From: an uncultured Verrucomicrobiota bacterium
GTDB taxonomy: Bacteria > Verrucomicrobiota > Verrucomicrobiia > Limisphaerales > UBA9464
Assembly: GCA_903907995.1 (NCBI GenBank)
Contig: CAIVQH010000019.1
Coordinates: 62,001 to 126,000 of the forward strand
Direction: 5' to 3'
DNA length: 64,000 nt
Within the stretch, counting starts at the first letter, position 1; the number at the start of each line of letters is the position of its first letter. Shown here one piece after another: positions 1 to 64,000 of this stretch. The notes under the pieces were generated by a model, which was not told the DNA's origin, ran no database searches, and worked only from the letters and a program-made list of their open reading frames with translations. Made by a program: the position numbers and the translations under genes.

Positions 1-674
1 GTGGCGGCTTCCCGCCGCCCCAGGGCGAGTACTACACCGGCGTGGGCTACAAGAACGTCGGCAACATCGCCCGCGAAATTGTCGATACCCACCTCGACCT
101 CTGCCTTGACGCCGGCATCAACCACGAAGGCATCAATTCCGAAGTGGCGAAGGGCCAATGGGAATTCCAGATCTTCGGCAAGGGCTCCAAGAGCGCGGCC
201 GACCAGGTCTGGATGGCCCGTTACCTCCTCCTCCGCCTGTGCGAGAAGTACAGCGTGGACGTCAACTTCCACTGCAAGCCCCTCGGCAAGGATGTGGACT
301 GGAACGGCTCCGGCATGCACTCCAACTTCTCGACCAAGCACATGCGCGAAGTCGGCGGCAAGGATTACTTCGAGGCGCTCATGGCGGCCTTCGACAAGTA
401 CAAGAACGAGCACATCGCCGTCTATGGTCCGGACAACCACCTGCGCCTGACCGGTCTGCACGAGACGCAGTCCATCGACAAGTTCAACTACGGCATCGCC
501 AACCGTGGCGCCTCGATCCGCGTCCCCCACAGCTTCGTCAACAACGGCTACAAGGGCTACCTGGAAGACCGTCGTCCGAACTCCCAGGGCGATCCCTACA
601 AGATTGCGAGCCGCATCCTGCAGACGATCGCGACGGTGCCGCTGCCTGCCCCTGCCAAGAAGGGCAAGAAGTAA
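1..674 (+). CDS. glnA: Glutamine synthetase, eukaryotic-type (GSII), 3' part
   Basis: The gene enters from the left edge; its first full codon in the window is at base 3 and 223 residues remain. The enzyme condenses ammonium and glutamate with ATP in the cytoplasm. The visible part begins just before GEYYTGVG, matching the GPYYCGVG segment of class II enzymes. It continues with [17 protein letters not shown] (substrate loop), [17 protein letters not shown] (nucleotide and metal region) and NRGASIRVP (the conserved arginine motif). These match the eukaryotic-type GSII rather than bacterial GSI, which carries an adenylylation loop. The tail [11 protein letters not shown] is lineage-specific. 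A strong terminator follows 29 bases after the stop. The family call is secure; the start lies outside the window. Confidence 0.95.
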
Positions 675-702
675 GCCGGAGGAATCTCCATTCAATCTAC
701 AG

Positions 703-735
703 ACGGCGCGGGTTTTTGCCCGCGCCGTTTTTTTG
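703..735 (+). terminator. Rho-independent terminator of glutamine synthetase gene
   Basis: A perfect 9-bp G+C stem (CGGCGCGGG at 704-712 with CCCGCGCCG at 719-727) has a T-rich loop and is followed by a run of eight T at 728-735. It stands 29 bases after the glutamine synthetase stop and before the convergent methyltransferase gene. Confidence 0.93.
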
Positions 736-783
736 TGCCCAACTGCGCCGTGTGAAGCGACGGGCGGCGGGCAGATCTGCCCT

Positions 784-1641
784 TCAGCGAAATTGCGGGT
801 GCGCCGCGAGAGCGGCGGCACTGGCCGGCGAAAGTGGCATCTGCCGGTACACCGCCTCCACCATCGGTTCAGCGCTGGTCGAGCGGCGGGCGCGCGCCAG
901 CCAGTCCAGTCCCAATGCCTGGGCCAATAAATCGGGTGAATTGGCCGCGATGGTCGTCTCCTCCTTTTCGCCTGTGGCCGAGCCGGTTCCGACAAACCAG
1001 CCGGCCAGCAGCAGGGTGACCCGCAGCAAAGTTGCCCTCGAATAGGTCGCCAGCGTGCAGGGCACCGCCGGGCCCAGCCGCTCATGCAGCTGTCGGAACA
1101 GCGGCAGGGTCCACATGGCCATGTTCTTGGCGGGAGAATAGGCGTCGAAGAAAATTGCGTTCGGACTGGGCCACGAGCGGGCAGCAGGCGAACCGAGCAG
1201 GGCCGGGAAGTCACCGGTATGGACCTGCCAGCGGACCTGGTTTGCGCCGTTCTGGAAGGTTACAGCCCCGTTCGCGAGCAGGGTTTCGCAGGCCGGTTCG
1301 TAGCCATCGTAATAACCCAGCTCGGCCGCGTGCTCCAAGGCGAAGCGCAGCGGCTTCAGGGTGTGGTCAAAGCTCACCACCCGAAGCTGGCCCGGCAGTT
1401 CGCGCAAGGCCCTGAGGGCGGTCAGCACGTTGGCCGCCGCCCCCAGGCCGACGTCCCAAATCACGAATTCGCCCTCCGAATGCCGGGCAAAGCGCTCCGC
1501 GAGCTGAAGCTGCCGAACATACAGGGCCTCGGCCTCGGCCACGGGGCCGACCACGGGATGAAACGTTTCCGCCTCGGCCACGGAGCGGACGCTCCAGCTG
1601 CCGTTCTTGAGCTGTACGAGTTGAAAATCGGGCGAAACCAT
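784..1641 (-). CDS. MnmC-like (DUF752) SAM-dependent methyltransferase
   Basis: This is a likely tRNA wobble-uridine methyltransferase, resembling the methyltransferase half of MnmC, which converts 5-aminomethyl- to 5-methylaminomethyl-2-thiouridine. The N-terminus has the family signature KNGSWSVRS...[13 protein letters not shown]-binding segment [10 protein letters not shown] follows, and [15 protein letters not shown] is the equivalent of the DAF/YSP catalytic region. The FAD-dependent oxidase domain of E. coli MnmC is absent, so the protein is single-domain (about 285 residues), as in many non-proteobacteria. ATG codons at 1656 and 1695 are alternative starts; I prefer 1641 because family similarity begins right after it. 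It converges on the glutamine synthetase gene and diverges from the SRP RNA. The family is fairly sure; the exact substrate is inferred. Confidence 0.8.
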
Positions 1642-1749
1642 CGCTGGGCCGCGCATATTCGGGGAAGCGCGACGGACACCAAGCCGAAAGCGCATCGTAA
1701 CTTGAATTCCCCGCTTGCCGCATGCGTTTCCGTTCTCCTTAATCCGCCG

Positions 1750-1850
1750 CGCCAGGGCCCATGGAACGCGGACTTACGAACCCCGCCAGGGCCGGAAGGC
1801 AGCAACGGTAGTTTGCTCCCGTCTGCCGTGGTCACCCTGGTTTCCTTTTT
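1750..1850 (+). ncRNA. ffs: Bacterial small SRP RNA (4.5S type)
   Basis: The universally conserved SRP helix 8 is visible: CCG, CCAGG, GCC, tetraloop GGAA, GGC, AGCAA, CGG at about 1782-1808, that is, the asymmetric and symmetric loops that bind Ffh. Outer pairing supports one long hairpin: CCAGGG at 1752-1757 pairs with CCCTGG at 1835-1840, and GCGGAC near 1768 pairs with GTCTGC near 1821. A T-rich stretch at about 1841-1850 may end it. No protein is expected here; the dnaX start codon comes about 15 bases later. An SRP RNA gene directly before dnaX is a widely conserved bacterial arrangement. The exact 5' and 3' ends are estimates. Confidence 0.9.
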
Positions 1851-1864
1851 CTGTCCGCGTCCAG

Positions 1865-3628
1865 ATGTCTTATCAGGTCATAGCGCGCAAATACCGCCCG
1901 CAGCGGTTTGAGGATGTCGTTGGTCAGGAACACGTCACGCAGACGCTGGCCAACGCCATCAGGGCCGGGCGCATCGCCCATGCCTACCTCTTCTGTGGCC
2001 CGCGCGGCACCGGCAAGACCACCCTCGCGCGCATCTTTGCCAAAGCACTGAACTGCACCGGCGGACCCAAGGCGGACTTCGACGAGAGTGACCCACGCGT
2101 CCAGGAAATCACGCAGGGACGCTCGCTCGACGTGCTGGAAATCGACGGCGCGTCGAACAACGGCGTCGATCAGGTCCGCGAACTGCGGGAGACGGCCCGC
2201 TTCGCCCCGGCCGCGTCGAAGTACAAGATCTACATCATCGACGAGGTCCACATGCTCTCGACGGCCGCGTTCAACGCGCTGCTCAAGACGCTCGAGGAGC
2301 CGCCGGCCCATGTAAAATTCCTCTTCGCCACCACCGACCCGGAAAAGGTGCTGATCACCATCCTGAGCCGCTGCCAGCGCTTTGACCTGCGGCGGATTCC
2401 GGCGGCGCTCATTGTGAAGCACCTCGCCTGGATCGCCGGGCAGGAAGGCGTGACCATCGACGACGCGGCCCTGCACGCCATCGCCCGTGGCGCGGACGGC
2501 GGGATGCGCGATGCCGAATCCACGCTCGACCAGCTCATCAGCTTCTGCGGCACGACCATCGTCGAGAGCGACGTGCTCTCGATGTTCGGCCTCGCCGCCC
2601 GTGCCCAGCTGCTTGAGCTGAGCAGCGCGATCCTTGCCGGGCAGGCGGAGACCACGCTGCGGCTGCTGGATTCGCTGGCCAAGAGCGGCAAGGACCTCGG
2701 CCGCCTGCTGAGCGACCTGCTGAACCATTTCCGCAACCTGCTCCTCTTCCAGGTGTCGCGCGGCGACAAGTCCCTGATCGAGGTGAGCGAGGCCGAACTC
2801 ACGACCCTCGGCGCGCAGGCCAAGCTGATCGAGACCGACCCGCTCACCCGGGTCATGGAAGTGCTGACCGTGGCCGAAGGCCGCCAGCGCGACGCCACCT
2901 CCAAGCGCATCTTCCTCGAAGTCACGCTGCTCAAGGCGATTCAGGCCCGCGAAGCCACGAGCCTTGATGCCGTCCTGAAGCAGCTGAAATCGCTCCGTGA
3001 GGCGGCGCCACAACGGCCTGCCATCGCCCCGCCGGCCGAAGCCGAGCCGGCACCCTACTCAGCGCTGCCATTGGTCCCCAAACCGTTGCCGGCTCCGCCC
3101 GCCACCCCATCTACCGCTGCTGCCGAACCGTCCAAACCTGCTCTTGCTCCGACCCCTGCTCCCCCGCCTGCTTTAGTTCCGATCATCGCCCCGGGCGACA
3201 AGGACGGCCTGTTCGCCGCCCTGCTGACGAAACTCGCCTTCGCCCAGCGCACGATGCTTTCGGGCGGCCACGCGATCGCGCTCACCGACCGGCTCTTCAC
3301 CATCGGTGTCGATGCGGAGCATTTCAGCTTCCTGGACCCCAAGCGCGACGAGCCGCTCCTCACCGCCAAGCTCAGTGAGCTGGGTGTGGGCGATGTGACG
3401 GTGAAGCTTGTCCCGCTCGCCGCCACTGCCGCCGAAGCCGCGCCGAAACCCACTGCCGCCGCGCCTCGCCCGGCCACGGCGGTCAAGCCGCCGGAACCGA
3501 AGCCGGCCAAGGTCGCCCCCGTCCAACTCGACAAGGAAGCTTTCAAGAACGATCCCTTGATCCAGGCAGCCGTCGAAATCTTCAAAGCCCAGCTCCTCGA
3601 AGTGCGCGCCCCCGGCGCGGAGGCGTGA
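1865..3628 (+). CDS. dnaX: DNA polymerase III subunit gamma/tau
   Basis: Clamp-loader ATPase of the replicative polymerase, 587 residues. It starts MSYQVIARKYRPQ, the canonical DnaX N-terminus. Walker A is GPRGTGKT (residues 45-52), Walker B is IIDEVHML (about 124-131), and the sensor/arginine-finger segment ILSRCQRFDLR follows. Conserved gamma domain III is next, then a Pro/Ala-rich linker (about 385-440 and again near 520-550) and a short C-terminal domain. Of the four zinc-ligand cysteines between Walker A and B only the first (C64, in ALNCTGG) remains, so the zinc knuckle appears lost. Upstream in-frame ATG codons run through the SRP RNA and are rejected as starts. It leads the dnaX-ybaB-recR cluster. 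Confidence 0.96.
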   Translation: MSYQVIARKYRPQRFEDVVGQEHVTQTLANAIRAGRIAHAYLFCGPRGTGKTTLARIFAKALNCTGGPKADFDESDPRVQEITQGRSLDVLEIDGASNNGVDQVRELRETARFAPAASKYKIYIIDEVHMLSTAAFNALLKTLEEPPAHVKFLFATTDPEKVLITILSRCQRFDLRRIPAALIVKHLAWIAGQEGVTIDDAALHAIARGADGGMRDAESTLDQLISFCGTTIVESDVLSMFGLAARAQLLELSSAILAGQAETTLRLLDSLAKSGKDLGRLLSDLLNHFRNLLLFQVSRGDKSLIEVSEAELTTLGAQAKLIETDPLTRVMEVLTVAEGRQRDATSKRIFLEVTLLKAIQAREATSLDAVLKQLKSLREAAPQRPAIAPPAEAEPAPYSALPLVPKPLPAPPATPSTAAAEPSKPALAPTPAPPPALVPIIAPGDKDGLFAALLTKLAFAQRTMLSGGHAIALTDRLFTIGVDAEHFSFLDPKRDEPLLTAKLSELGVGDVTVKLVPLAATAAEAAPKPTAAAPRPATAVKPPEPKPAKVAPVQLDKEAFKNDPLIQAAVEIFKAQLLEVRAPGAEA

Positions 3629-3643
3629 TTTTCTTCGTTATTC

Positions 3644-3678
3644 AACTCGTCACTCGAAATTCGTAATTCGCAATTCCC
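3644..3678. repeat. Heptanucleotide tandem array (AATTCGN type)
   Basis: Five consecutive 7-nt units (AACTCGT, CACTCGA, AATTCGT, AATTCGC, AATTCCC) fill the gap between dnaX and ybaB and end one base before the ybaB ATG. The array is AT-rich against a GC-rich background and replaces any Shine-Dalgarno sequence. Confidence 0.8.
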
Positions 3679-3679
3679 T

Positions 3680-3991
3680 ATGTCCGGCATTGGCAAACTC
3701 ATGAAGCAGGCGACGCGCATGCAGCAGCAGATGGAGCGCGTGCAGGCGGAACTCGCAAACAAGACGGTCGAAGGCATCGCCGGCGGTGGCACCGTGAAGG
3801 TCGTCGCCAAGTGCGACCAGACCCTCGTGTCCATCAAGATCAGCCCCGACGCGGTGAATCCGCAGGATGTGCCCTTTCTCGAGGACTTGATCGTCACGGC
3901 GGTGAATGACGCCATGGGCAAGGCCAAGGACACTGCCACGAAGGAAATGAACGCGGTGTCGCAGGGCTTCAGCATCCCGGGCCTGATGTGA
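3680..3991 (+). CDS. ybaB: YbaB/EbfC family nucleoid-associated protein
   Basis: A small DNA-binding protein of 103 residues that forms dimers with a tweezer-like shape on DNA. It starts MSGIGKLMKQATRMQQQMERVQAEL, a long first helix typical of the family, and has a conserved central beta-sheet with VEGIAGGGTVKV and a final helix. It lies between dnaX and recR, the standard position in bacteria, where it is thought to support recombination or replication restart. The start codon follows a heptanucleotide repeat array with no visible ribosome binding site, so translation may depend on coupling or on a leaderless-like mode. Confidence 0.93.
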   Translation: MSGIGKLMKQATRMQQQMERVQAELANKTVEGIAGGGTVKVVAKCDQTLVSIKISPDAVNPQDVPFLEDLIVTAVNDAMGKAKDTATKEMNAVSQGFSIPGLM

Positions 3992-4112
3992 AGGAAGCGA
4001 CCGTGGCACTCGGGGTAGGGATGGCGCGCTGCGCCGTCCCCGTCGCCGAGCGAAGCGTCAGGCGACGGAACGAACGCCCACCATATTCGCACGCTTCGGC
4101 TGACCTCACCGA

Positions 4113-4715
4113 ATGACTTCCCTCCCCGATCCCGTCACGAAGTTGGTGGCCGCCCTCGGCCGCCTGCCCGGTATCGGCCCGCGCTCCGCCGAGCGTCTGG
4201 CGCTGCACCTCGTCCAGAGCGACGCCGATGGCGTCCGGCAACTGGCCGCCGCGCTCGTCGAGGCCCGCGAACGGGTCACCAACTGCGAACGCTGCGGCGC
4301 GCTGACCGAGTCGCAGCCTTGCCCCATTTGCGCCGACAGCCGGCGCGACGCTTCGCTCCTGTGCGTTGTCGAGCGGGCGCTTGATGTCATCAGTTTGGAG
4401 AAGTCGGGCACGTTCAAGGGCCGCTACCATGTGCTCGGCGGCAAGCTCAGCCCGCTCAACGGGGTTGGCCCCGAAGACCTCCGCATTGCCGAGCTGGAAA
4501 CGCGTCTGGGTCCCGAAGGCGTGCAGGAGGTGATCCTCGCCCTGGGCAGCGACGTGGAAGGCGACGCCACCTCCAGCTACCTCGCGAAACGCCTGGCTGC
4601 TGCGGGGGTGCGCATCAGCCGGCTTGCGCAGGGCCTGCCAGCGGGCAGCGGCCTGGAATTTGCCGATGAACTCACCCTGAGCCGCGCCCTCGAAGGTCGC
4701 CGGGAAATGCCATGA
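4113..4715 (+). CDS. recR: Recombination mediator protein RecR
   Basis: RecR acts with RecF/RecO to load RecA at gaps in DNA. The 200-residue protein has the usual order: an N-terminal helix-hairpin-helix (LPGIGPRSAERLALHL, about residues 17-32), a four-cysteine zinc finger CERCGALTESQPCPIC (about 55-70), then a Toprim domain with the segment VVERALDVISLEKSG and the motif LSPLNGVGPEDL. The length matches the family (about 200). Its stop codon overlaps the ATG of the following HAD gene (ATGA), so the two are translationally coupled. Confidence 0.96.
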   Translation: MTSLPDPVTKLVAALGRLPGIGPRSAERLALHLVQSDADGVRQLAAALVEARERVTNCERCGALTESQPCPICADSRRDASLLCVVERALDVISLEKSGTFKGRYHVLGGKLSPLNGVGPEDLRIAELETRLGPEGVQEVILALGSDVEGDATSSYLAKRLAAAGVRISRLAQGLPAGSGLEFADELTLSRALEGRREMP

Positions 4716-5347
4716 ACTCTGTCTCTCGCACCGCTTCCGTCGCGCCGCCCCGGGCCGTGATTTTCGACCTCGGCAAGGTGCTCCTCGATTTCGACTACAT
4801 GCGGGCCGCGAGCACCCTCGCGCCGCACAGCGACCTGTCCCCCGCCGAGTTCAAGCGCGTCGTGGACCAGTCCCCGCTGCTGCACCGTTACGAGTCCGGC
4901 CGGATGACCACCGCGGAGTTTGTCGCCGAGGTCCGGCGCCTGACCGGTTTTCGCGGCCCGGACGATCTCTTCCATGGCACTTTCGGCGACATCTTCGCCG
5001 AGATTCCCGAGATGGTCGCGCTGCAACGCCGGCTCGCCGGGCAGGGTGTGCCCACTTACGTCTTCTCCAATACCAACGAGCTGGCGGTGACGCACATCCG
5101 GCGGCAGTTCCCGTTCTTCAGCGGCTTCACCGGCTACATCTACAGCTACGAAGCCCGCAGCATGAAGCCTGACCCGGGCATCTACGTGTCGCTGGAGAAG
5201 CTGACCGGCCTTCAAGGTTCCGACCTCCTCTACCTTGACGACCGCGCCGAGAACATCGCCCACGGTGCCGAACGCGGCTGGCGGACGATTCTTCACGCCG
5301 ACCACGGGCCGTCGGTCCGCACCGTCTCCGAAGCCTTTGGCTGGTAA
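4712..5347 (+). CDS. HAD-superfamily hydrolase (YihX-like phosphatase)
   Basis: A cytosolic phosphatase of the HAD superfamily, 211 residues. Motif I is FDLGKVLLDFD, where the nucleophilic Asp is followed by LG rather than xD, as in YihX-type sugar phosphatases. Motif II is SNTNE, the lysine of motif III is in SMKPDPGIY, and motif IV is LYLDDRAENI. A helical cap follows motif I. The start ATG overlaps the recR stop codon, so it is part of the same transcript. The substrate is unknown; glucose-1-phosphate or a nucleotide-related phosphate are possibilities from relatives only. Confidence 0.85.
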   Translation: MNSVSRTASVAPPRAVIFDLGKVLLDFDYMRAASTLAPHSDLSPAEFKRVVDQSPLLHRYESGRMTTAEFVAEVRRLTGFRGPDDLFHGTFGDIFAEIPEMVALQRRLAGQGVPTYVFSNTNELAVTHIRRQFPFFSGFTGYIYSYEARSMKPDPGIYVSLEKLTGLQGSDLLYLDDRAENIAHGAERGWRTILHADHGPSVRTVSEAFGW

Positions 5348-5479
5348 GGCCAGGCAGTCAGCCGGCCTTGGCATTCATAGCGGTTTCTTCGATTTTGCCG
5401 GGAATGTGGCCCGGACATTTGAAGACTTTTTTATGGCCAACGCATCTGGTCTGGGCGTCTTTAGTCAAAACGCCAGCCG

Positions 5480-6922
5480 ATGAGACACTTCGCCACCTTT
5501 GTCCAATACGCGGTCTTGCTGGTGGTGTTTCATCTAGCGGCCATGGGAGAGGCCCTATCCCCGGATGCCACCCGGCTGGCCGAGCTGGTGCAGCAAGGGC
5601 AGGTGGCCGCTATGGCCCATGATTGGAAGACAGTGGAAGAGCGATTTCGGGCTGCCGTTTCCCTCGTCCCGACCAATGGCTATTATTTCAACATGCTGGG
5701 TTTTTCCCTGGAGCATCTTCATCGTTACGACGACGCGGTCACCTGCTTTCAGCAGGCACTAGCCATCGACCCGGAGGATTCATATGCGAGCCAGCAACTG
5801 GGCATGTGCAAGTACCGGCAAAAATCCTACCGTGAAGCGGCCATCGCGTTCGAAAACTGCCTGCGCTACAAACCCGATGATGAGCGGAGCCATTATTGGC
5901 TGGGCATCACTCATTATCAGATGGGGCATTTTGCAGAGGCGGCGGCTTCCCTGCGGGAGTCCGCCCGGCTGAACCCGAAGGATGTGGAGGCGCATTACTG
6001 GTGCGGCCTGAGCCTGTTTCGGGCGGGATCGTATGCGGAAGCCATCGGATTTCTGGAAGCGGCCAAGGCCTTAAAACGAGGATCTCTGAGAACCTCCTTG
6101 CCCCTGGTCGGCTGCTATCTGGTCACGGGGAAATATGAGCGGATCCAACCTCTGTTTCCTCGGCTTTTTGTCATGGGCGGCATCGCTTCGTTTCTGGCCT
6201 ACGTCACCGGGCTGTGGCTGTTGCTGGGGCGGACCGCCAAGGTTCAGACCGATCCCACACCCGGGATTGTCTTTTCCCTCGCGTGGATCGTTCTCTTCAT
6301 CGAAAGCCAGATTGGGTTGCTGCTTCCCGCTTCCGTGCTTTCCAAGCTGGGTCTGACCGTCACTCCCGTCACCATTATCCTGCTGGGCGGCATTCCGATC
6401 CTGCTGGCGGCGGGTTACGGGTTTGCCCGGCAGCCTTGGGGGACAGTTTTCCGCTGGCCCCTGAAGTTGAAATTCGACCGTGTGATGACCCAGGCCTTTG
6501 GACTGATGATCGGCATGGGTCTCTTGGACACCGCCTACGGCTGGATTATCAGCCAGTGGGCGGGAAAACCAATGGACCAGGAGTCCATCCCCATTCTTAA
6601 ATATGCAGTCTCCACGGGGCCGGCGGTCGCGTTCCTGGCCATCGTCCTCATCGGGCCCATCGTCGAGGAGATCCTGTTCCGGGGCCTGCTTTGGGAGGCA
6701 CTCCAACCACGTTCTGGAACCCGCGCGGCGGTAATAGTCACGTCGCTGGTGTTTGCCGTGGTACACCTGCAGGTGGTGGGCTTCGTTCCCGTATTCCTGG
6801 TTGGAATGGTGCTGTGCTGGGCTCGGTGGAAATCCGGCTCACTTGGTCTGCCTATGGTGCTTCACTGTTTGAACAACGGTTTCTTTTTCGGCTGGATGTT
6901 ATTGTCGCGCAGCCACGTTTGA
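5480..6922 (+). CDS. TPR-repeat / CPBP (Abi) intramembrane metalloprotease fusion
   Basis: A 480-residue membrane protein. An N-terminal signal-like segment (about 1-28) is followed by about five tetratricopeptide repeats (about 40-215), for example NGYYFNMLGFSLEHLHRYDD and AHYWCGLSLFRAGSYAEA. From about residue 230 come multiple membrane helices. The C-terminal CPBP domain carries the three family motifs: EEILFRG (Glu pair 396-397 and Arg), FAVVHLQ, and HCLNNGFFF. These residues form the metal and catalytic site of CAAX-type prenyl proteases. The fusion places a protein-binding TPR region, probably outside the membrane, before the protease. The target is unknown. No operon partner is evident. 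Confidence 0.88.
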   Translation: MRHFATFVQYAVLLVVFHLAAMGEALSPDATRLAELVQQGQVAAMAHDWKTVEERFRAAVSLVPTNGYYFNMLGFSLEHLHRYDDAVTCFQQALAIDPEDSYASQQLGMCKYRQKSYREAAIAFENCLRYKPDDERSHYWLGITHYQMGHFAEAAASLRESARLNPKDVEAHYWCGLSLFRAGSYAEAIGFLEAAKALKRGSLRTSLPLVGCYLVTGKYERIQPLFPRLFVMGGIASFLAYVTGLWLLLGRTAKVQTDPTPGIVFSLAWIVLFIESQIGLLLPASVLSKLGLTVTPVTIILLGGIPILLAAGYGFARQPWGTVFRWPLKLKFDRVMTQAFGLMIGMGLLDTAYGWIISQWAGKPMDQESIPILKYAVSTGPAVAFLAIVLIGPIVEEILFRGLLWEALQPRSGTRAAVIVTSLVFAVVHLQVVGFVPVFLVGMVLCWARWKSGSLGLPMVLHCLNNGFFFGWMLLSRSHV

Positions 6923-6927
6923 CGATT

Positions 6928-6950
6928 CCGCCCCCATCCTGATGGGGCGG
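6928..6950. terminator. Possible shared hairpin between convergent genes
   Basis: CCCCAT and ATGGGG with flanking CCG/CGG form a stem of about 9 bp with one bulged C and a 4-nt loop. It lies between the ends of the CPBP gene (+) and the DUF4142 gene (-), so it could end both transcripts. No T-run is present, so the call is weak. Confidence 0.35.
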
Positions 6951-6957
6951 CGGACCG

Positions 6958-7515
6958 TCAGTGGTGCAGCTGGACGTCCAAGTTCTTGATCAGCTCGTAA
7001 TGCTGCGCGACCACGCTGGAGGTGTCGGCGGCAAACGTCCGGAGGTCCGAGTCATCCGCCTTCTTGGCCTCGTGCTCGAATTCCTTCAGATCCTTTTTGT
7101 GATCCTTGACCATCAGCGAGACGTATGCCTTGTCAAAATCCGCGCCGCTCAGGCCGTTCAGGCGGCCCACTTCCTTCTGCTGCTTGGTGGTCAGCTCCAT
7201 GGGCAGGGTCGCACCGTGGGCGGTCGCGATCTGTTTGAGCCGGTCGCCCGCCTTGCCGTGGTCGGTGACCATCTGCTGGCCAAATTGTTTCACTCCCGAA
7301 GCCGTGGCCTTGGTGGCGGCGAGCTGGCCAAGGCTGACTTCCAGCATCCCGCCCAATGCGGCCTCCTTCACGAACTTAAAGTCCGATTTGGAGAACTGCC
7401 CGGGAGTTCCATCGCTGTGGTCGGCCCGTACGGTCGTCACGGATACGGTGGCGGTGGTGAACAGCAGGGCGACGCCGATCAGGGACCCAACGCAGAAGGA
7501 ATTGAATGTTTTCAT
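6958..7515 (-). CDS. DUF4142 domain-containing exported protein
   Basis: A 185-residue protein with an N-terminal signal peptide (MKTFNSFCVGSLIGVALLF, likely cleaved near VRA-DHS). The mature part is a helical ferritin-like DUF4142 domain: FVKEAALGGMLEVSLGQLAA, FGQQMVTDHGKAGDRL, then FDKAYVSLMVKDHKKDL and a final helix. The paired DH/E residues are typical of this family, whose function is not established; stress-related periplasmic roles have been suggested. The start at 7515 is preceded by AAAGG and gives a normal signal peptide; a longer in-frame extension upstream is rejected. It diverges from parB across a 224-base gap that should hold both promoters. Confidence 0.87.
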   Translation of the reverse strand: MKTFNSFCVGSLIGVALLFTTATVSVTTVRADHSDGTPGQFSKSDFKFVKEAALGGMLEVSLGQLAATKATASGVKQFGQQMVTDHGKAGDRLKQIATAHGATLPMELTTKQQKEVGRLNGLSGADFDKAYVSLMVKDHKKDLKEFEHEAKKADDSDLRTFAADTSSVVAQHYELIKNLDVQLHH

Positions 7516-7739
7516 CGGGAACCTTTCAGCAGAGGGGGTGCCGCCCCTCGTAAGGCCAAAAAACCGCCTGTTTTTGCTGAAAATCACCGTTTTTCCTCCT
7601 GCTTCCCGATGGAATTGCGCCGTTCGGTTTGCAGATTGCAACCGATGGTACTTCACCAAAGCGGTCAGACTCCGACCTCGTTTGCCTTCGCTTACCAAAA
7701 ACCTTTTGCGGGGCCGCCGGGTTTCCTACTGTCGTCCCG

Positions 7740-8654
7740 ATGTCAAAACCTGCGCTTGGACGAGGCCTTGGCGCGCTGCTTTCGGGCGGCAGCGCCAAGC
7801 CGGCCGGTTCCCCTCCGGCCACGCCCCCGCCGGCCCCGGTCGCCGCGATCGGTCCGGCCGTGCGGCGCATTCCGCTCACGCAGATCCAGCCCAGCCCGCT
7901 GCAACCCCGGAAAGACTTCTCCGCTGAATCGCTGGCGGAGCTCGCCGACTCGATCCGCGAGCAGGGGATCGTGCAGCCGCTCATTGTCCGCGTCGTGGGA
8001 TCGAGCTTTGAGCTGATCGCCGGTGAACGGCGCTGGCGCGCCGCCCAGCTCGCCGGCCTGACCGAGGCCCCCGTGGTCGAGCGCATTGCCACAGACCGCG
8101 AAGTCCTCGAGCTCGCTCTGATCGAGAACCTTCAGCGTGAAAACCTGAACCCGGTCGAGGAGGCGCTCGGTTACGCGCAGCTCGGCGAGCTGTTCCGGCT
8201 CACGCAGGAGGAGATCGCGAAGAAGGTCGGCAAGCCCCGCACCGTCGTTGCCAATGCGCTCCGGTTGCTCCGGCTCGCCGAGCCGGTCCAAGCCGCCCTG
8301 CGCGACGGACGCCTGAGTGTCGGCCACGCCAAGGTCATCCTCGGCCTCGCCGATCCTCTGTTGCAGCAGACGGCCTTTGATCGCGTGCTCAAGGGTGGCC
8401 TGACCGTCCGCCAGACCGAGGAACTGGTCGCCGCCCTGCAGGCCCCGAAGCCCGAAGGGCAGGGGGCAAAGACCGTTCCGACGACTGCCATCCGGGACGT
8501 GCATGTGATGGACCTGGAGAACAAGTTGCGCGAGCGTTTCGCCGCCAAGGTCGCCTTGAAGTACAAGGCCGGCAAAGGCAGCGTCGAAGTGCGCTTTGCC
8601 AATGACGATGAACTCAATCGCGTGCTCGAGGTGATGGGTGTGACTTTGGACTGA
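7740..8654 (+). CDS. parB: ParB/RepB/Spo0J family partition protein
   Basis: A centromere-binding CTPase, 304 residues. It starts MSKPALGRGLGALLSGG, the classic ParB N-terminus that stimulates ParA. The ParB/sulfiredoxin N-domain follows: IPLTQIQPSPLQPRKDF, SIREQGIVQPL and the CTP/phosphate-binding motif GERRWRAA. A helix-turn-helix region is at TQEEIAKKVGKPRTVVANALRLL, and a C-terminal dimerisation part ends the protein. Chromosomal parB normally lies next to parA; none is visible on either side here. Extension to 7629 would remove the conserved N-terminus from its usual place and is rejected. No convincing parS palindrome was found nearby. Confidence 0.92.
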   Translation: MSKPALGRGLGALLSGGSAKPAGSPPATPPPAPVAAIGPAVRRIPLTQIQPSPLQPRKDFSAESLAELADSIREQGIVQPLIVRVVGSSFELIAGERRWRAAQLAGLTEAPVVERIATDREVLELALIENLQRENLNPVEEALGYAQLGELFRLTQEEIAKKVGKPRTVVANALRLLRLAEPVQAALRDGRLSVGHAKVILGLADPLLQQTAFDRVLKGGLTVRQTEELVAALQAPKPEGQGAKTVPTTAIRDVHVMDLENKLRERFAAKVALKYKAGKGSVEVRFANDDELNRVLEVMGVTLD

Positions 8655-8745
8655 CGTGAACTTTGCGATGGATGCGAGATTTTCACTCTTCCGACTGAGA
8701 ATAGACATCCTTGCCGTTTACTGGCCGTAACGACCATATTCTGCC

Positions 8746-8964
8746 ATGCAAGCAATGCGTCTGGAAACCACGGTGGATGAGAACGGGACGATTCTCCTGA
8801 GCGGCCTGCCGTGGGGTGCAGGCGTGGCGGTTGAGGTGATTGTCCTGCCCCAGGCGCAATCTTCGATGGCCAAATCAGACCGCCCTTTGGCGGGACTGCC
8901 GTTGCGTTACGACCGCCCCTTTGATCCGGCGATCGAACCAGAAGAGTGGGAAGCGAACCGGTGA
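8746..8964 (+). CDS. Probable antitoxin paired with VapC-like toxin
   Basis: A 72-residue acidic protein directly before a PIN toxin and overlapping it by four bases (GTGA). The N-terminal half (RLETTVDENGTILLSGLP) looks like the short beta-strand fold of DUF104/AF2212-type or AbrB-like antitoxins. The C-terminal half (PLRYDRPFDPAIEPEEWEANR) is acidic and likely wraps the toxin. It is identified mainly by size, gene order and coupling. The alternative is a small protein of unknown function. Confidence 0.6.
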   Translation: MQAMRLETTVDENGTILLSGLPWGAGVAVEVIVLPQAQSSMAKSDRPLAGLPLRYDRPFDPAIEPEEWEANR

Positions 8965-9356
8965 TCCTGCTCGATACCCATATCTGGATCTGGTGGGTCC
9001 ATGCGGACGACAGGCTACCCCAGCGCCATGCGAAATTCATCGAAGCGAACCTCGTGAACGGACTGGGTGTCAGTGTGATTTCGTGTTGGGAAGCAGCCAA
9101 GCTCGTGGAGCGTGGCCGGGTTGAGCTGCCCAGGCCGATCGGGCTTTGGATCAAGGAAGCATTGGGCTATCCCGGCGTCCGATTGATCGATTTGACTCCT
9201 GAAATCGCCGTGGAAGCGACTCAACTGCCCCAGCCGTTCCATCGCGATCCGGCCGATCAGCTTTTGGTCGCCACAGCGCGTCTTCAAGGGGCTGAGCTGT
9301 TGACTCTCGATGGTCTGATCTTGAGTTATCCGCACGTGCCCTTGGTGAAGCTCTAG
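8961..9356 (+). CDS. vapC: PIN-domain ribonuclease toxin, VapC-like
   Basis: A type II toxin of about 131 residues. The PIN-fold acidic residues are visible: the first Asp in ILLDTHIWIWW, Glu in ISCWEAAKL, Asp in DPADQLLVATA, and a final Asp in LLTLDGLIL. These coordinate magnesium in single-strand RNA cleavage. The GTG at 8961 overlaps the antitoxin stop (GTGA), the usual coupling in such operons; a second GTG at 8946 is in frame and would add five residues. Relatives labelled type II toxin-antitoxin system VapC family have the same DTHIWIWW start. The RNA target is unknown. Confidence 0.85.
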   Translation: MILLDTHIWIWWVHADDRLPQRHAKFIEANLVNGLGVSVISCWEAAKLVERGRVELPRPIGLWIKEALGYPGVRLIDLTPEIAVEATQLPQPFHRDPADQLLVATARLQGAELLTLDGLILSYPHVPLVKL

Positions 9357-9377
9357 CCACCATTTCCATTTTTCCGC

Positions 9378-10502
9378 ATGATTAGCTCCCAAGATTTCCG
9401 CGACTCCATTGCCGCGCAGCTTTCCGTCGCCGCGCCGCGCGTGCCGTCGCTCACCGCGTTCGTCGGCCTCGACGGCTTCGTGGACGAGATTCTCCACGTG
9501 GTGGACAAGCGCTACGATGCCGAGCGCTTTGACCGCGTGCCGACCATCGCCGCCTACGCCGCCCGCCTCGCCGCCGCCGCCGGTCACAGCACCAACGTCG
9601 AACTGGTGAACGTCATGACCAAGCTGGGCGGCAACGGCCCTATCATGGCCAATGCGCTCGCACGCTTCGGCATCGGCGTGACCTATCTCGGCTCGCTCGG
9701 CTGGCCGGCGTTGCACCCCGTCTTCAACGAGTTCGCCACTCGCGCCGAGGTTCACACCGTCTGCGGCCCCGGGCTCACCGACGCGCTGGAGTTCGAAGAT
9801 GGCAAGGTGATGGTCGGCAAGCATTACACGCTCAAGGAGGTCACCTGGGCGAACATCGCGGAGCGCTACGGCAAGGAGAAGTTCGCCGGCAAGCTCTCGT
9901 CATCTGACCTCATCGGCTTCGTAAACTGGACGATGCTGCCCTACATGAGCGACATCTGGGCGAGCATCCAGGCCGAACTGATGCCGGGCCTCACCGGTCC
10001 GCGCCGGAAGATTTTCTTCGACCTCGCCGATCCCGAGAAGCGTCTGCCCGGCGACATCGCCCGGGCGCTGGACCTCATAGTGAAGTTCCAGACGAAGTTC
10101 GACTGCATCCTCGGGCTGAACGAGAAGGAGGCGTACGAGGTGGCCAAAGTGCTTGGCCTCTCCTGCGCCCCGCGCCAGTGGGATGGCCTGGCCGATCTCG
10201 GCCTCGAAATCCAGAAACGCGTCCCGGTGGAAACACTGGTGATCCACCCGACTGCCTATGCCCTCACCGTCTCCGGTGGCAAGGCCGACGTGGTGGCCGG
10301 CTCGGTCTGCGCCCGGCCCAAGATCACCACGGGCGCGGGTGACCATTTCAACAGCGGCTTCTGCCTCGGCAAGCTGCTCGGCCTCGACAACGCGGCCAGC
10401 CTGCTTTGCGGCGTGAGTACGAGCGGCCACTACGTCCGCACCGCCGAGAGCCCGAGCGTGGCCGACCTGGCGGCGTTCATGAAACAGTGGCCCGCGAACT
10501 GA
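9378..10502 (+). CDS. PfkB/ribokinase family carbohydrate kinase
   Basis: A cytosolic sugar or nucleoside kinase, 374 residues. PfkB signature 1 is present near the N-terminus (LGGNGPIMANALARFG), and the C-terminal signature is KITTGAGDHFNSGFC, where the Asp is the catalytic base. Substrate-binding start is GLDGFVDEI. The protein is somewhat longer than a standard PfkB (about 310-330). The sugar is not recognisable. It starts 21 bases after the toxin gene and ends 11 bases before the peptide deformylase start, so it probably shares a transcript with def. Confidence 0.87.
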   Translation: MISSQDFRDSIAAQLSVAAPRVPSLTAFVGLDGFVDEILHVVDKRYDAERFDRVPTIAAYAARLAAAAGHSTNVELVNVMTKLGGNGPIMANALARFGIGVTYLGSLGWPALHPVFNEFATRAEVHTVCGPGLTDALEFEDGKVMVGKHYTLKEVTWANIAERYGKEKFAGKLSSSDLIGFVNWTMLPYMSDIWASIQAELMPGLTGPRRKIFFDLADPEKRLPGDIARALDLIVKFQTKFDCILGLNEKEAYEVAKVLGLSCAPRQWDGLADLGLEIQKRVPVETLVIHPTAYALTVSGGKADVVAGSVCARPKITTGAGDHFNSGFCLGKLLGLDNAASLLCGVSTSGHYVRTAESPSVADLAAFMKQWPAN

Positions 10503-10513
10503 TCCTTTCAGCC

Positions 10514-11095
10514 ATGGTTCTTCCCGTCGTCAAATACGGTGATCCTGTCCTTCGCAAGAAGGGCGCAAAGATCGAAGCCATCTCTCCCGAAGTCACCCAG
10601 CTCATCGCCGACATGTTTGAGACCATGAAGGCGACGCGGGGGATCGGTCTGGCCGCCCAGCAGGTGGGCCAGGCCGTCCAGCTCACCGTCATCGACGTGC
10701 GCGGAACCAAAGACCGTCCCAGCCAGCTCTGGTTGTCGGGGCAGGAGGCTGACGTGGAGTCCTTCATGCCGCTGGTGCTCATCAACCCGGTGGCGCATCC
10801 GGTTGGGCCGCGGGTGAAGGGGCCGGAGGGCTGCCTCAGTTTTCCCGACATCTTCGGCGAGGTGGAACGCCCCGCCGTGGTCGAGGTCACCGCCCAGAAT
10901 GAGCGCGGCGAGAGCTATTCCTTCAAGGCCGGCGGCCTGCTCGCCCGGGCCGTGCAGCACGAGCTGGATCACCTCAACGGCATCCTCTTCATCGACCGTA
11001 TGGACACGGAAACGCGCAGTGATCTGCGGCCCGAGATCGAGGAACTGCAGGCGGATACGAAGCTCGCGCTGGCGAAGGCGGCCGCCCGGCGCTGA
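10514..11095 (+). CDS. def: Peptide deformylase
   Basis: Removes the formyl group from the N-terminal methionine of new proteins, using a metal ion. All three family motifs are intact in this 193-residue protein: GIGLAAQQVG (motif I), EGCLSFP (motif II, metal-ligand Cys) and QHELDHLNG (motif III, two His ligands and catalytic Glu). Motif II is a slightly unusual version of EGCLS. An insertion between motifs I and II (about residues 65-95, including WLSGQEADVESF) makes the protein longer than the 170-residue norm. The start at 10514 gives the typical MVLPVVKYGDPVLR N-terminus. Confidence 0.95.
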   Translation: MVLPVVKYGDPVLRKKGAKIEAISPEVTQLIADMFETMKATRGIGLAAQQVGQAVQLTVIDVRGTKDRPSQLWLSGQEADVESFMPLVLINPVAHPVGPRVKGPEGCLSFPDIFGEVERPAVVEVTAQNERGESYSFKAGGLLARAVQHELDHLNGILFIDRMDTETRSDLRPEIEELQADTKLALAKAAARR

Positions 11096-11139
11096 AGCCT
11101 CCCTGCTTCGCGGCGGGGAATTTCCAGATTGAGCGGCGC

Positions 11140-12498
11140 ATGAACTCCTCCCAGACCCTCGACCTGCTGCGCCGCTACGAGTCACGGAACGTGACCTATG
11201 TCGATCCGGCCGGTGGCTGGCCCATTGTCTGGGCCCGCGCGCAGGGGTGCGATGTCTGGGATGCCGAAGGCCGAAAGTATCTCGATCTCACGGCCGCCTT
11301 CGGGGTCGCCGCTGCCGGCCATGCGAATCCCCGTGTCGTCCGGGCCGGGCAGCGCCAGATGGCGACCCTGCTGCACGCGATGGGGGATGTGCATCCGCAC
11401 GCACTGAAAGCTCAACTGGCCCGGGAGCTGAGCGAGCTGACGTTCGGTCGCTGGGCGGTGGGTGCGGGCAAAGGAAAATGGAAAAAGGAAAAAGGAAAGG
11501 GGCAGGCGGAGGGGAAGGTCATCTTTTGCAATTCGGGTTTTGAGGCGGTCGAGGCGGCGCTGAAGACGGCGCGGCTGGCCACCGGACGGCCGGGAATCAT
11601 AGCATTTGAGGGCGGATATCACGGGCTCGGTTATGGGGCGCTCAATGCGACCCACCGGGAACATTTTCGGGGCGGCTTTCGTGACCAGCTTCGGGAGTTC
11701 GCGCAGTTTGTACCGTTTCCCCAAGCTACCGGGAAGACGTCCCATCCCACCCTGGCCATGGTTGAAGCGCGCCTTCGGGCGGCCTTCGCGACGGGCTCCG
11801 TTGGGGCGATTCTCGTGGAGCCGATCCAGGCGCGCGGGGGCATCAACGTGCCACCGGCCGGATTCCTGCCGCTGCTGCGCCGGCTGGCGAATGAGCGCGG
11901 CGCGCTGCTGATTCTGGACGAAATTTACACCGGCTTTGGCCGCACCGGTGCGTGGTTTGCCTGTGAGCACTCCGGCGTCCGACCTGACCTGATCTGCCTC
12001 GGCAAGGCGCTTACCGGCGGTTTCCCTCTCAGTGCCTGCGTGGGCCGCGCCGACGTGATGGATGCAGCGTGGCCCCCGTCCAACGGCGAGGCGATTCATA
12101 CGAGCACGTTTCTCGGCCATCCTGTCGGTTGTGCGATGGCGCTGGCGCAGGTGGCGGAGTTGAAGGCGGAAAAGCTGGTCAAGAGAGCCGCGAAATTGGG
12201 CGCGTGGCTTGCGGCGGAACTGAGTTCAACGTTCAACGTTCAACGTTCAACGTTGAACATCCAGATGCGCGCTTCCGGCCTGATGGTCGGAGTGGAACTG
12301 CTTCATGCCGATGGCCGCCCGGCCACGACGGAGGCGCTCGCGGCCATCAAGGAGATGCTGCAGCGTGGCTACATCCTGCTGCCGGAGGGCGAACATGCCA
12401 ATGTGATCGCCTTCACTCCGCCGCTGATCATCACCGAGGCGCAATTGCGGCGGTCGGTCCGGACCCTCGCGCAAATCCTGAAGGAGATGCAGGTATGA
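11140..12498 (+). CDS. Class III PLP-dependent aminotransferase
   Basis: A 452-residue aminotransferase of the ornithine/4-aminobutyrate/acetylornithine group. The PLP region is intact: FCNSGFEAVEAALK, the aspartate motif ILDEIYTGFGRTG, and the Schiff-base lysine in LGKALTGGFPLSA (about K289). The precise substrate is unclear. Two oddities interrupt the family alignment. Residues about 111-121 (Lys/Gly-rich, KGKWKKEKGKGQ) and about 361-375 (STFNVQRSTLNIQ) are encoded by heptanucleotide tandem arrays that fall in frame in variable loops. The stop overlaps the rsmA start (ATGA), so the two genes are translationally coupled. Confidence 0.9.
   Translation: MNSSQTLDLLRRYESRNVTYVDPAGGWPIVWARAQGCDVWDAEGRKYLDLTAAFGVAAAGHANPRVVRAGQRQMATLLHAMGDVHPHALKAQLARELSELTFGRWAVGAGKGKWKKEKGKGQAEGKVIFCNSGFEAVEAALKTARLATGRPGIIAFEGGYHGLGYGALNATHREHFRGGFRDQLREFAQFVPFPQATGKTSHPTLAMVEARLRAAFATGSVGAILVEPIQARGGINVPPAGFLPLLRRLANERGALLILDEIYTGFGRTGAWFACEHSGVRPDLICLGKALTGGFPLSACVGRADVMDAAWPPSNGEAIHTSTFLGHPVGCAMALAQVAELKAEKLVKRAAKLGAWLAAELSSTFNVQRSTLNIQMRASGLMVGVELLHADGRPATTEALAAIKEMLQRGYILLPEGEHANVIAFTPPLIITEAQLRRSVRTLAQILKEMQV
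11473..11500. repeat. Heptanucleotide tandem array (GGAAAAA) inside aminotransferase gene
   Basis: Four 7-nt units GGAAAAT, GGAAAAA, GGAAAAA, GGAAAGG, translated as a lysine-rich loop of the aminotransferase. The frame is kept. Confidence 0.8.
12224..12258. repeat. Heptanucleotide tandem array (GTTCAAC) inside aminotransferase gene
   Basis: Five 7-nt units: four exact GTTCAAC and one GTTGAAC. Because three units equal seven codons, the translation repeats with a seven-residue period (STFNVQR then STLNIQM). Confidence 0.9.
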
Positions 12499-13334
12499 CC
12501 ATCAGCACCATGCGGCGCATCCTGGAAATGGGCGGCATCCAGCTCACCAAATCGTTGGGCCAGAACTTTCTCCACGACGGCAACCAGCTCCGCCGGATCG
12601 TCGCGGCGGGCGAAGTCGGTCCGACGGATCGTGTGCTGGAAATCGGCCCCGGACTGGGCCCGCTCACGGAAATCCTGCTCGCCGAAGCCGGCGAGGTCCT
12701 GGCCATCGAGAAGGACACGCGGCTGGTCGGGGTGTTGCAGCAGCGCTTTGAAAATCAGCCGAAGCTCCAGCTGCTGGCGGCGGATGCGCTGGACTGGCTG
12801 CAGGACAACCCGCGCGACTGGTCGGAATGGAAACTGGTGGCCAACCTGCCGTACTCGGTCGGCTCCCCCATTCTCGTGGAACTGGCGGAAGCGGAAGGAC
12901 CGCCGAGCCGCATCGCCGTCACGCTGCAACTGGAAGTCGCCCAGCGGATCGCCGCCGCGCCTGATACCGACGACTACGGCCTGCTCTCGTTACTGCTGCA
13001 GCTGCGCTACGAGCCGTGCGGTTGGTTCAAGATTCCGGCGGCCTGTTTCTTCCCCGCGCCCGACGTCGATTCCGCCTGCATCACCCTGGAGCGCCGGCCT
13101 CAGCCGCTGCTTTCTGCGGCGGAAGCGAAGACCTTCACCTCTCTGGTGAAGCTCGCCTTCTCGCAGCGTCGGAAAATGATGCTGAAGCTGCTGAAATCCC
13201 GCTGGCCCGAAGACCGACTGCTGGCCGCCTTCGCGGTGGCGGGCCTCACCCGCGATCTGCGGGCGGAGGCGGTGGGCCTGGAGCCGTTTGTGATTCTCAC
13301 CCGACAGTTGCACGATGCCGGGACGGGTGCGTGA
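12495..13334 (+). CDS. rsmA: 16S rRNA (adenine1518/1519-N6)-dimethyltransferase
   Basis: Dimethylates two adjacent adenines near the 3' end of 16S rRNA during small-subunit assembly. The 279-residue protein has the usual order: LGQNFLHDGNQLRRIV at the N-terminus, SAM motif I LEIGPGLGPLTEILL, acidic motif II AIEKD, the catalytic motif NLPYSVGSPIL, FFPAPDVDSACITLE, and the C-terminal helical domain with LVKLAFSQRRKMM. The ATG at 12495 overlaps the aminotransferase stop and gives a family-length product; a longer in-frame extension to 12069 is a shadow of that gene and is rejected. Confidence 0.96.
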   Translation: MTISTMRRILEMGGIQLTKSLGQNFLHDGNQLRRIVAAGEVGPTDRVLEIGPGLGPLTEILLAEAGEVLAIEKDTRLVGVLQQRFENQPKLQLLAADALDWLQDNPRDWSEWKLVANLPYSVGSPILVELAEAEGPPSRIAVTLQLEVAQRIAAAPDTDDYGLLSLLLQLRYEPCGWFKIPAACFFPAPDVDSACITLERRPQPLLSAAEAKTFTSLVKLAFSQRRKMMLKLLKSRWPEDRLLAAFAVAGLTRDLRAEAVGLEPFVILTRQLHDAGTGA

Positions 13335-13340
13335 GCAACC

Positions 13341-13964
13341 TTACGGCAGTTCCTCGATGAAGAGGTCCTTAAAGAAAACCTCGGTCACGCCGCCGCCGTG
13401 GACCTGGAGGCCGAGACGGCCAAACTGCGGAATTTTCTCGTCCGCCTCGGTGTAATCCACGGTCGTCGCACCGTTGAGCTTGATAATGATGTGACGACCG
13501 ACGCAGTGCAGCTCGTAGTCGTTCCAGTCGCCCTTCTTCACCGCCTGTTTCACCACGGCCTCGTCGGCCTTGGCCATGAGCTTGTTGCGGCGCGACTCGT
13601 CGTAGAGGGAGCCGTACCACCCCTCGCCGATGTCGGCCTGGTAGCCGCTCATCTCGCTGTCATTGGGGATGCGCTGGCTGCGGAACTGCACGCCGGAATT
13701 CACGAAACCGTTCGTCCCCGTGAGCTTGAACTTCAGGCGCAGCACGAAGTTGGTGTAGCTCGCCTTCGTGGCAAGGAACTCGTTGCGCGGCTGCGTGCGC
13801 GCCAAGGTGCCACCCATGATCATGCCGTTTTTGACGCGGAAGGTGTTGGTCGTGTCGCCATCCCAGCCGGTGAGGGTCTTGCCGTCGAACAATGGCTTGG
13901 GGGCGGCCAGCGCGGCGGTTGCGGTAAGCACAGCGGCGAGGAAGGCAAACAGCGGGAATTTCAT
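13341..13964 (-). CDS. DUF1080 (3-keto-disaccharide hydrolase-like) exported protein
   Basis: A 207-residue secreted protein with a signal peptide (MKFPLFAFLAAVLTATAALA, cut before APKP). The mature part is a concanavalin-like DUF1080 domain: LFDGKTLTGWDG, FRVKNGMIMGGT, NFVLRLKFKLTG, NSGVQFRSQRI, and GRLGLQVHGGGVTEVFFKDLFI. These proteins are very common in Verrucomicrobiota and Planctomycetota and some hydrolyse 3-keto-glycosides. It ends seven bases from the convergent rsmA stop. A longer start at 14000 would put the signal peptide inside the protein and is rejected. Confidence 0.9.
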   Translation of the reverse strand: MKFPLFAFLAAVLTATAALAAPKPLFDGKTLTGWDGDTTNTFRVKNGMIMGGTLARTQPRNEFLATKASYTNFVLRLKFKLTGTNGFVNSGVQFRSQRIPNDSEMSGYQADIGEGWYGSLYDESRRNKLMAKADEAVVKQAVKKGDWNDYELHCVGRHIIIKLNGATTVDYTEADEKIPQFGRLGLQVHGGGVTEVFFKDLFIEELP

Positions 13965-13998
13965 GGGAGAGAAAATGGGAACGAAATGCCCCGAAGAC

Positions 13999-14026
13999 AA
14001 TTACGATTTACGAATTACGATTTGCA
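13999..14026. repeat. Heptanucleotide tandem array (AATTACG/ATTTACG)
   Basis: Four 7-nt units AATTACG, ATTTACG, AATTACG, ATTTGCA lie upstream of the DUF1080 gene, about 35 bases from its start codon. Two similar degenerate units (AAATCGT, AAATCCC) lie at about 14260-14273. Confidence 0.8.
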
Positions 14027-14073
14027 AGTCAGAGGCCATCGGGCACTGGGGACTCGTGGGAACGATATCGGCT

Positions 14074-14215
14074 TGGGAGGGCGCGGTTCCACCCGCGCCC
14101 CATTCTTCATCGTCGAAGACGACGGAGCGCAGAGGTGCGCCGTGTGCCAATGGGATATTTCGAGGGTGCTCGGCGCGAAGGATTTCACGGCGCGGGTGGA
14201 ACCGCGCCCTCCCCA
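14074..14215. repeat. Paired inverted hairpins (palindromic element, third family)
   Basis: Two arms of about 27 bases are perfect inverted copies: TGGGAGGGCGCGGTTCCACC onward at 14074-14100 and its reverse complement at 14189-14215. Each arm by itself folds as a 7-bp stem (GGCGCGG/CCGCGCC) with a six-base loop. A spacer of 88 bases lies between. The layout of two opposed hairpins is like a bacterial interspersed mosaic element. It fills the gap between the DUF1080 and GH44 genes. Confidence 0.8.
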
Positions 14216-14276
14216 ATCAATTCCAACTGGCATCCGTGGTCCGACACACGCGTTTCTTAAATCGTAAATCCCGAGA

Positions 14277-16571
14277 TCAGGGCAGGGGCTCGCCCCGGAA
14301 AAACTCCGGCCCGTTCGGGACCGGTAAGGACACCACGTCTGTGTCGGCCGTGAGCTGGTTGGTGAGGGCCGGTTGCCAGGTGATGAAATTGCCGGAGGAG
14401 TCCAGGCGGTAGCGGCTGCCGGCTGTGCCACTGACTTCCACTGTGAAAATGCCGTCGGTCGCGGAGCGAGCGCGCAGCTTCAGATCGCGTTTGGTCGGTG
14501 GCAGCACGAGGAGGGTCATCGACTGCGCGGGGATGGCCCCGGTGTAGGAGCTGTTGGTGAAGGTGAGGTCGGGGAGGCGTTGGATGACGTTCGTGCTGTC
14601 CAGGCGCCAAACCTGCGCGGCGGCGGCCAGGAAGTTGGTCACGTTCAGTGTTACGGTGCGCGGGCCGTCTGGGGCCTTGTTGATGACCATCAGCGTCAGG
14701 CCTCCGTCGGCGGAGCGTTCGGCGGCGAAGACGGCCAGTTCATCCGGATTCGGCACTGCGGCCGCCACGCTCATGTCGCCAAAGGTCGAGCCGTTGCCGT
14801 CGTAGTTACGGTAGAGCTTGATCGCGTTGTAGGCCGGCTTGCCGGTGGCGGGGCAGGTCCAGCGCGTGGCGAAGTCGAGGTTTTCCCGCCCGAGAATGCC
14901 CAGCACGTCGGCCTGCGCCGTGGCCCCGTTGATGTGGCCGTCCGCGCCCCAACTGTATTCCGTGAGCGCGGTCCGGGTACCCGGATAGTGGCCCGTCACC
15001 CAGTCCTTGAGCCGGGGGACTAGCTTCACGACGGCATTGATCCAAGTTTCGTCGATATAGTTGGTGTCCCACAGCGAACGCGTCGAGCGGTTGCGTCGGA
15101 GCTGCATTGCCGCCGAAACGTCATCGCTGAATTCGCCGCCCTGCGGATAGAAATGCACGCTGAGCACGTCGATCAGCCGCTGGCCGGTGGCCACGTTCGT
15201 CATGCGCCACTGGTCCAGCAGCCAGGGGATGTAGTCCGTGTTGCCGTGCGCCGCGCGATCAGGGTACGAGGAATAATTGTGGGCCGCGCCGTACTGCTGG
15301 TCGTAGCCGCTGTAGAAGTAGCCGGACCAGCCCCATTCCTCCGGGCCGAAGATAATGGCGCCGGCGTCGCGCGCCTTGATCATGGCCGCATAGCTGAGCG
15401 TCTTGTCGCGCATCTCGTCCAGGTTGGCACCGACGGGATGAATGTCGCGGTGCGTCGAGTGCCAGATGCTCGGCTCGTTATCGAGCAGATAGTAGCGCAC
15501 GCCGCCACCGGCTGCATTGCCCCACTTGGCGAGAAGATGCTGCACCCAGCCATCCTGAAACACCGTGTCCGCCGGCACATTAGCGTCGTTCGGATCGTTG
15601 CCGGTCACATACACTTTCGGCGGTCCGTCGCTCTTGATGCCGTTGCCGGCGTCGGCGAAATAGGCGGCATCATTTCCGGTCTGGGCACCGTATTTCTTGA
15701 TCGAAAAGCTCGCGAGCTTGCCCCGGTTCGGCCCGAGCTTCGCGGCCCAGCCGATCATCGGCACCGTCACCATCGGCTGGGCGCCACCGTTCCGGCTGTC
15801 GGTGATGAAGCTGTCGGTCGCCGCTCCCGGCGTGCTGCCGGTGTCGGCAATGCTCTCGAAGTAAAAATCGGCCGCGTGATTGTGCGCGTTGAGCTGCCAG
15901 TTGTAGCGCGTCTCCGAATTCCCGCCCGAACGGGTGATCGGCAGGTTGAGGTCACGAACGGCGGCAGCAGAGGCGAACGCAACCCCGTACACCTCGGGGT
16001 GGATCGGATGGCGTCCCCGCTGGGTATCCACCGTCACCACGATCGGTGCGGGTGGTGTCGGTGGCGGGCCGGTGAAGCTGATGTCGTCCACGTAGAAGAC
16101 CGGCTGCGCCTTGCCGGAACGGTCCTGAATCCAGAAGCCGTCGAACGCGCTCTGGCCCGACAGCCCCAGGGAGGTGAGCGTCAGATTGATCTGCTGCCAT
16201 TGCTTCGTCAGTGCCGGCAGCACCTTGGCCGCCTGCGCGACGCCATTCACCGTCGCCTGCACCTGCAAGAGCTGTCCGCCGGCCGTGCCGCCGTGAATCC
16301 AGAAGCTCAGGTTGGTGAACGTGGCCGCCGGCTGGGCGTCGTGATGGAGATAGAGCGCCTGATTGGCCCCGGCCGTGACCGAGATGGCTTTGGTGCCGCC
16401 ATGCACGGTCGTGGTGGCGGCGTAGTCCAGCTGCGCCCAACCGTAGTTCTGCCAGCCGTTTTGCAGGGCGTCGGCATAAACCGACTGCACCGTCTGCCCG
16501 TGGGAGAGCAGTGGTGCCAATAGCAGCATCCCCAGACCTGCCCGAAGGAACCAGCGTTTGAAATCAGCCAT
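14277..16571 (-). CDS. Secreted glycoside hydrolase, GH44-like
   Basis: A 764-residue exported protein likely to cleave beta-1,4-glucans such as cellulose, xyloglucan or mannan. Signal peptide: FLRAGLGMLLLAPLLSHG. Residues about 30-190 form a carbohydrate-binding-like beta-sandwich (FWIHGG, FYVDDISFTG). The GH44 core begins at about 200 (VTVDTQRGRHPIHPEVYGV). The probable acid/base is E366 in YLLDNEPSIW and the nucleophile E538 in LTEYSWG; their 172-residue spacing matches known GH44 enzymes. A C-terminal beta domain and a last module (SRYRLDSSGNFITWQP, ending FFRGEPLP) follow, of a kind common at the ends of verrucomicrobial secreted proteins. The ATG at 16571 gives the signal peptide. Confidence 0.85.
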   Translation of the reverse strand: MADFKRWFLRAGLGMLLLAPLLSHGQTVQSVYADALQNGWQNYGWAQLDYAATTTVHGGTKAISVTAGANQALYLHHDAQPAATFTNLSFWIHGGTAGGQLLQVQATVNGVAQAAKVLPALTKQWQQINLTLTSLGLSGQSAFDGFWIQDRSGKAQPVFYVDDISFTGPPPTPPAPIVVTVDTQRGRHPIHPEVYGVAFASAAAVRDLNLPITRSGGNSETRYNWQLNAHNHAADFYFESIADTGSTPGAATDSFITDSRNGGAQPMVTVPMIGWAAKLGPNRGKLASFSIKKYGAQTGNDAAYFADAGNGIKSDGPPKVYVTGNDPNDANVPADTVFQDGWVQHLLAKWGNAAGGGVRYYLLDNEPSIWHSTHRDIHPVGANLDEMRDKTLSYAAMIKARDAGAIIFGPEEWGWSGYFYSGYDQQYGAAHNYSSYPDRAAHGNTDYIPWLLDQWRMTNVATGQRLIDVLSVHFYPQGGEFSDDVSAAMQLRRNRSTRSLWDTNYIDETWINAVVKLVPRLKDWVTGHYPGTRTALTEYSWGADGHINGATAQADVLGILGRENLDFATRWTCPATGKPAYNAIKLYRNYDGNGSTFGDMSVAAAVPNPDELAVFAAERSADGGLTLMVINKAPDGPRTVTLNVTNFLAAAAQVWRLDSTNVIQRLPDLTFTNSSYTGAIPAQSMTLLVLPPTKRDLKLRARSATDGIFTVEVSGTAGSRYRLDSSGNFITWQPALTNQLTADTDVVSLPVPNGPEFFRGEPLP

Positions 16572-16701
16572 AAGACACGGCCACCGGACCGATCCGATCC
16601 GGCGGTGCCGGCCTGAATAAGGCAGAAAAATGCCGGCTTGTCGTGTCTGAACCAATCGCCCTGATGAGCGACACTACCAAAACAGCGGATACTGGGCGGG
16701 C

Positions 16702-18717
16702 TCAGAAATCCTTGAAGTCGTCATCCATGGGGATCTCAGCCTCCGGGCGCGACTTCTTCACCGAAGCAACCGTGGCGGAGCCGTTGCTGCCGTGACCATG
16801 GTGCGCCCCATTCCGGTGGGACCCAGCCGAAGCGGCAGCCTTTCGGGATGGCGCGGATTTGGCCGGCGTGGCCCGCAGCGCCCGTGGGGTGACAGCTGCC
16901 TGGGCATCCGGTCCGGAACCGCCTGAAACCATGGCCTGCAGCTGGGCGACGGCGTCTTTGAGTGACTCGGCCTGGGAGTTGAGTTCTTCGCTGGCGCTGG
17001 CGCTTTCTTCGGCGCTGGCGGCATTGCTCTGCGTCACCTTGTCCATCTGCACGACTGCGGTGTTGACCTGGCTGATGCCCTGATTCTGTTCGAGGGAGGC
17101 GGTGGCGATTTCGGCCACCAGCTGGTCCAGCTGCTGAACCTTCGCCTGGATCTCGCTGAAACTTCGGGCCACCTCGGCGCTCACTTCGGCACCTTCATGG
17201 CTCTTCGTCACGCTGGCCTCAATCTTCGATGCTGTTTCCTTTGCGGCCGCGGCGCAGCGTTGGGCCAGGCTCCGGACCTCGTCGGCCACCACGGCGAATC
17301 CGGCCCCGGCCTCGCCGGCGCGGGCCGCTTCCACGGCCGCGTTGAGGGCCAGGATGTTCGTCTGGAAGGCGATCTCGTCGATGTTCTTCAGGATCTTGGT
17401 GATCTCCTCGCTGGCCACTTTGATGGCGTCCATCGTGGTCAGGAGGGTGGTCATCTGGTGGGCTCCGGCGTCGGCGGAAGCACGCGCCTGCACCGCCACG
17501 GCCTTGGCGTTCTGGGCGCTTTCCGAGTTGCGCTTGGTCATGCTCGCCATTTCCTCGAGCGAGGCGCCCGTCTCCTCGAGGGAGGCCGCCTGTTCGCTGG
17601 CTCCTTCAGCCAATGACTGGCTCGCGGCGGCGACCTGGCTGGCGGCCGAGGCGGTCTGGTCAGCCCCGGTACGCAGGGTCTCGGTGATCGAAGCAAGGGT
17701 GCGGCTGGTGCCCCGGATGATGAGGAAGGCGATGAGAATGCCCGCCACCACGGCGGCCGTGAGGCCGGAGTAAACCAGCAGCACCGAACCCTGCAGGGTG
17801 CGGCTGGAGGCGCCCGAATAGTTGACGGTGTTGTTGATGCCCGCCTGGGTCACGGTCACGGTGGCCTGCATGAGCTGCTCGCTCATGGCCATCCGCAGCC
17901 GCGCGGTTTCCGCCTGCGCCGTCGTGAGGGTCAGCAGCTTTTTCAACCCGGCCAGATAGCCTTGGCAGGCCGCGCGTGCCTGCTGGAACTCCTTCAGATT
18001 GTCCGCCTGGGTGAGCAGCGGCTGGAGGGCGGCAAACGGCTTGTCCGTCGCCTCCAGTTTCTGCAGGCCGCCCTCGATGAATCGCGGATCACGGAACGCC
18101 AACCCCTTGAGCTCGCCTTCCTGCGCGGCATGGATGGCCGAGCGGAGTTCTTCCACCAGCGCCAGTTTGCGGAGCCGTTCCTCAGGTTTTTCGGTGGCTG
18201 CGGAACCGGATCCGCTGGCGAACGACTGGACCAGATGCTGGTACACGAGATTCATGGAACTGTCGGCCTGTCCATCCAGTCCGGCGAGTTCTTCCCGCGT
18301 GCTGATCAGCTGCCCGGTCTCCTCCTCGGTCTTCCTGATCAGGGTGTGCCATTCCTGGAGATTGGGCAGGAGCGTTTCGAGCTGTTTGCGGAGCAAAATG
18401 AGGCGCGGGTGCTGCTCGGCGAACGTTTTGGCGATCTGGGCCTGCCGGTCTGCGGTTTCCAAGGATTTCTTGGCCTTTTCCAAGTAGGCCGGCTCCGTGG
18501 TGAAGCCGTAGCTGCGGATCTGAAGCGCGGTTTCCGTCACCGCGTTATCGAGGTCGCTGGAAATTTTGACTTCCGGAGCGTACTCACTGGCAAGCATGTC
18601 GGCGCTGTTGGCAGCGCGGTGCATATTGAAGGCGGCGAGTCCGCCCACTGCCACCGAAATGGCGATGAGCGCGGCAAAGCCGAGCGAGATCTTCTTGCCG
18701 AAAGTCAGGGATTTCAT
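16702..18717 (-). CDS. Methyl-accepting chemotaxis protein
   Basis: A transmembrane chemoreceptor of 671 residues. The first membrane helix is at about 12-32, then a large periplasmic helical sensor domain to about 310, the second membrane helix ([20 protein letters not shown], about 315-335) and a long cytoplasmic coiled coil. The kinase-control tip is the conserved hairpin around [19 protein letters not shown] and [11 protein letters not shown]. No clear HAMP domain follows the second helix; the coil starts almost directly. The tail ends in a low-complexity Ala/Ser/His-rich stretch and PMDDDFKDF, possibly a tether. No che genes are in the window, so its signalling partners lie elsewhere. 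Confidence 0.93.
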
Positions 18718-18851
18718 ACTGGAGAGGGTGCGAAAGGTGGGCTGGGCCCGAGTCGGCGCACCCGTTGGGGCCAGGAGTCAGACCAGGCAACTGTACAACG
18801 TGTTAAAGCGAGCCACACACGGGAGTCATCGAACGTTTGCAGCCATCGCTT

Positions 18852-18884
18852 AACGCCTGGATGCGCGAATCGCGCTAAGGCGTT
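18852..18884 (-). other. Nested hairpin upstream of chemoreceptor gene
   Basis: AACGCCT/AGGCGTT (7 bp) encloses an inner stem GCGCG/CGCGC with loop AAT. It lies about 135 bases before the chemoreceptor start, in a 264-base gap that otherwise shows no gene. It could be a terminator-like or leader structure; no known riboswitch pattern was recognised. Confidence 0.4.
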
Positions 18885-18981
18885 CGCTGGCAACGTTGTC
18901 GATTATCCAAAGGAGGACAGGCAGTCCCCCCTTTTCCACCTTTCGTGCCCTGGTCACGGGGCGGCTGACTTTAACGGGCGA

Positions 18982-20988
18982 TCATTCCCGTTGCCCTTTT
19001 GGGCGCACGCCGACCGTCCTCATGTCGATCGCCTTGAAACCCAACGCGTAGGCCGGCGAATCCGGTCGCAGCCCCAACTCCGGGTGCTGCGGGTCCACCA
19101 GCTCGGGATTGGCCAGGTGTGAGGCCGGGTCCTCCCCACGCGCCTGCCATTCGCTCCACGGCTTGCCGGCGAAGGAGTATTTCGCCGCATCGGTTCCATT
19201 GCGGGTATCGAACCACAGGTTGCTGTCGCTGAAGAAATTGTCGGTCGTGCCGCTCCAGTCGCTGCCAAGCAGGGTGCCGGAATTGGCGATGACGACGTTG
19301 TTGGTGAACCAGAATGAGCGATGCGGCTCGGCCCGGGTACGCATGACCGAGTGCTCGACGTTGAAGGCGAGCAGGTTGTTCCGGACCACGTTGTCGCGAC
19401 CATAGTGCTGGTGAAAGCCGGCGCTCTTGCAGCGGTACACGACGTTGTTCTCCAACAGGATGCCCGTGCTGCCTTCGTCGGTGTACAGACCCCAGCCGCC
19501 ATAGTCGTAGCTGACCACGTCGCGGAAAATGTTGTTCCGGATCACCGTCCCCGGCTGCGGTCCGAGCGTGTAGATGCCGCCCATGTCACTGAGCCGGTTT
19601 TGGCCGACGTCGTGGACATCGTTGAACTCGATCAGGTTCGCCCGGCACGGCGTATCGCGGTAGCCCCAGTTCCAGCCGACAGAAATGCCGGTGTAGTACA
19701 GGTCGTGGATGTGGTTGTGGGCGATCCGGTTGGTGCCGCTTTGGAAAATGATGATGCCGCAGGCCGGTGGCATGAGGCGGCCGAGGGCGTGTAGGTCATT
19801 ATCGGCAATCAGGTGGGAATGGCAGGCGGCGAAGGCCGAGGGGCTCAGCTCCCCCTGTTCGCCGATCCGCACACCGCCCGCACCGAGCGAGCGGAATTCG
19901 CTGCCCGAAACGCGCCAGTGCTGGCAGCCGCGACCCAGCTCCAGCCCGTAGCCGCCCAGGTTTTCCAACGTGCAATCCTCCAGGGTGCAGCCGGTGGCAA
20001 ACTCGGCCCGCAGATTTCCCCGGGTCTGGCTCGCCGCCTGGGAGTCGATGCGTCCCTCGGGCGGCAGATCATAGTCGGCATCACTGAAGGTCAGCCCGCG
20101 CAGCGTCAAGTTGGTGACGGCTCGCTGCGCTTTTTCATCGCCCTCCCACCGGATCAGTTCCTTCAGCCGTGGCGCCACGATCACGGCCCGGTTCGGGTCA
20201 AAGCGGGAGTCCGCCAGATAGCTGAGCACGCCACTGGTCCGGTCGAGATACCACTCACCGGTCTGGTCGAGCGCGTCGGGCGTGTTCTCGATCCAGTAGC
20301 GGGCGTCCGGCTCATCCATCCACGCCGCGCGCGGACCGCCGGGCAGGGTAGCGACGTTGGCCGCGGCATCCACCGAGCGGATGGGCACCTGCAACGAGGT
20401 CCACTTCATCAGCATGATGAACTCCGCCCCATTCGTCCAAGCGGGCCTGATGTCACCGGCCTTGAAGGGTACCTCGATGGGTGACTTGTCCCCCAGCCGC
20501 GCCCGGGCGCGAAAGAATCCCGTGTTCGGCGTCCGCGCCCGTTGCGCTCGCTCGCCATTCACGAAGAGCTGGCGGAAATACCACTTCCCCTCGCGCACCG
20601 CTGGCAGGGCAACCTGCCAGAGCGCGGCGTTGGTGGGAGAACGCTGCCAGCCGGTGATCCGGGTGCCGCCCGAGAGAATCGGCCTCGCCCCGGCGGCGGC
20701 CTGGATCGTCAGACCGGAATCCTCCGGGGTGAAGACGACGGTCTCCGTCAATGCGAACCGGCCATTCGCCAGCTCGATGGTCACGGTTTCGCCGGAACCG
20801 CCCTTGCGCGTGGTGTGGGCCGCTTTCAACGCCGCCGGCAGCGTGGCGAACGGCCCATCGGTTTTGATGAAATTCGCTTTCGCCCGGTGTCCCGACCACC
20901 CGTCATTGCCACCGGGTGCGACGTAGAACGTGGCCGCCTCGGCATACGCCGAGAGGAGGCAAAGGGCGGCGAAGGTGAAACAGCGCAT
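18982..20988 (-). CDS. Secreted right-handed parallel beta-helix protein
   Basis: A 668-residue exported protein with a signal peptide (MRCFTFAALCLLSAYAEA, cut before ATF). It starts FYVAPGGNDGWSG, the DUF1565/pectate-lyase-like opening (the usual form is YVSPxGxDxxxG). It contains many beta-helix rungs in the second half, such as NLIEFNDVHDVG, TVIRNNIFRDVVSY and ILLENNVVYRCKSAGF. Proteins of this shape bind or cleave acidic polysaccharides, but no lyase residues can be assigned with certainty. It diverges from the RND efflux operon. Confidence 0.85.
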   Translation of the reverse strand: MRCFTFAALCLLSAYAEAATFYVAPGGNDGWSGHRAKANFIKTDGPFATLPAALKAAHTTRKGGSGETVTIELANGRFALTETVVFTPEDSGLTIQAAAGARPILSGGTRITGWQRSPTNAALWQVALPAVREGKWYFRQLFVNGERAQRARTPNTGFFRARARLGDKSPIEVPFKAGDIRPAWTNGAEFIMLMKWTSLQVPIRSVDAAANVATLPGGPRAAWMDEPDARYWIENTPDALDQTGEWYLDRTSGVLSYLADSRFDPNRAVIVAPRLKELIRWEGDEKAQRAVTNLTLRGLTFSDADYDLPPEGRIDSQAASQTRGNLRAEFATGCTLEDCTLENLGGYGLELGRGCQHWRVSGSEFRSLGAGGVRIGEQGELSPSAFAACHSHLIADNDLHALGRLMPPACGIIIFQSGTNRIAHNHIHDLYYTGISVGWNWGYRDTPCRANLIEFNDVHDVGQNRLSDMGGIYTLGPQPGTVIRNNIFRDVVSYDYGGWGLYTDEGSTGILLENNVVYRCKSAGFHQHYGRDNVVRNNLLAFNVEHSVMRTRAEPHRSFWFTNNVVIANSGTLLGSDWSGTTDNFFSDSNLWFDTRNGTDAAKYSFAGKPWSEWQARGEDPASHLANPELVDPQHPELGLRPDSPAYALGFKAIDMRTVGVRPKGQRE

Positions 20989-21146
20989 AAGACGGTCAGG
21001 GGCAGACGCGTCCAGAAGGGAGGCGATTCACCTCGGATCACGGTTGGGAAGGCGAGCCGGGAATTCATCGCGGCCTCCGCCACAGTTGACCCCGTGCTGT
21101 CGCCGGCCATCATCGTGCCCATCTCTTTCTTGGCGTCCCAACAAAC

Positions 21147-24100
21147 ATGAACCTCGTCACCGCCGCCCTGCGCCGGCCGTTCTCCGTCATGGTCGCGGTC
21201 GTCGCGGTGGTGCTCACGGCGCTCTTCGCGCTGCAGAAGATGCCACGCGACATCTTCCCCAGCCTGGGCGTGCCGGTGCTCTATGTGGCGCAGCCCTACG
21301 GCGGCATGGACCCCGCGCAGATGGAGGGCTACCTCACCTATTACTACGAGTACCACTTCCTCTACATCACCGGCATCGAGCACGTGGAGTCGAAGTCCAT
21401 CCAGGGCACCGCGCTGCTCAAGCTCCAGTTCCATCCGGGCACGGACATGGCCCAGGCGCTTGCCGAGACCATCGGCTATGTGAACCGGGCCCGCGCCTTC
21501 ATGCCGCCGGGCACGGTGCCGCCGTTCGTGATGCGCTTCGACGCCGGCAGCGTGCCTGTGGGCAACCTTGTCTTTGCCAGCGACACGCACACGGTGGCGG
21601 AGCTGCAGGATGCGGCCCTGAACCGTGTCCGGCCGCTGTTCGCCACCCTACCGGGAGTCTCAGCTCCACCGCCCTTCGGTGGCAGCGCCCGCGCGATCGT
21701 CATCCGCGCCAACCCCGACCGCCTCCGCGCCTTCAATCTGTCGCCCGATGACGTGGTAAAGGCGCTCGCGGCCGCCAACACCATCACGCCCTCGGGCAAC
21801 ATCCGCATTGGCGACCAGATCCCGATGGTGCCGCTGAACTCGGTCGTGCGGGACATCAAGGAGCTGGGCAACGTGCCACTCCGCACCGGGACCGATCCGG
21901 CGGTGTTCATCCGTGACATCGGCACGGTGGAGGACGCCGCCGACATCGCGACCGGCTACGCGCTCGTGAACGGACGGCGCACCGTGTACATCCCGGTCAC
22001 GAAGCGGGCCGATGCCTCGACCCTCAGCGTCGTGAAGCTCGTGCGGGAGAACCTGGCGAAGTTCCAGGCGGTGCTGCCGGATGGCATGAGGGTCAGCTAC
22101 GAGTTCGACCAGTCACCCTACGTCACGCGGGCCATCCACGGCCTCGCGCAGGAAGGCGCTCTGGGCGCGGTGCTTACCGGGCTGATGGTGCTGCTGTTCC
22201 TCCGCGACTGGCGGACTGCGCTGGTGGTCGTGCTCAACATCCCGCTCGCACTGCTAGCCGCCGTCATCGGCCTCTGGCTTACCGGACAGACCGTGAACCT
22301 GATGACCCTCGGCGGCCTCGCGCTCGCCGTGGGCGTTTTGGTGGACGAGGCGAGCGTCACCGTTGAGAACATCCATACGCGGCTGGCGAACGGCCAGCCG
22401 GTGGCCTGGGCCGCCTTCTCCGCGACGAACGAGACGGCCGGGCCGCGGCTGCTCGCGATGCTCAGCGTGGTGGCCGTGTTCATCCCGGCGTTCTTCATGG
22501 TCGGCGCAGGGCGGGCGCTGTTTTTGCCGCTGGCGCTTGCGGTCGGCTTCGCGATGGCCGCGTCCTACCTGCTCTCCACGACGCTCGTGCCCGTGCTCTC
22601 GGCGTGGTTGCTGAAGGCGCCCGCCCACGGCCCGGACGATGGCCGCGGCTTCTTCGCCCGGATGCAGGCGGCTTACGCAAACCTCGCCCAGGGCCTGGTT
22701 CGGCTTCGCTGGCTGGTCGTCCTGATTGCGCTCCTGGTCTCCGGCGGCATGGTCTGGGTGATCGGCGGCCGGCTGGGCACGGAGATTTTCCCGACGGTGG
22801 ACACCGGCCAGTTCCAGTTGCGCCTCCGTGCTCCGGCCGGCACGCGCATCGAACGTACCGAGGCCATCGCCACGAACGTCCTCGCCGCCATCAAGGCCGA
22901 GGTCGGGGCGACGAACGTCGCGATCACGCTTGGCTTCGTGGGGGTCCAGCCGCCGAGCTTCCCCGTCAACACCATCCATCTTTGGACCAGCGGGCCGGAG
23001 GAGGCGGTGCTGCAGGTGCAGCTCCGGCCCGACTCAGGCGTGCGCATCGCGGCCTTGAAGGAACGGCTCCGGCAGAAGTTCGCGGTCACAATGCCGGAGG
23101 TGAAATGCTCGTTCGAGCCGGCCGACATCGTGAGCCGCGTGATGAGCTTCGGTTCGCCGACGCCCGTCGAGGTCACGGTCAGCGGGCCGAACCTCGCCGC
23201 CGACCGCGATTACGCCGACAAGGTGCGGGACGCGCTCGCGACCATCCCGTCGTTGCGCGACCTGCAGTTCCAGCAGGCGCTCGACGTGCCGACCGTCGAG
23301 GTGAATGTGAACCGCGAGCGCGCGGGCCTGCTGGGCGTGACGGTCGGCGACGTCGCGCGGTCGCTGGTCGCGGCGACTTCCTCCAGCCGTTTCACCGCGC
23401 CGGTCTATTGGGCCGACCCGGCCAGCGGCGTCGCCTATCAGATCCAGGTCGAGCTGCCGCAGGCGCGGATGAACTCGCTGGAGGAGCTGAGGAACATTCC
23501 GGTGAATGCGAGGGGAAACGATTCGCTGCTGTTGCGCAGCGTGGCCGGGGTCCAGAAGGGCATGGCGGTCGGCGAATACGACCGCTACAACATGCAGCGG
23601 CAGGTCACGCTCACGGCGAATGTGGCCGGCGAGGATCTGGGCACCGTCTCGCGCCGGATTTCCGAAGCCCTGGCCAAAGTGGGCTCACCGCCCGCGCGGG
23701 TGGCGCTCAATGTGCGTGGCCAGATCGCACCACTGACACAGATGCTTGCGAGCCTGCGCTCGGGGCTGCTGCTCGCGGTGGTCGTCATCTTCCTGCTGCT
23801 GGCGGCGAACTTCCAGTCGCTCCGGCTTTCGTTGGTCGTCGTCTCGACGGTTCCCGCAGTGGTCGCTGGCGTCGCGCTGGCACTCTGGCTCACAGGCACG
23901 ACGCTTAACCTCCAATCCTTCATGGGGGCCATCATGGCGGTGGGCGTCGCCGTCGCGAACGCCATCCTGCTCGTGACCTTCGCCGAACGGTCGCGCCGCG
24001 CTGGCGCGACGTCGCCTGCCGCCGCCGTCGAAGGTGCCCGCAGCCGGCTCCGGCCGATCCTGATGACAAGCCTCGCCATGATTGCGGGCATGCTGCCAAT

Positions 24101-24332
24101 GGCGCTGGGCCTGGGGGAAGGTGGCGAGCAATCCGCGCCGCTGGGTCGCGCCGTGGTCGGTGGCCTCGTCGGCGCGACGCTGGCCACACTTCTTGTGCTG
24201 CCGGCAGTCTTCGCCCTCGTCCAGTCCCGTGCCAGCCGTCAGTCCGCTTCGCTCGACCCGAACGATGCGGAGAGCGGCCGCTATCTTCCTCTCTCCGGGC
24301 GGGCCACCCCGGCGAACCCGACCCACTCCTGA
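21147..24332 (+). CDS. RND-family efflux transporter permease (AcrB-like)
   Basis: An inner-membrane proton-driven pump of 1061 residues. It has the AcrB plan: a first membrane helix ([21 protein letters not shown]), a periplasmic porter domain beginning [22 protein letters not shown], helices 2-6 from about 330, and a repeated second half. Helix 4 carries the proton-relay region [18 protein letters not shown] (Asp at about 398). The second half has [20 protein letters not shown] and [27 protein letters not shown]. The ending is [18 protein letters not shown]. It is first in an operon with adaptor and TolC-like genes. The substrate is not evident; the drug (HAE) or an unclassified branch is more likely than metals. 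Confidence 0.93.
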
Positions 24333-24358
24333 CCCGCAAACTCAGAACCCGCTTACCG

Positions 24359-25444
24359 ATGAATATGTCCCGTTCCCGCTCCGGTTGTGTGCTCGCCGCG
24401 CTGGCCCTCGGCTGGTTGTCGACCGGCTGCAATCCGGCGGCCACCGATTCCGCCAAGGCCGCTCCGGCCGCGCCGCTCCGCGTGCCGGTGACGCAGGCGA
24501 AGCGCGGGCCAATCACGCGCAGCGTCAGTCTCCCGGCCAACGTCCGTGCGCTCCAGCAGACAACGCTCTACGCGAAGGTCGCGGGCTTCCTCAAGACCAT
24601 CAGCGTGGACCGGGGCGACACGGTGAAGGCCGGCGATCTGCTCGCCGAGATTGAAGCGCCCGAACTCCTCGCCGACGCGGCGAAGTATCAGGCGGAGGTC
24701 GCGGTCACGCAGGCCGACCATCAACGCCTCACCGAGGCGCTGAAGAAAGCGCCCGATCTCGTGGTCCCGCTCACGGTGGACGCGGCCAAAGGCAAGTTCG
24801 AGGTGGCGCTGGCGGGCGCGAAGCGCAACGAGACGCTGCTCGGCTTCACGAAGATTGTCGCGCCGTTCTCCGGCGTCGTGACAAAGCGCTGGGCCGATGT
24901 TGGCGCGCTGATACCGGGGGCCACCGGCAACAGTTCGCCCCAGAGCGCCGCCGTGGTGACGCTGGCGGATTTCAGCCGGGTGCGGGTGGAGGTGTTCGTG
25001 CCGGAACCGGAGGCGCCGCTGCTCAGGCCGGGACTCGCTGCCGAGGTGAAGGTGGACGAGCTGCCCGGCAAAGCCTTCACCGGCCAGGTGACACGCATCG
25101 CGTGGTCGCTCGACGAAACGACCAAGACGATGCCGGTCGAGATCGAGCTGGCAAACCCGGACGGCACGCTGCGCCCCGGCATGTTCGCCACCGCGAAGAT
25201 TGTGGTCAGCCAGAAACCGGATGCGCTCCTGCTGCCCGCCGATGCGCTGGTTGTTGAGAAGGCGAAGACCTCGGTGTTCATCCTCGTGGACGGCAAGGCG
25301 AAGAAAGTGCCGGTCAAAGTCGGCTTCGAGGACGGCAAATCCTTCGAGGTGCTGGAAGGTGTCACCGCCGAAACGATGGTGATTGTAACCGGCAAGCTGC
25401 CCCTGGTGGAGGGGCAGCCGGTCAACCGTGCGGAGGGCAAATGA
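24359..25444 (+). CDS. RND efflux periplasmic adaptor (membrane fusion protein)
   Basis: Links the RND pump to the outer-membrane channel. 361 residues. The N-terminal segment ends in LSTGC, a slightly off-consensus lipobox, so a lipoprotein is likely. The biotinyl-lipoyl half motifs are at LYAKVAGFLKTISVDRGDTV and IVAPFSGVVTKRWADVGALI, bracketing a short coiled-coil hairpin. A beta-barrel with RVEVFVPEPEAPLLRPGL and a membrane-proximal domain with LPADALVVEKAKTSVFIL follow. It starts 27 bases after the permease and its stop overlaps the TolC-like start. Confidence 0.93.
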   Translation: MNMSRSRSGCVLAALALGWLSTGCNPAATDSAKAAPAAPLRVPVTQAKRGPITRSVSLPANVRALQQTTLYAKVAGFLKTISVDRGDTVKAGDLLAEIEAPELLADAAKYQAEVAVTQADHQRLTEALKKAPDLVVPLTVDAAKGKFEVALAGAKRNETLLGFTKIVAPFSGVVTKRWADVGALIPGATGNSSPQSAAVVTLADFSRVRVEVFVPEPEAPLLRPGLAAEVKVDELPGKAFTGQVTRIAWSLDETTKTMPVEIELANPDGTLRPGMFATAKIVVSQKPDALLLPADALVVEKAKTSVFILVDGKAKKVPVKVGFEDGKSFEVLEGVTAETMVIVTGKLPLVEGQPVNRAEGK

Positions 25445-26823
25445 TGAAGCTCCTCACGCTTGCGCTTTCGTTCGCGTTGCTCGTCGTAACGCTGCCGCTA
25501 ACCGGGGCGGACGGCACGAATGTGTTTGCCATCGATCTGCCCACGACGTTGCAGCTCGCCGGTGCACGCAATCTGGACGTGCAGATCACCCGTGAGAAAC
25601 TGGCCGAGGCGAAGGCGAACAACGAGAGCGCTGTCTGGCAGTTCTTCCCGGCCATAGTCCCCGGGGTCGGCTACCGGCGGCACGACAACCTGATCCAGGA
25701 CGTCGCGGGCAACGTCATCGACGTCCACAAGGACGCCTACACCGTCGGCCCCACGATTGCGGCGCAGCTCGACCTCGGCGACGCCATCTATAAGAAACTG
25801 GCCGCCCGCCAGTTCGTCACGGCGGCGGCGTTCGCCCTGGAGAGCCAGCGGCAGGAAAGCGCGCTGACGGCGGTGCGCGAATACTTCGGCCTCGCCCAGG
25901 CCCAGGCCTCGGTGGGCGTGGCTGCGGAGTCCGTCCGCATCGCGGAAGACTTCGCAGGACAGGTGCGTCAGGCGGTCGGCGCGGGCATCGCGTTCAAGGG
26001 CGACGCGCTGCGCGCGGAGGTACAGGCGGACCGGGACCATCTCGCGCTGCGACAGGCGCAGGAACTGGTCACTGTGAGCGCCGCCCGGCTCGTGCGCACG
26101 CTCCATCTCGACGCGAAGGTCGACCTCGTCGCCCCCGCCGACGACCTGGTGCCGCTGACGCTGGTCGCCACCAATGCCGCCCTGGAGACCCTCCTCGCCC
26201 AGGCGCGGGCTGCCCGGCCGGAAGTGAAGCAGAGTCGGGCACAAGTCGCGGCCGCGTACCAGGTCAGGAATGGCGCGAAGTATGGCCCGCTGATCCCAAG
26301 CCTGGGCGCGCAGCTCTTCGCGGGTGGTCTCGGTGGCGGCATTGACGGAGGTCCCGGCCGCTTCGGTGAATCCGAGGACTATCAGTTCACTCTCGGCTGG
26401 CGCCTGGGGCCCGGCGGCCTGTTCGACCGAGGACGCATCCGGGCTGGCGAGGCGCGGTTGCGGGTCGCGCAGTTCACGGATGAAAAACTTGCCGATGAGA
26501 TCACCCGTGAAGTCGTCGCGGGCCACGCCCGTCTGCGGTCGTTATCCGACCAGCTCAACACCGCCGGCCACGCCGTCCGGGCCGCCGATGAATCACTCCG
26601 GCTGACTTCGCAGCGGAAGGAGTTCGCCGTCGGGGTCGTGTTGGAGCACGTCCAGGCGGAGCAGGACCTCACCCGTGCCCGGCTCGACTACCTCAACGTT
26701 GTTGCCGAGTTCAACCGGGCGCAGTTTGAATTGAGGCGCGCCATTGGCGACGCCACGGAGATTCCCGTGCCTCAGCGAGGAACAGAGAAGGCGGATGCCG
26801 GCGGCTTGCAGCCACAAAAGTGA
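25441..26823 (+). CDS. TolC-family outer membrane efflux protein
   Basis: The outer-membrane channel component of the RND system, 460 residues. A signal peptide (LTLALSFALLVVTLPLTGA) precedes two outer-membrane-factor repeats, each mostly long helices: the first from LPTTLQLAGARNLDVQI to LVRTLHLDAKVDLV, the second from LETLLAQARAARPEVKQSRA to RAIGDATEIPVP. The ATG overlaps the adaptor stop codon (ATGATG arrangement), showing translational coupling. The protein ends 30 bases from the convergent EamA gene; no terminator is visible there. Confidence 0.92.
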   Translation: MMKLLTLALSFALLVVTLPLTGADGTNVFAIDLPTTLQLAGARNLDVQITREKLAEAKANNESAVWQFFPAIVPGVGYRRHDNLIQDVAGNVIDVHKDAYTVGPTIAAQLDLGDAIYKKLAARQFVTAAAFALESQRQESALTAVREYFGLAQAQASVGVAAESVRIAEDFAGQVRQAVGAGIAFKGDALRAEVQADRDHLALRQAQELVTVSAARLVRTLHLDAKVDLVAPADDLVPLTLVATNAALETLLAQARAARPEVKQSRAQVAAAYQVRNGAKYGPLIPSLGAQLFAGGLGGGIDGGPGRFGESEDYQFTLGWRLGPGGLFDRGRIRAGEARLRVAQFTDEKLADEITREVVAGHARLRSLSDQLNTAGHAVRAADESLRLTSQRKEFAVGVVLEHVQAEQDLTRARLDYLNVVAEFNRAQFELRRAIGDATEIPVPQRGTEKADAGGLQPQK

Positions 26824-26852
26824 GCTGCACACAGAGAACGGGCTGATTGCCT

Positions 26853-27914
26853 TCAATGCCCGTGCCGGTGGTGGAGGTCGGGAAAATGGGGGTGACTGTG
26901 AGTCAGCTCCTCGTGGCGGTGCGGGTGTGCGTGCGGTTCGCCGGGAGGATCGCCGTAAGCATGCACATGCTGGTGGTGTTCGTCGTGCGTGTGCAGGTGG
27001 TCATGCTCCATGGGCTCGTGATGGTGCTCGTGCTCGTGGTGTTCCGTGAGGTGCAGCCATACGCCGGCGGCCATCAGGAACCCGGCAATGACGAGCCCGG
27101 TCGTCATCGGTTCCCTGAGGAAAAACACTGAAATTACCGCGCCCACGAACGGGGCGAGCGCAAAGTAGGCTCCGGTGCGGGCGGAGCCGAGATGCCGCAG
27201 CGCGAGCACAAAGAGGACGAGGCTCACCCCGTAGCCGAGCAGTCCGATCAACCCGATGGTGGCCAGCGTGCCGGCGGCCTGCAGCTTCGCCCCCAAGGCG
27301 AGTGCGATGCCGGTGTTGACCGCTCCGGCGCAGAGCCCTTTCAGCATCGCGATCTGCACCGGATCGGCCCCGGCGACATTGCGTGTGAGATTGTTGTCCG
27401 CCGCCCACGCCAGACACGCGCCGACGATGGCCAGCGCACCCCACGGCAGGCCGGCATCCGGGCGTCCCAGCCACGAGAGCGCTATGGCGCCCAGGGTGAT
27501 GCAGGCCATTCCCCAGGCGATGCGGCGGTCGAAGTTCTCCTTGAACACGAACCAAGCCAGCAACGCGGTGAACACGCCTTCCAGGTTCAGCAGCAATGAG
27601 GCGGAAGCGGCTGGAGTGTGCGCCAGCCCAATCATGAGGAGCACCGGACCGGCCACACCGCCGCAGAGGATCGCACCGGCCAGCCAGGGCGCGTCGCGTC
27701 GGCTGAGCTGGGCCTCATCTGGATGGTCGGACGCGCGTCGGCTGAGCTGCCGCCACAGCGCCAACCCCAGACCGGACCCCAGATAGAGCAGTCCCGCCAG
27801 CAACATCGGTTCCACCACGGGCAGCAGCCGTTTCGCCAGCGGCGTGCTGGCGCCAAACAGCGCGGCGGCAGTGAGCGCATAGGCGATGCCGGTCAGTTTG
27901 GGGCTGCGAATCAT
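26853..27914 (-). CDS. EamA-family transporter with histidine-rich C-terminal tail
   Basis: An inner-membrane DMT-superfamily exporter, 353 residues, with ten predicted membrane helices in two EamA repeats (for example LTGIAYALTAAALFGASTPLAK and ALAIVGACLAWAADNNLTRN). Unlike usual members it ends in about 60 residues dominated by His, Glu and Asp (HHEHEHHHEPMEHDHLHTHDE and further HPH and HHRH groups). That tail almost certainly binds transition metals such as nickel, zinc or cobalt. It is the last gene of a metal-themed minus-strand cluster. Whether the pump moves metal or the tail only senses it cannot be decided. Confidence 0.87.
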   Translation of the reverse strand: MIRSPKLTGIAYALTAAALFGASTPLAKRLLPVVEPMLLAGLLYLGSGLGLALWRQLSRRASDHPDEAQLSRRDAPWLAGAILCGGVAGPVLLMIGLAHTPAASASLLLNLEGVFTALLAWFVFKENFDRRIAWGMACITLGAIALSWLGRPDAGLPWGALAIVGACLAWAADNNLTRNVAGADPVQIAMLKGLCAGAVNTGIALALGAKLQAAGTLATIGLIGLLGYGVSLVLFVLALRHLGSARTGAYFALAPFVGAVISVFFLREPMTTGLVIAGFLMAAGVWLHLTEHHEHEHHHEPMEHDHLHTHDEHHQHVHAYGDPPGEPHAHPHRHEELTHSHPHFPDLHHRHGH

Positions 27915-27980
27915 GATCCTTCGCCTACCAGCCGAAGTACTTCTGCCACGGAGCCGCAGGGGTGTGCGGCCGGACCCCGC

Positions 27981-28325
27981 CTACTTCTTTTCCAACTTCG
28001 CCTTGGCGGCCGCGTCCTGCTTCTTTACCTCGTCGGCGAGCTTGGTCAGGTATTTCTTGGGGTCGGCCTTGAAGTCCTTCACGCAGTTCTTGCAGCAGAA
28101 CTTGATGGTCTGGCCTTCGTGCACCATTTCGAAGGGCGTCATTTCGCTGCCCGCGAATTTCTCCCCGGATACGAGGCAGAACGCGAGCGGGTAAGGCTTG
28201 GCCTTCGCTTCCTTGCCCGGAGCGCTGGTCGCGGCCGACGGCTGGGCTTGGGTGTCGCCGACGGTGACGATGGTGGCGAGGCCTGTGAGCAGGGCGGCGG
28301 CGAAGAGGTGGGACAGAATTTTCAT
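27981..28325 (-). CDS. Exported TRASH/YHS-like metal-binding protein
   Basis: A 114-residue protein with a signal peptide (MKILSHLFAAALLTGLATIV, cut near TQA). The mature part has a cysteine pattern FCLVSGEKF...KFCCKNCVKDFKADPKKYL, resembling YHS/TRASH-type treble-clef metal-binding domains, in which cysteines bind a transition metal. The C-terminus is lysine-rich and helical. Gene context (ECF sigma factor, Met/His-rich peptide, His-tailed EamA) supports a metal role. The exact family assignment is tentative. Confidence 0.75.
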   Translation of the reverse strand: MKILSHLFAAALLTGLATIVTVGDTQAQPSAATSAPGKEAKAKPYPLAFCLVSGEKFAGSEMTPFEMVHEGQTIKFCCKNCVKDFKADPKKYLTKLADEVKKQDAAAKAKLEKK

Positions 28326-28376
28326 AGACTTGTGATGATGGGTAAGATGTTGGGGAAACGGCGGGGGCGCAAATTT

Positions 28377-28970
28377 TCAGGAGCGGGCCAACCAGCGGGA
28401 AAGGCGGGTGCGGAGCTGTTGCCGGGCACGGTAGAGGCGTGATTCCACAGCCTTGACGGTCGTGGCGAGGATACCGGCTGCCTCGGCCAGGGAGCGGTCC
28501 TCCAATTCGCAGAGCACGATGGCCTCGCGAAGGTCGTCGGGCAGGTGCGCAACTGCATCCCGTACGGCCGCCTGTTTTTCCGCGCACTGGGCTGCTTCGT
28601 CGGGCGGGTTTCCGGGTGCCGGCAGCGTATCACCCACGCCGGGACGATCGGCATCGCCGGAGCAGTCCAGCGGCACTTCCGGCCGCCGGCCCACGGCGCG
28701 GAGATGGTTGCGCGCCAGGTTGCCGCCGATGGTGTAGAGCCAGGCGGAGAACTTCTGTTCCGGCCGGAAATCTGCCCGGTGCTGATAGACGCGGACAAAG
28801 GTCTCCTGCGCGAGGTCGTTGGCGGCATCCTCGTCGCGGACGAAGCGGCACAGAAAGCCGAACAACGCCCCGGCGTGCCGCTCCATGAGGGCGCTGAGGG
28901 CCGCTTCGTGCCCCGCCGCGAGCCGCGCCATGTCAGCCCGGTCGAGGGCGTCGGCCTCAGGGGTGCTCAT
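28377..28970 (-). CDS. ECF-type RNA polymerase sigma factor
   Basis: 197 residues with the two ECF regions. Region 2 is FLCRFVRDEDAANDLAQETFVRVYQH with FSAWLYTIGGNLARNHLR. Region 4 is LPDDLREAIVLCELEDRSLAEAAG followed by VKAVESRLYRARQQLRTRL, the helix-turn-helix for the -35 box. Its start overlaps the end of the upstream Spy-like gene by 14 bases, and small membrane and metal-binding proteins precede it. The 110-residue protein two genes upstream has one membrane helix and could be its anti-sigma partner, though no zinc-type anti-sigma motif is seen. Confidence 0.93.
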   Translation of the reverse strand: MSTPEADALDRADMARLAAGHEAALSALMERHAGALFGFLCRFVRDEDAANDLAQETFVRVYQHRADFRPEQKFSAWLYTIGGNLARNHLRAVGRRPEVPLDCSGDADRPGVGDTLPAPGNPPDEAAQCAEKQAAVRDAVAHLPDDLREAIVLCELEDRSLAEAAGILATTVKAVESRLYRARQQLRTRLSRWLARS

Positions 28971-29454
28971 GGGCGGTGTGCGGAAGCCCCATCGCGTCCT
29001 CCAAGCGGCCGGGCAGGCCGAGCGTGAGGCGCTGCATCTCGGCGAGGTAGCGGGTGCCTGCGCCGGGCGGCATCATCCGGGCCACTTCCTGGAAATGGCG
29101 GAGCATCTGCGCCTGGCACTCGGCGCGGAGGGCGGCCGCTTCGGCGAGCTTGAGCTCCGCTTCGGGCGGGACGTTGGTTGCGCCACGGAGCACCTCCGCG
29201 AGTTCGCGGTTCTTCACGGCGAGGCGGGCGCACATCGCCTCGCACTTGGGCTGGTAGGCCTCATGCAGCGGCCGGATGCGCGCAACCTCAGCCTCTGTGA
29301 GTTTGAATTCGTGGGCCAGCCAGGCGAGTTCGTCCGACGCATGGCTCTCGGTGGCGAGGCGGACCCGCGCGGCGCCCCAGTAGCAGACCGCGAAGACCGC
29401 GCCGCCCACCAGCAGCGCGCCGAGCAACCGGCCGATGGCCTGCAGTTTCTTCAA
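28957..29454 (-). CDS. Membrane-anchored periplasmic protein, Spy/CpxP-like (heavy-metal sensor type)
   Basis: A 165-residue protein with one N-terminal membrane helix (LLGALLVGGAVFAVCYWGAAR) and a helical periplasmic part. It contains WLAHEFKLTEAEVARIRPLHEAY and ALRAECQAQMLRHFQEVARMMPPG, the helical hairpin expected of periplasmic heavy-metal sensor or Spy/CpxP-like proteins. Cys in KCEAMCARL may bind metal. It overlaps its neighbours on both sides (4 and 14 bases), so it belongs to a coupled operon with the sigma factor. It is likely to modulate the sigma response or protect periplasmic proteins; this is inference. Confidence 0.7.
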   Translation of the reverse strand: MKKLQAIGRLLGALLVGGAVFAVCYWGAARVRLATESHASDELAWLAHEFKLTEAEVARIRPLHEAYQPKCEAMCARLAVKNRELAEVLRGATNVPPEAELKLAEAAALRAECQAQMLRHFQEVARMMPPGAGTRYLAEMQRLTLGLPGRLEDAMGLPHTAHEHP

Positions 29455-29783
29455 GGGGCTGTCCGTTCGAATGGGCTGACGGCGGCGACGTAGCGGGTCC
29501 GTTCGGTGCGATAGGCCTGGCCGTCACCCGCCCGGATGCCGAACCAGGTACCCGCCAGCATCACGGCGGCGAGGCCGGCGGTGGCGTAGGCGGGGCGCAG
29601 GACGCGGCGGACGAAGTTATCCAGCCAGCCCCGCGGGGATGCCGACTCCGCCGCACGTTCGGCGCGTTGCAGCCGTTGCCAGACGCCTTCCTGGAAACGC
29701 GGCGGCAGGACCGGTGCCGGATGCGCCTCGCGCAGCAGGGCGCTAAGCTCCGGGTCATCCGGGTTGGAGTAGGGAGGGTTCAT
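29451..29783 (-). CDS. Small single-pass membrane protein, possible anti-sigma or accessory protein
   Basis: 110 residues. The cytoplasmic N-terminal half (MNPPYSNPDDPELSALLREA, then PPRFQEGVWQRLQRAERAA) resembles the short N-terminal region of some putative anti-sigma proteins. A membrane helix follows (ATAGLAAVMLAGTWFGI) and a short outside tail. It overlaps the Spy-like gene by four bases (ATGA). A longer upstream reading frame to 29960 runs through the next gene and is rejected. No firm family is recognised. Confidence 0.6.
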   Translation of the reverse strand: MNPPYSNPDDPELSALLREAHPAPVLPPRFQEGVWQRLQRAERAAESASPRGWLDNFVRRVLRPAYATAGLAAVMLAGTWFGIRAGDGQAYRTERTRYVAAVSPFERTAP

Positions 29784-29826
29784 GGGAAAAAGGCGGCGGG
29801 GAGCGCCCGCCGCCCATGAGAGGTGC

Positions 29827-30105
29827 TCAGTTGCAACATGCCATGTGAGCGTGCGCCATTTTCGGGGATTGGCAATGCGCGGAAGCATTCGTGCCGCCGG
29901 TCGTGGCGGGAGCGGAATGACCCGCCATTCCCATGCCCATGGCCATGCAGCCCATCGCATGCGGACCGGCAGGGGCTGGCGTGGTGGCCACGGGCGGGGT
30001 GTTGGCGGCGGCCCGCGGTGAATTCAGCGCCTCGGCGGCACTGACGGCGAAGATCACGCCGATACCGACGGACAGGAGAGCGAGGGAGCTTTTGAGTGTT
30101 TTCAT
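29827..30105 (-). CDS. Exported Met/His/Cys-rich small protein, probable copper binding
   Basis: A 92-residue protein with a signal peptide (LKSSLALLSVGIGVIFAVSAAEA). The mature peptide has a Pro/Ala linker then GPHAMGCMAMGMGMAGHSA and KMAHAHMACCN: methionine, histidine and cysteine motifs typical of copper or silver chaperones. No family is recognised. It is the first gene of the minus-strand metal cluster and diverges from the C39-like gene, so the cluster promoter probably lies at 30106-30329. Confidence 0.72.
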   Translation of the reverse strand: MKTLKSSLALLSVGIGVIFAVSAAEALNSPRAAANTPPVATTPAPAGPHAMGCMAMGMGMAGHSAPATTGGTNASAHCQSPKMAHAHMACCN

Positions 30106-30329
30106 AAGGGAGCTGCGGAGTGTTTTGTTTTGTGTCGTTTGGGCGACGAAACTTGCCGCCCTTCACCACCGCTTACCCCGCCGCCGCCGAAACCCCGCGA
30201 ACTTTGTTCCGCTTTCTGCGCCGGTTCAAAAAACAGCCGAATTGGCTGCTCCGATTTCCGAGCGGTTCACGATTTCGCGCCGAGCCATATTGCCAAAGCG
30301 CCGTTACTCCCGAACCTTGGACCAATCTC

Positions 30330-31142
30330 ATGAACCCCTGGCTGGAGACCGTCCTTGCGCTGCTGGCCATCCTGCTGAGCTTCGTAGCCGGATTTTACGC
30401 CTCGCGGCTGCCCCGGCATTGGTGGCTGGTGGGTTACGTTCCGCCGTTGTTGTTGGTGGTGGCCTTTGCGGTGGCCATCCGGCGGCCGGACCTGGCCATG
30501 CAGCCCTGGCTCGCCTGGATCTTCGTCGGACGCTGGAAGACCTGCCTCATGGGCTCCGTGGTGGCCCTGCTGCTGGCCACGCTGATTCCCAGGCTCGCCC
30601 TTCGGCGGGACCGGCTGGCTCTGCTGGCCCTGACCGTAATGGCGACCGGCTACGTCGGCATCTGGCCGAGCGCATCGGCGGCCGTCAGCCAGCCGTACCT
30701 GGCAAGCTTAAAGACCCAGATGGGAACCGACGGCGTCTGCCGCCAGGGCACGGATTACACCTGCGGCCCGGCGGCGGCCGTTACCGGACTCCGCCGGCTT
30801 GGATTGCCGGCCGAGGAAGGCGAATTGGCCGTGCTCGCCCATACCAGCACCGCCAGCGGTACCGCGCCTGACGTCCTCACCGACGTGCTGAACAAACGCT
30901 ATGGCTCGCAGGGTCTGCGGGCGAAGCTGGACCGCTTCCGGGAAGTTTCCGACCTGCGCGGCCTCGGCCCCACACTTGTCATCGTCCGCTTCAGCCTGCT
31001 GCTCGACCACTGGCTTTGCGTGCTGGAAGTCACCGACCAGGAGGTGGTGGTCGGCGATCCGATGAACGGTCTGAACCGGCTGACTTATGCCGAGTTCAAT
31101 GATCGCTGGCGGCACATCGGCGTGACCCTCACCCGGCCCTGA
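30330..31142 (+). CDS. Membrane protein with C39-type cysteine peptidase domain
   Basis: 270 residues. The N-terminal half has about four membrane helices (LETVLALLAILLSFVAGFYA, LVGYVPPLLLVVAFAVAI and others). The C-terminal half is a papain-like C39 domain: catalytic Cys in GTDYTCGPAAAVTGLRRLG, catalytic His in LLDHWLCVLEV, and Asp in VVGDPMNGLNRLTYAEF. Such domains cleave double-glycine leaders or act on peptides outside the cell. No ABC exporter or leader peptide is adjacent, so the substrate is unknown. The ATG at 30330 starts directly before the first helix; an upstream ATG at 30120 would add 70 residues of unlikely sequence. Confidence 0.78.
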   Translation: MNPWLETVLALLAILLSFVAGFYASRLPRHWWLVGYVPPLLLVVAFAVAIRRPDLAMQPWLAWIFVGRWKTCLMGSVVALLLATLIPRLALRRDRLALLALTVMATGYVGIWPSASAAVSQPYLASLKTQMGTDGVCRQGTDYTCGPAAAVTGLRRLGLPAEEGELAVLAHTSTASGTAPDVLTDVLNKRYGSQGLRAKLDRFREVSDLRGLGPTLVIVRFSLLLDHWLCVLEVTDQEVVVGDPMNGLNRLTYAEFNDRWRHIGVTLTRP

Positions 31143-31289
31143 TCGGCGGGTGGCCAAAAAACGCCCGAGAATTCCCAAACGATATAGTGCGGACCAGGGC
31201 CGGAAGGCTCTAGGTTTCATTGTCAGCCAGAGTTTGGGCGGTTTTGCCAGGAAACCGTCCCTCGCGCCGACATGCGAAACATAACCCTT

Positions 31290-31748
31290 ATGAAACATAT
31301 CCTTACTCAGGCGATTCTTCGCCCCCTCGGTGTCGTCCTGCTGGTCCTATTGACCGGTGTCGCCCGTGCCGGTACCGATCCGGATACGAGCGAGATCATG
31401 CAGCAGAAGCTGCTGCGTTCGCAGTCCGTGCTGCGCGGCATCGCGCTGCAGGATTTCGGGCTGATCCAGACCAACGCCGAACAGCTTGTGAAGCTCAGCC
31501 GCTTCAGCGGCTGGTATGCGCGCCAGACCCCGGAATATGAGCTGTTCACGGTCGAATTCCGCCGCCATGCCGAGGATCTGGTGAAGGCGGCCAAAGCCCA
31601 GAACATCGACGCGGCCACGCTCGCCTACACCCAGCTGACGTTCAGCTGCGTGAGCTGCCACCGCTCCATGCGGGGCGGGGCGGCCCAAAAAGTCAGCCTG
31701 CCGATGATCCTGCCCAAACTGACTGATCCCAAAGCCAATCAGCTGTAG
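31290..31748 (+). CDS. Cytochrome c'-like (class II) periplasmic haem protein
   Basis: 152 residues with a signal peptide (LGVVLLVLLTGVARA). The single haem-binding motif CVSCH is at residues 120-124, near the C-terminus, after a mostly helical region; this placement is typical of class II (c'-type) four-helix cytochromes. No second haem site is present. The ATG at 31272 is an alternative start adding six residues. It stands alone, followed by a G+C hairpin. Its redox partner is unknown. Confidence 0.83.
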   Translation: MKHILTQAILRPLGVVLLVLLTGVARAGTDPDTSEIMQQKLLRSQSVLRGIALQDFGLIQTNAEQLVKLSRFSGWYARQTPEYELFTVEFRRHAEDLVKAAKAQNIDAATLAYTQLTFSCVSCHRSMRGGAAQKVSLPMILPKLTDPKANQL

Positions 31749-31770
31749 GAGCCGAGGCGGCGGGTCGCAG

Positions 31771-31794
31771 AAGGGCGCGGTGTTGCCCGCGCCC
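31771..31794. repeat. G+C hairpin after cytochrome gene
   Basis: GGGCGCGG at 31773-31780 pairs with CCGCGCCC over eight bases with a short TGTTGC loop. It lies 22 bases after the cytochrome stop. It could be a terminator lacking a T-run, or a single arm related to the palindromic element at 14074. Confidence 0.6.
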
Positions 31795-31843
31795 ATATGT
31801 CTTCTCTGCCAAACCTGTCGGAAATCCGCGATGCGTTTCGCCC

Positions 31844-31878
31844 ACTCGTAATTCGCAGCTCGAAATTCGAAATTCTCA
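31844..31878. repeat. Heptanucleotide tandem array (AATTCGA type)
   Basis: Five 7-nt units CACTCGT, AATTCGC, AGCTCGA, AATTCGA, AATTCTC, about 40 bases before the M3 peptidase start. Confidence 0.85.
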
Positions 31879-31920
31879 CCCTCTTGCCCGACCGCCACCC
31901 ATCCCCCACCTTTCGCGGGC

Positions 31921-33651
31921 ATGAGTTTGCTGCCGTTTGCGGGATTGCCCGTCCATACGCCCCGTCGTTTCGTTCCCGCCCAGATTGATCTGGGCGAGTG
32001 GAGCCAGATCGCGCCCCTGTACGATGCCCTCGCCGCCCGCGCCCCGCAGGCGACGACCCTCGCGGCGTTCGAACAGTGGATCCTTGATGGCGGCGAACTG
32101 GCCGCCGCCCTGGATGAGGAGGGCGCCAAGCGCTACATCGCGATGACGTGCCACACCGACAGCCCGGAGGCCGAGGCCGCCTACCTGCACTTCGTCGAGA
32201 AGATCGAGCCGGAGCTGAAGCCCCGCCGCTTCGCGCTCGCCCAGCTCTTTCTGGCCCATCCGTTCCGCGCGCAACTGCCCAAGGACCGCTACGGCGTGCT
32301 CGACCGCGACACGGCCCTGACCGTGAAGACCTTCCGCCCGGAAAACGTCGCCCTCGAAACCGAGGACTCCAAGCTGGGCAACGAGTACAACAAGCTCGTC
32401 GGCTCGCTCACGGTGAAGTTCCGCGACGAGGAGAAAACGCTGCCGGCCATGGGCCGCTATCAGGAGGAGCCGGATCGCGCGCTGCGCGAGGAAACGTGGA
32501 AGCTCGTCGCCGAACGGCGCCTCACCGAGGCCGACAAGTTCGACGACCTGATGGACGGCCTCGTCAAGCTGCGCCACCAGATGGCCCTGAACGCCGGCTT
32601 TGCGAACTACCGCGACTTCGCCTTCAAGCTGCGCGGCCGTTTCGACTACACACCGGCCGATTGCGAGCGCTTTCACGACTCCATCGCGACCGAGGTGATG
32701 CCGGTACTGCGTGATTTGCAGGCCCGTCGTCGTGAGCAACTGGGCGTGGACTCTCTCCGCCCATGGGATCTGGGTGTGGACGCCCTGAACCGTCCGCCGC
32801 TCAAGCCCTTCACCGATACCGCCGAGATGGAGCGCGGCTCGCAGGTGATTTTCGACCGTCTCGATCCGGAGCTGGCGCGCGGCTTTGCCACCATGCGCGA
32901 CCTGCGCCTGCTCGACCTCGCCAACCGCAAAGGCAAGGCCCCCGGCGGCTACCAGAGCACGCTCACCGAGTCGCGCCTGCCGTTCATCTTCATGAACGCC
33001 GTCGGCCTTCAGCGCGACGTGGAAACCATTCTCCATGAAGCCGGCCACGCCTTCCACGCGCTGGCCACGCGGAATGAGGACCTGTACGCCTATCGGGGCG
33101 CGCCGATCGAGTTCTGCGAGGTCGCCTCGATGGCGATGGAGCTGCTCGCCGCCCCGCACTTGGACGTCTTTTATCCCGAGGCGGAGGCGAAGCGCGCCCG
33201 CCGCGTGCACCTCGAGGGCATCGTCGGAGTGTTCCCCTGGATCGCCACGGTGGATGCCTTCCAGCACTGGCTTTACACCCACCCTGAGCACACCCGCCTG
33301 GAACGCCGCGCCGCCTGGCTGGCGTTGATGGACCGCTTCGGCGGGACGGTGGACTGGACCGGCTTCGAGTCCATCCGGGCCAACCTCTGGCACAGGCAGC
33401 TGCACATCTTTCTCTATCCGTTCTACTACGTGGAATATGGCATCGCGCAGCTCGGAGCGTTGCAGGTGTGGGCGAATTCCCGGCGTGACCAGCCCCAGGC
33501 GCTCGCCGCCTACAAGGCCGGCCTGGCCCTCGGCGGTTCACGGCCGTTGCCGGAACTCTTCGCGGCGGCCGGCTGCCGTTTCGACTTCAGCAGCGCAACC
33601 TTGAGGCCGCTGACCGAACTCGTCCGGGCGGAACTGGCCCAACTCGCCTGA
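31921..33651 (+). CDS. M3-family zinc metallopeptidase (oligoendopeptidase-like)
   Basis: A cytosolic peptidase of 576 residues that cleaves oligopeptides. The zinc site is TILHEAGHAFHAL (H372, E373, H376), with the third ligand in EFCEVASMAMELL, an arrangement typical of M3 (thimet/oligoendopeptidase F). The usual C-terminal Tyr and His region is visible in WHRQLHIFLYPFYYVEYG. The N-terminal half is helical and gives the closed cage typical of the family. No signal peptide. It is followed after 18 bases by a rhomboid gene. Confidence 0.93.
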   Translation: MSLLPFAGLPVHTPRRFVPAQIDLGEWSQIAPLYDALAARAPQATTLAAFEQWILDGGELAAALDEEGAKRYIAMTCHTDSPEAEAAYLHFVEKIEPELKPRRFALAQLFLAHPFRAQLPKDRYGVLDRDTALTVKTFRPENVALETEDSKLGNEYNKLVGSLTVKFRDEEKTLPAMGRYQEEPDRALREETWKLVAERRLTEADKFDDLMDGLVKLRHQMALNAGFANYRDFAFKLRGRFDYTPADCERFHDSIATEVMPVLRDLQARRREQLGVDSLRPWDLGVDALNRPPLKPFTDTAEMERGSQVIFDRLDPELARGFATMRDLRLLDLANRKGKAPGGYQSTLTESRLPFIFMNAVGLQRDVETILHEAGHAFHALATRNEDLYAYRGAPIEFCEVASMAMELLAAPHLDVFYPEAEAKRARRVHLEGIVGVFPWIATVDAFQHWLYTHPEHTRLERRAAWLALMDRFGGTVDWTGFESIRANLWHRQLHIFLYPFYYVEYGIAQLGALQVWANSRRDQPQALAAYKAGLALGGSRPLPELFAAAGCRFDFSSATLRPLTELVRAELAQLA

Positions 33652-33669
33652 ACTGCCGCTTCCTGTCTG

Positions 33670-34347
33670 ATGTCCCAGTTTTCGCCACCACCACCGCCGC
33701 CGCCTGTGGCGGCCTCGCGCAGACCGTCCTGGCTCACGGTCACGAACGTGCTGATCGCCGTGAACCTGGTAATCTTTGTCTGGCAGTCGCGGCACAGCAT
33801 CTATTGGCAGAACCAGTTCGACCATCAGTACGCGCTGAGCCTGACGGGCATCCAGAGCGGCAAATGGTGGCAGTTCCTCACCTACCAGTTCCTGCACGGC
33901 GGCTGGATTCACATCGGCTGCAACCTGCTGCTGCTGCGCTCCATCGGCCCGGTGCTGGAGGACACGCTTGGCCCCCGGCGCTACCTGCTCCTGTTTCTGG
34001 GCAGCGGCGCCTTTGGCGGCGCGGTGCATCTGCTGGGGGCACGTCTCGCGCCGGAATACTTCGGCGCGCCGGTCGTGGGGGCCTCGGCGGGGCTGTGCGG
34101 GCTGCTGTCGGCGCTCTGCGCGATCTATTCGGAAATGCGGATGGACGTGCGCCTGTTTTTCATCATCCCGCTGACGATGCGCGCGAAGTTCCTGCTGCTC
34201 TTCATCGCGCTGTTCAGCGTCGCCGGCACCATCTTCCCCTTCGGGAAGGTCGCCCACCTGGCGCACCTCGGCGGTCTTGTGGGTGGGCTGCTGATCCTGA
34301 ACCTCATGTCGGTCAAGCCGCTGGAGCTCGACCCGATGCCGGAATGA
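33670..34347 (+). CDS. Rhomboid-family intramembrane serine protease
   Basis: 225 residues with a proline-rich cytoplasmic N-terminus (SPPPPPPPVAAS) and six membrane helices. All signature residues are present: HGGWIHIGCNLLLL (oxyanion His and Asn in helix 2), GASAGLCGLLSAL (catalytic Ser in helix 4) and VAHLAHLGGLVGG (catalytic His in helix 6). It should therefore be an active protease cutting substrates within the membrane. A second rhomboid gene follows after 41 bases. Confidence 0.92.
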   Translation: MSQFSPPPPPPPVAASRRPSWLTVTNVLIAVNLVIFVWQSRHSIYWQNQFDHQYALSLTGIQSGKWWQFLTYQFLHGGWIHIGCNLLLLRSIGPVLEDTLGPRRYLLLFLGSGAFGGAVHLLGARLAPEYFGAPVVGASAGLCGLLSALCAIYSEMRMDVRLFFIIPLTMRAKFLLLFIALFSVAGTIFPFGKVAHLAHLGGLVGGLLILNLMSVKPLELDPMPE

Positions 34348-34388
34348 AACCCCGTTGAAATCCTGCCACCGCGCACTAGCTTGCCACC

Positions 34389-35285
34389 ATGCTTTCCGAC
34401 CGTGATTACATGAGGGAGCCCGGTTATCGTGACCCGCTGTCGGTCACGGCGAAGCTGTGCCTCGTGCTGGCGGTCGTGTTTGCACTGCAGTGCATCAATT
34501 CGGCCTACGTGCAAAGCCCGGTCGAAGGCTGGTTGGCGCTCACCCGCGTCGGGCTGCGACACTTCTGGGCGTGGCAGCTGCTGACCTTCCAGTTCCTTCA
34601 CTCGGGGATATTGCACCTCGTATTCAACCTCCTCTCCCTGTGGTGGCTCGGCCGTTACGTCCAGACCGCTCTGGGGACGCGCCGGATGCTCTTCATCTTC
34701 TTCGGCAGCGGCGTGGTGGGAGGGTTGTTGCAGGGGGCACTGATGCTGCTGTTTCCCGCACAGTTCGGGCCGCTGATGTTCGGTGCTTCCGCCGGTGTGT
34801 GCGGTCTGCTGGCGGTCTTTGCCCGGCTGGAATCGGACAGCGTCCTGCGTCTCTACGGCATCCTGCCGATCAAGGCGTGGACCCTGCTGGTGGCTTTGGG
34901 GATCATATCGCTGTTTTTCACGCTCGTGCCCGTGGATCCGGGCGTGGCGCACGCCGCCCATCTCGGTGGAATGCTGGCGGGTCTGGGCTTTGTGAAGCTC
35001 GGCTGGCATCACGATTACATCCCGCTGCCTTGGGAGGGCCTGGCGGCGCGTGTGCGCTACCTCTTCCGCCGCCGCCAACCCGCACCGGTGCTCACGCCGC
35101 GTTTCACGGGCATTGATCCGATTGCATCGGTCAAACCGGCCAAGCCCGTGATGAGCGATGCCGACTACATCGCCCGCGAAGTGGATCCCATCCTCGAAAA
35201 GATCGCCGCCCACGGCATCCAAAGCCTCACGTCGCGCGAAAAGAAAATCCTCGAAGACGCCCGGGAACGCGTGGGGAAGCGGTAG
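34389..35285 (+). CDS. Rhomboid-family intramembrane serine protease with C-terminal cytoplasmic tail
   Basis: 298 residues, similar in plan to the preceding rhomboid. Key residues: HSGILHLVFNLLSLWWLGR, GASAGVCGLLAVFARL (catalytic Ser) and VAHAAHLGGMLAGLGF (catalytic His). After the last helix it has a tail of about 95 residues (RVRYLFRRRQPAPVL... to ILEDARERVGKR), charged and helical, with LTSREKKILEDARERV resembling a short C-terminal helix common to rhomboids of this group. Tandem rhomboids suggest duplication followed by divergence. Confidence 0.92.
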   Translation: MLSDRDYMREPGYRDPLSVTAKLCLVLAVVFALQCINSAYVQSPVEGWLALTRVGLRHFWAWQLLTFQFLHSGILHLVFNLLSLWWLGRYVQTALGTRRMLFIFFGSGVVGGLLQGALMLLFPAQFGPLMFGASAGVCGLLAVFARLESDSVLRLYGILPIKAWTLLVALGIISLFFTLVPVDPGVAHAAHLGGMLAGLGFVKLGWHHDYIPLPWEGLAARVRYLFRRRQPAPVLTPRFTGIDPIASVKPAKPVMSDADYIAREVDPILEKIAAHGIQSLTSREKKILEDARERVGKR

Positions 35286-35332
35286 GCATTCTGTCCTGCG
35301 GATCGCCCTGCCAGGTTTGCTCTGCTGAACTA

Positions 35333-35363
35333 CTGGCTCACTGGTTACTGACTTACTGGCTTA
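35333..35363. repeat. Short tandem array, period 7-8 (CTGGCTTA type)
   Basis: Units CTGGCTCA, CTGGTTA, CTGACTTA, CTGGCTTA, about 48 bases after the second rhomboid stop. It is related in sequence to the array inside xseA. Confidence 0.75.
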
Positions 35364-35475
35364 CTTCCCCTCTTGGCGGTTGCATCCCGCGCCTGGGGCA
35401 ACTACTTAAAGCGCGCCGACTGTAGCGGAAAACCAGTCGGCCTTCGGCCTCCGGGCCGGAAATGCCAAAACCGCG

Positions 35476-36630
35476 ATGCACCACGATTTCACAGCTTACG
35501 CCGCGCGTCTGCGCGAGTTCATCCGGCGCCATTCGCCGGAAGCCGCACCGGCTGACCGGCTCACACCGGCAGAGTCGGATGCCCAATTTGCCGCGTTCGC
35601 CCATGAGCTTTTCCGGCTCCAGTTCCATGCCAACGCGCCCTTTCGCGCGCTCTGCCTGCTGCGCGGGTTGACGCCTGACTCCCAGGGCGACTGGCGCGAG
35701 CTGCCGGCCCTGCCCACCGAGGCCTTCAAGGAGGCCGACATCTCCTGCCTGTCGCTCGCTGAGCGGGTGGCGGTGTTTCACTCCAGCGGCACCACCCAGC
35801 AGGCCCGCAGCCGGCATCATCACAGCGCGGAATCGCTCGCGCTCTACGAGGCGTCGCTGAAGCCCTGGTTCCAGCAGCACCTGCTCGGCGACCTTGAGGA
35901 ACTGATCGAGGACGAGCAGCTCCGCCCGTGGGAAAAGCCGGCTTTCCTCGCGCTTACGCCACCGCCAATGGTTGCGCCGCACTCCTCGCTCGTTCACATG
36001 CTGGACGTCGTGATACGCGAGTTCGGCGCGAGTGATTCGCTGTTTGCCGGATGCCTCGACGCGGACGTCACCTGGGCACTTGATCTCGACCGGCTGCTCT
36101 TCGCTGTCCGCAAGTCGATGTGCGCAAACCGTCCGCTGGTGCTGATGGGCACGGCCTTCAACTTCGTCCACCTGATGGATCACTTCGCCGCGAACAACAT
36201 CCGCTACCGGCTCGCCGCCGGTTCGCGCGTGATGGAGACCGGCGGCTACAAAGGGCGCTCCCGAGAAATGCCCAAGCGCGAGCTGCACGGGCTGATCACG
36301 AAACACCTCGGCATCCCGCCCGAACGGATCGTGACCGAGTACGGGATGAGTGAGCTGAGTTCGCAGGCCTACGAAGCGCGGAGCGGAGAAGAAAGTGTGC
36401 GGAGTTTTCGGTTCCCGCCCTGGGCGCGGACGCTGGTGATTTCGCCGGAGACCGGGCGCGAAGTGGCCGAGGGCGGCACTGGGTTGCTCCGGATCATCGA
36501 CCTAGCGAATGCGTGGTCGGTCCTCGTCGTGCAGACCGCCGATCTGGCCATCCGGCGCGGCGATGGCTTTGAACTGCTGGGTCGCGCGGCGGCGGCCGAA
36601 GCCCGTGGCTGTTCCCTGATGGCGGCGTGA
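35476..36630 (+). CDS. LuxE-like acyl-protein synthetase / PaaK-like adenylating enzyme
   Basis: 384 residues of the LuxE branch of the adenylate-forming superfamily. The ATP-phosphate loop is VFHSSGTTQQARSRHHH; later motifs are ETGGYKGRSREMPKRELH and VTEYGMSELSSQAYEARSG, the acyl-AMP binding region. In luminous bacteria LuxE activates fatty acids and passes them to LuxC; no luciferase genes are here. It ends 16 bases before the LuxC-like gene, so the two are a probable functional pair that reduces fatty acid to aldehyde. Confidence 0.88.
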   Translation: MHHDFTAYAARLREFIRRHSPEAAPADRLTPAESDAQFAAFAHELFRLQFHANAPFRALCLLRGLTPDSQGDWRELPALPTEAFKEADISCLSLAERVAVFHSSGTTQQARSRHHHSAESLALYEASLKPWFQQHLLGDLEELIEDEQLRPWEKPAFLALTPPPMVAPHSSLVHMLDVVIREFGASDSLFAGCLDADVTWALDLDRLLFAVRKSMCANRPLVLMGTAFNFVHLMDHFAANNIRYRLAAGSRVMETGGYKGRSREMPKRELHGLITKHLGIPPERIVTEYGMSELSSQAYEARSGEESVRSFRFPPWARTLVISPETGREVAEGGTGLLRIIDLANAWSVLVVQTADLAIRRGDGFELLGRAAAAEARGCSLMAA

Positions 36631-36646
36631 ACTACCCTTGTCCCGA

Positions 36647-38068
36647 ATGAACCTGCCCGGACTCTTCCTCGCCGATCTGCCGCCCGAAGCGGTGCTCACC
36701 CCGGCGCTCGTGCGCGACGCGGCCATCGCGATCAAGCGCAACCGCGCGCGCTGGCTCGCGCAGCGGACCACGCAGGAGCTCGTGGAGATGGTCGCCTACA
36801 CGGCTGAACGCTGGCTCGATCCGGCCAATCACTTTCGCAAGCTGGCCCTGGCGCGCGGACCGGCCGAGACGGGCTTCGGCGCGGCCACACTAGCCCGGGG
36901 CCTGGATGGCTTTTTCCGCGGCCTGACGGTTGAGAATCTGCAGGCACTGCTCGTGCAGGACCTTGGCGAGGTCCGTCGGCTCGATGAATTCACCGCGCCG
37001 CTGCCGGAGCTGCGCGCCGGCCGGCTCGCCCTGGTGCGCGGGCCGGAACTGCTGGCGCACATCGCCGCCGGCAACCTTCCGAATTCCACCCTCATGTCGA
37101 TGGTGCTGGGGCTGCTGCTGAAATCCGCGCAGTTCGTGAAATGCGGGCACGGGGCGAAGTTCATCCCTTGGCTCTTTGCGCATTCGCTCGCCGATCTGGA
37201 ACCCAAGCTGGGGGGCTGCCTTGAACTGGCCAACTGGCCTGGCGGCACGCTGGAGCTGGAGGCCGCGCTCTTCGCCGAGGCCGACTGCGTGACGGCGCAG
37301 GGCAGCGACGAGACTCTGACGGAACTGCGCCAGCGGGTGCCCGGACGGTCGCGCTTCGTCGGCTACGGGCACCGGCTCAGCTTCGGCTTTGTCGGCGCGG
37401 AAATGCTCTCGAGCTACATGGCCCGCAAGGTCGCCGAGCGCGCCGCGGCGGATGTGACGGCGTGGAACCAGCTCGGTTGCCTGTCGCCGCACATCTTCTA
37501 CGTCGAGGACACGGGCGCGACTTCGGCCGAGGGTTTTTCGGAGTTGCTGGCGACGGCGCTCGCCGAGCGTGAGCAGGCCGAACCGCGCGGCGAGCTTTCT
37601 CCGGAGGAGGCCGCGCTGATCGCCAGCCGGCGTTCACTCCACGAGCTGCGCTCTGCGCGCCATGCGGCGGCCCAGGAGGAGGCGGTCACGACGCCGCGCG
37701 GGGCCTTCTTCGAGACGCCCAATCCGGGCACGAAGGTCTGGGCCAGCGACGGCTCAACGGCATGGACGGTCGTGTTTGAAGCCGACCCGCGCTTCCATCT
37801 TTCGTGCCTGAACCGCTTCGTGTACGTGAAGCCCTGCCGCACCCTCGCCGAGGCGCTGCACCATGCCGACACGCAGCACGGCCGCGTGAGCACGGTGGGC
37901 CTCGGCGTCACCGAAGGCCGGGCGGCCGGTCTCGCCCTGCAACTCGCGCACTGGGGCGTCCCCCGCGTCTGTCCGCTTGGCAAGATGCAGGAACCGCCCG
38001 TCGGCTGGCGTCACGACGGCCGCCCCGCCCTCGGCGAACTCGTCACCTGGACCGACTTCGAAACCTGA
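36647..38068 (+). CDS. LuxC-like acyl-CoA reductase
   Basis: 473 residues of the LuxC / aldehyde-dehydrogenase-related family, which reduces activated acyl groups to aldehydes with NADPH. The catalytic cysteine is C278 in WNQLGCLSPHIFYVED. The nucleotide-binding segment includes HIAAGNLPNSTLMSMVLGLLL, and FVGYGHRLSFGFVG lies before the active site. It follows the LuxE-like gene closely; an in-frame TTG at 36638 is a possible earlier start. The product may feed fatty alcohol, wax or lipid pathways; this is inference. Confidence 0.88.
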   Translation: MNLPGLFLADLPPEAVLTPALVRDAAIAIKRNRARWLAQRTTQELVEMVAYTAERWLDPANHFRKLALARGPAETGFGAATLARGLDGFFRGLTVENLQALLVQDLGEVRRLDEFTAPLPELRAGRLALVRGPELLAHIAAGNLPNSTLMSMVLGLLLKSAQFVKCGHGAKFIPWLFAHSLADLEPKLGGCLELANWPGGTLELEAALFAEADCVTAQGSDETLTELRQRVPGRSRFVGYGHRLSFGFVGAEMLSSYMARKVAERAAADVTAWNQLGCLSPHIFYVEDTGATSAEGFSELLATALAEREQAEPRGELSPEEAALIASRRSLHELRSARHAAAQEEAVTTPRGAFFETPNPGTKVWASDGSTAWTVVFEADPRFHLSCLNRFVYVKPCRTLAEALHHADTQHGRVSTVGLGVTEGRAAGLALQLAHWGVPRVCPLGKMQEPPVGWRHDGRPALGELVTWTDFET

Positions 38069-38079
38069 ACCGATACCGG

Positions 38080-38107
38080 ACCCGGGACCTTGGACCCGGA
38101 ACCCGGG
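38080..38107. repeat. Heptanucleotide tandem array (ACCCGGG type)
   Basis: Four 7-nt units ACCCGGG, ACCTTGG, ACCCGGA, ACCCGGG between the LuxC-like gene and queD. This GC-rich example shows that the 7-base period does not depend on AT content. Confidence 0.8.
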
Positions 38108-38119
38108 ACTTTTTAAAAC

Positions 38120-38476
38120 ATGGAATTACGCAAAAGCTTTCAGTTTGAAGCCGCCCACCGCCTGCCGCAGGTGCCACCGGGTCACAAATGCGCCCGCCTG
38201 CATGGCCACAGCTTCATCATCGAGCTGGTGCTGGAAGGCCCGCTCGACCCGCACTTCGGCTGGGTGATGGACTACGCCGACATCAAGAAGATCTTCCGGC
38301 CACTCTACGAGCAGCTTGACCACAACTATCTCAACGAGCTGCCCGGCCTGGAAAATCCCACGAGCGAAAACGTCGCCCGCTGGATCTGGACCCGCCTGAA
38401 GCCGCTGCTGCCTTTGCTAAAGGAAATCGTGATCGCCGAGACGTGTTCCTCGAAGTGCGTGTATCGGGGCGACTAG
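38120..38476 (+). CDS. queD: 6-carboxytetrahydropterin synthase
   Basis: The second step of queuosine/7-deazaguanine synthesis, forming carboxytetrahydropterin from dihydroneopterin triphosphate. The 118-residue protein has the zinc ligands FEAAHRLPQ and LHGHSF, the catalytic Cys in GHKCARLHGH, and the ending IVIAETCSSKCVYRG. The DYADIKKIF region matches QueD/PTPS proteins. No other que genes are near. The length and start fit the family. Confidence 0.92.
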   Translation: MELRKSFQFEAAHRLPQVPPGHKCARLHGHSFIIELVLEGPLDPHFGWVMDYADIKKIFRPLYEQLDHNYLNELPGLENPTSENVARWIWTRLKPLLPLLKEIVIAETCSSKCVYRGD

Positions 38477-38479
38477 GGA

Positions 38480-38514
38480 AATTGCGAGGTGCGAATTGCG
38501 AATTACGAATGAAG
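38480..38514. repeat. Heptanucleotide tandem array (AATTGCG type)
   Basis: Five 7-nt units AATTGCG, AGGTGCG, AATTGCG, AATTACG, AATGAAG, starting four bases after the queD stop. Confidence 0.85.
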
Positions 38515-38565
38515 AGAGAGACCCCCTGAAGAAGGGATGATGAATGGGAAGAGGCCGATTCCCAA

Positions 38566-38666
38566 GTAGGACGGGTGGCCCGCCCGTCTTCTATCTTTTT
38601 TCCCCGTGCGGCATTCGGTTGACCCACCAACACAAATATGGAAGACGGGCGAGCCACCCGTCCTAC
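38566..38666. repeat. Paired REP element (family 1), 101 bp, intergenic copy
   Basis: Arm one is GTAGGACGGGTGGCCCGCCC then GTCTTC; arm two is its inverted copy GAAGACGGGCGAGCCACCCG then TCCTAC. Each arm folds into a hairpin. The total length equals that of the copy inside the SNF2 gene at 60814. Confidence 0.88.
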
Positions 38667-38804
38667 TACGGATTGGCCCACTGTCCGGTCAAGGCGGCAA
38701 TGGTATTTCTGTCCCTCCTTTGTTTCTTCGCGTCTTGGTTGTTCATCCTTCCTGCTGCTGCGTCGCGCTTGCCCGCGTGAGCGATCCCGCCGCAGACTCC
38801 GCCC

Positions 38805-39737
38805 ATGAAGACACGTCCGCTCGGCAAGACCGGGCTTCAGCTGCCCGTCCTGGGTTTTGGTGCAAGCTCCCTCGGGGCCGAGTTTCGCAATGTGACCCTG
38901 GATGAGGTCGTGCGTTCGGTGCAGATCGCCCTGAACTGCGGGCTGAACTTCATCGACACGTCGCCGTTTTACGGTCGCGGCATGAGCGAGGTGCTCTTGG
39001 GCGTCGCCCTACAGGATGTTCCGCGCGACCGTTACACGATCTGCACGAAGCTCGGTCGCTATGATCTCGCGCACTTCGACTTCTCCGCCAGACGCGTGGC
39101 CGAGAGCATTGATGTCTCGCTGCACCGGCTGCGCTGCGGTCATCTCGACATCGTGCTGTGCCACGACATCGAGTTTGTGCCGATGCAGCAGATCGTGGAC
39201 GAGACGCTGCCTGCCCTGCGCAAGGCGCAGCAGGCCGGGAAGGTGCGCTTCATCGGCTTCAGCGGCTATCCGCAGAAGATCTTCCGCTACATCTGCGACC
39301 AGACCGACGTGGACTGCGCGCTGAGCTACAACCAGTACACCCTCCAGAACACCCGCTTCGCCGACGAGACCGTGCCCTACCTCAAAGCCCGGGGCGTGGG
39401 CGCGATCAATGCCGGTCCGTTCAGCGCCCGCCTGCTCACGAACGCGCCGCTGCCGGCCTGGCTCAAGGAGCCGGAAGCCGTGAAGGCCGCCGCCCGCGCC
39501 GCCGCCTTGGCCTGTGCGAAACGCGGCTCCGACATCGCCAAGCTGGCGCTCCAGTTCAGCATCGCCAACCCCGACATCACCACGACCATCGCCGGCAGCG
39601 CGAATCCCGATAACATCCGCAACTGGGCCAAGTGGGTGGCCGAACCGATCGACCAGTCACTGCTCGCCGAGGTGCAGGCTATCTTCGCCCCGGTGAAGAA
39701 TCTTGGGCATACCGAGGGCTTAGCGGAAAACAATTGA
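38805..39737 (+). CDS. Aldo/keto reductase, L-galactose/L-fucose dehydrogenase-like
   Basis: A 310-residue (beta/alpha)8 NAD(P)H oxidoreductase. The catalytic tetrad is visible: Asp and Tyr in NFIDTSPFYGRGMSE, Lys in YTICTKLGRY, His in IVLCHDIEF. The cofactor site includes ITTTIAGSANPDNIRN. Overall wording (LNFIDTSPFYG, ILS-type CALSYNQYTLQNT) resembles L-galactose and L-fucose dehydrogenases, which oxidise sugars to lactones. The exact sugar is unproven. It ends only five bases before the next gene. Confidence 0.87.
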   Translation: MKTRPLGKTGLQLPVLGFGASSLGAEFRNVTLDEVVRSVQIALNCGLNFIDTSPFYGRGMSEVLLGVALQDVPRDRYTICTKLGRYDLAHFDFSARRVAESIDVSLHRLRCGHLDIVLCHDIEFVPMQQIVDETLPALRKAQQAGKVRFIGFSGYPQKIFRYICDQTDVDCALSYNQYTLQNTRFADETVPYLKARGVGAINAGPFSARLLTNAPLPAWLKEPEAVKAAARAAALACAKRGSDIAKLALQFSIANPDITTTIAGSANPDNIRNWAKWVAEPIDQSLLAEVQAIFAPVKNLGHTEGLAENN

Positions 39738-39741
39738 GAAC

Positions 39742-40413
39742 ATGGGCCGGTCAATCCAGCAGGTTGATTTTGCGGAGTGGCTGGATTTTCTGTTCGACCA
39801 TTCCGTGACCGAACCGGCCTGGCACTGGTCCACAGAGGTGGACGAATGGAACGGCAGCCCCGCCGAAACCCTGTCGCATCTGACCCGGACCTTTCGTGAA
39901 TCCGGCACGGCGTTGGCGAAATACAGCGACGCCCAGCTCAAGCAGGGCTTCTGGTATCTCGCGGATGCTGGCTGTTCCAACATCGCCTGCAGTCTGGATG
40001 ATAGGAGCGCTCCCGAAGTGGCGCGCCTCGAAGCCATCGAAAGCATCGGTGACCTCTTTGAGCACTGCTTCGCGCGTCGCTGCTCGGATCATCTGTCGCA
40101 TCTTGACGAGCCCGGTGCCAATTCCCTCAACGACATCTGTTATATGTGGTGGGATGTGCTACCCATCTGCGGCCAGCCGGAAGACCCCGCCAGAAAGCGG
40201 ACCGACGCGGCCGTTCTCCAAATCTTGGAGCGCACGTTGCAACTCGATTCAGAGGCCTGGCGCGAAAGCGCATTGCATGGTCTGGGCCACTGGCAACGTC
40301 ACTATCCCCAGGAGGTGGAACGCATCATCCATCACTTCATCTGGAGCCACCGGCAGATCCGGGCCCCCTTACGCAACTACGCCTATGCCGCCCGGCACGG
40401 CGATTTGCTTTGA
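39742..40413 (+). CDS. Hypothetical protein, helical-repeat-like
   Basis: 223 residues, no signal peptide or membrane helix. Rich in Trp, His and Glu; segments such as ARLEAIESIGDLFEHCFARRC and ESALHGLGHWQRHYPQEVE look like short helical (HEAT-like) repeats. I do not recognise a family. It follows the aldo/keto reductase at five bases and may be co-transcribed. Confidence 0.72.
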   Translation: MGRSIQQVDFAEWLDFLFDHSVTEPAWHWSTEVDEWNGSPAETLSHLTRTFRESGTALAKYSDAQLKQGFWYLADAGCSNIACSLDDRSAPEVARLEAIESIGDLFEHCFARRCSDHLSHLDEPGANSLNDICYMWWDVLPICGQPEDPARKRTDAAVLQILERTLQLDSEAWRESALHGLGHWQRHYPQEVERIIHHFIWSHRQIRAPLRNYAYAARHGDLL

Positions 40414-40448
40414 CCGCCATCCTATTGTGAAAGGACCGCTGGCCCGCC

Positions 40449-41852
40449 TCAGCGTTCGACCACGAAGAGGTACTCGTAATCGACCTTCCGCTGCTCTTCG
40501 CCTTCCGGAACGATGCTTTCCAGGCGAAAGATCGCGTACCCGGCTTTTAGCCGTTTGAAACGCAGCGGCTCGCCGGTGAATGGATCGCTTGGAAGCTGGG
40601 CCAGATAATCCGGCACAAGGCTGTCCAAGGGTCGCGGCAGCTCGCCGTCATGCGCGTTCCGGTAGCGTTCTATCGCCAGGGCCAGTGCGGCCCCGCGCAG
40701 GTGGGCCAGGCTGGAGATGTCCTTGGGAGCGATTTCGGCGAGCGAGGGCAGGAGCATTCCGGCGAGAATTTTGTTCCGGTTCCAAAAGACACTCCGTCGA
40801 GAAGGGCGGGGTTTTTGCACGCCGGCAAACGGGGCCATTGCCGCCCCCATTAGGGACCGGCGATCGGTCGTGGGTGACTGTGAGGCGTGGTAAAGGGCCG
40901 CCTGTGTTTCGACCAGTGTGCGGTAATTCGCGCTTTGAAAGGCGAGCGGTTCGACCAGCAAGCCGCCCAGCAGATCCAGAGGCTTTTCCGGGGCGTCAGG
41001 ATCCCAGGTGGCATCGCCACCCAGATGATCGATGTAACGAAAGATCTGCCAGGGCTTCACCTCATAATACTCGCGCGCATTGCTCACGTCGCCGACGATG
41101 GCGCAGGAAAACTCATCGGGCTGCCAGATGTGGGAGAGCCGTCCTTCGAGATCCGCCAGTTGGGCGTTAGCCAAGGGACGGGCGGTCAGCAGGTGCTCCG
41201 TCGCCCGCAGGGCGATGGCGCGCAGGTGAAATCGCACCGTCAGCGAAACGCCCGCCGGCTCATTTTTCAGGGTCGCTTCCAGACGCAGCAGGTCGGTGAT
41301 CGACTGGATTGCCTCAGGAGTATCCGTGGCCACCATGGCCTCCAACTCCAGCAGGCGGCCCAAACTGACGAGGCGGGCCAGATGCGGCAGTTGCGTCTGC
41401 CAGCCGTTGGTCAGATTGATCGGATAGCGGCATTGGGGCCGCTGTAACGCCTCCCGCAGGAGCCGGAGCGCCTCGGTGTTCTCGGCCAGGCAGGCTCGGA
41501 CGGCTGCGGCCTGCGCCGACGTAAGCCCGTTCGTCCGGTTTGGCAGCTTTCCCTTCCCGATCAAAGGCAGGTTAGGGTTGTTGGTGTCTGACACGACCAG
41601 CCTGGCAAAGGCATTGGTGAGCAGTGTCGCGGCGTTTTCGCCCGCCGGCACCGCGGTGTAATAGGCGTCCAGCTCGGCCGGCGTGGTGGGACAGCCGGCG
41701 GCTTTGAAGGTGGCCAAGTGGCCTTGAATCTCCCGATGAAGCCGCCAGCGCCACGAGCAATACCCCACGACCAGCGTGCCAAAGATGATGGCCATCACCC
41801 GGAGGTAGGGAAACTGTCGGCCCGGCTTCGGAAGGGGTGGCGGTGATTGCAC
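40449..41852 (-). CDS. Hypothetical membrane-anchored protein with pseudopilin-like C-terminus
   Basis: 467 residues. One N-terminal membrane helix (VMAIIFGTLVVGYCSWRW) after a proline-rich start, then a large helical domain of no known family. The last 85 residues (ALAIERYRNAHDGELPRPLD, DYLAQLPSDPFTGEPLRFKR) resemble the C-terminal region seen in many planctomycete and verrucomicrobial pseudopilin-like proteins (AIERYRxxxGxYPxxLxxLVPxYLxxLPxDPFxGxPLxY). Function unknown. Confidence 0.72.
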   Translation of the reverse strand: MQSPPPLPKPGRQFPYLRVMAIIFGTLVVGYCSWRWRLHREIQGHLATFKAAGCPTTPAELDAYYTAVPAGENAATLLTNAFARLVVSDTNNPNLPLIGKGKLPNRTNGLTSAQAAAVRACLAENTEALRLLREALQRPQCRYPINLTNGWQTQLPHLARLVSLGRLLELEAMVATDTPEAIQSITDLLRLEATLKNEPAGVSLTVRFHLRAIALRATEHLLTARPLANAQLADLEGRLSHIWQPDEFSCAIVGDVSNAREYYEVKPWQIFRYIDHLGGDATWDPDAPEKPLDLLGGLLVEPLAFQSANYRTLVETQAALYHASQSPTTDRRSLMGAAMAPFAGVQKPRPSRRSVFWNRNKILAGMLLPSLAEIAPKDISSLAHLRGAALALAIERYRNAHDGELPRPLDSLVPDYLAQLPSDPFTGEPLRFKRLKAGYAIFRLESIVPEGEEQRKVDYEYLFVVER

Positions 41853-41873
41853 GACGCGATACTCGGCAAAAAA

Positions 41874-41901
41874 AGGATGAAGGATGAAGTATGAATTATG
41901 A
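41874..41901. repeat. Heptanucleotide tandem array (AGGATGA type)
   Basis: Four 7-nt units AGGATGA, AGGATGA, AGTATGA, ATTATGA, 22 bases upstream of the minus-strand gene start. Confidence 0.85.
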
Positions 41902-41999
41902 AGGGGGCGGGATACGGAGGAGCCCCTGCGTTGTCCGATGGCATAGCTTGATCAGGGGCTGGCTTTCCCAGCCGCAACTGGTTTCACTTTCGCCTTCCG

Positions 42000-43034
42000 A
42001 TGAAAGCCATCCAGCTCGCCCAACCGGGCTCACTTCAGGTCATCCAGATTGCGGAGCCGGCCGCGCCCGGTCCGGGCGAGGCGCTCGTGCGCGTGCATCG
42101 TGTGGGCATCTGCGGCACCGATTACGGCGGCTATCTCGGCAAGATGCCGTTCTTCAGCTACCCGCGCATTCCGGGACATGAGCTGGGCGTGGAAGTCATC
42201 GCGGTCGGCGAGGGCGTGACGTCGGTCGCGCCGGGTGACCGCTGCTCGGTGGAGCCCTATCTCAATTGTCAGAAATGCTATTCCTGCCGGTGTGGTCACA
42301 CCAACTGCTGCGAGCACAACCAGACCTTAGGTGTGATGTGCGATGGCGGCCTCGCGGAGCGCTATCTGCTGCCCGCCCGTAAGCTGCACGTTTCGCGCAA
42401 GCTCTCTTATGACCAGCTCGCCTTGGTGGAGACGCTGGCTATCGGCTGCCATGCGGTAAACCGCGGCAATCCGAGTGCGGGCGAGCACATCCTCGTGATC
42501 GGGGCCGGCCCGATCGGGCTGTCGGCGATCGAGTTCGCGCGCATCAGCGGTGCCAGGACCATTGTGATGGACGTGAATGCCGCCCGGCTCGCCTTCGTGC
42601 GGCAGAATCTCGGCGTCGCCGACACCATCCAGCTCATGCCCGGCGAGGAGGCGGCGGCTCTCGTCCAGCTCGGCACGATTACGAACGGCCAGATGGCGGA
42701 CGTGGTGATCGACGCCACCGGCAGCAACAAGAGCATGGCAGCCGCCCTGGCCTACTGCGCTTTCGGTGGACGGCTGGTGTACGTGGGCATCACGCAGGCA
42801 GAGATCACCTTCCCACACGCTCCGCTGCTGCACCGCCGGGAACTGACCATCATGGCCTCGCGCAACGCGCTGGCACCGGATTTCACCCGCATCATCGGCC
42901 TTATCGAAGCGGGCCAGATCAATACCGTGCCGTGGCTGACGCACCGTGCCGCGTTTGATGCCGTGCCGGAAGTTTTTCCCACTTGGCTGAAGCCGGAGAG
43001 CGGGGTCATCAAGGCCGTGGTGGAAGTGGCGTGA
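42000..43034 (+). CDS. Zinc-binding medium-chain alcohol dehydrogenase
   Basis: 344 residues of the MDR family. Catalytic zinc: Cys in VGICGTDYGGY and His-Glu in GHELGVEV. Structural zinc: four Cys in CQKCYSCRCGHTNCCE. Rossmann NAD site: LVIGAGPIGLSAIEFAR with VMDVNAAR. Substrate-contact region: VETLAIGCHAVNRG. Relatives act on sugar acids or polyols such as galactonate, fuconate or sorbitol. It may belong with the aldo/keto reductase upstream in oxidative sugar degradation, but three kb separate them. Confidence 0.9.
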   Translation: MKAIQLAQPGSLQVIQIAEPAAPGPGEALVRVHRVGICGTDYGGYLGKMPFFSYPRIPGHELGVEVIAVGEGVTSVAPGDRCSVEPYLNCQKCYSCRCGHTNCCEHNQTLGVMCDGGLAERYLLPARKLHVSRKLSYDQLALVETLAIGCHAVNRGNPSAGEHILVIGAGPIGLSAIEFARISGARTIVMDVNAARLAFVRQNLGVADTIQLMPGEEAAALVQLGTITNGQMADVVIDATGSNKSMAAALAYCAFGGRLVYVGITQAEITFPHAPLLHRRELTIMASRNALAPDFTRIIGLIEAGQINTVPWLTHRAAFDAVPEVFPTWLKPESGVIKAVVEVA

Positions 43035-43039
43035 AGAGG

Positions 43040-43114
43040 AGTTACGAGTTACGAGTTTCAAAACGACTGCTCCCTGCCACTCGTCCTTCGAAATTCGAAA
43101 TTCGAAATTCCTTC
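43040..43114. repeat. Two heptanucleotide arrays (AGTTACG and TTCGAAA types)
   Basis: AGTTACG, AGTTACG, AGTTTCA at 43040-43060, then TTCGAAA three times and TTCCTTC at 43087-43114. They fill almost the whole gap between the convergent ADH and DUF1080 genes, whose stop lies at 43118. Confidence 0.9.
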
Positions 43115-43117
43115 CCC

Positions 43118-44248
43118 TCAGTTGGCCTCGCGCAGGAGCAGGTTGGCCCATTCGACTTTTTTGCCGGTGCTCTGAAGGGACAGCGGACCGTGTGCCGGTT
43201 TTCCCGAAATGGTCACGTTGGTCAGGATCGGTTGGCCGTTCAGGGTGACGTACACCGTCTTGCCGAGCACCGAGAGCCGGAGCCGGTTCCATTCGCCCGC
43301 CTTTTTCTCGGCCGGAGCAGGGGAAGGCAGGGCTTTTGCCAGCGCGTCGCCGAGACGCGTGCCCACCAACTGTCGCCAGTCGCCCGGATTGGCCGGGTCG
43401 CTCCAGCGGAAATCGGCGGAAAGGATGAAGTTGCCGATCTCCTCCTGGGAGATCAGGGCCGGCCCGGCACCGTCGTGAGCCAGCGTCCAGTCGTGTACCA
43501 ACCAGTGCTGGCTGATTTCCGGCGTGACCTTCCAGCCGCTCAGATCCACGCCGGTGTAGATCGGGTAAAACGGTTCGGGCGGCACCGCGATGTCCTGCGA
43601 AAGCAGCCCCACCTTGGTCGGGATTTCCTTCACCTGCAGGTTGCGGAATTCGGCCGGAGAACCTTCCGATTCTAGCCCAATGTAGCCCTTGCGCGGGGTC
43701 GCCTGATGTCCGCGCGTAACGATCTTGCCATTCACGGCCAGGGAGATGTCGCCGTCGATGCACTCGACGCGGTAGTGATTCCACTCCGGCGAGGGCTTCA
43801 TGCGCTTCTCCGTGGGAAACGCGCGGACACCGCCCTTGCGGCCATTCTCCGGCACCATCTTCGCGCCGTGGATGGGGAAGACGTCGCCATCCGAGGTGAA
43901 CCAGTCGCCTTCCTGGCCATCGAGCACCTGCACCTCGACCGCACGCACAAAGGGCTGCCCGACCGCCGGAATCGGATCGGCCCAGACGTAGATGCCGGAG
44001 TTGCCCTTGGGCTTGAGATGCCGCCAATCCGCCTCCAACACGAAATTCTGGTACATCTTTTCCGTGCGCAGGATGCCGGTGGGCACGCCGGTGCAGTGGA
44101 TAAGCCCGTTGGTGACCGTGAACGTGTTGGGCGCGCAGTTGATGTTCACCCAGCCGGTGAGGTCGTGGCCGTTGAAGAGCGGCTTGAATCCCTCCTCGGC
44201 GAGGGCGGCGGAAACAAGGAGCAACGACGCAGCGGCGACAAGTTTCAT
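43118..44248 (-). CDS. Secreted protein with two DUF1080 domains
   Basis: 376 residues. A short signal peptide (MKLVAAASLLLVSAALA) precedes a first DUF1080 domain (FKPLFNGHDLTGWVNI, TNGLIHCTGVPTGILRT, NSGIYVWADPIP, and GYIGLESEGSPAEFRNLQV) and a shorter second jelly-roll part (PIYTGVDLSGWKV, ALISQEEIGNFILSADF, GPLSLQSTGKKVEWANLLL). Members may act on 3-keto-glycosides or simply bind glycans. The two domains look like an internal duplication. Confidence 0.88.
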   Translation of the reverse strand: MKLVAAASLLLVSAALAEEGFKPLFNGHDLTGWVNINCAPNTFTVTNGLIHCTGVPTGILRTEKMYQNFVLEADWRHLKPKGNSGIYVWADPIPAVGQPFVRAVEVQVLDGQEGDWFTSDGDVFPIHGAKMVPENGRKGGVRAFPTEKRMKPSPEWNHYRVECIDGDISLAVNGKIVTRGHQATPRKGYIGLESEGSPAEFRNLQVKEIPTKVGLLSQDIAVPPEPFYPIYTGVDLSGWKVTPEISQHWLVHDWTLAHDGAGPALISQEEIGNFILSADFRWSDPANPGDWRQLVGTRLGDALAKALPSPAPAEKKAGEWNRLRLSVLGKTVYVTLNGQPILTNVTISGKPAHGPLSLQSTGKKVEWANLLLREAN

Positions 44249-44288
44249 GGCGGGAGGATGTGGGGAGTCTGTGGGCTAGGCAACATCC

Positions 44289-44330
44289 AGTGACGAGTAA
44301 TCAGTGGTCAGTGATCAGTCATCAGTAAAG
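44289..44330. repeat. Heptanucleotide tandem array (AGTNNTC type)
   Basis: Six 7-nt units AGTGACG, AGTAATC, AGTGGTC, AGTGATC, AGTCATC, AGTAAAG. This is the longest array, in the 277-base gap between the divergent DUF1080 and RCC1 genes; no other element is recognised there. Confidence 0.9.
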
Positions 44331-44525
44331 AGGTGGAGTACCCCACGTCGTAACTTCCTATGGGCCGTGCAAGCAAGGGTTTCCGCATGGCAACGCAGTC
44401 ATTCATGAGCGGATTAACGCATGGTGGAGCGAGTCCCGTCGGTTGCGGCAGACAGGATTGTTACAGTCGGGTAACGGCGCGCTTTATTACTCGACGGAAC
44501 GGGCCGGCCAAAGTGTGGTAAACCC

Positions 44526-46031
44526 ATGAATCTTCTGCGCCTGACGAAGCGTTCCCAGAACGCCATGTCGGGCAGACGCTCCGCGCTGGCTCAGGCTGGT
44601 CTCGGCCTGTTGGCAATGCTCATGTCGTCGGGCCTGGCAGGCAATCTGCATGGCATGGTGGTCGCATGGGGAAGGAATACCTGGGGCCAGTTGGGGGATG
44701 GCACCACGGCCGACCGTAACGTCCCGGTCCTGGTGGATCCGGCCAACAGTCTCGGCGGACTGAAGGTGAGCGCGCTGGCGACCGGCCAAGCGCACAGTCT
44801 CGCCCTGACCACAGATGGTCGGGTGCTGGCCTGGGGGCGCAACACCTCGGGCGACTTGGGGGATGGCACCCAGGAAGACCGCTACCTGCCGACACCGATA
44901 GCCGCTGCGGGAGCGCTGGCCGGCAAGTCCCTGAGTGCCATAGCCGCCGGTCAGGATTTCAGCTTGGCCGTCGCCAGCGATGGAAAAGCCTATGCCTGGG
45001 GCAACAATGCCCAGGGAGAGCTGGGCAACGGCAACACCACGGACCAGCCGCTGCCGGTGCCGGTGACCGCCGATGGAATTCTGACGAACAAGTCGGTCGC
45101 GCTGGTGGCGGCCGGCAGCTATCACAGCCTGGCGGTCACGACCGACGGACAGGTGGTGGCCTGGGGATACAACCGGACCGGTGCCTTGGGCGACGGCACC
45201 ACCGCGAACCGCACCTCGCCCGTCGCGGTGACGACCAATGGCGCGCTGGGCGGACAGCGGATTGTTGCCGTGGTCGCCGGTGAATACCACAGCCTCGCCC
45301 TGTCCGCCTCCGGCACGGTCTTCTCCTGGGGATTGAATTTCGACGGCCAGCTGGGGGATGGAAGCGGCCTCGACAGCAGTTTGCCGGTGGCTTTGAACCG
45401 GACGAACCTGTTCGCTGGCAAGGCGGTCATCGCGATTGCCGCCGGTCTGGGGCATAGCCTGGCCCTCACCGAGGATGGTGTCGTTTATGCTTGGGGTGAC
45501 AACAGTGTGGGCCAGCTGGGTGATGGCACCACGCAGGAGCGGGACACTCCTGTGCCGGTGGCAACCAATGGCGTTTTTGCCGGGAAGCGCGTGACCGCCA
45601 TCGCCGCCGGTGCCGGCCACAGCCTGGCTCTGGCGGACGACGGCCAGCTTTACTCCTGGGGAGCCAACGTTTTTGGCAGGCTGGGCGATGGGTCCGTGTC
45701 GCAGCGCAACCTTCCGGTGGCGGTGGACATGAGCGGAGTCCTTGGGGATCAGATCATCACGGCCCTGGCTGCGGGCTCGCAGGCGTTTCATTCCTTGGTT
45801 CTAACCGTCGGCCGGCCTCCGAAGACCGAAATCTCCTATTCCCCAAACAGCATTCGTTTCAAAATCACCGGCTCGCCCTCAACGACCTACCAGTTTCAGC
45901 GGGCAGCCACCCTTTCACCACCCGTTTTGTGGCTGCCGATCACCAACCTGACCACCGATGTCGATGGCAGCTTGAACTATCAGGATGAAGTGCCTGAGAA
46001 GCAGGCATTCTGGCGGTTCACGCCGCCGTGA
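44526..46031 (+). CDS. Secreted RCC1-repeat beta-propeller protein
   Basis: 501 residues. An N-terminal membrane/signal segment (LAQAGLGLLAMLMSSGLAG) is followed by seven RCC1-type repeats, each with WGxNxxGxLGDG and PVxV (for example VVAWGRNTWGQLGDGTTADR). Seven repeats fit one complete propeller. The C-terminal 80 residues (YSPNSIRFKITGSPSTTYQF, then PVLWLPITNLTTDVDGS and FWRFTPP) match the ending of the GH44 protein in style. Probably cell-surface or secreted; ligand unknown. Confidence 0.9.
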   Translation: MNLLRLTKRSQNAMSGRRSALAQAGLGLLAMLMSSGLAGNLHGMVVAWGRNTWGQLGDGTTADRNVPVLVDPANSLGGLKVSALATGQAHSLALTTDGRVLAWGRNTSGDLGDGTQEDRYLPTPIAAAGALAGKSLSAIAAGQDFSLAVASDGKAYAWGNNAQGELGNGNTTDQPLPVPVTADGILTNKSVALVAAGSYHSLAVTTDGQVVAWGYNRTGALGDGTTANRTSPVAVTTNGALGGQRIVAVVAGEYHSLALSASGTVFSWGLNFDGQLGDGSGLDSSLPVALNRTNLFAGKAVIAIAAGLGHSLALTEDGVVYAWGDNSVGQLGDGTTQERDTPVPVATNGVFAGKRVTAIAAGAGHSLALADDGQLYSWGANVFGRLGDGSVSQRNLPVAVDMSGVLGDQIITALAAGSQAFHSLVLTVGRPPKTEISYSPNSIRFKITGSPSTTYQFQRAATLSPPVLWLPITNLTTDVDGSLNYQDEVPEKQAFWRFTPP

Positions 46032-46079
46032 CGACGGCGGACGTCTGACGCGCGGCGGGCGCGGGACAAAATCGACCGG

Positions 46080-46104
46080 GAAAGGCACGGTTCCACGTGC
46101 GCCT
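46080..46104. repeat. Single hairpin arm related to the 14074 element
   Basis: AAGGCACGGTTCCACGTGCG then CCTT folds as an imperfect hairpin around GTTC and shares the GGTTCCAC core. It lies in the gap between the RCC1 and dioxygenase genes. Confidence 0.4.
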
Positions 46105-46206
46105 TGTTCATTCCGTTCCTCGGGGGACTGTCTGAAACCGGCTGGCCTTTTCCCGGTCATGTGTTCAGATTCCTGGTCAGATTCACCACCAGCCGTCACC
46201 ACTCCC

Positions 46207-46869
46207 ATGAACATCTACCTTCCTTCCCCCAATCGCCGCCGCTTCCTGCGCGGGCTTGGTCTTGGTGCCGCCGCCTTCGCCACTCCGGGCCTGTTTGCCG
46301 AGGCGCTGATGCCGACGCCGGCCCAGACCGAGGGGCCGTTCTACCCCGACCACCTCCCACTCGACACGGACAACGACCTGATCATGGTGAACAACGATCT
46401 GACGCCCGGCGTGGGCGTGGTGACCTATCTGAGCGGCCGCATCCTCGACGCCCATGGCGCTCCCGTGCGCAATGCGCTCGTCGAGATCTGGCAGGCCGAC
46501 AGCAATGGTGTGTACCTGCACACGCAGTCCGAAAAGGGCGCGCACCGCGACCAGCACTTCCAGGGCTTTGGCCGCTTCCTCACCGGTTCGAGCGGCGAGT
46601 ACCTCTTCCGCACGATCAAGCCGGTGCCCTACGCGCCGCGCACGCCTCACATCCACTTCAAGGTGAAGCGCGGCGGGCAGGAGCTGCTCACGACCCAGTG
46701 CTATATCAAGGGCCACCCGATGAACGACAGCGACGGCGTGGTGAAGGACATCAAGGACGCCAAACAGCGCGCCCTGGTCATGGTCGATTTCAAACCCTTG
46801 CCGAAGGCACGCGCCGGCGAACTGACGGCGAAATTCGACATCGTCCTCGGCGTCACGCCCGAAGGCTGA
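46207..46869 (+). CDS. Tat-exported intradiol ring-cleavage dioxygenase
   Basis: 220 residues. The N-terminus has a twin-arginine signal (NRRRFLRGLGLGAAAFATPG). The mature part is the protocatechuate 3,4-dioxygenase beta-type fold: TEGPFYPDHLPLDTDNDL, SGRILDAHGAPVRNALVEIW, ADSNGVYLHTQ and the iron ligands in PHIHFKVK with nearby tyrosines. It cleaves catechol-type aromatics with non-haem iron(III), here outside the cytoplasm. A dienelactone hydrolase follows at 46 bases. The ATG at 46207 gives the Tat signal; upstream extension is rejected. Confidence 0.9.
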   Translation: MNIYLPSPNRRRFLRGLGLGAAAFATPGLFAEALMPTPAQTEGPFYPDHLPLDTDNDLIMVNNDLTPGVGVVTYLSGRILDAHGAPVRNALVEIWQADSNGVYLHTQSEKGAHRDQHFQGFGRFLTGSSGEYLFRTIKPVPYAPRTPHIHFKVKRGGQELLTTQCYIKGHPMNDSDGVVKDIKDAKQRALVMVDFKPLPKARAGELTAKFDIVLGVTPEG

Positions 46870-46915
46870 ATTGATTTTTCGTAACCCCAAACGCTATCTG
46901 AACGCCTGTCCTCCC

Positions 46916-47713
46916 ATGAAACGAATCCTGCTCTGCGCCGTCGCGCTGCTGACGGCAATCACTCTAAACGCCCAGGACTGGGCCAAGACCCGCCTCGATA
47001 AATCCCCGCGCCACGGCGAGTGGGTCAAAGTCAAACACGGTGACCGCGAGGTGAACTGCTTCATCACCTATCCCGAGGTGAAAGACAAGGCCACCGCTGT
47101 GGTTGTCATCCACGAAATATTCGGCCTGTCGGACTGGGCCCGCAGCGTCACGGATGAACTTGCCGAGGCCGGTTACATTGCGATCGCCCCCGACTTGCTG
47201 TCCGGCAGCGTCCCCAACGGCGGCACCGAGGAACTCGTGAAGAGCGGGGGCAATGTCGGCAAGGCCATCCAGGCGTTGCCGGCCGCGCAGATCACGGCGG
47301 ACCTCCAGGCCGTCACGGACTACGTCAAGAACCTGCCGGCCTGTAACGGCAAGGTGGCGGTCGGTGGGTTCTGCTGGGGCGGCGGCCAGACCTTCCGCTT
47401 CGCGACCAACACCAAGGACGTCAAGGCCGCCTTTGCCTTCTACGGCACGGGGCCCGACCAGTTGGAGGACGTCGCGCGAATCAGCTGCCCCGTCTATGGC
47501 TTCTACGGCGGCAACGACGCCCGGGTGAACGCGACGATCCCCACCTCGACGGACCTGACCAAGAAAGCGGGCAAGACCTACGAGCCCGTGATCTACGACG
47601 GTGCCGGTCACGGCTTCATGCGCGCCGGCGAAGCGCCCGACGCCAACGCCGCCAACAAAAAGGCCCGCGAGGACGCCTGGAAGCGCTGGCTGTTGGAACT
47701 GAAGAAGCTGTAA
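46916..47713 (+). CDS. Exported dienelactone hydrolase-family protein
   Basis: 265 residues with a signal peptide (MKRILLCAVALLTAITLNA, cut before QDW). An alpha/beta hydrolase of the dienelactone hydrolase type: VVVIHEIFGLSDWARS, the nucleophile Cys in VGGFCWGGGQTFRFA, Asp in YGGNDARVN, and His in GAGHGFMRAGEAP. Dienelactone hydrolase opens lactones formed after intradiol cleavage, so the preceding dioxygenase is a logical partner. Being exported is unusual for this pathway step. Confidence 0.9.
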   Translation: MKRILLCAVALLTAITLNAQDWAKTRLDKSPRHGEWVKVKHGDREVNCFITYPEVKDKATAVVVIHEIFGLSDWARSVTDELAEAGYIAIAPDLLSGSVPNGGTEELVKSGGNVGKAIQALPAAQITADLQAVTDYVKNLPACNGKVAVGGFCWGGGQTFRFATNTKDVKAAFAFYGTGPDQLEDVARISCPVYGFYGGNDARVNATIPTSTDLTKKAGKTYEPVIYDGAGHGFMRAGEAPDANAANKKAREDAWKRWLLELKKL

Positions 47714-47751
47714 GTGGCGAAACGGTTTTCCGGCCAGACTGTCTCATTGGA

Positions 47752-48165
47752 GTGATGGGGACACTCAGTCTGGCGAGTGGTGGCTTCTTCTTCGGGGCTG
47801 TCGGGCAGATGTTGTTCTACGGGAGCCTGTTTCCTCGGATTTCACCGTGGCTGTTGGCAGTGTTGACGCTCGTGCCCTGGTTCACGGTCTATACCGTCAC
47901 CTTTTGCAAGCAACCGCTCTTCGGTCCACGCCCGATGCGGCATTGCCTCGTCTTTGTCATGGCTTGGTACGTCGGCATGGCGCTGCTGGCCGAGTTGCTC
48001 GCACTCGTTTTCCATCCGTCTCCGCCGGCGCATTTCTCGCTGAATGTGGCCCGGGCTGTTACCTACCTGCCTGGCAGCGTCAGCATCTTCGTCTTCGTCC
48101 GGGCCTGCATCGTTTTGCGTCGGATCGAGGCCACGCCGCCCACCAGTACTGCCACTTCTCAATGA
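47752..48165 (+). CDS. Small integral membrane protein, hypothetical
   Basis: 137 residues with about four membrane helices (GFFFGAVGQMLFYGSLF, WLLAVLTLVPWFTVYTV, HCLVFVMAWYVGMALLAELL, AVTYLPGSVSIFVFVRA). Start is GTG at 47752 or ATG at 47755. No recognised family. It follows the dienelactone hydrolase at 38 bases. Confidence 0.65.
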   Translation: MMGTLSLASGGFFFGAVGQMLFYGSLFPRISPWLLAVLTLVPWFTVYTVTFCKQPLFGPRPMRHCLVFVMAWYVGMALLAELLALVFHPSPPAHFSLNVARAVTYLPGSVSIFVFVRACIVLRRIEATPPTSTATSQ

Positions 48166-48239
48166 CTGAAATCGAACTCAGAGTCTAATTCGGTCTTGAA
48201 GTATCGTAACCGTCCCGTAACACGCCGGTCATTCCGGCA

Positions 48240-50342
48240 ATGAGACACACCCTGGCTCTGGCAACATTCATCGGCGCGACCCTTGGGGCGAGCGCGGCGG
48301 GCCTACCGCTGATCGCCTCCGAACTGTACAATCCAACCAACGTCTGGACTGTGCATCTGCGCTTCACCGCCGACCAATGGAAGGCGCTGGAGCCGAAGCG
48401 GGGGGAAGGGGGCGGTGGTTTTGGCCCGATGGCCGATCTGGGCGGCCGTGATTCGATGCTTCAGGGCTTGCCCGGCAAGCGTAACGGCCTGTCCTCGTCC
48501 ATGATGGGACTCGAGTTCGAGTACGTTCACGCCGACCTGGAGCTGGGCGGCGTCACTTTCACCAACGTGGGTGTACGCTACAAGGGCAACGGCACCTACA
48601 TGGACTCGCAGGGCGGCAACAAGCGGCCCCTGAAGGCCGACCTGAACAAGTTCGTGAAGGGGCAGAAGCTCGCCGGCCACAGCACGCTGGATTTCCAGAA
48701 CAACACCACCGACGCGGGCATGATGAATGACACGCTGGCGTACCGGCTCTTCCGCGACGCCGGCGTGCCCGCCCCGCGCACGACCTACGCCAAGGTCTAT
48801 GTGGATGCCCCGGGCGCCCATACCAACACCTACTTCGGCCTCTACACGGTGCCGGAGAATGTCGATGCCGCGTTTGCCAAGGACCGGTTCGGGGTGAAGG
48901 GCGGCATGATCCTCAAGCCCGTCACGTCGAAGCTGTTTTCCGATCTGGGCGATGACTGGTCGAAGTACGAGACGCCCTACGACCCCAAGACCAAGCCGGT
49001 TGAGCTGCAGAAAAAGCGCCTCATCGAATTTGCGAAATTCGTCTCCCACGCGGAGGACGCGGACTACGCGAAGCGTCTTTCGGACTTCATTGATCTGGAT
49101 GCCTTCGCCCGGTACCTCGCCGTCAACGTCTGGCTGGCCAACTTCGACAGCATTCTCGACATGGGGCAGAACTTCTACCTGTACCTCGACCCGCGCTCGA
49201 ACAAGTTCACCTTCATCCCCTGGGATCTGGATCACTCATTCGGCACCTTCGGCATGAAGGGCTCCCAGGAGGAGCGCGAGCAGCTCAGCATCACGCATCC
49301 GTGGACCGGCTCGAACCGCTTCCTGGAGCGCACCTTTGCCGTCGCGGCCTTCAGCCAGCGCTACCGCGCGGAACTGGAGCGCATCAACACCACGCTCGGC
49401 AAGCCGGAGCGCCTGCAGGCCCAGGTGGACGAGGTGGGTGCCGCCATCCACGACGCGGTCGCCGAGGAAGGCGCGGACAAGCGCCAGCGCTTCGAGCAGT
49501 CCGTCGCGGGACAGACTCCGGCACCCGGCGGCCCCGGTGGCAACTTCCGCGGCCCGGGCGACGGGGGGGATCGCGGTAATGGTCGTGCTCCCACGCCGGG
49601 CAATGGCCCCCAGGCAGGGGGCCCGCAGATGCGGCGCGGTCCCGGCGGCGGTGGCGGCTTTGGTTTTCCCTCCTCCAAGCCGATCAAGGCATTCGTGGTC
49701 GCCCGTAGCGCGTCGGTCACCGACCAACTCGCGGGCAAGTCCAAGGGCCGGGAAGTCCAGGACCGTATGTTTGGTGGTGGCCCCGGTGGTCGGGGTGGTC
49801 CGGGCGGCCCCGGAGGGCGAGAAGGAGGGGAGGGATTTGGCCCGGGCAATTTCCTCGCCGAACCGCTGCTGTCGCTGGCGGACAGCGACAAGGATGGCAA
49901 GCTGTCCCCGGCGGAATTTCACGCGCTGGGTGTGAAGTGGTTCACCGCCTGGGATGCCGACAAGAAAGGCGAAGTCCAGCAGGCGCAGATCACCAAGGGG
50001 CTGAACGTGGCTTTCTCGCCGCCCCCCGGCATGGATGGTGGCCCCGGCGGACCCGGCGGCGGACCTGGCGGTCCCGGCGGTGGCGGCTTTGGCCCCGGCA
50101 ATTTCATCGGCCCCGCATTGCTCGTCGCGATGGATGAAAACAAGGACAAGACCGTGACGCAGGCCGAGTTCCTTGGTGCCTTCGACCGCTGGGCGAAGAC
50201 TTGGGACAAGGATCAGAAAGGCTTCCTCAACGAGGACAAGCTCCGCGAAGGCATCAACAAGGACTGGATGGGGCCCGGCATGGGCTTTGGTGGCCCGCCG
50301 GGTGCCGGTGGTCCTCCGGGCGGCGGCCCACGCCCCAACTGA
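48240..50342 (+). CDS. CotH-like protein with Gly-rich linkers and EF-hand-like C-terminus
   Basis: 700 residues. Signal peptide (LALATFIGATLGASAAG). The N-terminal 390 residues form a CotH kinase-like domain: VGVRYKGNGTYMDSQGGNKR, DFQNNTTDAGMMNDTLAYRL, GLYTVPENVDAAFAKDRF, WDLDHSFG. CotH proteins are atypical kinases of secreted proteins. The C-terminal 300 residues are Gly/Pro-rich (GGPGGRGGPGG) with calcium-type EF-hand loops: DSDKDGKLSPAEFHAL and DENKDKTVTQAEFLGA, each followed by a second half-hand (DADKKGEVQQ, DKDQKGFLNE). This fits a secreted calcium-dependent surface protein. Confidence 0.88.
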   Translation: MRHTLALATFIGATLGASAAGLPLIASELYNPTNVWTVHLRFTADQWKALEPKRGEGGGGFGPMADLGGRDSMLQGLPGKRNGLSSSMMGLEFEYVHADLELGGVTFTNVGVRYKGNGTYMDSQGGNKRPLKADLNKFVKGQKLAGHSTLDFQNNTTDAGMMNDTLAYRLFRDAGVPAPRTTYAKVYVDAPGAHTNTYFGLYTVPENVDAAFAKDRFGVKGGMILKPVTSKLFSDLGDDWSKYETPYDPKTKPVELQKKRLIEFAKFVSHAEDADYAKRLSDFIDLDAFARYLAVNVWLANFDSILDMGQNFYLYLDPRSNKFTFIPWDLDHSFGTFGMKGSQEEREQLSITHPWTGSNRFLERTFAVAAFSQRYRAELERINTTLGKPERLQAQVDEVGAAIHDAVAEEGADKRQRFEQSVAGQTPAPGGPGGNFRGPGDGGDRGNGRAPTPGNGPQAGGPQMRRGPGGGGGFGFPSSKPIKAFVVARSASVTDQLAGKSKGREVQDRMFGGGPGGRGGPGGPGGREGGEGFGPGNFLAEPLLSLADSDKDGKLSPAEFHALGVKWFTAWDADKKGEVQQAQITKGLNVAFSPPPGMDGGPGGPGGGPGGPGGGGFGPGNFIGPALLVAMDENKDKTVTQAEFLGAFDRWAKTWDKDQKGFLNEDKLREGINKDWMGPGMGFGGPPGAGGPPGGGPRPN

Positions 50343-50407
50343 GCGTGTCCCTTCGGCGAGAGAAACTCGGGCGCGCTCAAGGGTGGGGCCTCGGGTTCCG
50401 TGAGGTT

Positions 50408-50520
50408 TTGGAATGCGCCGGTGCTCCGGCGCTTTGCACGGGCGGCTTCCTCCACGCCTGATCGCGCTCTGGTTACCGTTGCCTGCCTCGCAAAGCGGTG
50501 CAGCAGCACCGCACTCCATG
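50408..50520. repeat. Paired inverted hairpins (second palindromic family)
   Basis: Arm one (50408-50437) has hairpin GCGCCGG/CCGGCGC with loop TGCT; arm two (50490-50520) has GCGGTGC/GCACCGC with loop AGCA, the complement of TGCT. Flanks TGGARTGCG and CGCTTTGC are shared after inversion. The layout is that of a REP pair. Confidence 0.72.
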
Positions 50521-50588
50521 ACGCTGGCGCGCTCATCCAGAGCGTCGGGATGGCGCACGCGATTGGATTGATGGGGGGAAGAGATCAG

Positions 50589-50614
50589 AGGACGGGCTGG
50601 ACGCACCGTCCTAC
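50589..50614. repeat. Degenerate single arm of REP family 1
   Basis: GGACGGGCTGGACGCACCGT then CCTAC matches the family 1 arm with several substitutions; the partner arm is missing. Confidence 0.6.
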
Positions 50615-50640
50615 TTTTGGCCTCCTCCTCCTGCCTTCAC

Positions 50641-50675
50641 ATTCGGAATTCGCAACTCGCAACTCGTAATTCGCC
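50641..50675. repeat. Heptanucleotide tandem array (ATTCGCA type)
   Basis: Five 7-nt units ATTCGGA, ATTCGCA, ACTCGCA, ACTCGTA, ATTCGCC. Confidence 0.85.
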
Positions 50676-50933
50676 GCTCCCCAAATTCACCGCTTGAGTT
50701 TGGCGGTTTGTCAGCGAAGTTAGTCGCGCAACGCAAGTTGCGGCTCTTTTGAAATTTCCCTGCCCGGTGCGTGTATCGAGGCTCATGTCCTTCGACCTTG
50801 TAACAAAACACGGGAGCGCAAGACGGTGCATATAACTACCGCCAGGCCTTAACTGGAAGGCGAAGGTTGCCCGTTGCTCCCACCTAGTCCTCAGGTAGAA
50901 GGAACTGCTTCCCACGGCCAGGGTGGGGATTTT

Positions 50934-51542
50934 TCATTTTCCAGCATCCGGCGGTGCCGGAGCCTTTCTTTCGGTAAGTTTTACGGTTTCCAACCAAATG
51001 GGACCGCCGCAAGAGGTGTCGAACTCGGTCGCTGCCGCGATGCCCATCTGAGCGATTTCCTCCGGCGACTCCAGCCGGTCATAGCTGGCGAACATCGCCC
51101 CGAGAGCCAGCCGCATTCCCGAACCCATTGCCCAGAATTTCCCGAACTCGTGTACCTCGCGGTAGGAGTACAGCCCGAAGATACCGCTCGGTGCCGCGAT
51201 GAGGCAGTCAAGCTGGCTGGACTCGTAGGATTGTCCGTCCTTGTCCTCCCTCGTTTCGAGGAAGAATTTCTCCTTCAAATTCCGGTGCATTTTCAACGCC
51301 GTTTCAAAAATGTGCTGCTTCGACTGGAAGGAAAAATCACCGGGGCATTTATCAATCAGGCTCCCAAAGACATCGTGATGGGCCGCGTCGCCGACCAAGC
51401 CCACGTGGGCCGTGCCGACCCGGTGGAGCTTGGTTGCCGACAAGTCATACGGAGGGCGGAGCTTTGTGCTGCCAAACGAAGTCTGACTGTCGGACGCGAT
51501 GACGGCCCGGCCTGCTTTCTTGACGACGACAACGACGGACAT
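50934..51542 (-). CDS. HslV/proteasome-like Ntn-hydrolase with N-terminal serine
   Basis: 202 residues. The start MSVVVVVKKAGRAVIASDSQ mirrors HslV (TTIVSVRRNGHVVIAGDGQ). After Met removal the nucleophile would be Ser1, Asp17 is conserved, and the Lys33 equivalent is in LSATKLHRVG with a small insertion. Further fold motifs: AHVGLVGDAAHHDVF, FWAMGSGMRLALGAMFA. No HslU ATPase is next to it, so it is more likely a stand-alone relative than the HslUV protease subunit. Substrate unknown. It diverges from rarA. Confidence 0.75.
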   Translation of the reverse strand: MSVVVVVKKAGRAVIASDSQTSFGSTKLRPPYDLSATKLHRVGTAHVGLVGDAAHHDVFGSLIDKCPGDFSFQSKQHIFETALKMHRNLKEKFFLETREDKDGQSYESSQLDCLIAAPSGIFGLYSYREVHEFGKFWAMGSGMRLALGAMFASYDRLESPEEIAQMGIAAATEFDTSCGGPIWLETVKLTERKAPAPPDAGK

Positions 51543-51637
51543 TGCCCAAGGATAGCGTCTTTTCGCAGCCGTTGACCAGCAGGATGGTGGCAGATTGCGG
51601 CTCGACGATGGCCGGGTCTTGGCGAATCTTCCTCAGC

Positions 51638-53041
51638 GTGGCTCAGGCTGACCTCTTTAACGCATCAACGCCGCTGGCTCCGGCGACGGCGGAGCCTCCG
51701 ACTGCTGCCTTTGCCACCTCCGCCCCGCTCGCCGCACGGATGCGCCCGCGCAACCTCAGTGAATACGCCGGGCAATCCCACATCCTCGCCCACGGCCAGC
51801 TCCTGCGGCGCGCCATCGAGGCGGACCGGGTTCAGTCGCTCATCTTTTTCGGCCCGCCGGGTACCGGGAAGACCTCCCTTGCCCAGATCATCGCCACCCA
51901 GACCAAGGCGAAGTTCGAGCGGCTCAGCGGCGTGGAGTCCAACGTGGCCGACATGCGGCGAGTGCTCGCCGCCGCTTCGAACCGCCTGCTCAATTCCGGC
52001 CAGCCGACCATCCTCTTCATCGACGAGATTCACCGGTTCAGCAAATCGCAGCAGGACGTGCTGCTGCCAGATGTCGAGAGTGGCGTGGTGAAGCTCATCG
52101 GCGCGACGACCCACAATCCATTTTTCTTCGTCAATTCCCCGCTGGTCTCCCGCTCACAGATCTTCGAGCTGCGCCCGCTCACGGAGGAAGAAATCCTCGG
52201 TCTGTTGCGCCGGGCACTGGCCGATGCCGAGCGCGGCCTGGGCCATCTGAAGATCGCCGCCGAGGACAACGCCCTTGCGCACATCGCTCGCGTCTCCGAT
52301 GGCGACGCGCGCAAGGCACTGAATTCGTTGGAGATTGGCGCTCTGACCACACCCCCGGGACCTGACGGGGTGATCCACTTCGACCTCGCCGTGGCCGAGC
52401 AATGCATCCAGCAGAAGGCGATCGTGTATGACGGCGATGGCGACGCGCACTACGACACGATCAGCGCCTTCATCAAGTCCATGCGCGGCTCCGATCCGGA
52501 TGCCACGCTCTACTGGCTGGCGAAGATGATTCATGCCGGCGAAGACCCGCGTTTCATCGCCCGGCGCATCGTCGTGCATGCGGCGGAAGATGTCGGCCTG
52601 GCCGACCCGATGGCTCTGGTGCTCGCGCGGGCGGCGGCCGAAGCGGCGGAGTTCATCGGCTGGCCCGAGGCGCGCATTCCGATCGCCGAGGCCGCGCTCT
52701 ACATTGCCACGGCCAACAAGAGCAACTCGGTGATCACGGCCATCGACGCCGCCCTCGCCGATGTGAAGACGGGCCGCACGCTGGAAGTGCCGTCACACCT
52801 GCGCGATGCGCACTATCAGGGCGCGAAGCGGCTCGGCCATGGCGAGGGCTACCGCTACGCGCACGACTACGAGGGGCATTTCGTGCCGCAGGATTACCTG
52901 GGCCAGCCTCGCCGCTATTACGAGCCCAGCGACCAGGGCGTGGAAAAGAAGATCAAGGAACGGGTGGAACGCTGGCGGATGCTGGCGGATGCGGCCCGGA
53001 AGGAAGCCGCCGGCTCCGCCACCACCGACCAACCCGCATGA
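51638..53041 (+). CDS. rarA: Replication-associated recombination protein A (MgsA/RarA AAA+ ATPase)
   Basis: Acts at stalled replication forks. 467 residues. The opening AQADLFNAS resembles QxDLF clamp-binding peptides. Core: PLAARMRPRNLSEYAGQSHI, Walker A GPPGTGKTS (72-80), Walker B ILFIDEIHRFSKSQQD, sensor GATTHNPFFFVNSPLVSR, and the C-terminal MgsA tetramerisation region (KSMRGSDPDATLYWLAKM, YIATANKSNSV). GTG at 51638 is preferred because family similarity begins right after it; ATG at 51608 would add ten residues. It overlaps the next gene by four bases (ATGA). Confidence 0.94.
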   Translation: MAQADLFNASTPLAPATAEPPTAAFATSAPLAARMRPRNLSEYAGQSHILAHGQLLRRAIEADRVQSLIFFGPPGTGKTSLAQIIATQTKAKFERLSGVESNVADMRRVLAAASNRLLNSGQPTILFIDEIHRFSKSQQDVLLPDVESGVVKLIGATTHNPFFFVNSPLVSRSQIFELRPLTEEEILGLLRRALADAERGLGHLKIAAEDNALAHIARVSDGDARKALNSLEIGALTTPPGPDGVIHFDLAVAEQCIQQKAIVYDGDGDAHYDTISAFIKSMRGSDPDATLYWLAKMIHAGEDPRFIARRIVVHAAEDVGLADPMALVLARAAAEAAEFIGWPEARIPIAEAALYIATANKSNSVITAIDAALADVKTGRTLEVPSHLRDAHYQGAKRLGHGEGYRYAHDYEGHFVPQDYLGQPRRYYEPSDQGVEKKIKERVERWRMLADAARKEAAGSATTDQPA

Positions 53042-53649
53042 GCGACTTGGCCGAAGCCAGCGAGTTGGCGGCCGCCAAGACGACGCTGCGCCGCGAAGTC
53101 CGTACCCGCGTCGCACTGCTGACTCCGGAGCAGCGCGTCTTAGCGGCCAGTGCTTTTCTTCAGCGCATGATGGCGTGGTCCGTCTGGCGCGAGGCTCGCA
53201 CGCTATTGTTAACGTGGTCATTGCCTGACGAGCTTTCGGCTACCGGTCTGATCGCGGCAGCACTGGCGGCGGGCAAGCGGGTGACGCTGCCCGGTTTTGA
53301 TCCCGCCACCGGCCAATATACCGCCTACGAGGTCAATCATCACGAGGATGACCTGGTCGCCGGCAAGTTCGGCATCCGCGAACCGCACCCGGGCCTTCTT
53401 AAGGTTTCTCTTACCGAACTGGACTTGGTTATCGTTCCCGGCGTAGCGTTCGACGCCGCGGGAAATCGGCTCGGGAGAGGCAGAGGCTTCTACGACCGGT
53501 TACTCGCAGAGGCTACTTGTGCGGACTTCTGCGGAATCGGGTTTGACGAGCAGATCGTTACCCGGGTGCCGGTGGGGCCGCACGACATTCAACTTCATTA
53601 CTTGCTGACACCGTCGCGAGTCCTGATCTGTCGCGCGGCGGAGTGCTGA
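53038..53649 (+). CDS. 5-formyltetrahydrofolate cyclo-ligase
   Basis: 203 residues. Converts 5-formyl-THF to 5,10-methenyl-THF with ATP. The N-terminus has KTTLRREVRTRVALLTPEQR, and the signature is VIVPGVAFDAAGNRLGRGRG followed by FYDRLLAE. The folate/ATP-binding part FGIREPHPG is present. It starts inside the rarA stop (ATGA), so it is translationally coupled to it, and is followed at four bases by rny. Confidence 0.93.
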   Translation: MSDLAEASELAAAKTTLRREVRTRVALLTPEQRVLAASAFLQRMMAWSVWREARTLLLTWSLPDELSATGLIAAALAAGKRVTLPGFDPATGQYTAYEVNHHEDDLVAGKFGIREPHPGLLKVSLTELDLVIVPGVAFDAAGNRLGRGRGFYDRLLAEATCADFCGIGFDEQIVTRVPVGPHDIQLHYLLTPSRVLICRAAEC

Positions 53650-53653
53650 AACC

Positions 53654-55216
53654 ATGCAGACGGAGACTGTGCTCATTGTGGCACTCCTGTGCGCGGGCGC
53701 CGGTTACGGCGTCGGCTTCGTCATATCCCGGCTCAAGGAACGCGCCTTGCGGGCCGAGCTCAGCGCCAAGGAACGGGAACAGGAGGAAAAGCTCCGTCGC
53801 AGTTCCGAGGCCGCCCAACTTTCCGCCAAGGTCGCCGCCCAGGAACAGCTCGTGCGGGATCGCGCCGAACTGGAAAAATCCCTTGCCTCCCAGCGCGAGG
53901 CCATCACCACTGACGAACGCCGCATCGCCGAGCGCGAGTCGCTGGTCAACCGGCAGATGGATCGTTTTGCGCTGCAGGAAACGGACCTGCGCCAGCGTGC
54001 CGAGCAGATCGACACCTCCCGTACCGACCTGGAAAAGGAACGCATCGACCTGCGCCGCCTGGCCGCCGACTGCAAGGCGCGCATGGAGCAGGTGTCCGGG
54101 CTCGACAGCGCCTCCGCCCGCACGTTGCTGCTCAAGGAGATCGAGCGCGAGTCGTCGAAGGACGCCGCCGACCTTTCCCGTCACATTCTGGATGACGCGC
54201 GGCACCGTTCCGAGGAGCAGGCCCGGCGCATTCTGGCCACCGCGCTGCAACGTTACGCCGCCACGCACACCTTTGAGACGACCACCGCCACGGTTGCACT
54301 GACCGGTGACGACATGAAGGGCCGCATCATCGGCCGTGAGGGGCGCAACATCCGCGCTTTCGAGGCCGTGACCGGCGTGACCGTGCTCGTAGATGACACG
54401 CCCAACGCCGTGGTGCTTTCGGGCTTTGACCCGGTACGCCGCGAGGTCGCGCGCCAATCCATGGAGCGGCTTATTCTCGATGGACGCATCCACCCGACCC
54501 GCATCGAGGAGGTCGTCAATGCGGTGACGACGGAGATGGACGGCTTCATCCAGCGGACGGGCGAGGACGCCGTGTTCCGCTCTGGCCTGCCGCCGCTGAA
54601 TCCCGAAGTGGCGAAGGTCCTGGGCAAGCTGCACTTCCGGCACAGCTATTCGCAGAACGTGCTGGAGCACTGCGTCGAGGTGGCGCACCTGTGCGGCCTC
54701 ATGGCGGCGGAAATGGGCGAGAACATCCAGGCCGCCAAGCGGGCCGGGCTGCTCCACGACATTGGCAAGGCGATGACCCACGAGATCGAGGGGCCGCACG
54801 CCCTCGTCGGCGCGGATTTCCTCAAGCGCCACGGTGAGCCGCTCGACATTGTCAATGGCGTGGCCAGCCACCATCAGGAGGTCGCCCACGAGAATCTTTA
54901 CGGCATCCTCGTTGCTGCCGCCGATGCGATCAGCGCCTCCCGCCCCGGCTCCCGCAGCGAGAGCATGACGACTTACATCAAGCGGCTGGAGAATCTGGAG
55001 CAGATCGCCCTCAGCTTTCCCGGCGTGGAAAAGGCCTTCGCCGTCCAGGCCGGTCGCGAGCTGCGGGTCGTGGTGCGCCCGGAGGTGGTGGACGACAGCG
55101 CCTCGCTGCTGCTGGCCCGCCAGCTCGCCCGCAAGATCGAGGACGAACTGCTCTACCCGGGGCAGATCCGCATCACGGTCATCCGCGAGACGCGCTGCGT
55201 GGAGTTTGCGAAGTAG
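53654..55216 (+). CDS. rny: Ribonuclease Y
   Basis: A membrane-bound endoribonuclease that starts mRNA decay. 520 residues. One N-terminal membrane helix (VLIVALLCAGAGYGVGFVI) leads to a long coiled coil (about 30-190, Glu/Arg/Gln-rich), then a KH domain with GRIIGREGRNIRAFEAV (about 222), then an HD metal-dependent domain with LLHDIGKAMTHE (about 368) and the family ending GQIRITVIRETRCVEFAK. The length and order match RNase Y exactly. Confidence 0.96.
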   Translation: MQTETVLIVALLCAGAGYGVGFVISRLKERALRAELSAKEREQEEKLRRSSEAAQLSAKVAAQEQLVRDRAELEKSLASQREAITTDERRIAERESLVNRQMDRFALQETDLRQRAEQIDTSRTDLEKERIDLRRLAADCKARMEQVSGLDSASARTLLLKEIERESSKDAADLSRHILDDARHRSEEQARRILATALQRYAATHTFETTTATVALTGDDMKGRIIGREGRNIRAFEAVTGVTVLVDDTPNAVVLSGFDPVRREVARQSMERLILDGRIHPTRIEEVVNAVTTEMDGFIQRTGEDAVFRSGLPPLNPEVAKVLGKLHFRHSYSQNVLEHCVEVAHLCGLMAAEMGENIQAAKRAGLLHDIGKAMTHEIEGPHALVGADFLKRHGEPLDIVNGVASHHQEVAHENLYGILVAAADAISASRPGSRSESMTTYIKRLENLEQIALSFPGVEKAFAVQAGRELRVVVRPEVVDDSASLLLARQLARKIEDELLYPGQIRITVIRETRCVEFAK

Positions 55217-55266
55217 GCCGGCTCAAGGGTTCAAGGTGCGGCTGGCACGTTTGTCCAACCTATCCG

Positions 55267-55890
55267 ATGAAACGCCGGCCCCTCCAACTTCTGATCGGCG
55301 GATTTGCCGTGGTGGCTCTGCTGCTGCTGGCCGGGGCGCTCACGTATTCGTTGCGCTACCGCGTGCCCGCAGAAGACCGCGTGGCCGAGGATTTCCTTTC
55401 GACCATGAGCCGGCAGCGTTCCCGGGGAACCAGCCCCTCCGACGCGAAGGCGACCGCTCCGGTGCCGGTGTCAGCCCTGGTCCGCATCATGGTCCGGCCG
55501 GACTCGGCGTTCACCCGGCTTTATCGAAAGACATGGGACAATCTCCCTACATGGCTCAAGCGCCATTGCCCGCGTCCAATGGACGAGCGTACCCGGGGGG
55601 TGCTGGTGCGGATGTACCTCATGGACCACGAAAATCAGGCCGAGGCGCTGCCGGTTCTGGCGGCGGCGCTGACGAATCCCCACAGCGGCAACCGGGCAGC
55701 GGCCCTGGCACTCTTTCACGACGTGGGAACCTGGGTGCCCGATACCATTGTGGAACCGGCGCTGAAGGGCTTGCAGGACACCAATGCCGCCGTCCAGCTG
55801 CAAGTCCTCGAATCGCTCCAGAAAGTTTGGCCGACCCAGCCTGACCTGGCCCGCCGGATTGAGGAGATGCGGCGCGTGGTAAAGCCGTGA
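55267..55890 (+). CDS. Hypothetical membrane-anchored protein with HEAT-like repeats
   Basis: 207 residues. One N-terminal membrane helix (LLIGGFAVVALLLLAGALTY). The rest is helical, ending in HEAT-like pairs (LPVLAAALTNPHSGNRAAAL, ALKGLQDTNAAVQLQVLESL). No family name can be given. It follows rny at 50 bases and may share its transcript. Confidence 0.7.
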   Translation: MKRRPLQLLIGGFAVVALLLLAGALTYSLRYRVPAEDRVAEDFLSTMSRQRSRGTSPSDAKATAPVPVSALVRIMVRPDSAFTRLYRKTWDNLPTWLKRHCPRPMDERTRGVLVRMYLMDHENQAEALPVLAAALTNPHSGNRAAALALFHDVGTWVPDTIVEPALKGLQDTNAAVQLQVLESLQKVWPTQPDLARRIEEMRRVVKP

Positions 55891-55923
55891 AAGCCAAGGC
55901 GACGAGTGACGCCGTCCGCCTTC

Positions 55924-55951
55924 ACTCGGGATTCGAAATTCGAAATTCTCC
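55924..55951. repeat. Heptanucleotide tandem array (ATTCGAA type)
   Basis: Units ACTCGGG, ATTCGAA, ATTCGAA, ATTCTCC, about 60 bases upstream of xseA. Confidence 0.85.
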
Positions 55952-56012
55952 GTATATCCCCAATTAACGCAGGTTGTTCCCCTCCACGAAACCCCGCACC
56001 TTAGCCCGGAGG

Positions 56013-57515
56013 ATGGGGCGCAAACCGTCAACGCAATGGGACTTCGGGGAACTCTTCCCAGTGGCAGAGACGCGTCAGGTATTCTCGGTCACGGACCTCA
56101 CGTTGCGGCTGAAGAAGCTGATTGAGAAGGAGTTCGCAAAGGTCCTCGTCAGCGGCGAGATCTCCAACTGGCGGCTGCAATCCTCCGGCCACGCCTATTT
56201 CGTGCTCAAGGATGCCAACGCGCAGCTCAACTGCGTGCTCTTCCGCGGCGAAGATGGGGTGGACCGCGCGTTTCTGCGCGATGGCGCGCGCGTCACGCTT
56301 GGCGGCGAACTGACCGTGTACGAGCCCCGGGGGGCCTACCAGTTGCGGGTCACATCGGCCGAAGTGCAGGGCGTGGGTGCCCTGCAGGCGGCCTTTGAGC
56401 GCCTCAAGGCGAAGCTGAATGCGGAAGGCCTGTTTGATCCGGCGCGCAAACGCGCGATCCCGGCCTTTCCCCGGCGTATCGGCCTCGTGACGTCCCCGAC
56501 CGGCGCGGCGATTCAGGATGTGCTGCACGTGATCGGCCGGCGGTTTGCCGGACTGGAAATCGTGCTCGTACCCGTGCGGGTGCAAGGGAAGGGGGCGGAA
56601 ACGGAAATCGCGGAGGCGATTGCCTTGCTCAACCGGTGGTCTGCGGCGGAGAGCGGAGCAGGGGGCAAAGGGGGCATGGGAGCAAGGGAGACTGGTCCCT
56701 CTGGCCCACTGACTCACCCCCTTACTGGCTCACTCGTAGCCCCTCGCCTTGATGCGATCCTCCTCACGCGCGGCGGCGGCTCCCTCGAGGATCTGTGGTG
56801 TTTCAACGAGGAAGTGGTCGCACGGGCCATTGCCGCCTCGGCGGTGTCGGTGGTCTCCGCCGTCGGTCACGAGATTGATTTCACGATTGCCGACTTCGTG
56901 GCCGACCTGCGCGCCGCGACGCCGAGTGCGGCGGCGGAGATTCTTACGCAGGGCTACGTGGGTTGTGCCGGCTTCGTGGCCGCCGCCGGCCAGCGGCTGC
57001 GGCAGCTGATGCGGCAGCGCCTGGAATGGTCGCGCGACGAATGGCGCGGCCTGGGCCGCCGTTTCCTGCGCTGCCATCCCCGCCGCCGGCTCGAGAACCA
57101 GGCGCAGAGGCTGGATGACTACACAGGAACACTGCTGCGTCTCGCCCGTGGGGCCATCCGGGCCGAGCAACAACGACTGACCGTGTGGTCCCGGCGCATC
57201 GTGGCGCTCAAGCCTGCGAATGCCATCCATCGTCGTCGGGCCGGTGTGGAAGATCTGCGCCGTCGCCTGCTGAATGCGGCGAAGAACGGGCTGATCGCGC
57301 CGCGCACCGAGGTTTCCAGATTGTCTGAGGCGTTGCGCCTGCTGTCCCCGCTCAATGTGCTGGAAAGGGGCTACTCGATCACGCTGGATGCCAGGACCGG
57401 AGCCGTGGTGCGTTCGACCAAGGCCGTTTCACCCGGTCAGCATCTGCGCACCCGGCTGGCGCAAGGAGAGATCGAGTCGGTCGTAATAGCGCCGTCGGAC
57501 GCGAAGGCTCCATAA
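56013..57515 (+). CDS. xseA: Exodeoxyribonuclease VII large subunit
   Basis: Single-strand-specific exonuclease subunit. N-terminal OB fold: VFSVTDLTLRLKKLIEKEF, VSGEISNWRLQSSGHAYFVL. Core: IPAFPRRIGLVTSPTGAAIQD, TRGGGSLEDLWCFNEE, AVGHEIDFTIADFVADLRA. C-terminal coiled coil and LLSPLNVLERGYSITLD. Start ATG 56013 is directly preceded by GGAGG, which is too close for standard spacing; GTG 56061 or TTG 55974 are alternatives. Residues about 215-241, encoded by tandem repeats, interrupt the family pattern between LLNRWS and APRLDAILLTRGGG. No small subunit (xseB) is adjacent. Confidence 0.94.
   Translation: MGRKPSTQWDFGELFPVAETRQVFSVTDLTLRLKKLIEKEFAKVLVSGEISNWRLQSSGHAYFVLKDANAQLNCVLFRGEDGVDRAFLRDGARVTLGGELTVYEPRGAYQLRVTSAEVQGVGALQAAFERLKAKLNAEGLFDPARKRAIPAFPRRIGLVTSPTGAAIQDVLHVIGRRFAGLEIVLVPVRVQGKGAETEIAEAIALLNRWSAAESGAGGKGGMGARETGPSGPLTHPLTGSLVAPRLDAILLTRGGGSLEDLWCFNEEVVARAIAASAVSVVSAVGHEIDFTIADFVADLRAATPSAAAEILTQGYVGCAGFVAAAGQRLRQLMRQRLEWSRDEWRGLGRRFLRCHPRRRLENQAQRLDDYTGTLLRLARGAIRAEQQRLTVWSRRIVALKPANAIHRRRAGVEDLRRRLLNAAKNGLIAPRTEVSRLSEALRLLSPLNVLERGYSITLDARTGAVVRSTKAVSPGQHLRTRLAQGEIESVVIAPSDAKAP
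56658..56737. repeat. Short tandem arrays inside xseA
   Basis: Four 8-nt units (GCAGGGGG, CAAAGGGG, GCATGGGA, GCAAGGGA) at 56658-56689, then CTGG/ACTG-containing units at 56692-56737 resembling the array at 35333. Translated in frame as a Gly/Pro/Thr-rich loop. Confidence 0.72.
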
Positions 57516-57594
57516 ATTTGGGAGAGTCCGGATGGTGCCGTGTCTCCGGGGTCGCCTATGCAGAGAAAGGATCGAGTAGTTTGCCGTCTCGGCC

Positions 57595-57615
57595 CTCCTG
57601 TCTCCTGTCTCCTCC
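57595..57615. repeat. Heptanucleotide tandem array (CTCCTGT type)
   Basis: Units CTCCTGT, CTCCTGT, CTCCTCC, ending two bases before the stop codon of the convergent SNF2 gene. Confidence 0.7.
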
Positions 57616-57617
57616 AC

Positions 57618-60600
57618 TCAGCTGAGCAGTTCCTGGATCTCGTCCCAGCTCAGTGACTCCGTGAACGCTTCCTCACCCGTCAGCGTCGCGGCGATGATCT
57701 CCCGTTTCTTGCGTTGCAGGTTGAGGATCTTCTCCTCGACCGTCCCGCGCGTGATGAGCTTGTAGTTCGTCACCACACGCGTCTGCCCGATACGGTGCGC
57801 GCGATCCGTCGCCTGATCCTCCACCGCCGGATTCCACCACGGGTCGAAGTGGATGACCGTGTCCGCCCCGGTGAGATTGAGGCCGACACCACCGGCCTTC
57901 AGCGAGATGAGGAACACCGGCACTTTCTCGTCGCCCTGGAAGCGCTCGACCACGGCGCCACGGTCCTTGGTGGAGCCATCGAGATAGCAATGGTCCAGCT
58001 CCCGCGCGGCGAGTTCCTCACGGAGCAGGGCGAGCATCGAGGTGAACTGGCTGAACACGAGCACGCGATGGCCGCCATCGACGATCTCATCCAGCAGTTC
58101 GCCGAAGAACTGGAGCTTGCCGCTCGTTTCGGTGGCCGACGCCGCAGACTCATCCGCACCGCGTTGGTCTGCGGGCTTGAGCAGGCGCAGATCGCAGCAC
58201 ACCTGCCGCAGCCGCAGCAGCGCTGTGAGCACGAGCATCCGGCTTTTGGCCAGCCCCTGTTCGCCGACCGCCTCCAGCACCTCCTTGCGCGTGTGCGAGA
58301 GCAGCTGTTTGTACACCGCCGCCTGTTCGTCGGTGAGCTCACACCAGGCGATCTGTTCCAGTTTGGCGGGCAGATCCTTGGCCACGTCGCGCTTGAGACG
58401 GCGCAGCAGGAACGGTTTCACGCGCTTTGCCAGCCGGGCGATGCTGGCGGTATCCTTCTCCTTGGTGATGGGCAGCTCGTAGCGCTCGCGAAAATCCTGC
58501 GCGGAGCCCAGATAGCCGGGCATGAGGAAGTCGTAGAGGCTCCAGAGATCGAGCACGGAATTCTCCAACGGCGTGCCCGTGAGCACGAGGCGGTGAGCCG
58601 AGCGGATCGACTTCACGGCGACCGCGTTCTGCGTCTGGCGGTTCTTGATGTGCTGGGCCTCGTCCAGCACGACCGTGTCAAATTCCAGCCCGCGATACCG
58701 CTCCGCATCGCGCCGGATCAGCGCATAGCTGGTGATGACCAGGTCACTCTGAGGGACACGCGCGAAGTCCGCATGCCGGTCTGGACCGCTCAGGGCAAGC
58801 ACCCGCAGCTCCGGCGTGAACTTGGCGGCCTCGGCGGCCCAATTGAAGACGAGCGAGGTTGGGCAGATGACCAAAGTAGGACGGGCGTCCCGCCCGTCTT
58901 CATTATTTGTCTTTTCGGGCCGAACGGATGCTGATCCAGGGGCGGAGAGTGCTGGAGCCGTGCGGTCCTCCACTCGGACACCCGATCCGTGTCCCACACG
59001 ATACTGGCCAGCGGTGAGTCGAGCGTTCGCGGGATTTTTCCGGATATAGTCCGCAAATTTCTCCCAAGCCGCGCTGTTGCGAACAATGTGATCGAAGACT
59101 TCGTCCTGCCAAAGTGGGCCGGTGCGACCGATCAGCTTGTTGATCTGATGGGCGGTGAAGCTGCGCCATCCTTGAAGAATCTGGCCGAGTTCAAAGCTGG
59201 CAAGCGGTGTCACCAAGGCGTGAACGTGATTGGGCATCACAACGAACCAGTCCAGCACGTAACGCTCACTGTCGAAATGCCGCAGCGATCCCTCAACGAT
59301 TTCTGCGAGGTCAGGCCGCTTCAGCAGACAGCTTCCCTCGCCAGCGTCCAGCCACCGGTTCAACCGCTCACCAAAACGGTCATGGAACTCCTCGGCCAGT
59401 TCGGCTGTCCAAGGGCGCGGATGCGCGGTAATCCAAGCGTCCCGCTCCGCCTGCCAGCGTCCAATCTTCTCCGCTGGCAAAGAGTCGGCGAGACGATAGG
59501 TGACGAAATAGGTGGTGCCATCCTGCCGCCAATGCGGCAGATGGCGCAGGGAAACGCTGGCCGGACGACTGGGGTCAAACGCCTTGAACATCGCCAACGC
59601 AGGACGGGCGTCCCGCCCGTCTTCATTATTATCTCCTCTTCCGGACACGTTACGGGCGGCGGGCCCGGCGTCTCGATGTGTTTTCTCTGATGGCATGCCC
59701 TCTGGCGCAGGGGCGGAGAAATTGGAAGACGGGCGGGACACCCGTCCTACTAGGGTGGACAGATGCGTCAGCACCTGCAGCGTCTTGCCGAGGCCCATCT
59801 CATCCGCGAGCACCCCGCCGAAATGGTTGTCGCGGAGAAAGCGCAGCCACGCGACACCATGCTTCTGGTAGGGCCGCAGCACCGCGTCGAGGCTGCCGAG
59901 GGGCGGGCACACCAGCTTCGCCTCGCCCGTCTGCTGCCGGACCTGTTCGCGCCATTGCGGCGGCGCGCCGACGGTGAAGCCCTGCTCCTGCAAGGTCGCG
60001 TCGAGAAAGCCCGCCTGCTCCGTGCCCATGCGGTAGCGCGTGACACCGAGGTCGGCCGCGCCGGTGCGCTGCTGCGGCGCACAGTCGAGCAGCACCTCCT
60101 GCAACTCCTCGACTGCGCCGGAATCGATCAGCGCGAATTTGCCGTTGCGCAGCTTGCGCCCGCCGCCGCGCAGCAATTGCTGGATGTCCGCCGCGCTGAA
60201 TCGCTCGCCTTCGCCCGACTTGAAGCCGACCTCCAGGTCAAACCATTGCTCCCCGCTCGGCAGCACCCGGAACTCCGGCGTGATCCGCTCGAAATTCTTT
60301 TCCGTGCTGCGCTCCAGCCGTTCCTCGAGCGCCACCTGCCACTCACGCTCCAGCCGGGGAAACTCACGCGCAAAAAATGCGATCACCTGATCCTGCCCCG
60401 TGAGCTGCCACTGGCCCTGCGAATTTGGCCCGGTGAACCCCGCCGCCCGCAGCCGCATGTACGCCTTGTGCTCCGAACCCAGGTCGCGCGTCGAGTAGCG
60501 GCGCGGATTTATGGGGTCGGGCAGCCACGCCGACTCCTCTTTCGCGGTGACGCCCACCGTCATGATGCGTGGCCCATACGCGCACTGGAGCGTGCCGGAA

Positions 60601-61844
60601 AGCTGGGCCAGCCCGCCGGCGAGATTGAGGATGAACTTCGGTGCCTGCGGCGAGAGCTCGAAATCCTCGAGGCGGAAGTTGCACTCCACCGGACTCACGG
60701 CGGCGAGTCGCGGCCAGTCCTGCGACAGAAACTGCGGCACCTGCGTGCGCGGCAGCCGGATCTCCCGCTGCAACACCTCGCGGAACTGCGGCGCCAACGC
60801 CAACGGCGCCAGCGTAGGACGGGTGTCCTGCCGGTCTTCCATGCTTGTCTTTTCAGGCCGCGTGCCCGCTGGCGCAGAAGAGAGATTAGAAGACGGGCGG
60901 GACGCCCGTCCTACTTTGTTTCCGGCTTCCGTCAGCGCCCACGCGTTCGTCCCGTCGCTAAAAACCTGCGGCACCTTGATGCCTGGCTTGAGCCAGAGCG
61001 TGATCTCGCCAGTATCCTCCAAGGCCGCGCGGAGGGGCAGGGGAGAGGGATCGCGCGAGACATTGAGCGGCTGGTCGCGTCCGATCGTCAGGCGCGGATG
61101 TCCCGCGAGATGTGGCAGCAGCGCGAGGAAATCCTTGGCGGGCAGCTGCATCATGCCCGGCGTGTCACCGCCGGCGGCGAGTTCCGCAGCATCGAGCAGC
61201 CGCTCGTCCTCGGGGGCGAGCGCGAACGGGCCGGCCTTCACCAGTGAATTCAGCGGCCCGCGTCCCCGCCGGGTCGTGCCTTCGAAAACCAGCATTGCCC
61301 GTCCCCGCGCCATCGATTCCGCGAGATTCGGAGGAAAAATGACGCTGATCTCCAACCGCTCACCCGAGACCGAGCGTCCCAGCTTCACCGGATCACGGGA
61401 CGCGGCCGGCGCCGGTGCTACCGGGCGTCCGGTTGCCAACCCCGTGGGGCGGCCAGTCTTGGTGTCCGCCTCCACCTTGCCGCGGTTCAGATGATGAAGA
61501 CCCACCGCCACCGAATGGGCGCAGATCGTGCCATCCTCGCGCGCGGCCCGGCAGGTGCAGATGTTCTCGACATCAAAGCTGCTGTTGATGACCAGCCCGG
61601 CGCGATAGCTCGTCTCGCCCGCCTGCACGACGCCCTTGAGCAGGGGTGGCGTCCAGTTCGACGACAGCACCTTGCCGGCCGCGAGGAGGGCACGGGCGTG
61701 CTGCACGGCTTCCCAGCCGGCCGTCTTCTGGAAAAAGGCATCGTTGAGCAGAACTTCAGGCACGGGAGGGCCAGCGTAGGAAACACCGCGCCCCAACTTC
61801 AAAGCCCAAAGCGCTGGAATGATGGAACCGGATTGAGGCAGCAC
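57618..61844 (-). CDS. SWIM-zinc-finger SNF2-family helicase carrying an in-frame RAYT insertion
   Basis: 1408 residues without a stop. The SWIM finger CTCRAAREDGTICAHSV lies at about 93-110. SNF2 motif I is DEMGLGKT (681-688); motif Ia VICPTSLVFNW (about 991); motif II VLDEAQHIKN (about 1062); then VLTGTPLENS, and in the C-lobe VLVFSQFTSML, SLKAGGVGLNLTGADTVIHF and ATDRAHRIGQ. Between motifs I and Ia, residues about 699-991 are foreign: translated REP arms and a complete Y1 transposase. A second translated REP pair is at about 311-344. Helicase residues on both sides remain intact, so it may still work as a chromatin-like DNA translocase. A GTG at 61763 is an alternative start. Confidence 0.93.
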   Translation of the reverse strand: MLPQSGSIIPALWALKLGRGVSYAGPPVPEVLLNDAFFQKTAGWEAVQHARALLAAGKVLSSNWTPPLLKGVVQAGETSYRAGLVINSSFDVENICTCRAAREDGTICAHSVAVGLHHLNRGKVEADTKTGRPTGLATGRPVAPAPAASRDPVKLGRSVSGERLEISVIFPPNLAESMARGRAMLVFEGTTRRGRGPLNSLVKAGPFALAPEDERLLDAAELAAGGDTPGMMQLPAKDFLALLPHLAGHPRLTIGRDQPLNVSRDPSPLPLRAALEDTGEITLWLKPGIKVPQVFSDGTNAWALTEAGNKVGRASRPSSNLSSAPAGTRPEKTSMEDRQDTRPTLAPLALAPQFREVLQREIRLPRTQVPQFLSQDWPRLAAVSPVECNFRLEDFELSPQAPKFILNLAGGLAQLSGTLQCAYGPRIMTVGVTAKEESAWLPDPINPRRYSTRDLGSEHKAYMRLRAAGFTGPNSQGQWQLTGQDQVIAFFAREFPRLEREWQVALEERLERSTEKNFERITPEFRVLPSGEQWFDLEVGFKSGEGERFSAADIQQLLRGGGRKLRNGKFALIDSGAVEELQEVLLDCAPQQRTGAADLGVTRYRMGTEQAGFLDATLQEQGFTVGAPPQWREQVRQQTGEAKLVCPPLGSLDAVLRPYQKHGVAWLRFLRDNHFGGVLADEMGLGKTLQVLTHLSTLVGRVSRPSSNFSAPAPEGMPSEKTHRDAGPAARNVSGRGDNNEDGRDARPALAMFKAFDPSRPASVSLRHLPHWRQDGTTYFVTYRLADSLPAEKIGRWQAERDAWITAHPRPWTAELAEEFHDRFGERLNRWLDAGEGSCLLKRPDLAEIVEGSLRHFDSERYVLDWFVVMPNHVHALVTPLASFELGQILQGWRSFTAHQINKLIGRTGPLWQDEVFDHIVRNSAAWEKFADYIRKNPANARLTAGQYRVGHGSGVRVEDRTAPALSAPGSASVRPEKTNNEDGRDARPTLVICPTSLVFNWAAEAAKFTPELRVLALSGPDRHADFARVPQSDLVITSYALIRRDAERYRGLEFDTVVLDEAQHIKNRQTQNAVAVKSIRSAHRLVLTGTPLENSVLDLWSLYDFLMPGYLGSAQDFRERYELPITKEKDTASIARLAKRVKPFLLRRLKRDVAKDLPAKLEQIAWCELTDEQAAVYKQLLSHTRKEVLEAVGEQGLAKSRMLVLTALLRLRQVCCDLRLLKPADQRGADESAASATETSGKLQFFGELLDEIVDGGHRVLVFSQFTSMLALLREELAARELDHCYLDGSTKDRGAVVERFQGDEKVPVFLISLKAGGVGLNLTGADTVIHFDPWWNPAVEDQATDRAHRIGQTRVVTNYKLITRGTVEEKILNLQRKKREIIAATLTGEEAFTESLSWDEIQELLS
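58876..59750 (-). mobile_element. RAYT element: REP-associated tyrosine transposase with REP arms, inside SNF2 gene
   Basis: The transposase part reads from ATG 59591 to about 58950, about 215 residues, in the same frame as the host gene. It has the RAYT opening LPHWRQDGTTYFVTYRLADS, the HUH motif VVMPNHVHAL (host residues 873-875 are HVH) and the catalytic tyrosine Y933 in FADYIRKNPANARL. REP arms flank it: 58876-58901 on one side, and a pair at 59600-59624 and 59725-59750 on the other. No stop codon ends it; it reads through an arm into helicase motif Ia. Such single-strand transposases move or copy REP palindromes. It has no Shine-Dalgarno sequence of its own. Confidence 0.88.
60814..60914. 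repeat. Paired REP element (family 1), 101 bp, inside SNF2 gene
   Basis: Inverted arms 60814-60840 (GTAGGACGGGTGTCCTGCCG start) and 60889-60914, with a 48-base spacer. Translated in frame as a linker with GRASRPSSN at one end and RQDTRPTLA at the other. Same total length as the intergenic copy at 38566. Confidence 0.9.
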
Positions 61845-62062
61845 GGGTCCGCATTCATTCGGACTGGCGAGCTTGCGTCCGTCTGACGATCTGCCCGCCT
61901 GATCCGGCCTAACCGGAGTGCGCGAAAGCCGTGCTCAGGCGCGAAACCGGAACATCCGGCTCCTTAAAATTGTCATTTCCGGCCAAAAGTCCGACCAAAA
62001 TGCTGAATTCGAACGTTCCCTTGTATAGGCTGCCTCGGCAGCCAATGCCGTCTCCTCGTTTT

Positions 62063-63187
62063 ATGCGGATCACCATACCTTCCTTCCACTTTCTGGCCGC
62101 TGTTTGCGCGGCGCTGGTCACGCCGGCGAACGGTGCCAGCCTCGACGGCCCCCTCAAGGTCCTGAAATCCGTCGGCCCAGAAGGGCAGGGCAACGCGGCC
62201 GCGAGCCAGGCATGGCCGACCGTGGCGGCGGCGGGCGGCTCAGAACTCACAACGATTCTAGGCGCGATGGATGGTGCCAATGATTACGCGCTGAACTGGC
62301 TCCAAGCGGCAGTAGAGACCGTGGTGCAGCGCGAATCGGCGGCGGGCCGAAAGTTGCCGGTGTCGGAGCTCGAAGCGTTTATCCGCGACACCGGGCATCA
62401 TCCACGGGCGCGTCGGGCGGCTTACGAACTGATCGTGCAGGCGGAGCCGGAACGGGCGCGGAAATTGGTGCCCGGTTTCGTGAACGATCCCGCCAATGAG
62501 CTGCGCCGTGACGCCGTGCAGCTGCTGATGGACGCGGCCGCCAACCACGTGGCCAGTGACAAGCCGGCGGCCGTCGCCAGCTACCGGCAGGCCCTGCTGG
62601 CGGCCCGCGAGGCCGACCAGATTGAAGCCATCGCCAAGACCCTGGGCGACCTGGGTGAAAAGGTGGACCTGGCGCAGACCTTTGGCTGGGTGACGAAATG
62701 GAAGCTCATCGGCCCTTTCGACAACACCGGGAACGTCGGCTTTGGAAAGGCGTTTCCGCCGGAGCAGCAGATAGACCCGGCCGCAGAGTACGACGGCAAG
62801 AACGGCCGCGTGAAGTGGGTCGGTTTCGAGAGCAAAGACGACTATGGCATCGTGGATTTCAACAAGCCTTTCGAGTCGCTCAAGGAGGTTGCCGGCTACG
62901 CGATGGCCGAGTTCTGGTCCGCCACGGAGCGGCCGGCGGAGGTTCGATTGGTTTGCGGGAACGGCTGGAAGGTCTGGGTCAATGGAAAATACCTCTTCGG
63001 GCGTGACGAGTACCACACCGGGACGGAGATCGACCAGTTTCGCCTGCCAGTGGAACTTCAGGCCGGGCGGAACCTCATCCTGGTGAAATGCACCCAGAAC
63101 GAACAGAAGGAGGACTGGACCAAGGAATGGGAATTCGCGCTCCGCATCACCGATGCCCTGGGAACACCCATCCGCTCCGCCCAATGA
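62063..63187 (+). CDS. Exported hypothetical protein with C-terminal jelly-roll-like domain
   Basis: 374 residues with a signal peptide (MRITIPSFHFLAAVCAALVTPANG). The middle part is helical, with HEAT-like character. The C-terminal 150 residues (WKLIGPFDNTGNVGFGKAFP, then VRLVCGNGWKVWVNGKYLFG and AGRNLILVKCTQNEQ) resemble the beta-sandwich found in many planctomycete and verrucomicrobial secreted proteins: a GPFDN opening, then NDGxKVWVNGK and GxNxLLVK. The ATG at 62045 is an alternative start. The stop overlaps the next gene (ATGA), so the two are coupled. Confidence 0.83.
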   Translation: MRITIPSFHFLAAVCAALVTPANGASLDGPLKVLKSVGPEGQGNAAASQAWPTVAAAGGSELTTILGAMDGANDYALNWLQAAVETVVQRESAAGRKLPVSELEAFIRDTGHHPRARRAAYELIVQAEPERARKLVPGFVNDPANELRRDAVQLLMDAAANHVASDKPAAVASYRQALLAAREADQIEAIAKTLGDLGEKVDLAQTFGWVTKWKLIGPFDNTGNVGFGKAFPPEQQIDPAAEYDGKNGRVKWVGFESKDDYGIVDFNKPFESLKEVAGYAMAEFWSATERPAEVRLVCGNGWKVWVNGKYLFGRDEYHTGTEIDQFRLPVELQAGRNLILVKCTQNEQKEDWTKEWEFALRITDALGTPIRSAQ

Positions 63188-64000
63188 ACCTTTTCAAACC
63201 GACCCCGGCTTCCGCTGCGATGAAACCCCTGCTGCTCGCCTCCGCCCTGTTCGCCGCCGTCAGCCTTCACGCCGAGGACTGGCCACAGTTCCGGGGCCCG
63301 CACGGCGACGGCATCGCGCCCGGGGCCAAGCTCCCCGCGAAGCTGGACGCGCAATCCGTCGCCTGGGCGGCCGACCTGCCTGGCCGCGGCGTGTCGTCCC
63401 CCATCGTCGTGGGCGACCGCGTGTTTGTGACGAGCGCGAGCGGGCCGAAGAACGAGCGGCTACGGGTGCTCTGCTTCCGGCTCAGTGACGGCACGTTGCG
63501 CTGGGAACGGCGCTTCTGGGCCACGGGCCGGACGATGACGCACCCCAAAATCAGCACCGCCACCCCGACCCCGGCCAGCGACGGGCGCAACGTCTATGCG
63601 CTCTTCTCCTCGAATGACTGCGTCGCGCTGGATCTCGACGGAAACCTGGTCTGGTACCGCGGGCTGGGCCGGGATTATCCCAACGCCAACAACTCGCTGG
63701 GCATGTCCTCGTCGCCGGTGGTGACGGCGGGCGCGCTGGTGGTGCAGGTGGAAAGCGAGAGCGAATCATTCACGGCGGGACTTGATCCCGCCACCGGGGG
63801 CAACCGCTGGAAAATCGAGCGACCGAAAAGGTCGAACTGGTCCTCGCCGGTCCTCACTCAGGGCCCGGACGGGCAGCCCGTCGTCCTGCTGCAGTCCGGC
63901 AAAGGGATGGTGGCGGTGGAACCGGCCACCGGAAAGATCCTCTGGCAGTACGACGGGCGGAGTTCCGAAGTTCCTTCGACGACCCCCAGCCACGGCCGCC
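63184..64000 (+). CDS. PQQ-like beta-propeller exported protein, 5' part
   Basis: Open to the right edge; 272 residues are visible. A signal peptide (MKPLLLASALFAAVSLHA; ATG at 63184 or 63220) precedes EDWPQFRGPHGDGIAPG, the typical opening of verrucomicrobial and planctomycete PQQ-like repeat proteins. Repeats follow: VAWAADLPGRGVSSPIVVGD, NVYALFSSNDCVALDLDGNL, GLDPATGGNRWKIERP and AVEPATGKILWQYDG. These blades usually form an eight-bladed propeller, but most members lack PQQ-binding residues and enzyme activity is not proven. It starts within the preceding stop codon, so the two are probably made together. Confidence 0.9.
   Translation, partial: MNLFKPTPASAAMKPLLLASALFAAVSLHAEDWPQFRGPHGDGIAPGAKLPAKLDAQSVAWAADLPGRGVSSPIVVGDRVFVTSASGPKNERLRVLCFRLSDGTLRWERRFWATGRTMTHPKISTATPTPASDGRNVYALFSSNDCVALDLDGNLVWYRGLGRDYPNANNSLGMSSSPVVTAGALVVQVESESESFTAGLDPATGGNRWKIERPKRSNWSSPVLTQGPDGQPVVLLQSGKGMVAVEPATGKILWQYDGRSSEVPSTTPSHGR

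Follow-up and report, generated by a model that had tools for sequence, protein, structure and literature searches.

A CnrYXH-like sigma factor locus with a three-cysteine sensor, probably a thiol-based metal switch, in an uncultured Verrucomicrobiota bacterium

The closest described systems to the locus reported here are CnrYXH and NccYXH of Cupriavidus metallidurans, which, according to the part of PMC7689651 available to us, form a Ni/Co switch in which a sigma factor is released and turns on a resistance operon. CorE of Myxococcus xanthus is described, in the accessible portion of PMC10141476, as sensing copper itself via a Cys-rich C-terminal extension, without an anti-sigma factor. The locus compared with these lies in a window of 64,000 nucleotides (the whole stretch of DNA analysed; positions 62,001 to 126,000 of contig CAIVQH010000019.1) and has the following features:

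30174..30196, minus strand: ECF-type promoter GGGGTT-N11-GGGGTA, lying some 70 nt before the first start codon
30105-29827, minus strand: pep, exported Met/His/Cys-rich peptide with the SPRA motif, 92 aa (family A4; without a Pfam or NCBIfam family)
29783-29451, minus strand: asf, CnrY-like anti-sigma factor, 110 aa (alignment A3, structure model, weak NCBIfam match, position before the sensor)
29454-28957, minus strand: spy, CnrX-like periplasmic metal sensor with a membrane anchor, 165 aa, TTG start (profile, fold, alignment)
28970-28377, minus strand: sig, ECF sigma factor, 197 aa (sigma70 r2/r4, well above cut-off in a domain search of the cluster)
28325-27981, minus strand: yhs, exported YHS/TRASH-like protein with FCLVS...KFCCKNC, 114 aa (PF04945 below cut-off; relatives at triads)
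27914-26853, minus strand: eam, DMT/EamA transporter with a His-rich C-terminal tail, 353 aa (EamA, 108 bits in the same search)

An earlier note on this DNA had claimed six minus-strand genes with several overlaps. All six open reading frames are present and overlaps do exist, but only two of them (4 nt between the anti-sigma factor and sensor genes, 14 nt between the sensor and sigma factor genes), the remaining gaps being 43, 51, and 66 nt. A genome of the same genus (G003, locus L004) carries all six genes in the same order with 86-94% protein identity over matched stretches, and the six are therefore genuine genes. The middle of the cluster (29783-28377) is a triad of anti-sigma factor, periplasmic sensor, and ECF sigma factor in the order of CnrY-CnrX-CnrH, an order that we take from the name CnrYXH itself. 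An Rfam scan returned an SRP RNA as its sole match.

Scanning of species genomes revealed the triad at 55 loci. The anti-sigma gene directly precedes the sensor gene at 53 of these, with a spacing of -4 to +12 nt in 51 of the 53, and the sigma factor gene lies directly next to the sensor gene at 50 of 55 (-20 to +140 nt). At L064, L074, and L076, a DUF3347/Cys-rich/CusC-B-A operon is inserted between sensor and sigma factor. Co-occurrence of all six genes, proposed in the earlier note as a check on the cluster, was found only in G003 among the 18 relative loci compared, and the triad is the only part of the cluster that is kept throughout the relatives. A YHS gene is present within 10 kb of the triad at 26 of 55 loci, and a His-tailed EamA was identified at only three other loci (G003, L042 of G008, and L076); the His-tailed pump is a local addition. 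Its tail, reported earlier as 60 residues, is indeed His-rich but comprises about 68 residues, 26 of them His.

The sensor, previously called Spy-like, is CnrX-like by its sequence profile and predicted fold. It scores 27.9 bits to Metal_resist (PF13801; cut-off 29.2) and 29.4 bits in an in-genome search, and PF13801 is matched by 48 of 51 aligned sensors at E<=1e-3. A PDB search with the single sensor sequence gave only chance-level matches, so that a profile was needed; the sensor profile returned NccX as its best PDB match (E 5e-5) in a gapless alignment. CnrX also heads both lists of PDB structures matched by the sensor model, with a Foldseek probability of 1.00, a TM of 0.71-0.75 by target length among the best ten rows, and a VIA Z of 9.9, although Foldseek gives CnrX weak E-values (0.02) and helical bundles are matched readily. 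No match to the sensor was found by tblastn of plasmids. The genome encodes a second PF13801 match, a small exported protein (L001, contig C23), and no sigma factor was apparent among the open reading frames of 3.4 kb there, read by eye.

To compare metal ligands, we take those of CnrX to be H42, H46, E63, H119, and M123. At the corresponding columns the window sensor has L43, A47, H64, H120, and V124, such that H119 alone is kept and four of five ligands are replaced. Met123 is named as a CnrX ligand in the portion of PMC7689651 available, and CnrX E63 and M123 mutants are among the PDB structures matched by the sensor. An initial alignment (A1) used 13 of 19 sensor rows; the larger one (A2) comprised the window protein and sensors from 50 of the 55 loci, leaving out truncated sequences (L062, L092, and L093), one with a run of N (L088), and one with an internal deletion (L094). 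H64, C71, C75, C113, M117, and H120 are identical in all 51 sensors of A2; the invariance of H120 was partly selected, since one search pattern behind A2 contains this residue, and no pattern contains a cysteine. In a more distant set of 12 cysteine-type sensors, constancy is limited to Y67 and the three cysteines, with H64 present in nine, M117 in five, and H120 in eight. Judged from these alignments, the predicted metal site of the CnrX fold is rebuilt around three cysteines.

Nine sensors from the same phylum reproduce the CnrX set exactly, with H-H-E-H-M at the mapped columns (hereafter the classic ligands), and none of them has a cysteine at any of the three new columns. A triad at L036 (G013), outside A2, likewise has a sensor without cysteines at the C71, C75, and C113 columns. 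Classic-ligand and three-cysteine sensors co-occur in single genomes (G156 and G075). A sigma factor tree was built from the window, 18 of the 55 loci, and 28 distant loci, no sigma factor being matched at L129, L140, and L151. In this tree, sensor types sort into separate sigma clades, requiring three changes, the minimum possible, against a mean of 14.8 when shuffled.

The anti-sigma factor comprises cytoplasmic helices followed by a single membrane helix in a 53-row alignment (A3; the window protein and 52 of 53 anti-sigma rows, L088 being omitted). Its structure model, of middling quality (pLDDT 78), has helices at residues 11-20, 30-48, and then 64-102, a predicted layout that agrees with that of the class II anti-sigma factor CnrY as described in the accessible part of PMC7406223. 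The protein has a weak NCBIfam anti-sigma match (E 7e-4), and the A3 profile yielded no match to CnrY in the PDB. The sigma factor is nearer to sigma-H (6in7, E 1.5e-26) and RpoE (8.5e-22) than to CnrH (3e-18). Region 4 extends to residue 186 of 197, and the C-terminus (...RTRLSRWLARS) carries no Cys-rich extension. The suggestion in the earlier note that the sigma factor is controlled by the small membrane proteins is supported, in that we regard such control as most likely.

A bipartite promoter, GGG[A/G]T[T/A]-N11-GG[C/G]GTA with a constant 11-nt spacer, was identified in 25 of 28 upstream regions, compared with 1.07% of shuffled regions, and the motif occurs at 39 sites in 867 kb versus 1.2 in shuffles. 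Several sites also precede yhs, OMF, and DUF3347 genes. The motif was found upstream of none of nine classic-ligand operons, none of six S67-type operons, and at only one of 13 distant cysteine-type loci, which indicates that it belongs to the order-level group. In the genome of the window, the strict motif marks this operon and one other site (two sites versus three for a reversed-pattern control), and a wider regulon in this genome is thus unsupported, the count being no higher than that of the control.

The mature SPRA peptide contains about seven Met, five His, and four Cys in 66 residues and matched no family among the Pfam and NCBIfam models. The 15 matches of its family (A4) are spread over 13 of 58 genomes; 14 of these matches lie at a triad, and no matches were found in the 41 genomes that lack a sensor match. 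The YHS protein scores 27.6 bits to PF04945, below the cut-off of 30.3, and has the Cys pattern common to its relatives at triads.

The absence of standard resistance genes (CopA, CusA), as previously reported, is true of the cluster but not of the genome, in which CusA/CzcA-family pumps exceed the cut-off on contigs C2, C18, and C24 and copper-type ATPases do so on C49 and C11. A convergent pump in the window (21147-24332) reaches 405 bits against a CusA/CzcA cut-off of 701, and no Cus or other heavy-metal RND pump is encoded in the operon of the window itself. Within 10 kb of triads, RND parts were identified at 24 of 55 loci and a copper-type ATPase at nine, with 16 of 19 full-length pumps near triads carrying all three CusA methionines; the pump at L049 scores 1141 bits to CusA and 480 to ZneA. 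These neighbors in relatives (CusCBA with CusA methionines, copper-type ATPases, and YHS proteins) point to probable sensing of Cu(I)/Ag(I). At L162, the pump next to a classic-ligand sensor is CusA-like as well and carries the three methionines. We rejected on this basis the idea that pump type tells the sensor types apart (Cus beside cysteines, Cnr beside classic ligands), and it is for the same reason that we infer copper from the cysteines rather than read it from them.

We consider it probable that the locus is a CnrYXH-like transmembrane metal switch that is thiol-based and most likely responds to Cu(I)/Ag(I). The genes, their order, the predicted fold, the ligand changes, and the promoter conservation are direct observations, and the model in which a sigma factor would be sequestered and released is built upon them. 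The anti-sigma factor, in the role of CnrY, would use its two N-terminal helices to retain the ECF sigma factor at the membrane, while the sensor, in the role of CnrX, would be anchored in the inner membrane and expose its helical-hairpin domain to the periplasm. There, C71, C75, and C113 on two facing helices, possibly assisted by H64, M117, and H120, would bind a soft metal ion, with Cu(I) or Ag(I) the likeliest, and the resulting change in the sensor would be relayed across the membrane to the anti-sigma factor, freeing the sigma factor to drive the GGGRTW-N11-GGSGTA promoter before its own operon. The output would be more of the switch together with detoxifying cargo, which in relatives may include CusCBA and copper ATPases. 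In the window, the SPRA peptide and the YHS protein are probable binders of metal in the periplasm, and the His-tailed EamA may act as an exporter. More tentatively, and with some doubt, the SPRA peptide may be a dedicated partner that delivers metal to, or removes it from, a three-cysteine Cu(I)/Ag(I) sensor of the CnrX fold. The metal-stress module envisaged in the earlier note is supported in appearance, in that the genes look like one.

A switch of the same CnrYXH-like kind might instead sense one or more other soft or borderline metals (Hg, Cd, As(III), or Zn), the copper genes being mere common neighbors. Three-cysteine sites suit several metals, pumps beside classic ligands are CusA-like too, and at 21 of 55 loci the flank examined was free of YHS, RND, and copper ATPase genes; yet almost every full-length pump in the flanks is of the CusA type, and the annotated subset of recurrent neighbors included no recognizable mercury, arsenic, or cadmium genes, such that we regard this reading as unlikely. 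It is considerably less probable that the cysteines form a redox or disulfide switch responding to envelope thiol stress. The periplasm is oxidizing and a disulfide from the C71/C75 helix to the C113 helix is thinkable on the modeled hairpin, but it is the metal site of a metal-sensor fold that has given way to the cysteines, sister clades retain metal ligands, and the neighborhood consists of metal efflux genes. Least probable, and in our judgment very improbable, is a Spy/CpxP-like chaperone role for the sensor, with a sigma factor that responds to damaged envelope proteins: the fold is common to CpxP, ZraP, and Spy, all of which came up in structure searches, and the sigma factor is nearest to sigma-H/RpoE, but the membrane anchor, the cysteine site, the order of anti-sigma factor, sensor, and sigma factor, and the best matches to CnrX/NccX argue against it.

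If the thiol-based metal switch is correct, relaying a soft-metal signal across the membrane would constitute a second route beside the direct copper binding of CorE, as the latter is outlined in the consulted part of PMC10141476. One phylum hosts one sensor fold in two versions (His/Glu/Met and three-cysteine), each with its own sigma clade, so that a change in metal specificity is directly testable by ligand swaps. Verrucomicrobiota are mostly known from uncultured genomes, and they gain a candidate metal-response promoter that is readable, together with a family of exported peptides whose context is defined.

The chaperones of the PF13801 and LTXXQ families (ZraP, Spy, and CpxP) resemble the sensor in fold, and ZraP also in Pfam family, but they are soluble, whereas the sensor is anchored in the membrane, shares an operon with anti-sigma and sigma factors, and contains a site of three cysteines. 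CsoR/RcnR proteins have a similar helical arrangement (InrS, Z 8.5) and cysteine ligands, as far as the available text of PMC7689651 describes them, but are cytoplasmic DNA-binding repressors with no membrane anchor, and no sequence match to them was found in searches with the sensor. CorE, as presented in the available section of PMC10141476, is a copper-linked ECF sigma factor, as the sigma factor here probably is too, but the latter is without the Cys-rich C-terminal extension. CnrYXH/NccYXH share the anti-sigma factor, membrane-anchored periplasmic helical sensor, and ECF sigma factor, in this order, as well as the sensor fold. The module, termed new in the earlier note, is therefore not new in kind, because it has its gene order, sensor fold, and layout in common with CnrYXH. 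It differs in that four of five ligands are replaced and three invariant cysteines added, the sigma factor is nearer to sigma-H/RpoE, the pumps of relatives are CusA-like, and a SPRA peptide and YHS protein are present in addition. What is unusual about the locus is its sensor cysteine site, its SPRA peptide family, and its conserved promoter.

The six-gene minus-strand cluster proposed in the earlier note is genuine, and a genome of the same genus (G003) encodes all six genes in identical order. The core of the cluster comprises the middle three genes, which code for a predicted anti-sigma factor, a predicted periplasmic sensor, and an ECF sigma factor (hereafter the triad). The 110-residue anti-sigma protein was modeled with helices at residues 11-20 and 30-48, a short additional helix, and a long one that starts at residue 64 and includes the membrane span (pLDDT 78); CnrY is described as holding its sigma factor wrapped in two helices (PMC7406223). 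The model of the 165-residue sensor features a membrane anchor followed by a helical hairpin (pLDDT 90), and domain and profile matches identify the 197-residue protein as an ECF sigma factor.

The sensor was identified in 17 of the 58 genomes of relatives, the window's own genome counted, and in these loci the three triad genes occur together (the anti-sigma genes of loci L017 and L035 were matched by cluster only). Screening of 84,980 species genomes revealed 55 triad-sensor loci, nearly all labeled as Verrucomicrobia or a subgroup thereof, with four labeled only as 'bacterium' and one (L093) as Proteobacteria. The anti-sigma gene was detected in 53 of the 55 loci; in 51 of these, the sensor gene comes next at a distance of -4 to +12 nt. 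In 50 of the 55 loci, a distance of -20 to +140 nt separates the sensor gene from the sigma gene that follows it. In the exceptions L064, L074, and L076, sensor and sigma are separated by DUF3347, a Cys-rich peptide, and CusC-B-A; in L088 they are separated by DUF3347, and in L075 the sole sigma match is on the opposite strand. The sensor profile matched 23 of 145 genomes sampled evenly across the phylum, mostly again as triads. The Proteobacteria-labeled contig of L093 carries a verrucomicrobial-type sensor fragment and a sigma gene, and is probably mis-binned. At L094 (same place as L037), an in-frame loss of ~46 sensor residues removes both C71 and C75 (window sensor numbering) with the triad kept, reflecting either a true deletion or an assembly error.

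PF13801 matches 48 of 51 sensor members, and the best PDB match of the sensor profile is NccX (E 5e-5), gap-free across 134 positions. CnrX entries head both the Foldseek and VIA lists for the sensor model. The strength of these fold matches is limited (Foldseek E only 0.02; VIA Z 9.9, for a helical bundle), so more weight is given to sequence and fold agreeing than to either alone. We take the metal ligands of CnrX to be H42, H46, E63, H119, and M123, which correspond in the NccX alignment to L43, A47, H64, H120, and V124 of the window sensor. Residues H64, C71, C75, C113, M117, and H120 are invariant in all 51 aligned sensors. Met123 is given as a CnrX ligand in PMC7689651.

Among 32 more distant sensors of the phylum, 10 have all three cysteines, another two have them when two separately aligned pieces are combined, and one has C-W-C at the cysteine positions. 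Exactly H-H-E-H-M, the classic CnrX ligand set, was found in nine, all of which lack the three cysteines; six belong to a third type, marked by S at position 67, and the remainder are three mixed sensors and one aberrant sensor. Since the 12 distant cysteine-type sensors strictly conserve only the cysteines and Y67 (H64 in 9, M117 in 5, and H120 in 8), the predicted core site of the sensor is the three cysteines. In a tree of 47 sigma factors, the sensor types fall into different regions and require three label changes, the minimum possible, and all three types are encoded in one genome (G156). Third-type sensors (L141, L144, L146, L147, L153, and L154) have H64, S67, L71, A75, and often C113, and their sigma factors form their own clade; no pump was recognized near these loci. 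Classic ligands are present in the sensors of L142, L143, L148, L162, and L163, and the classic-ligand sensors of genome G185 adjoin DUF3347 proteins as well as CusA-like pumps, whose AIGTIVDMGVVLIEN motif is unusual.

The first gene of the operon belongs to an exported, fast-changing family. Its members share [LN]SPRA downstream of the signal peptide, often in several copies, and have ends that are either Cys/Met/His-rich or Cys-free. By eye, a small ORF with SPR or SPK directly precedes the anti-sigma gene in 24 of the 50 loci whose upstream sequence is long enough, and a Cys-rich small ORF lacking SPR/SPK does so in three further loci. A genome-wide search with a SPRA profile, itself built from triad-linked peptides and scored in most genomes on 79 of the first-look candidates, yielded 15 matches, spread over 13 of 58 genomes, each of which is one of the 17 sensor genomes. 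Fourteen of these matches are at a triad, and the other is an orphan:

G052:C169 5123-5482, SPRA peptide of locus L160, no triad (anti-sigma, sensor, or sigma gene) in the 12 kb fetched

This peptide faces a gene that, from its sequence, is presumably aspartic-protease-like; genes of this protease-like family also lie upstream of SPRA peptides without cysteine in several of the triad loci. No Pfam model matched the SPRA peptides tried, and no NCBIfam model matched the window's own.

A putative promoter motif was identified 5' of the first gene in 25 of 28 upstream regions, with constant spacing, including in the window:

30196-30174, minus strand, match to promoter motif GGG[AG]T[TA]-N11-GG[CG]GTA

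Across the 55 loci there are 39 sites versus 1.2 in shuffles; several of the 39 lie ahead of yhs, OMF, and DUF3347 genes. Matches to the strict motif in the window's own genome are confined to this operon and one other site, a number within the control.

Within 10 kb of the triad (flanks often short), 26 of 55 loci have YHS-like genes, 24 have parts of an RND system, and 9 have copper-type ATPases; at least one of these is present in 34. Four pumps tested against the CusA/CzcA family scored 917 to 1175 bits, the pump of L049 is much nearer CusA than ZneA, and the three CusA methionines, at what we take to be their positions, are kept in 16 of 19 full-length pumps near triads. Most triad-locus pumps have AIGxxxD or a near form in place of DFG-DGA-VEN, with DFG present in two extra pumps and one fragment; PMC3637150 assigns DFG-DGA-VEN to HME1/2 pumps and Cu+/Ag+ export to HME4. 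Our best guess from these sequences is that the sensed metal would be copper or silver. The pump beside a classic-ligand sensor is likewise CusA-like, which speaks against a simple reading.

A full tripartite RND operon, with genes for permease, adaptor, and outer-membrane factor (21147-26823, plus strand), is convergent on the cluster; 29 bases separate its end from the EamA gene. Its family model score places it outside the heavy-metal type, and in G003 it does not adjoin the cluster. The window also encodes an RNA:

1750-1845, plus strand, small bacterial signal recognition particle RNA (Rfam RF00169)

The portions of openly licensed papers covered by the literature search describe CnrYXH and CorE; no cysteine-type CnrX, no comparable verrucomicrobial system, and no copper-type CnrYXH appears in them. 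The window system is classed as working like CnrYXH, and its sensor as having the CnrX fold. It is placed outside Ni/Co CnrYXH because the ligand set of CnrX, when tested, was not found in the window sensor.
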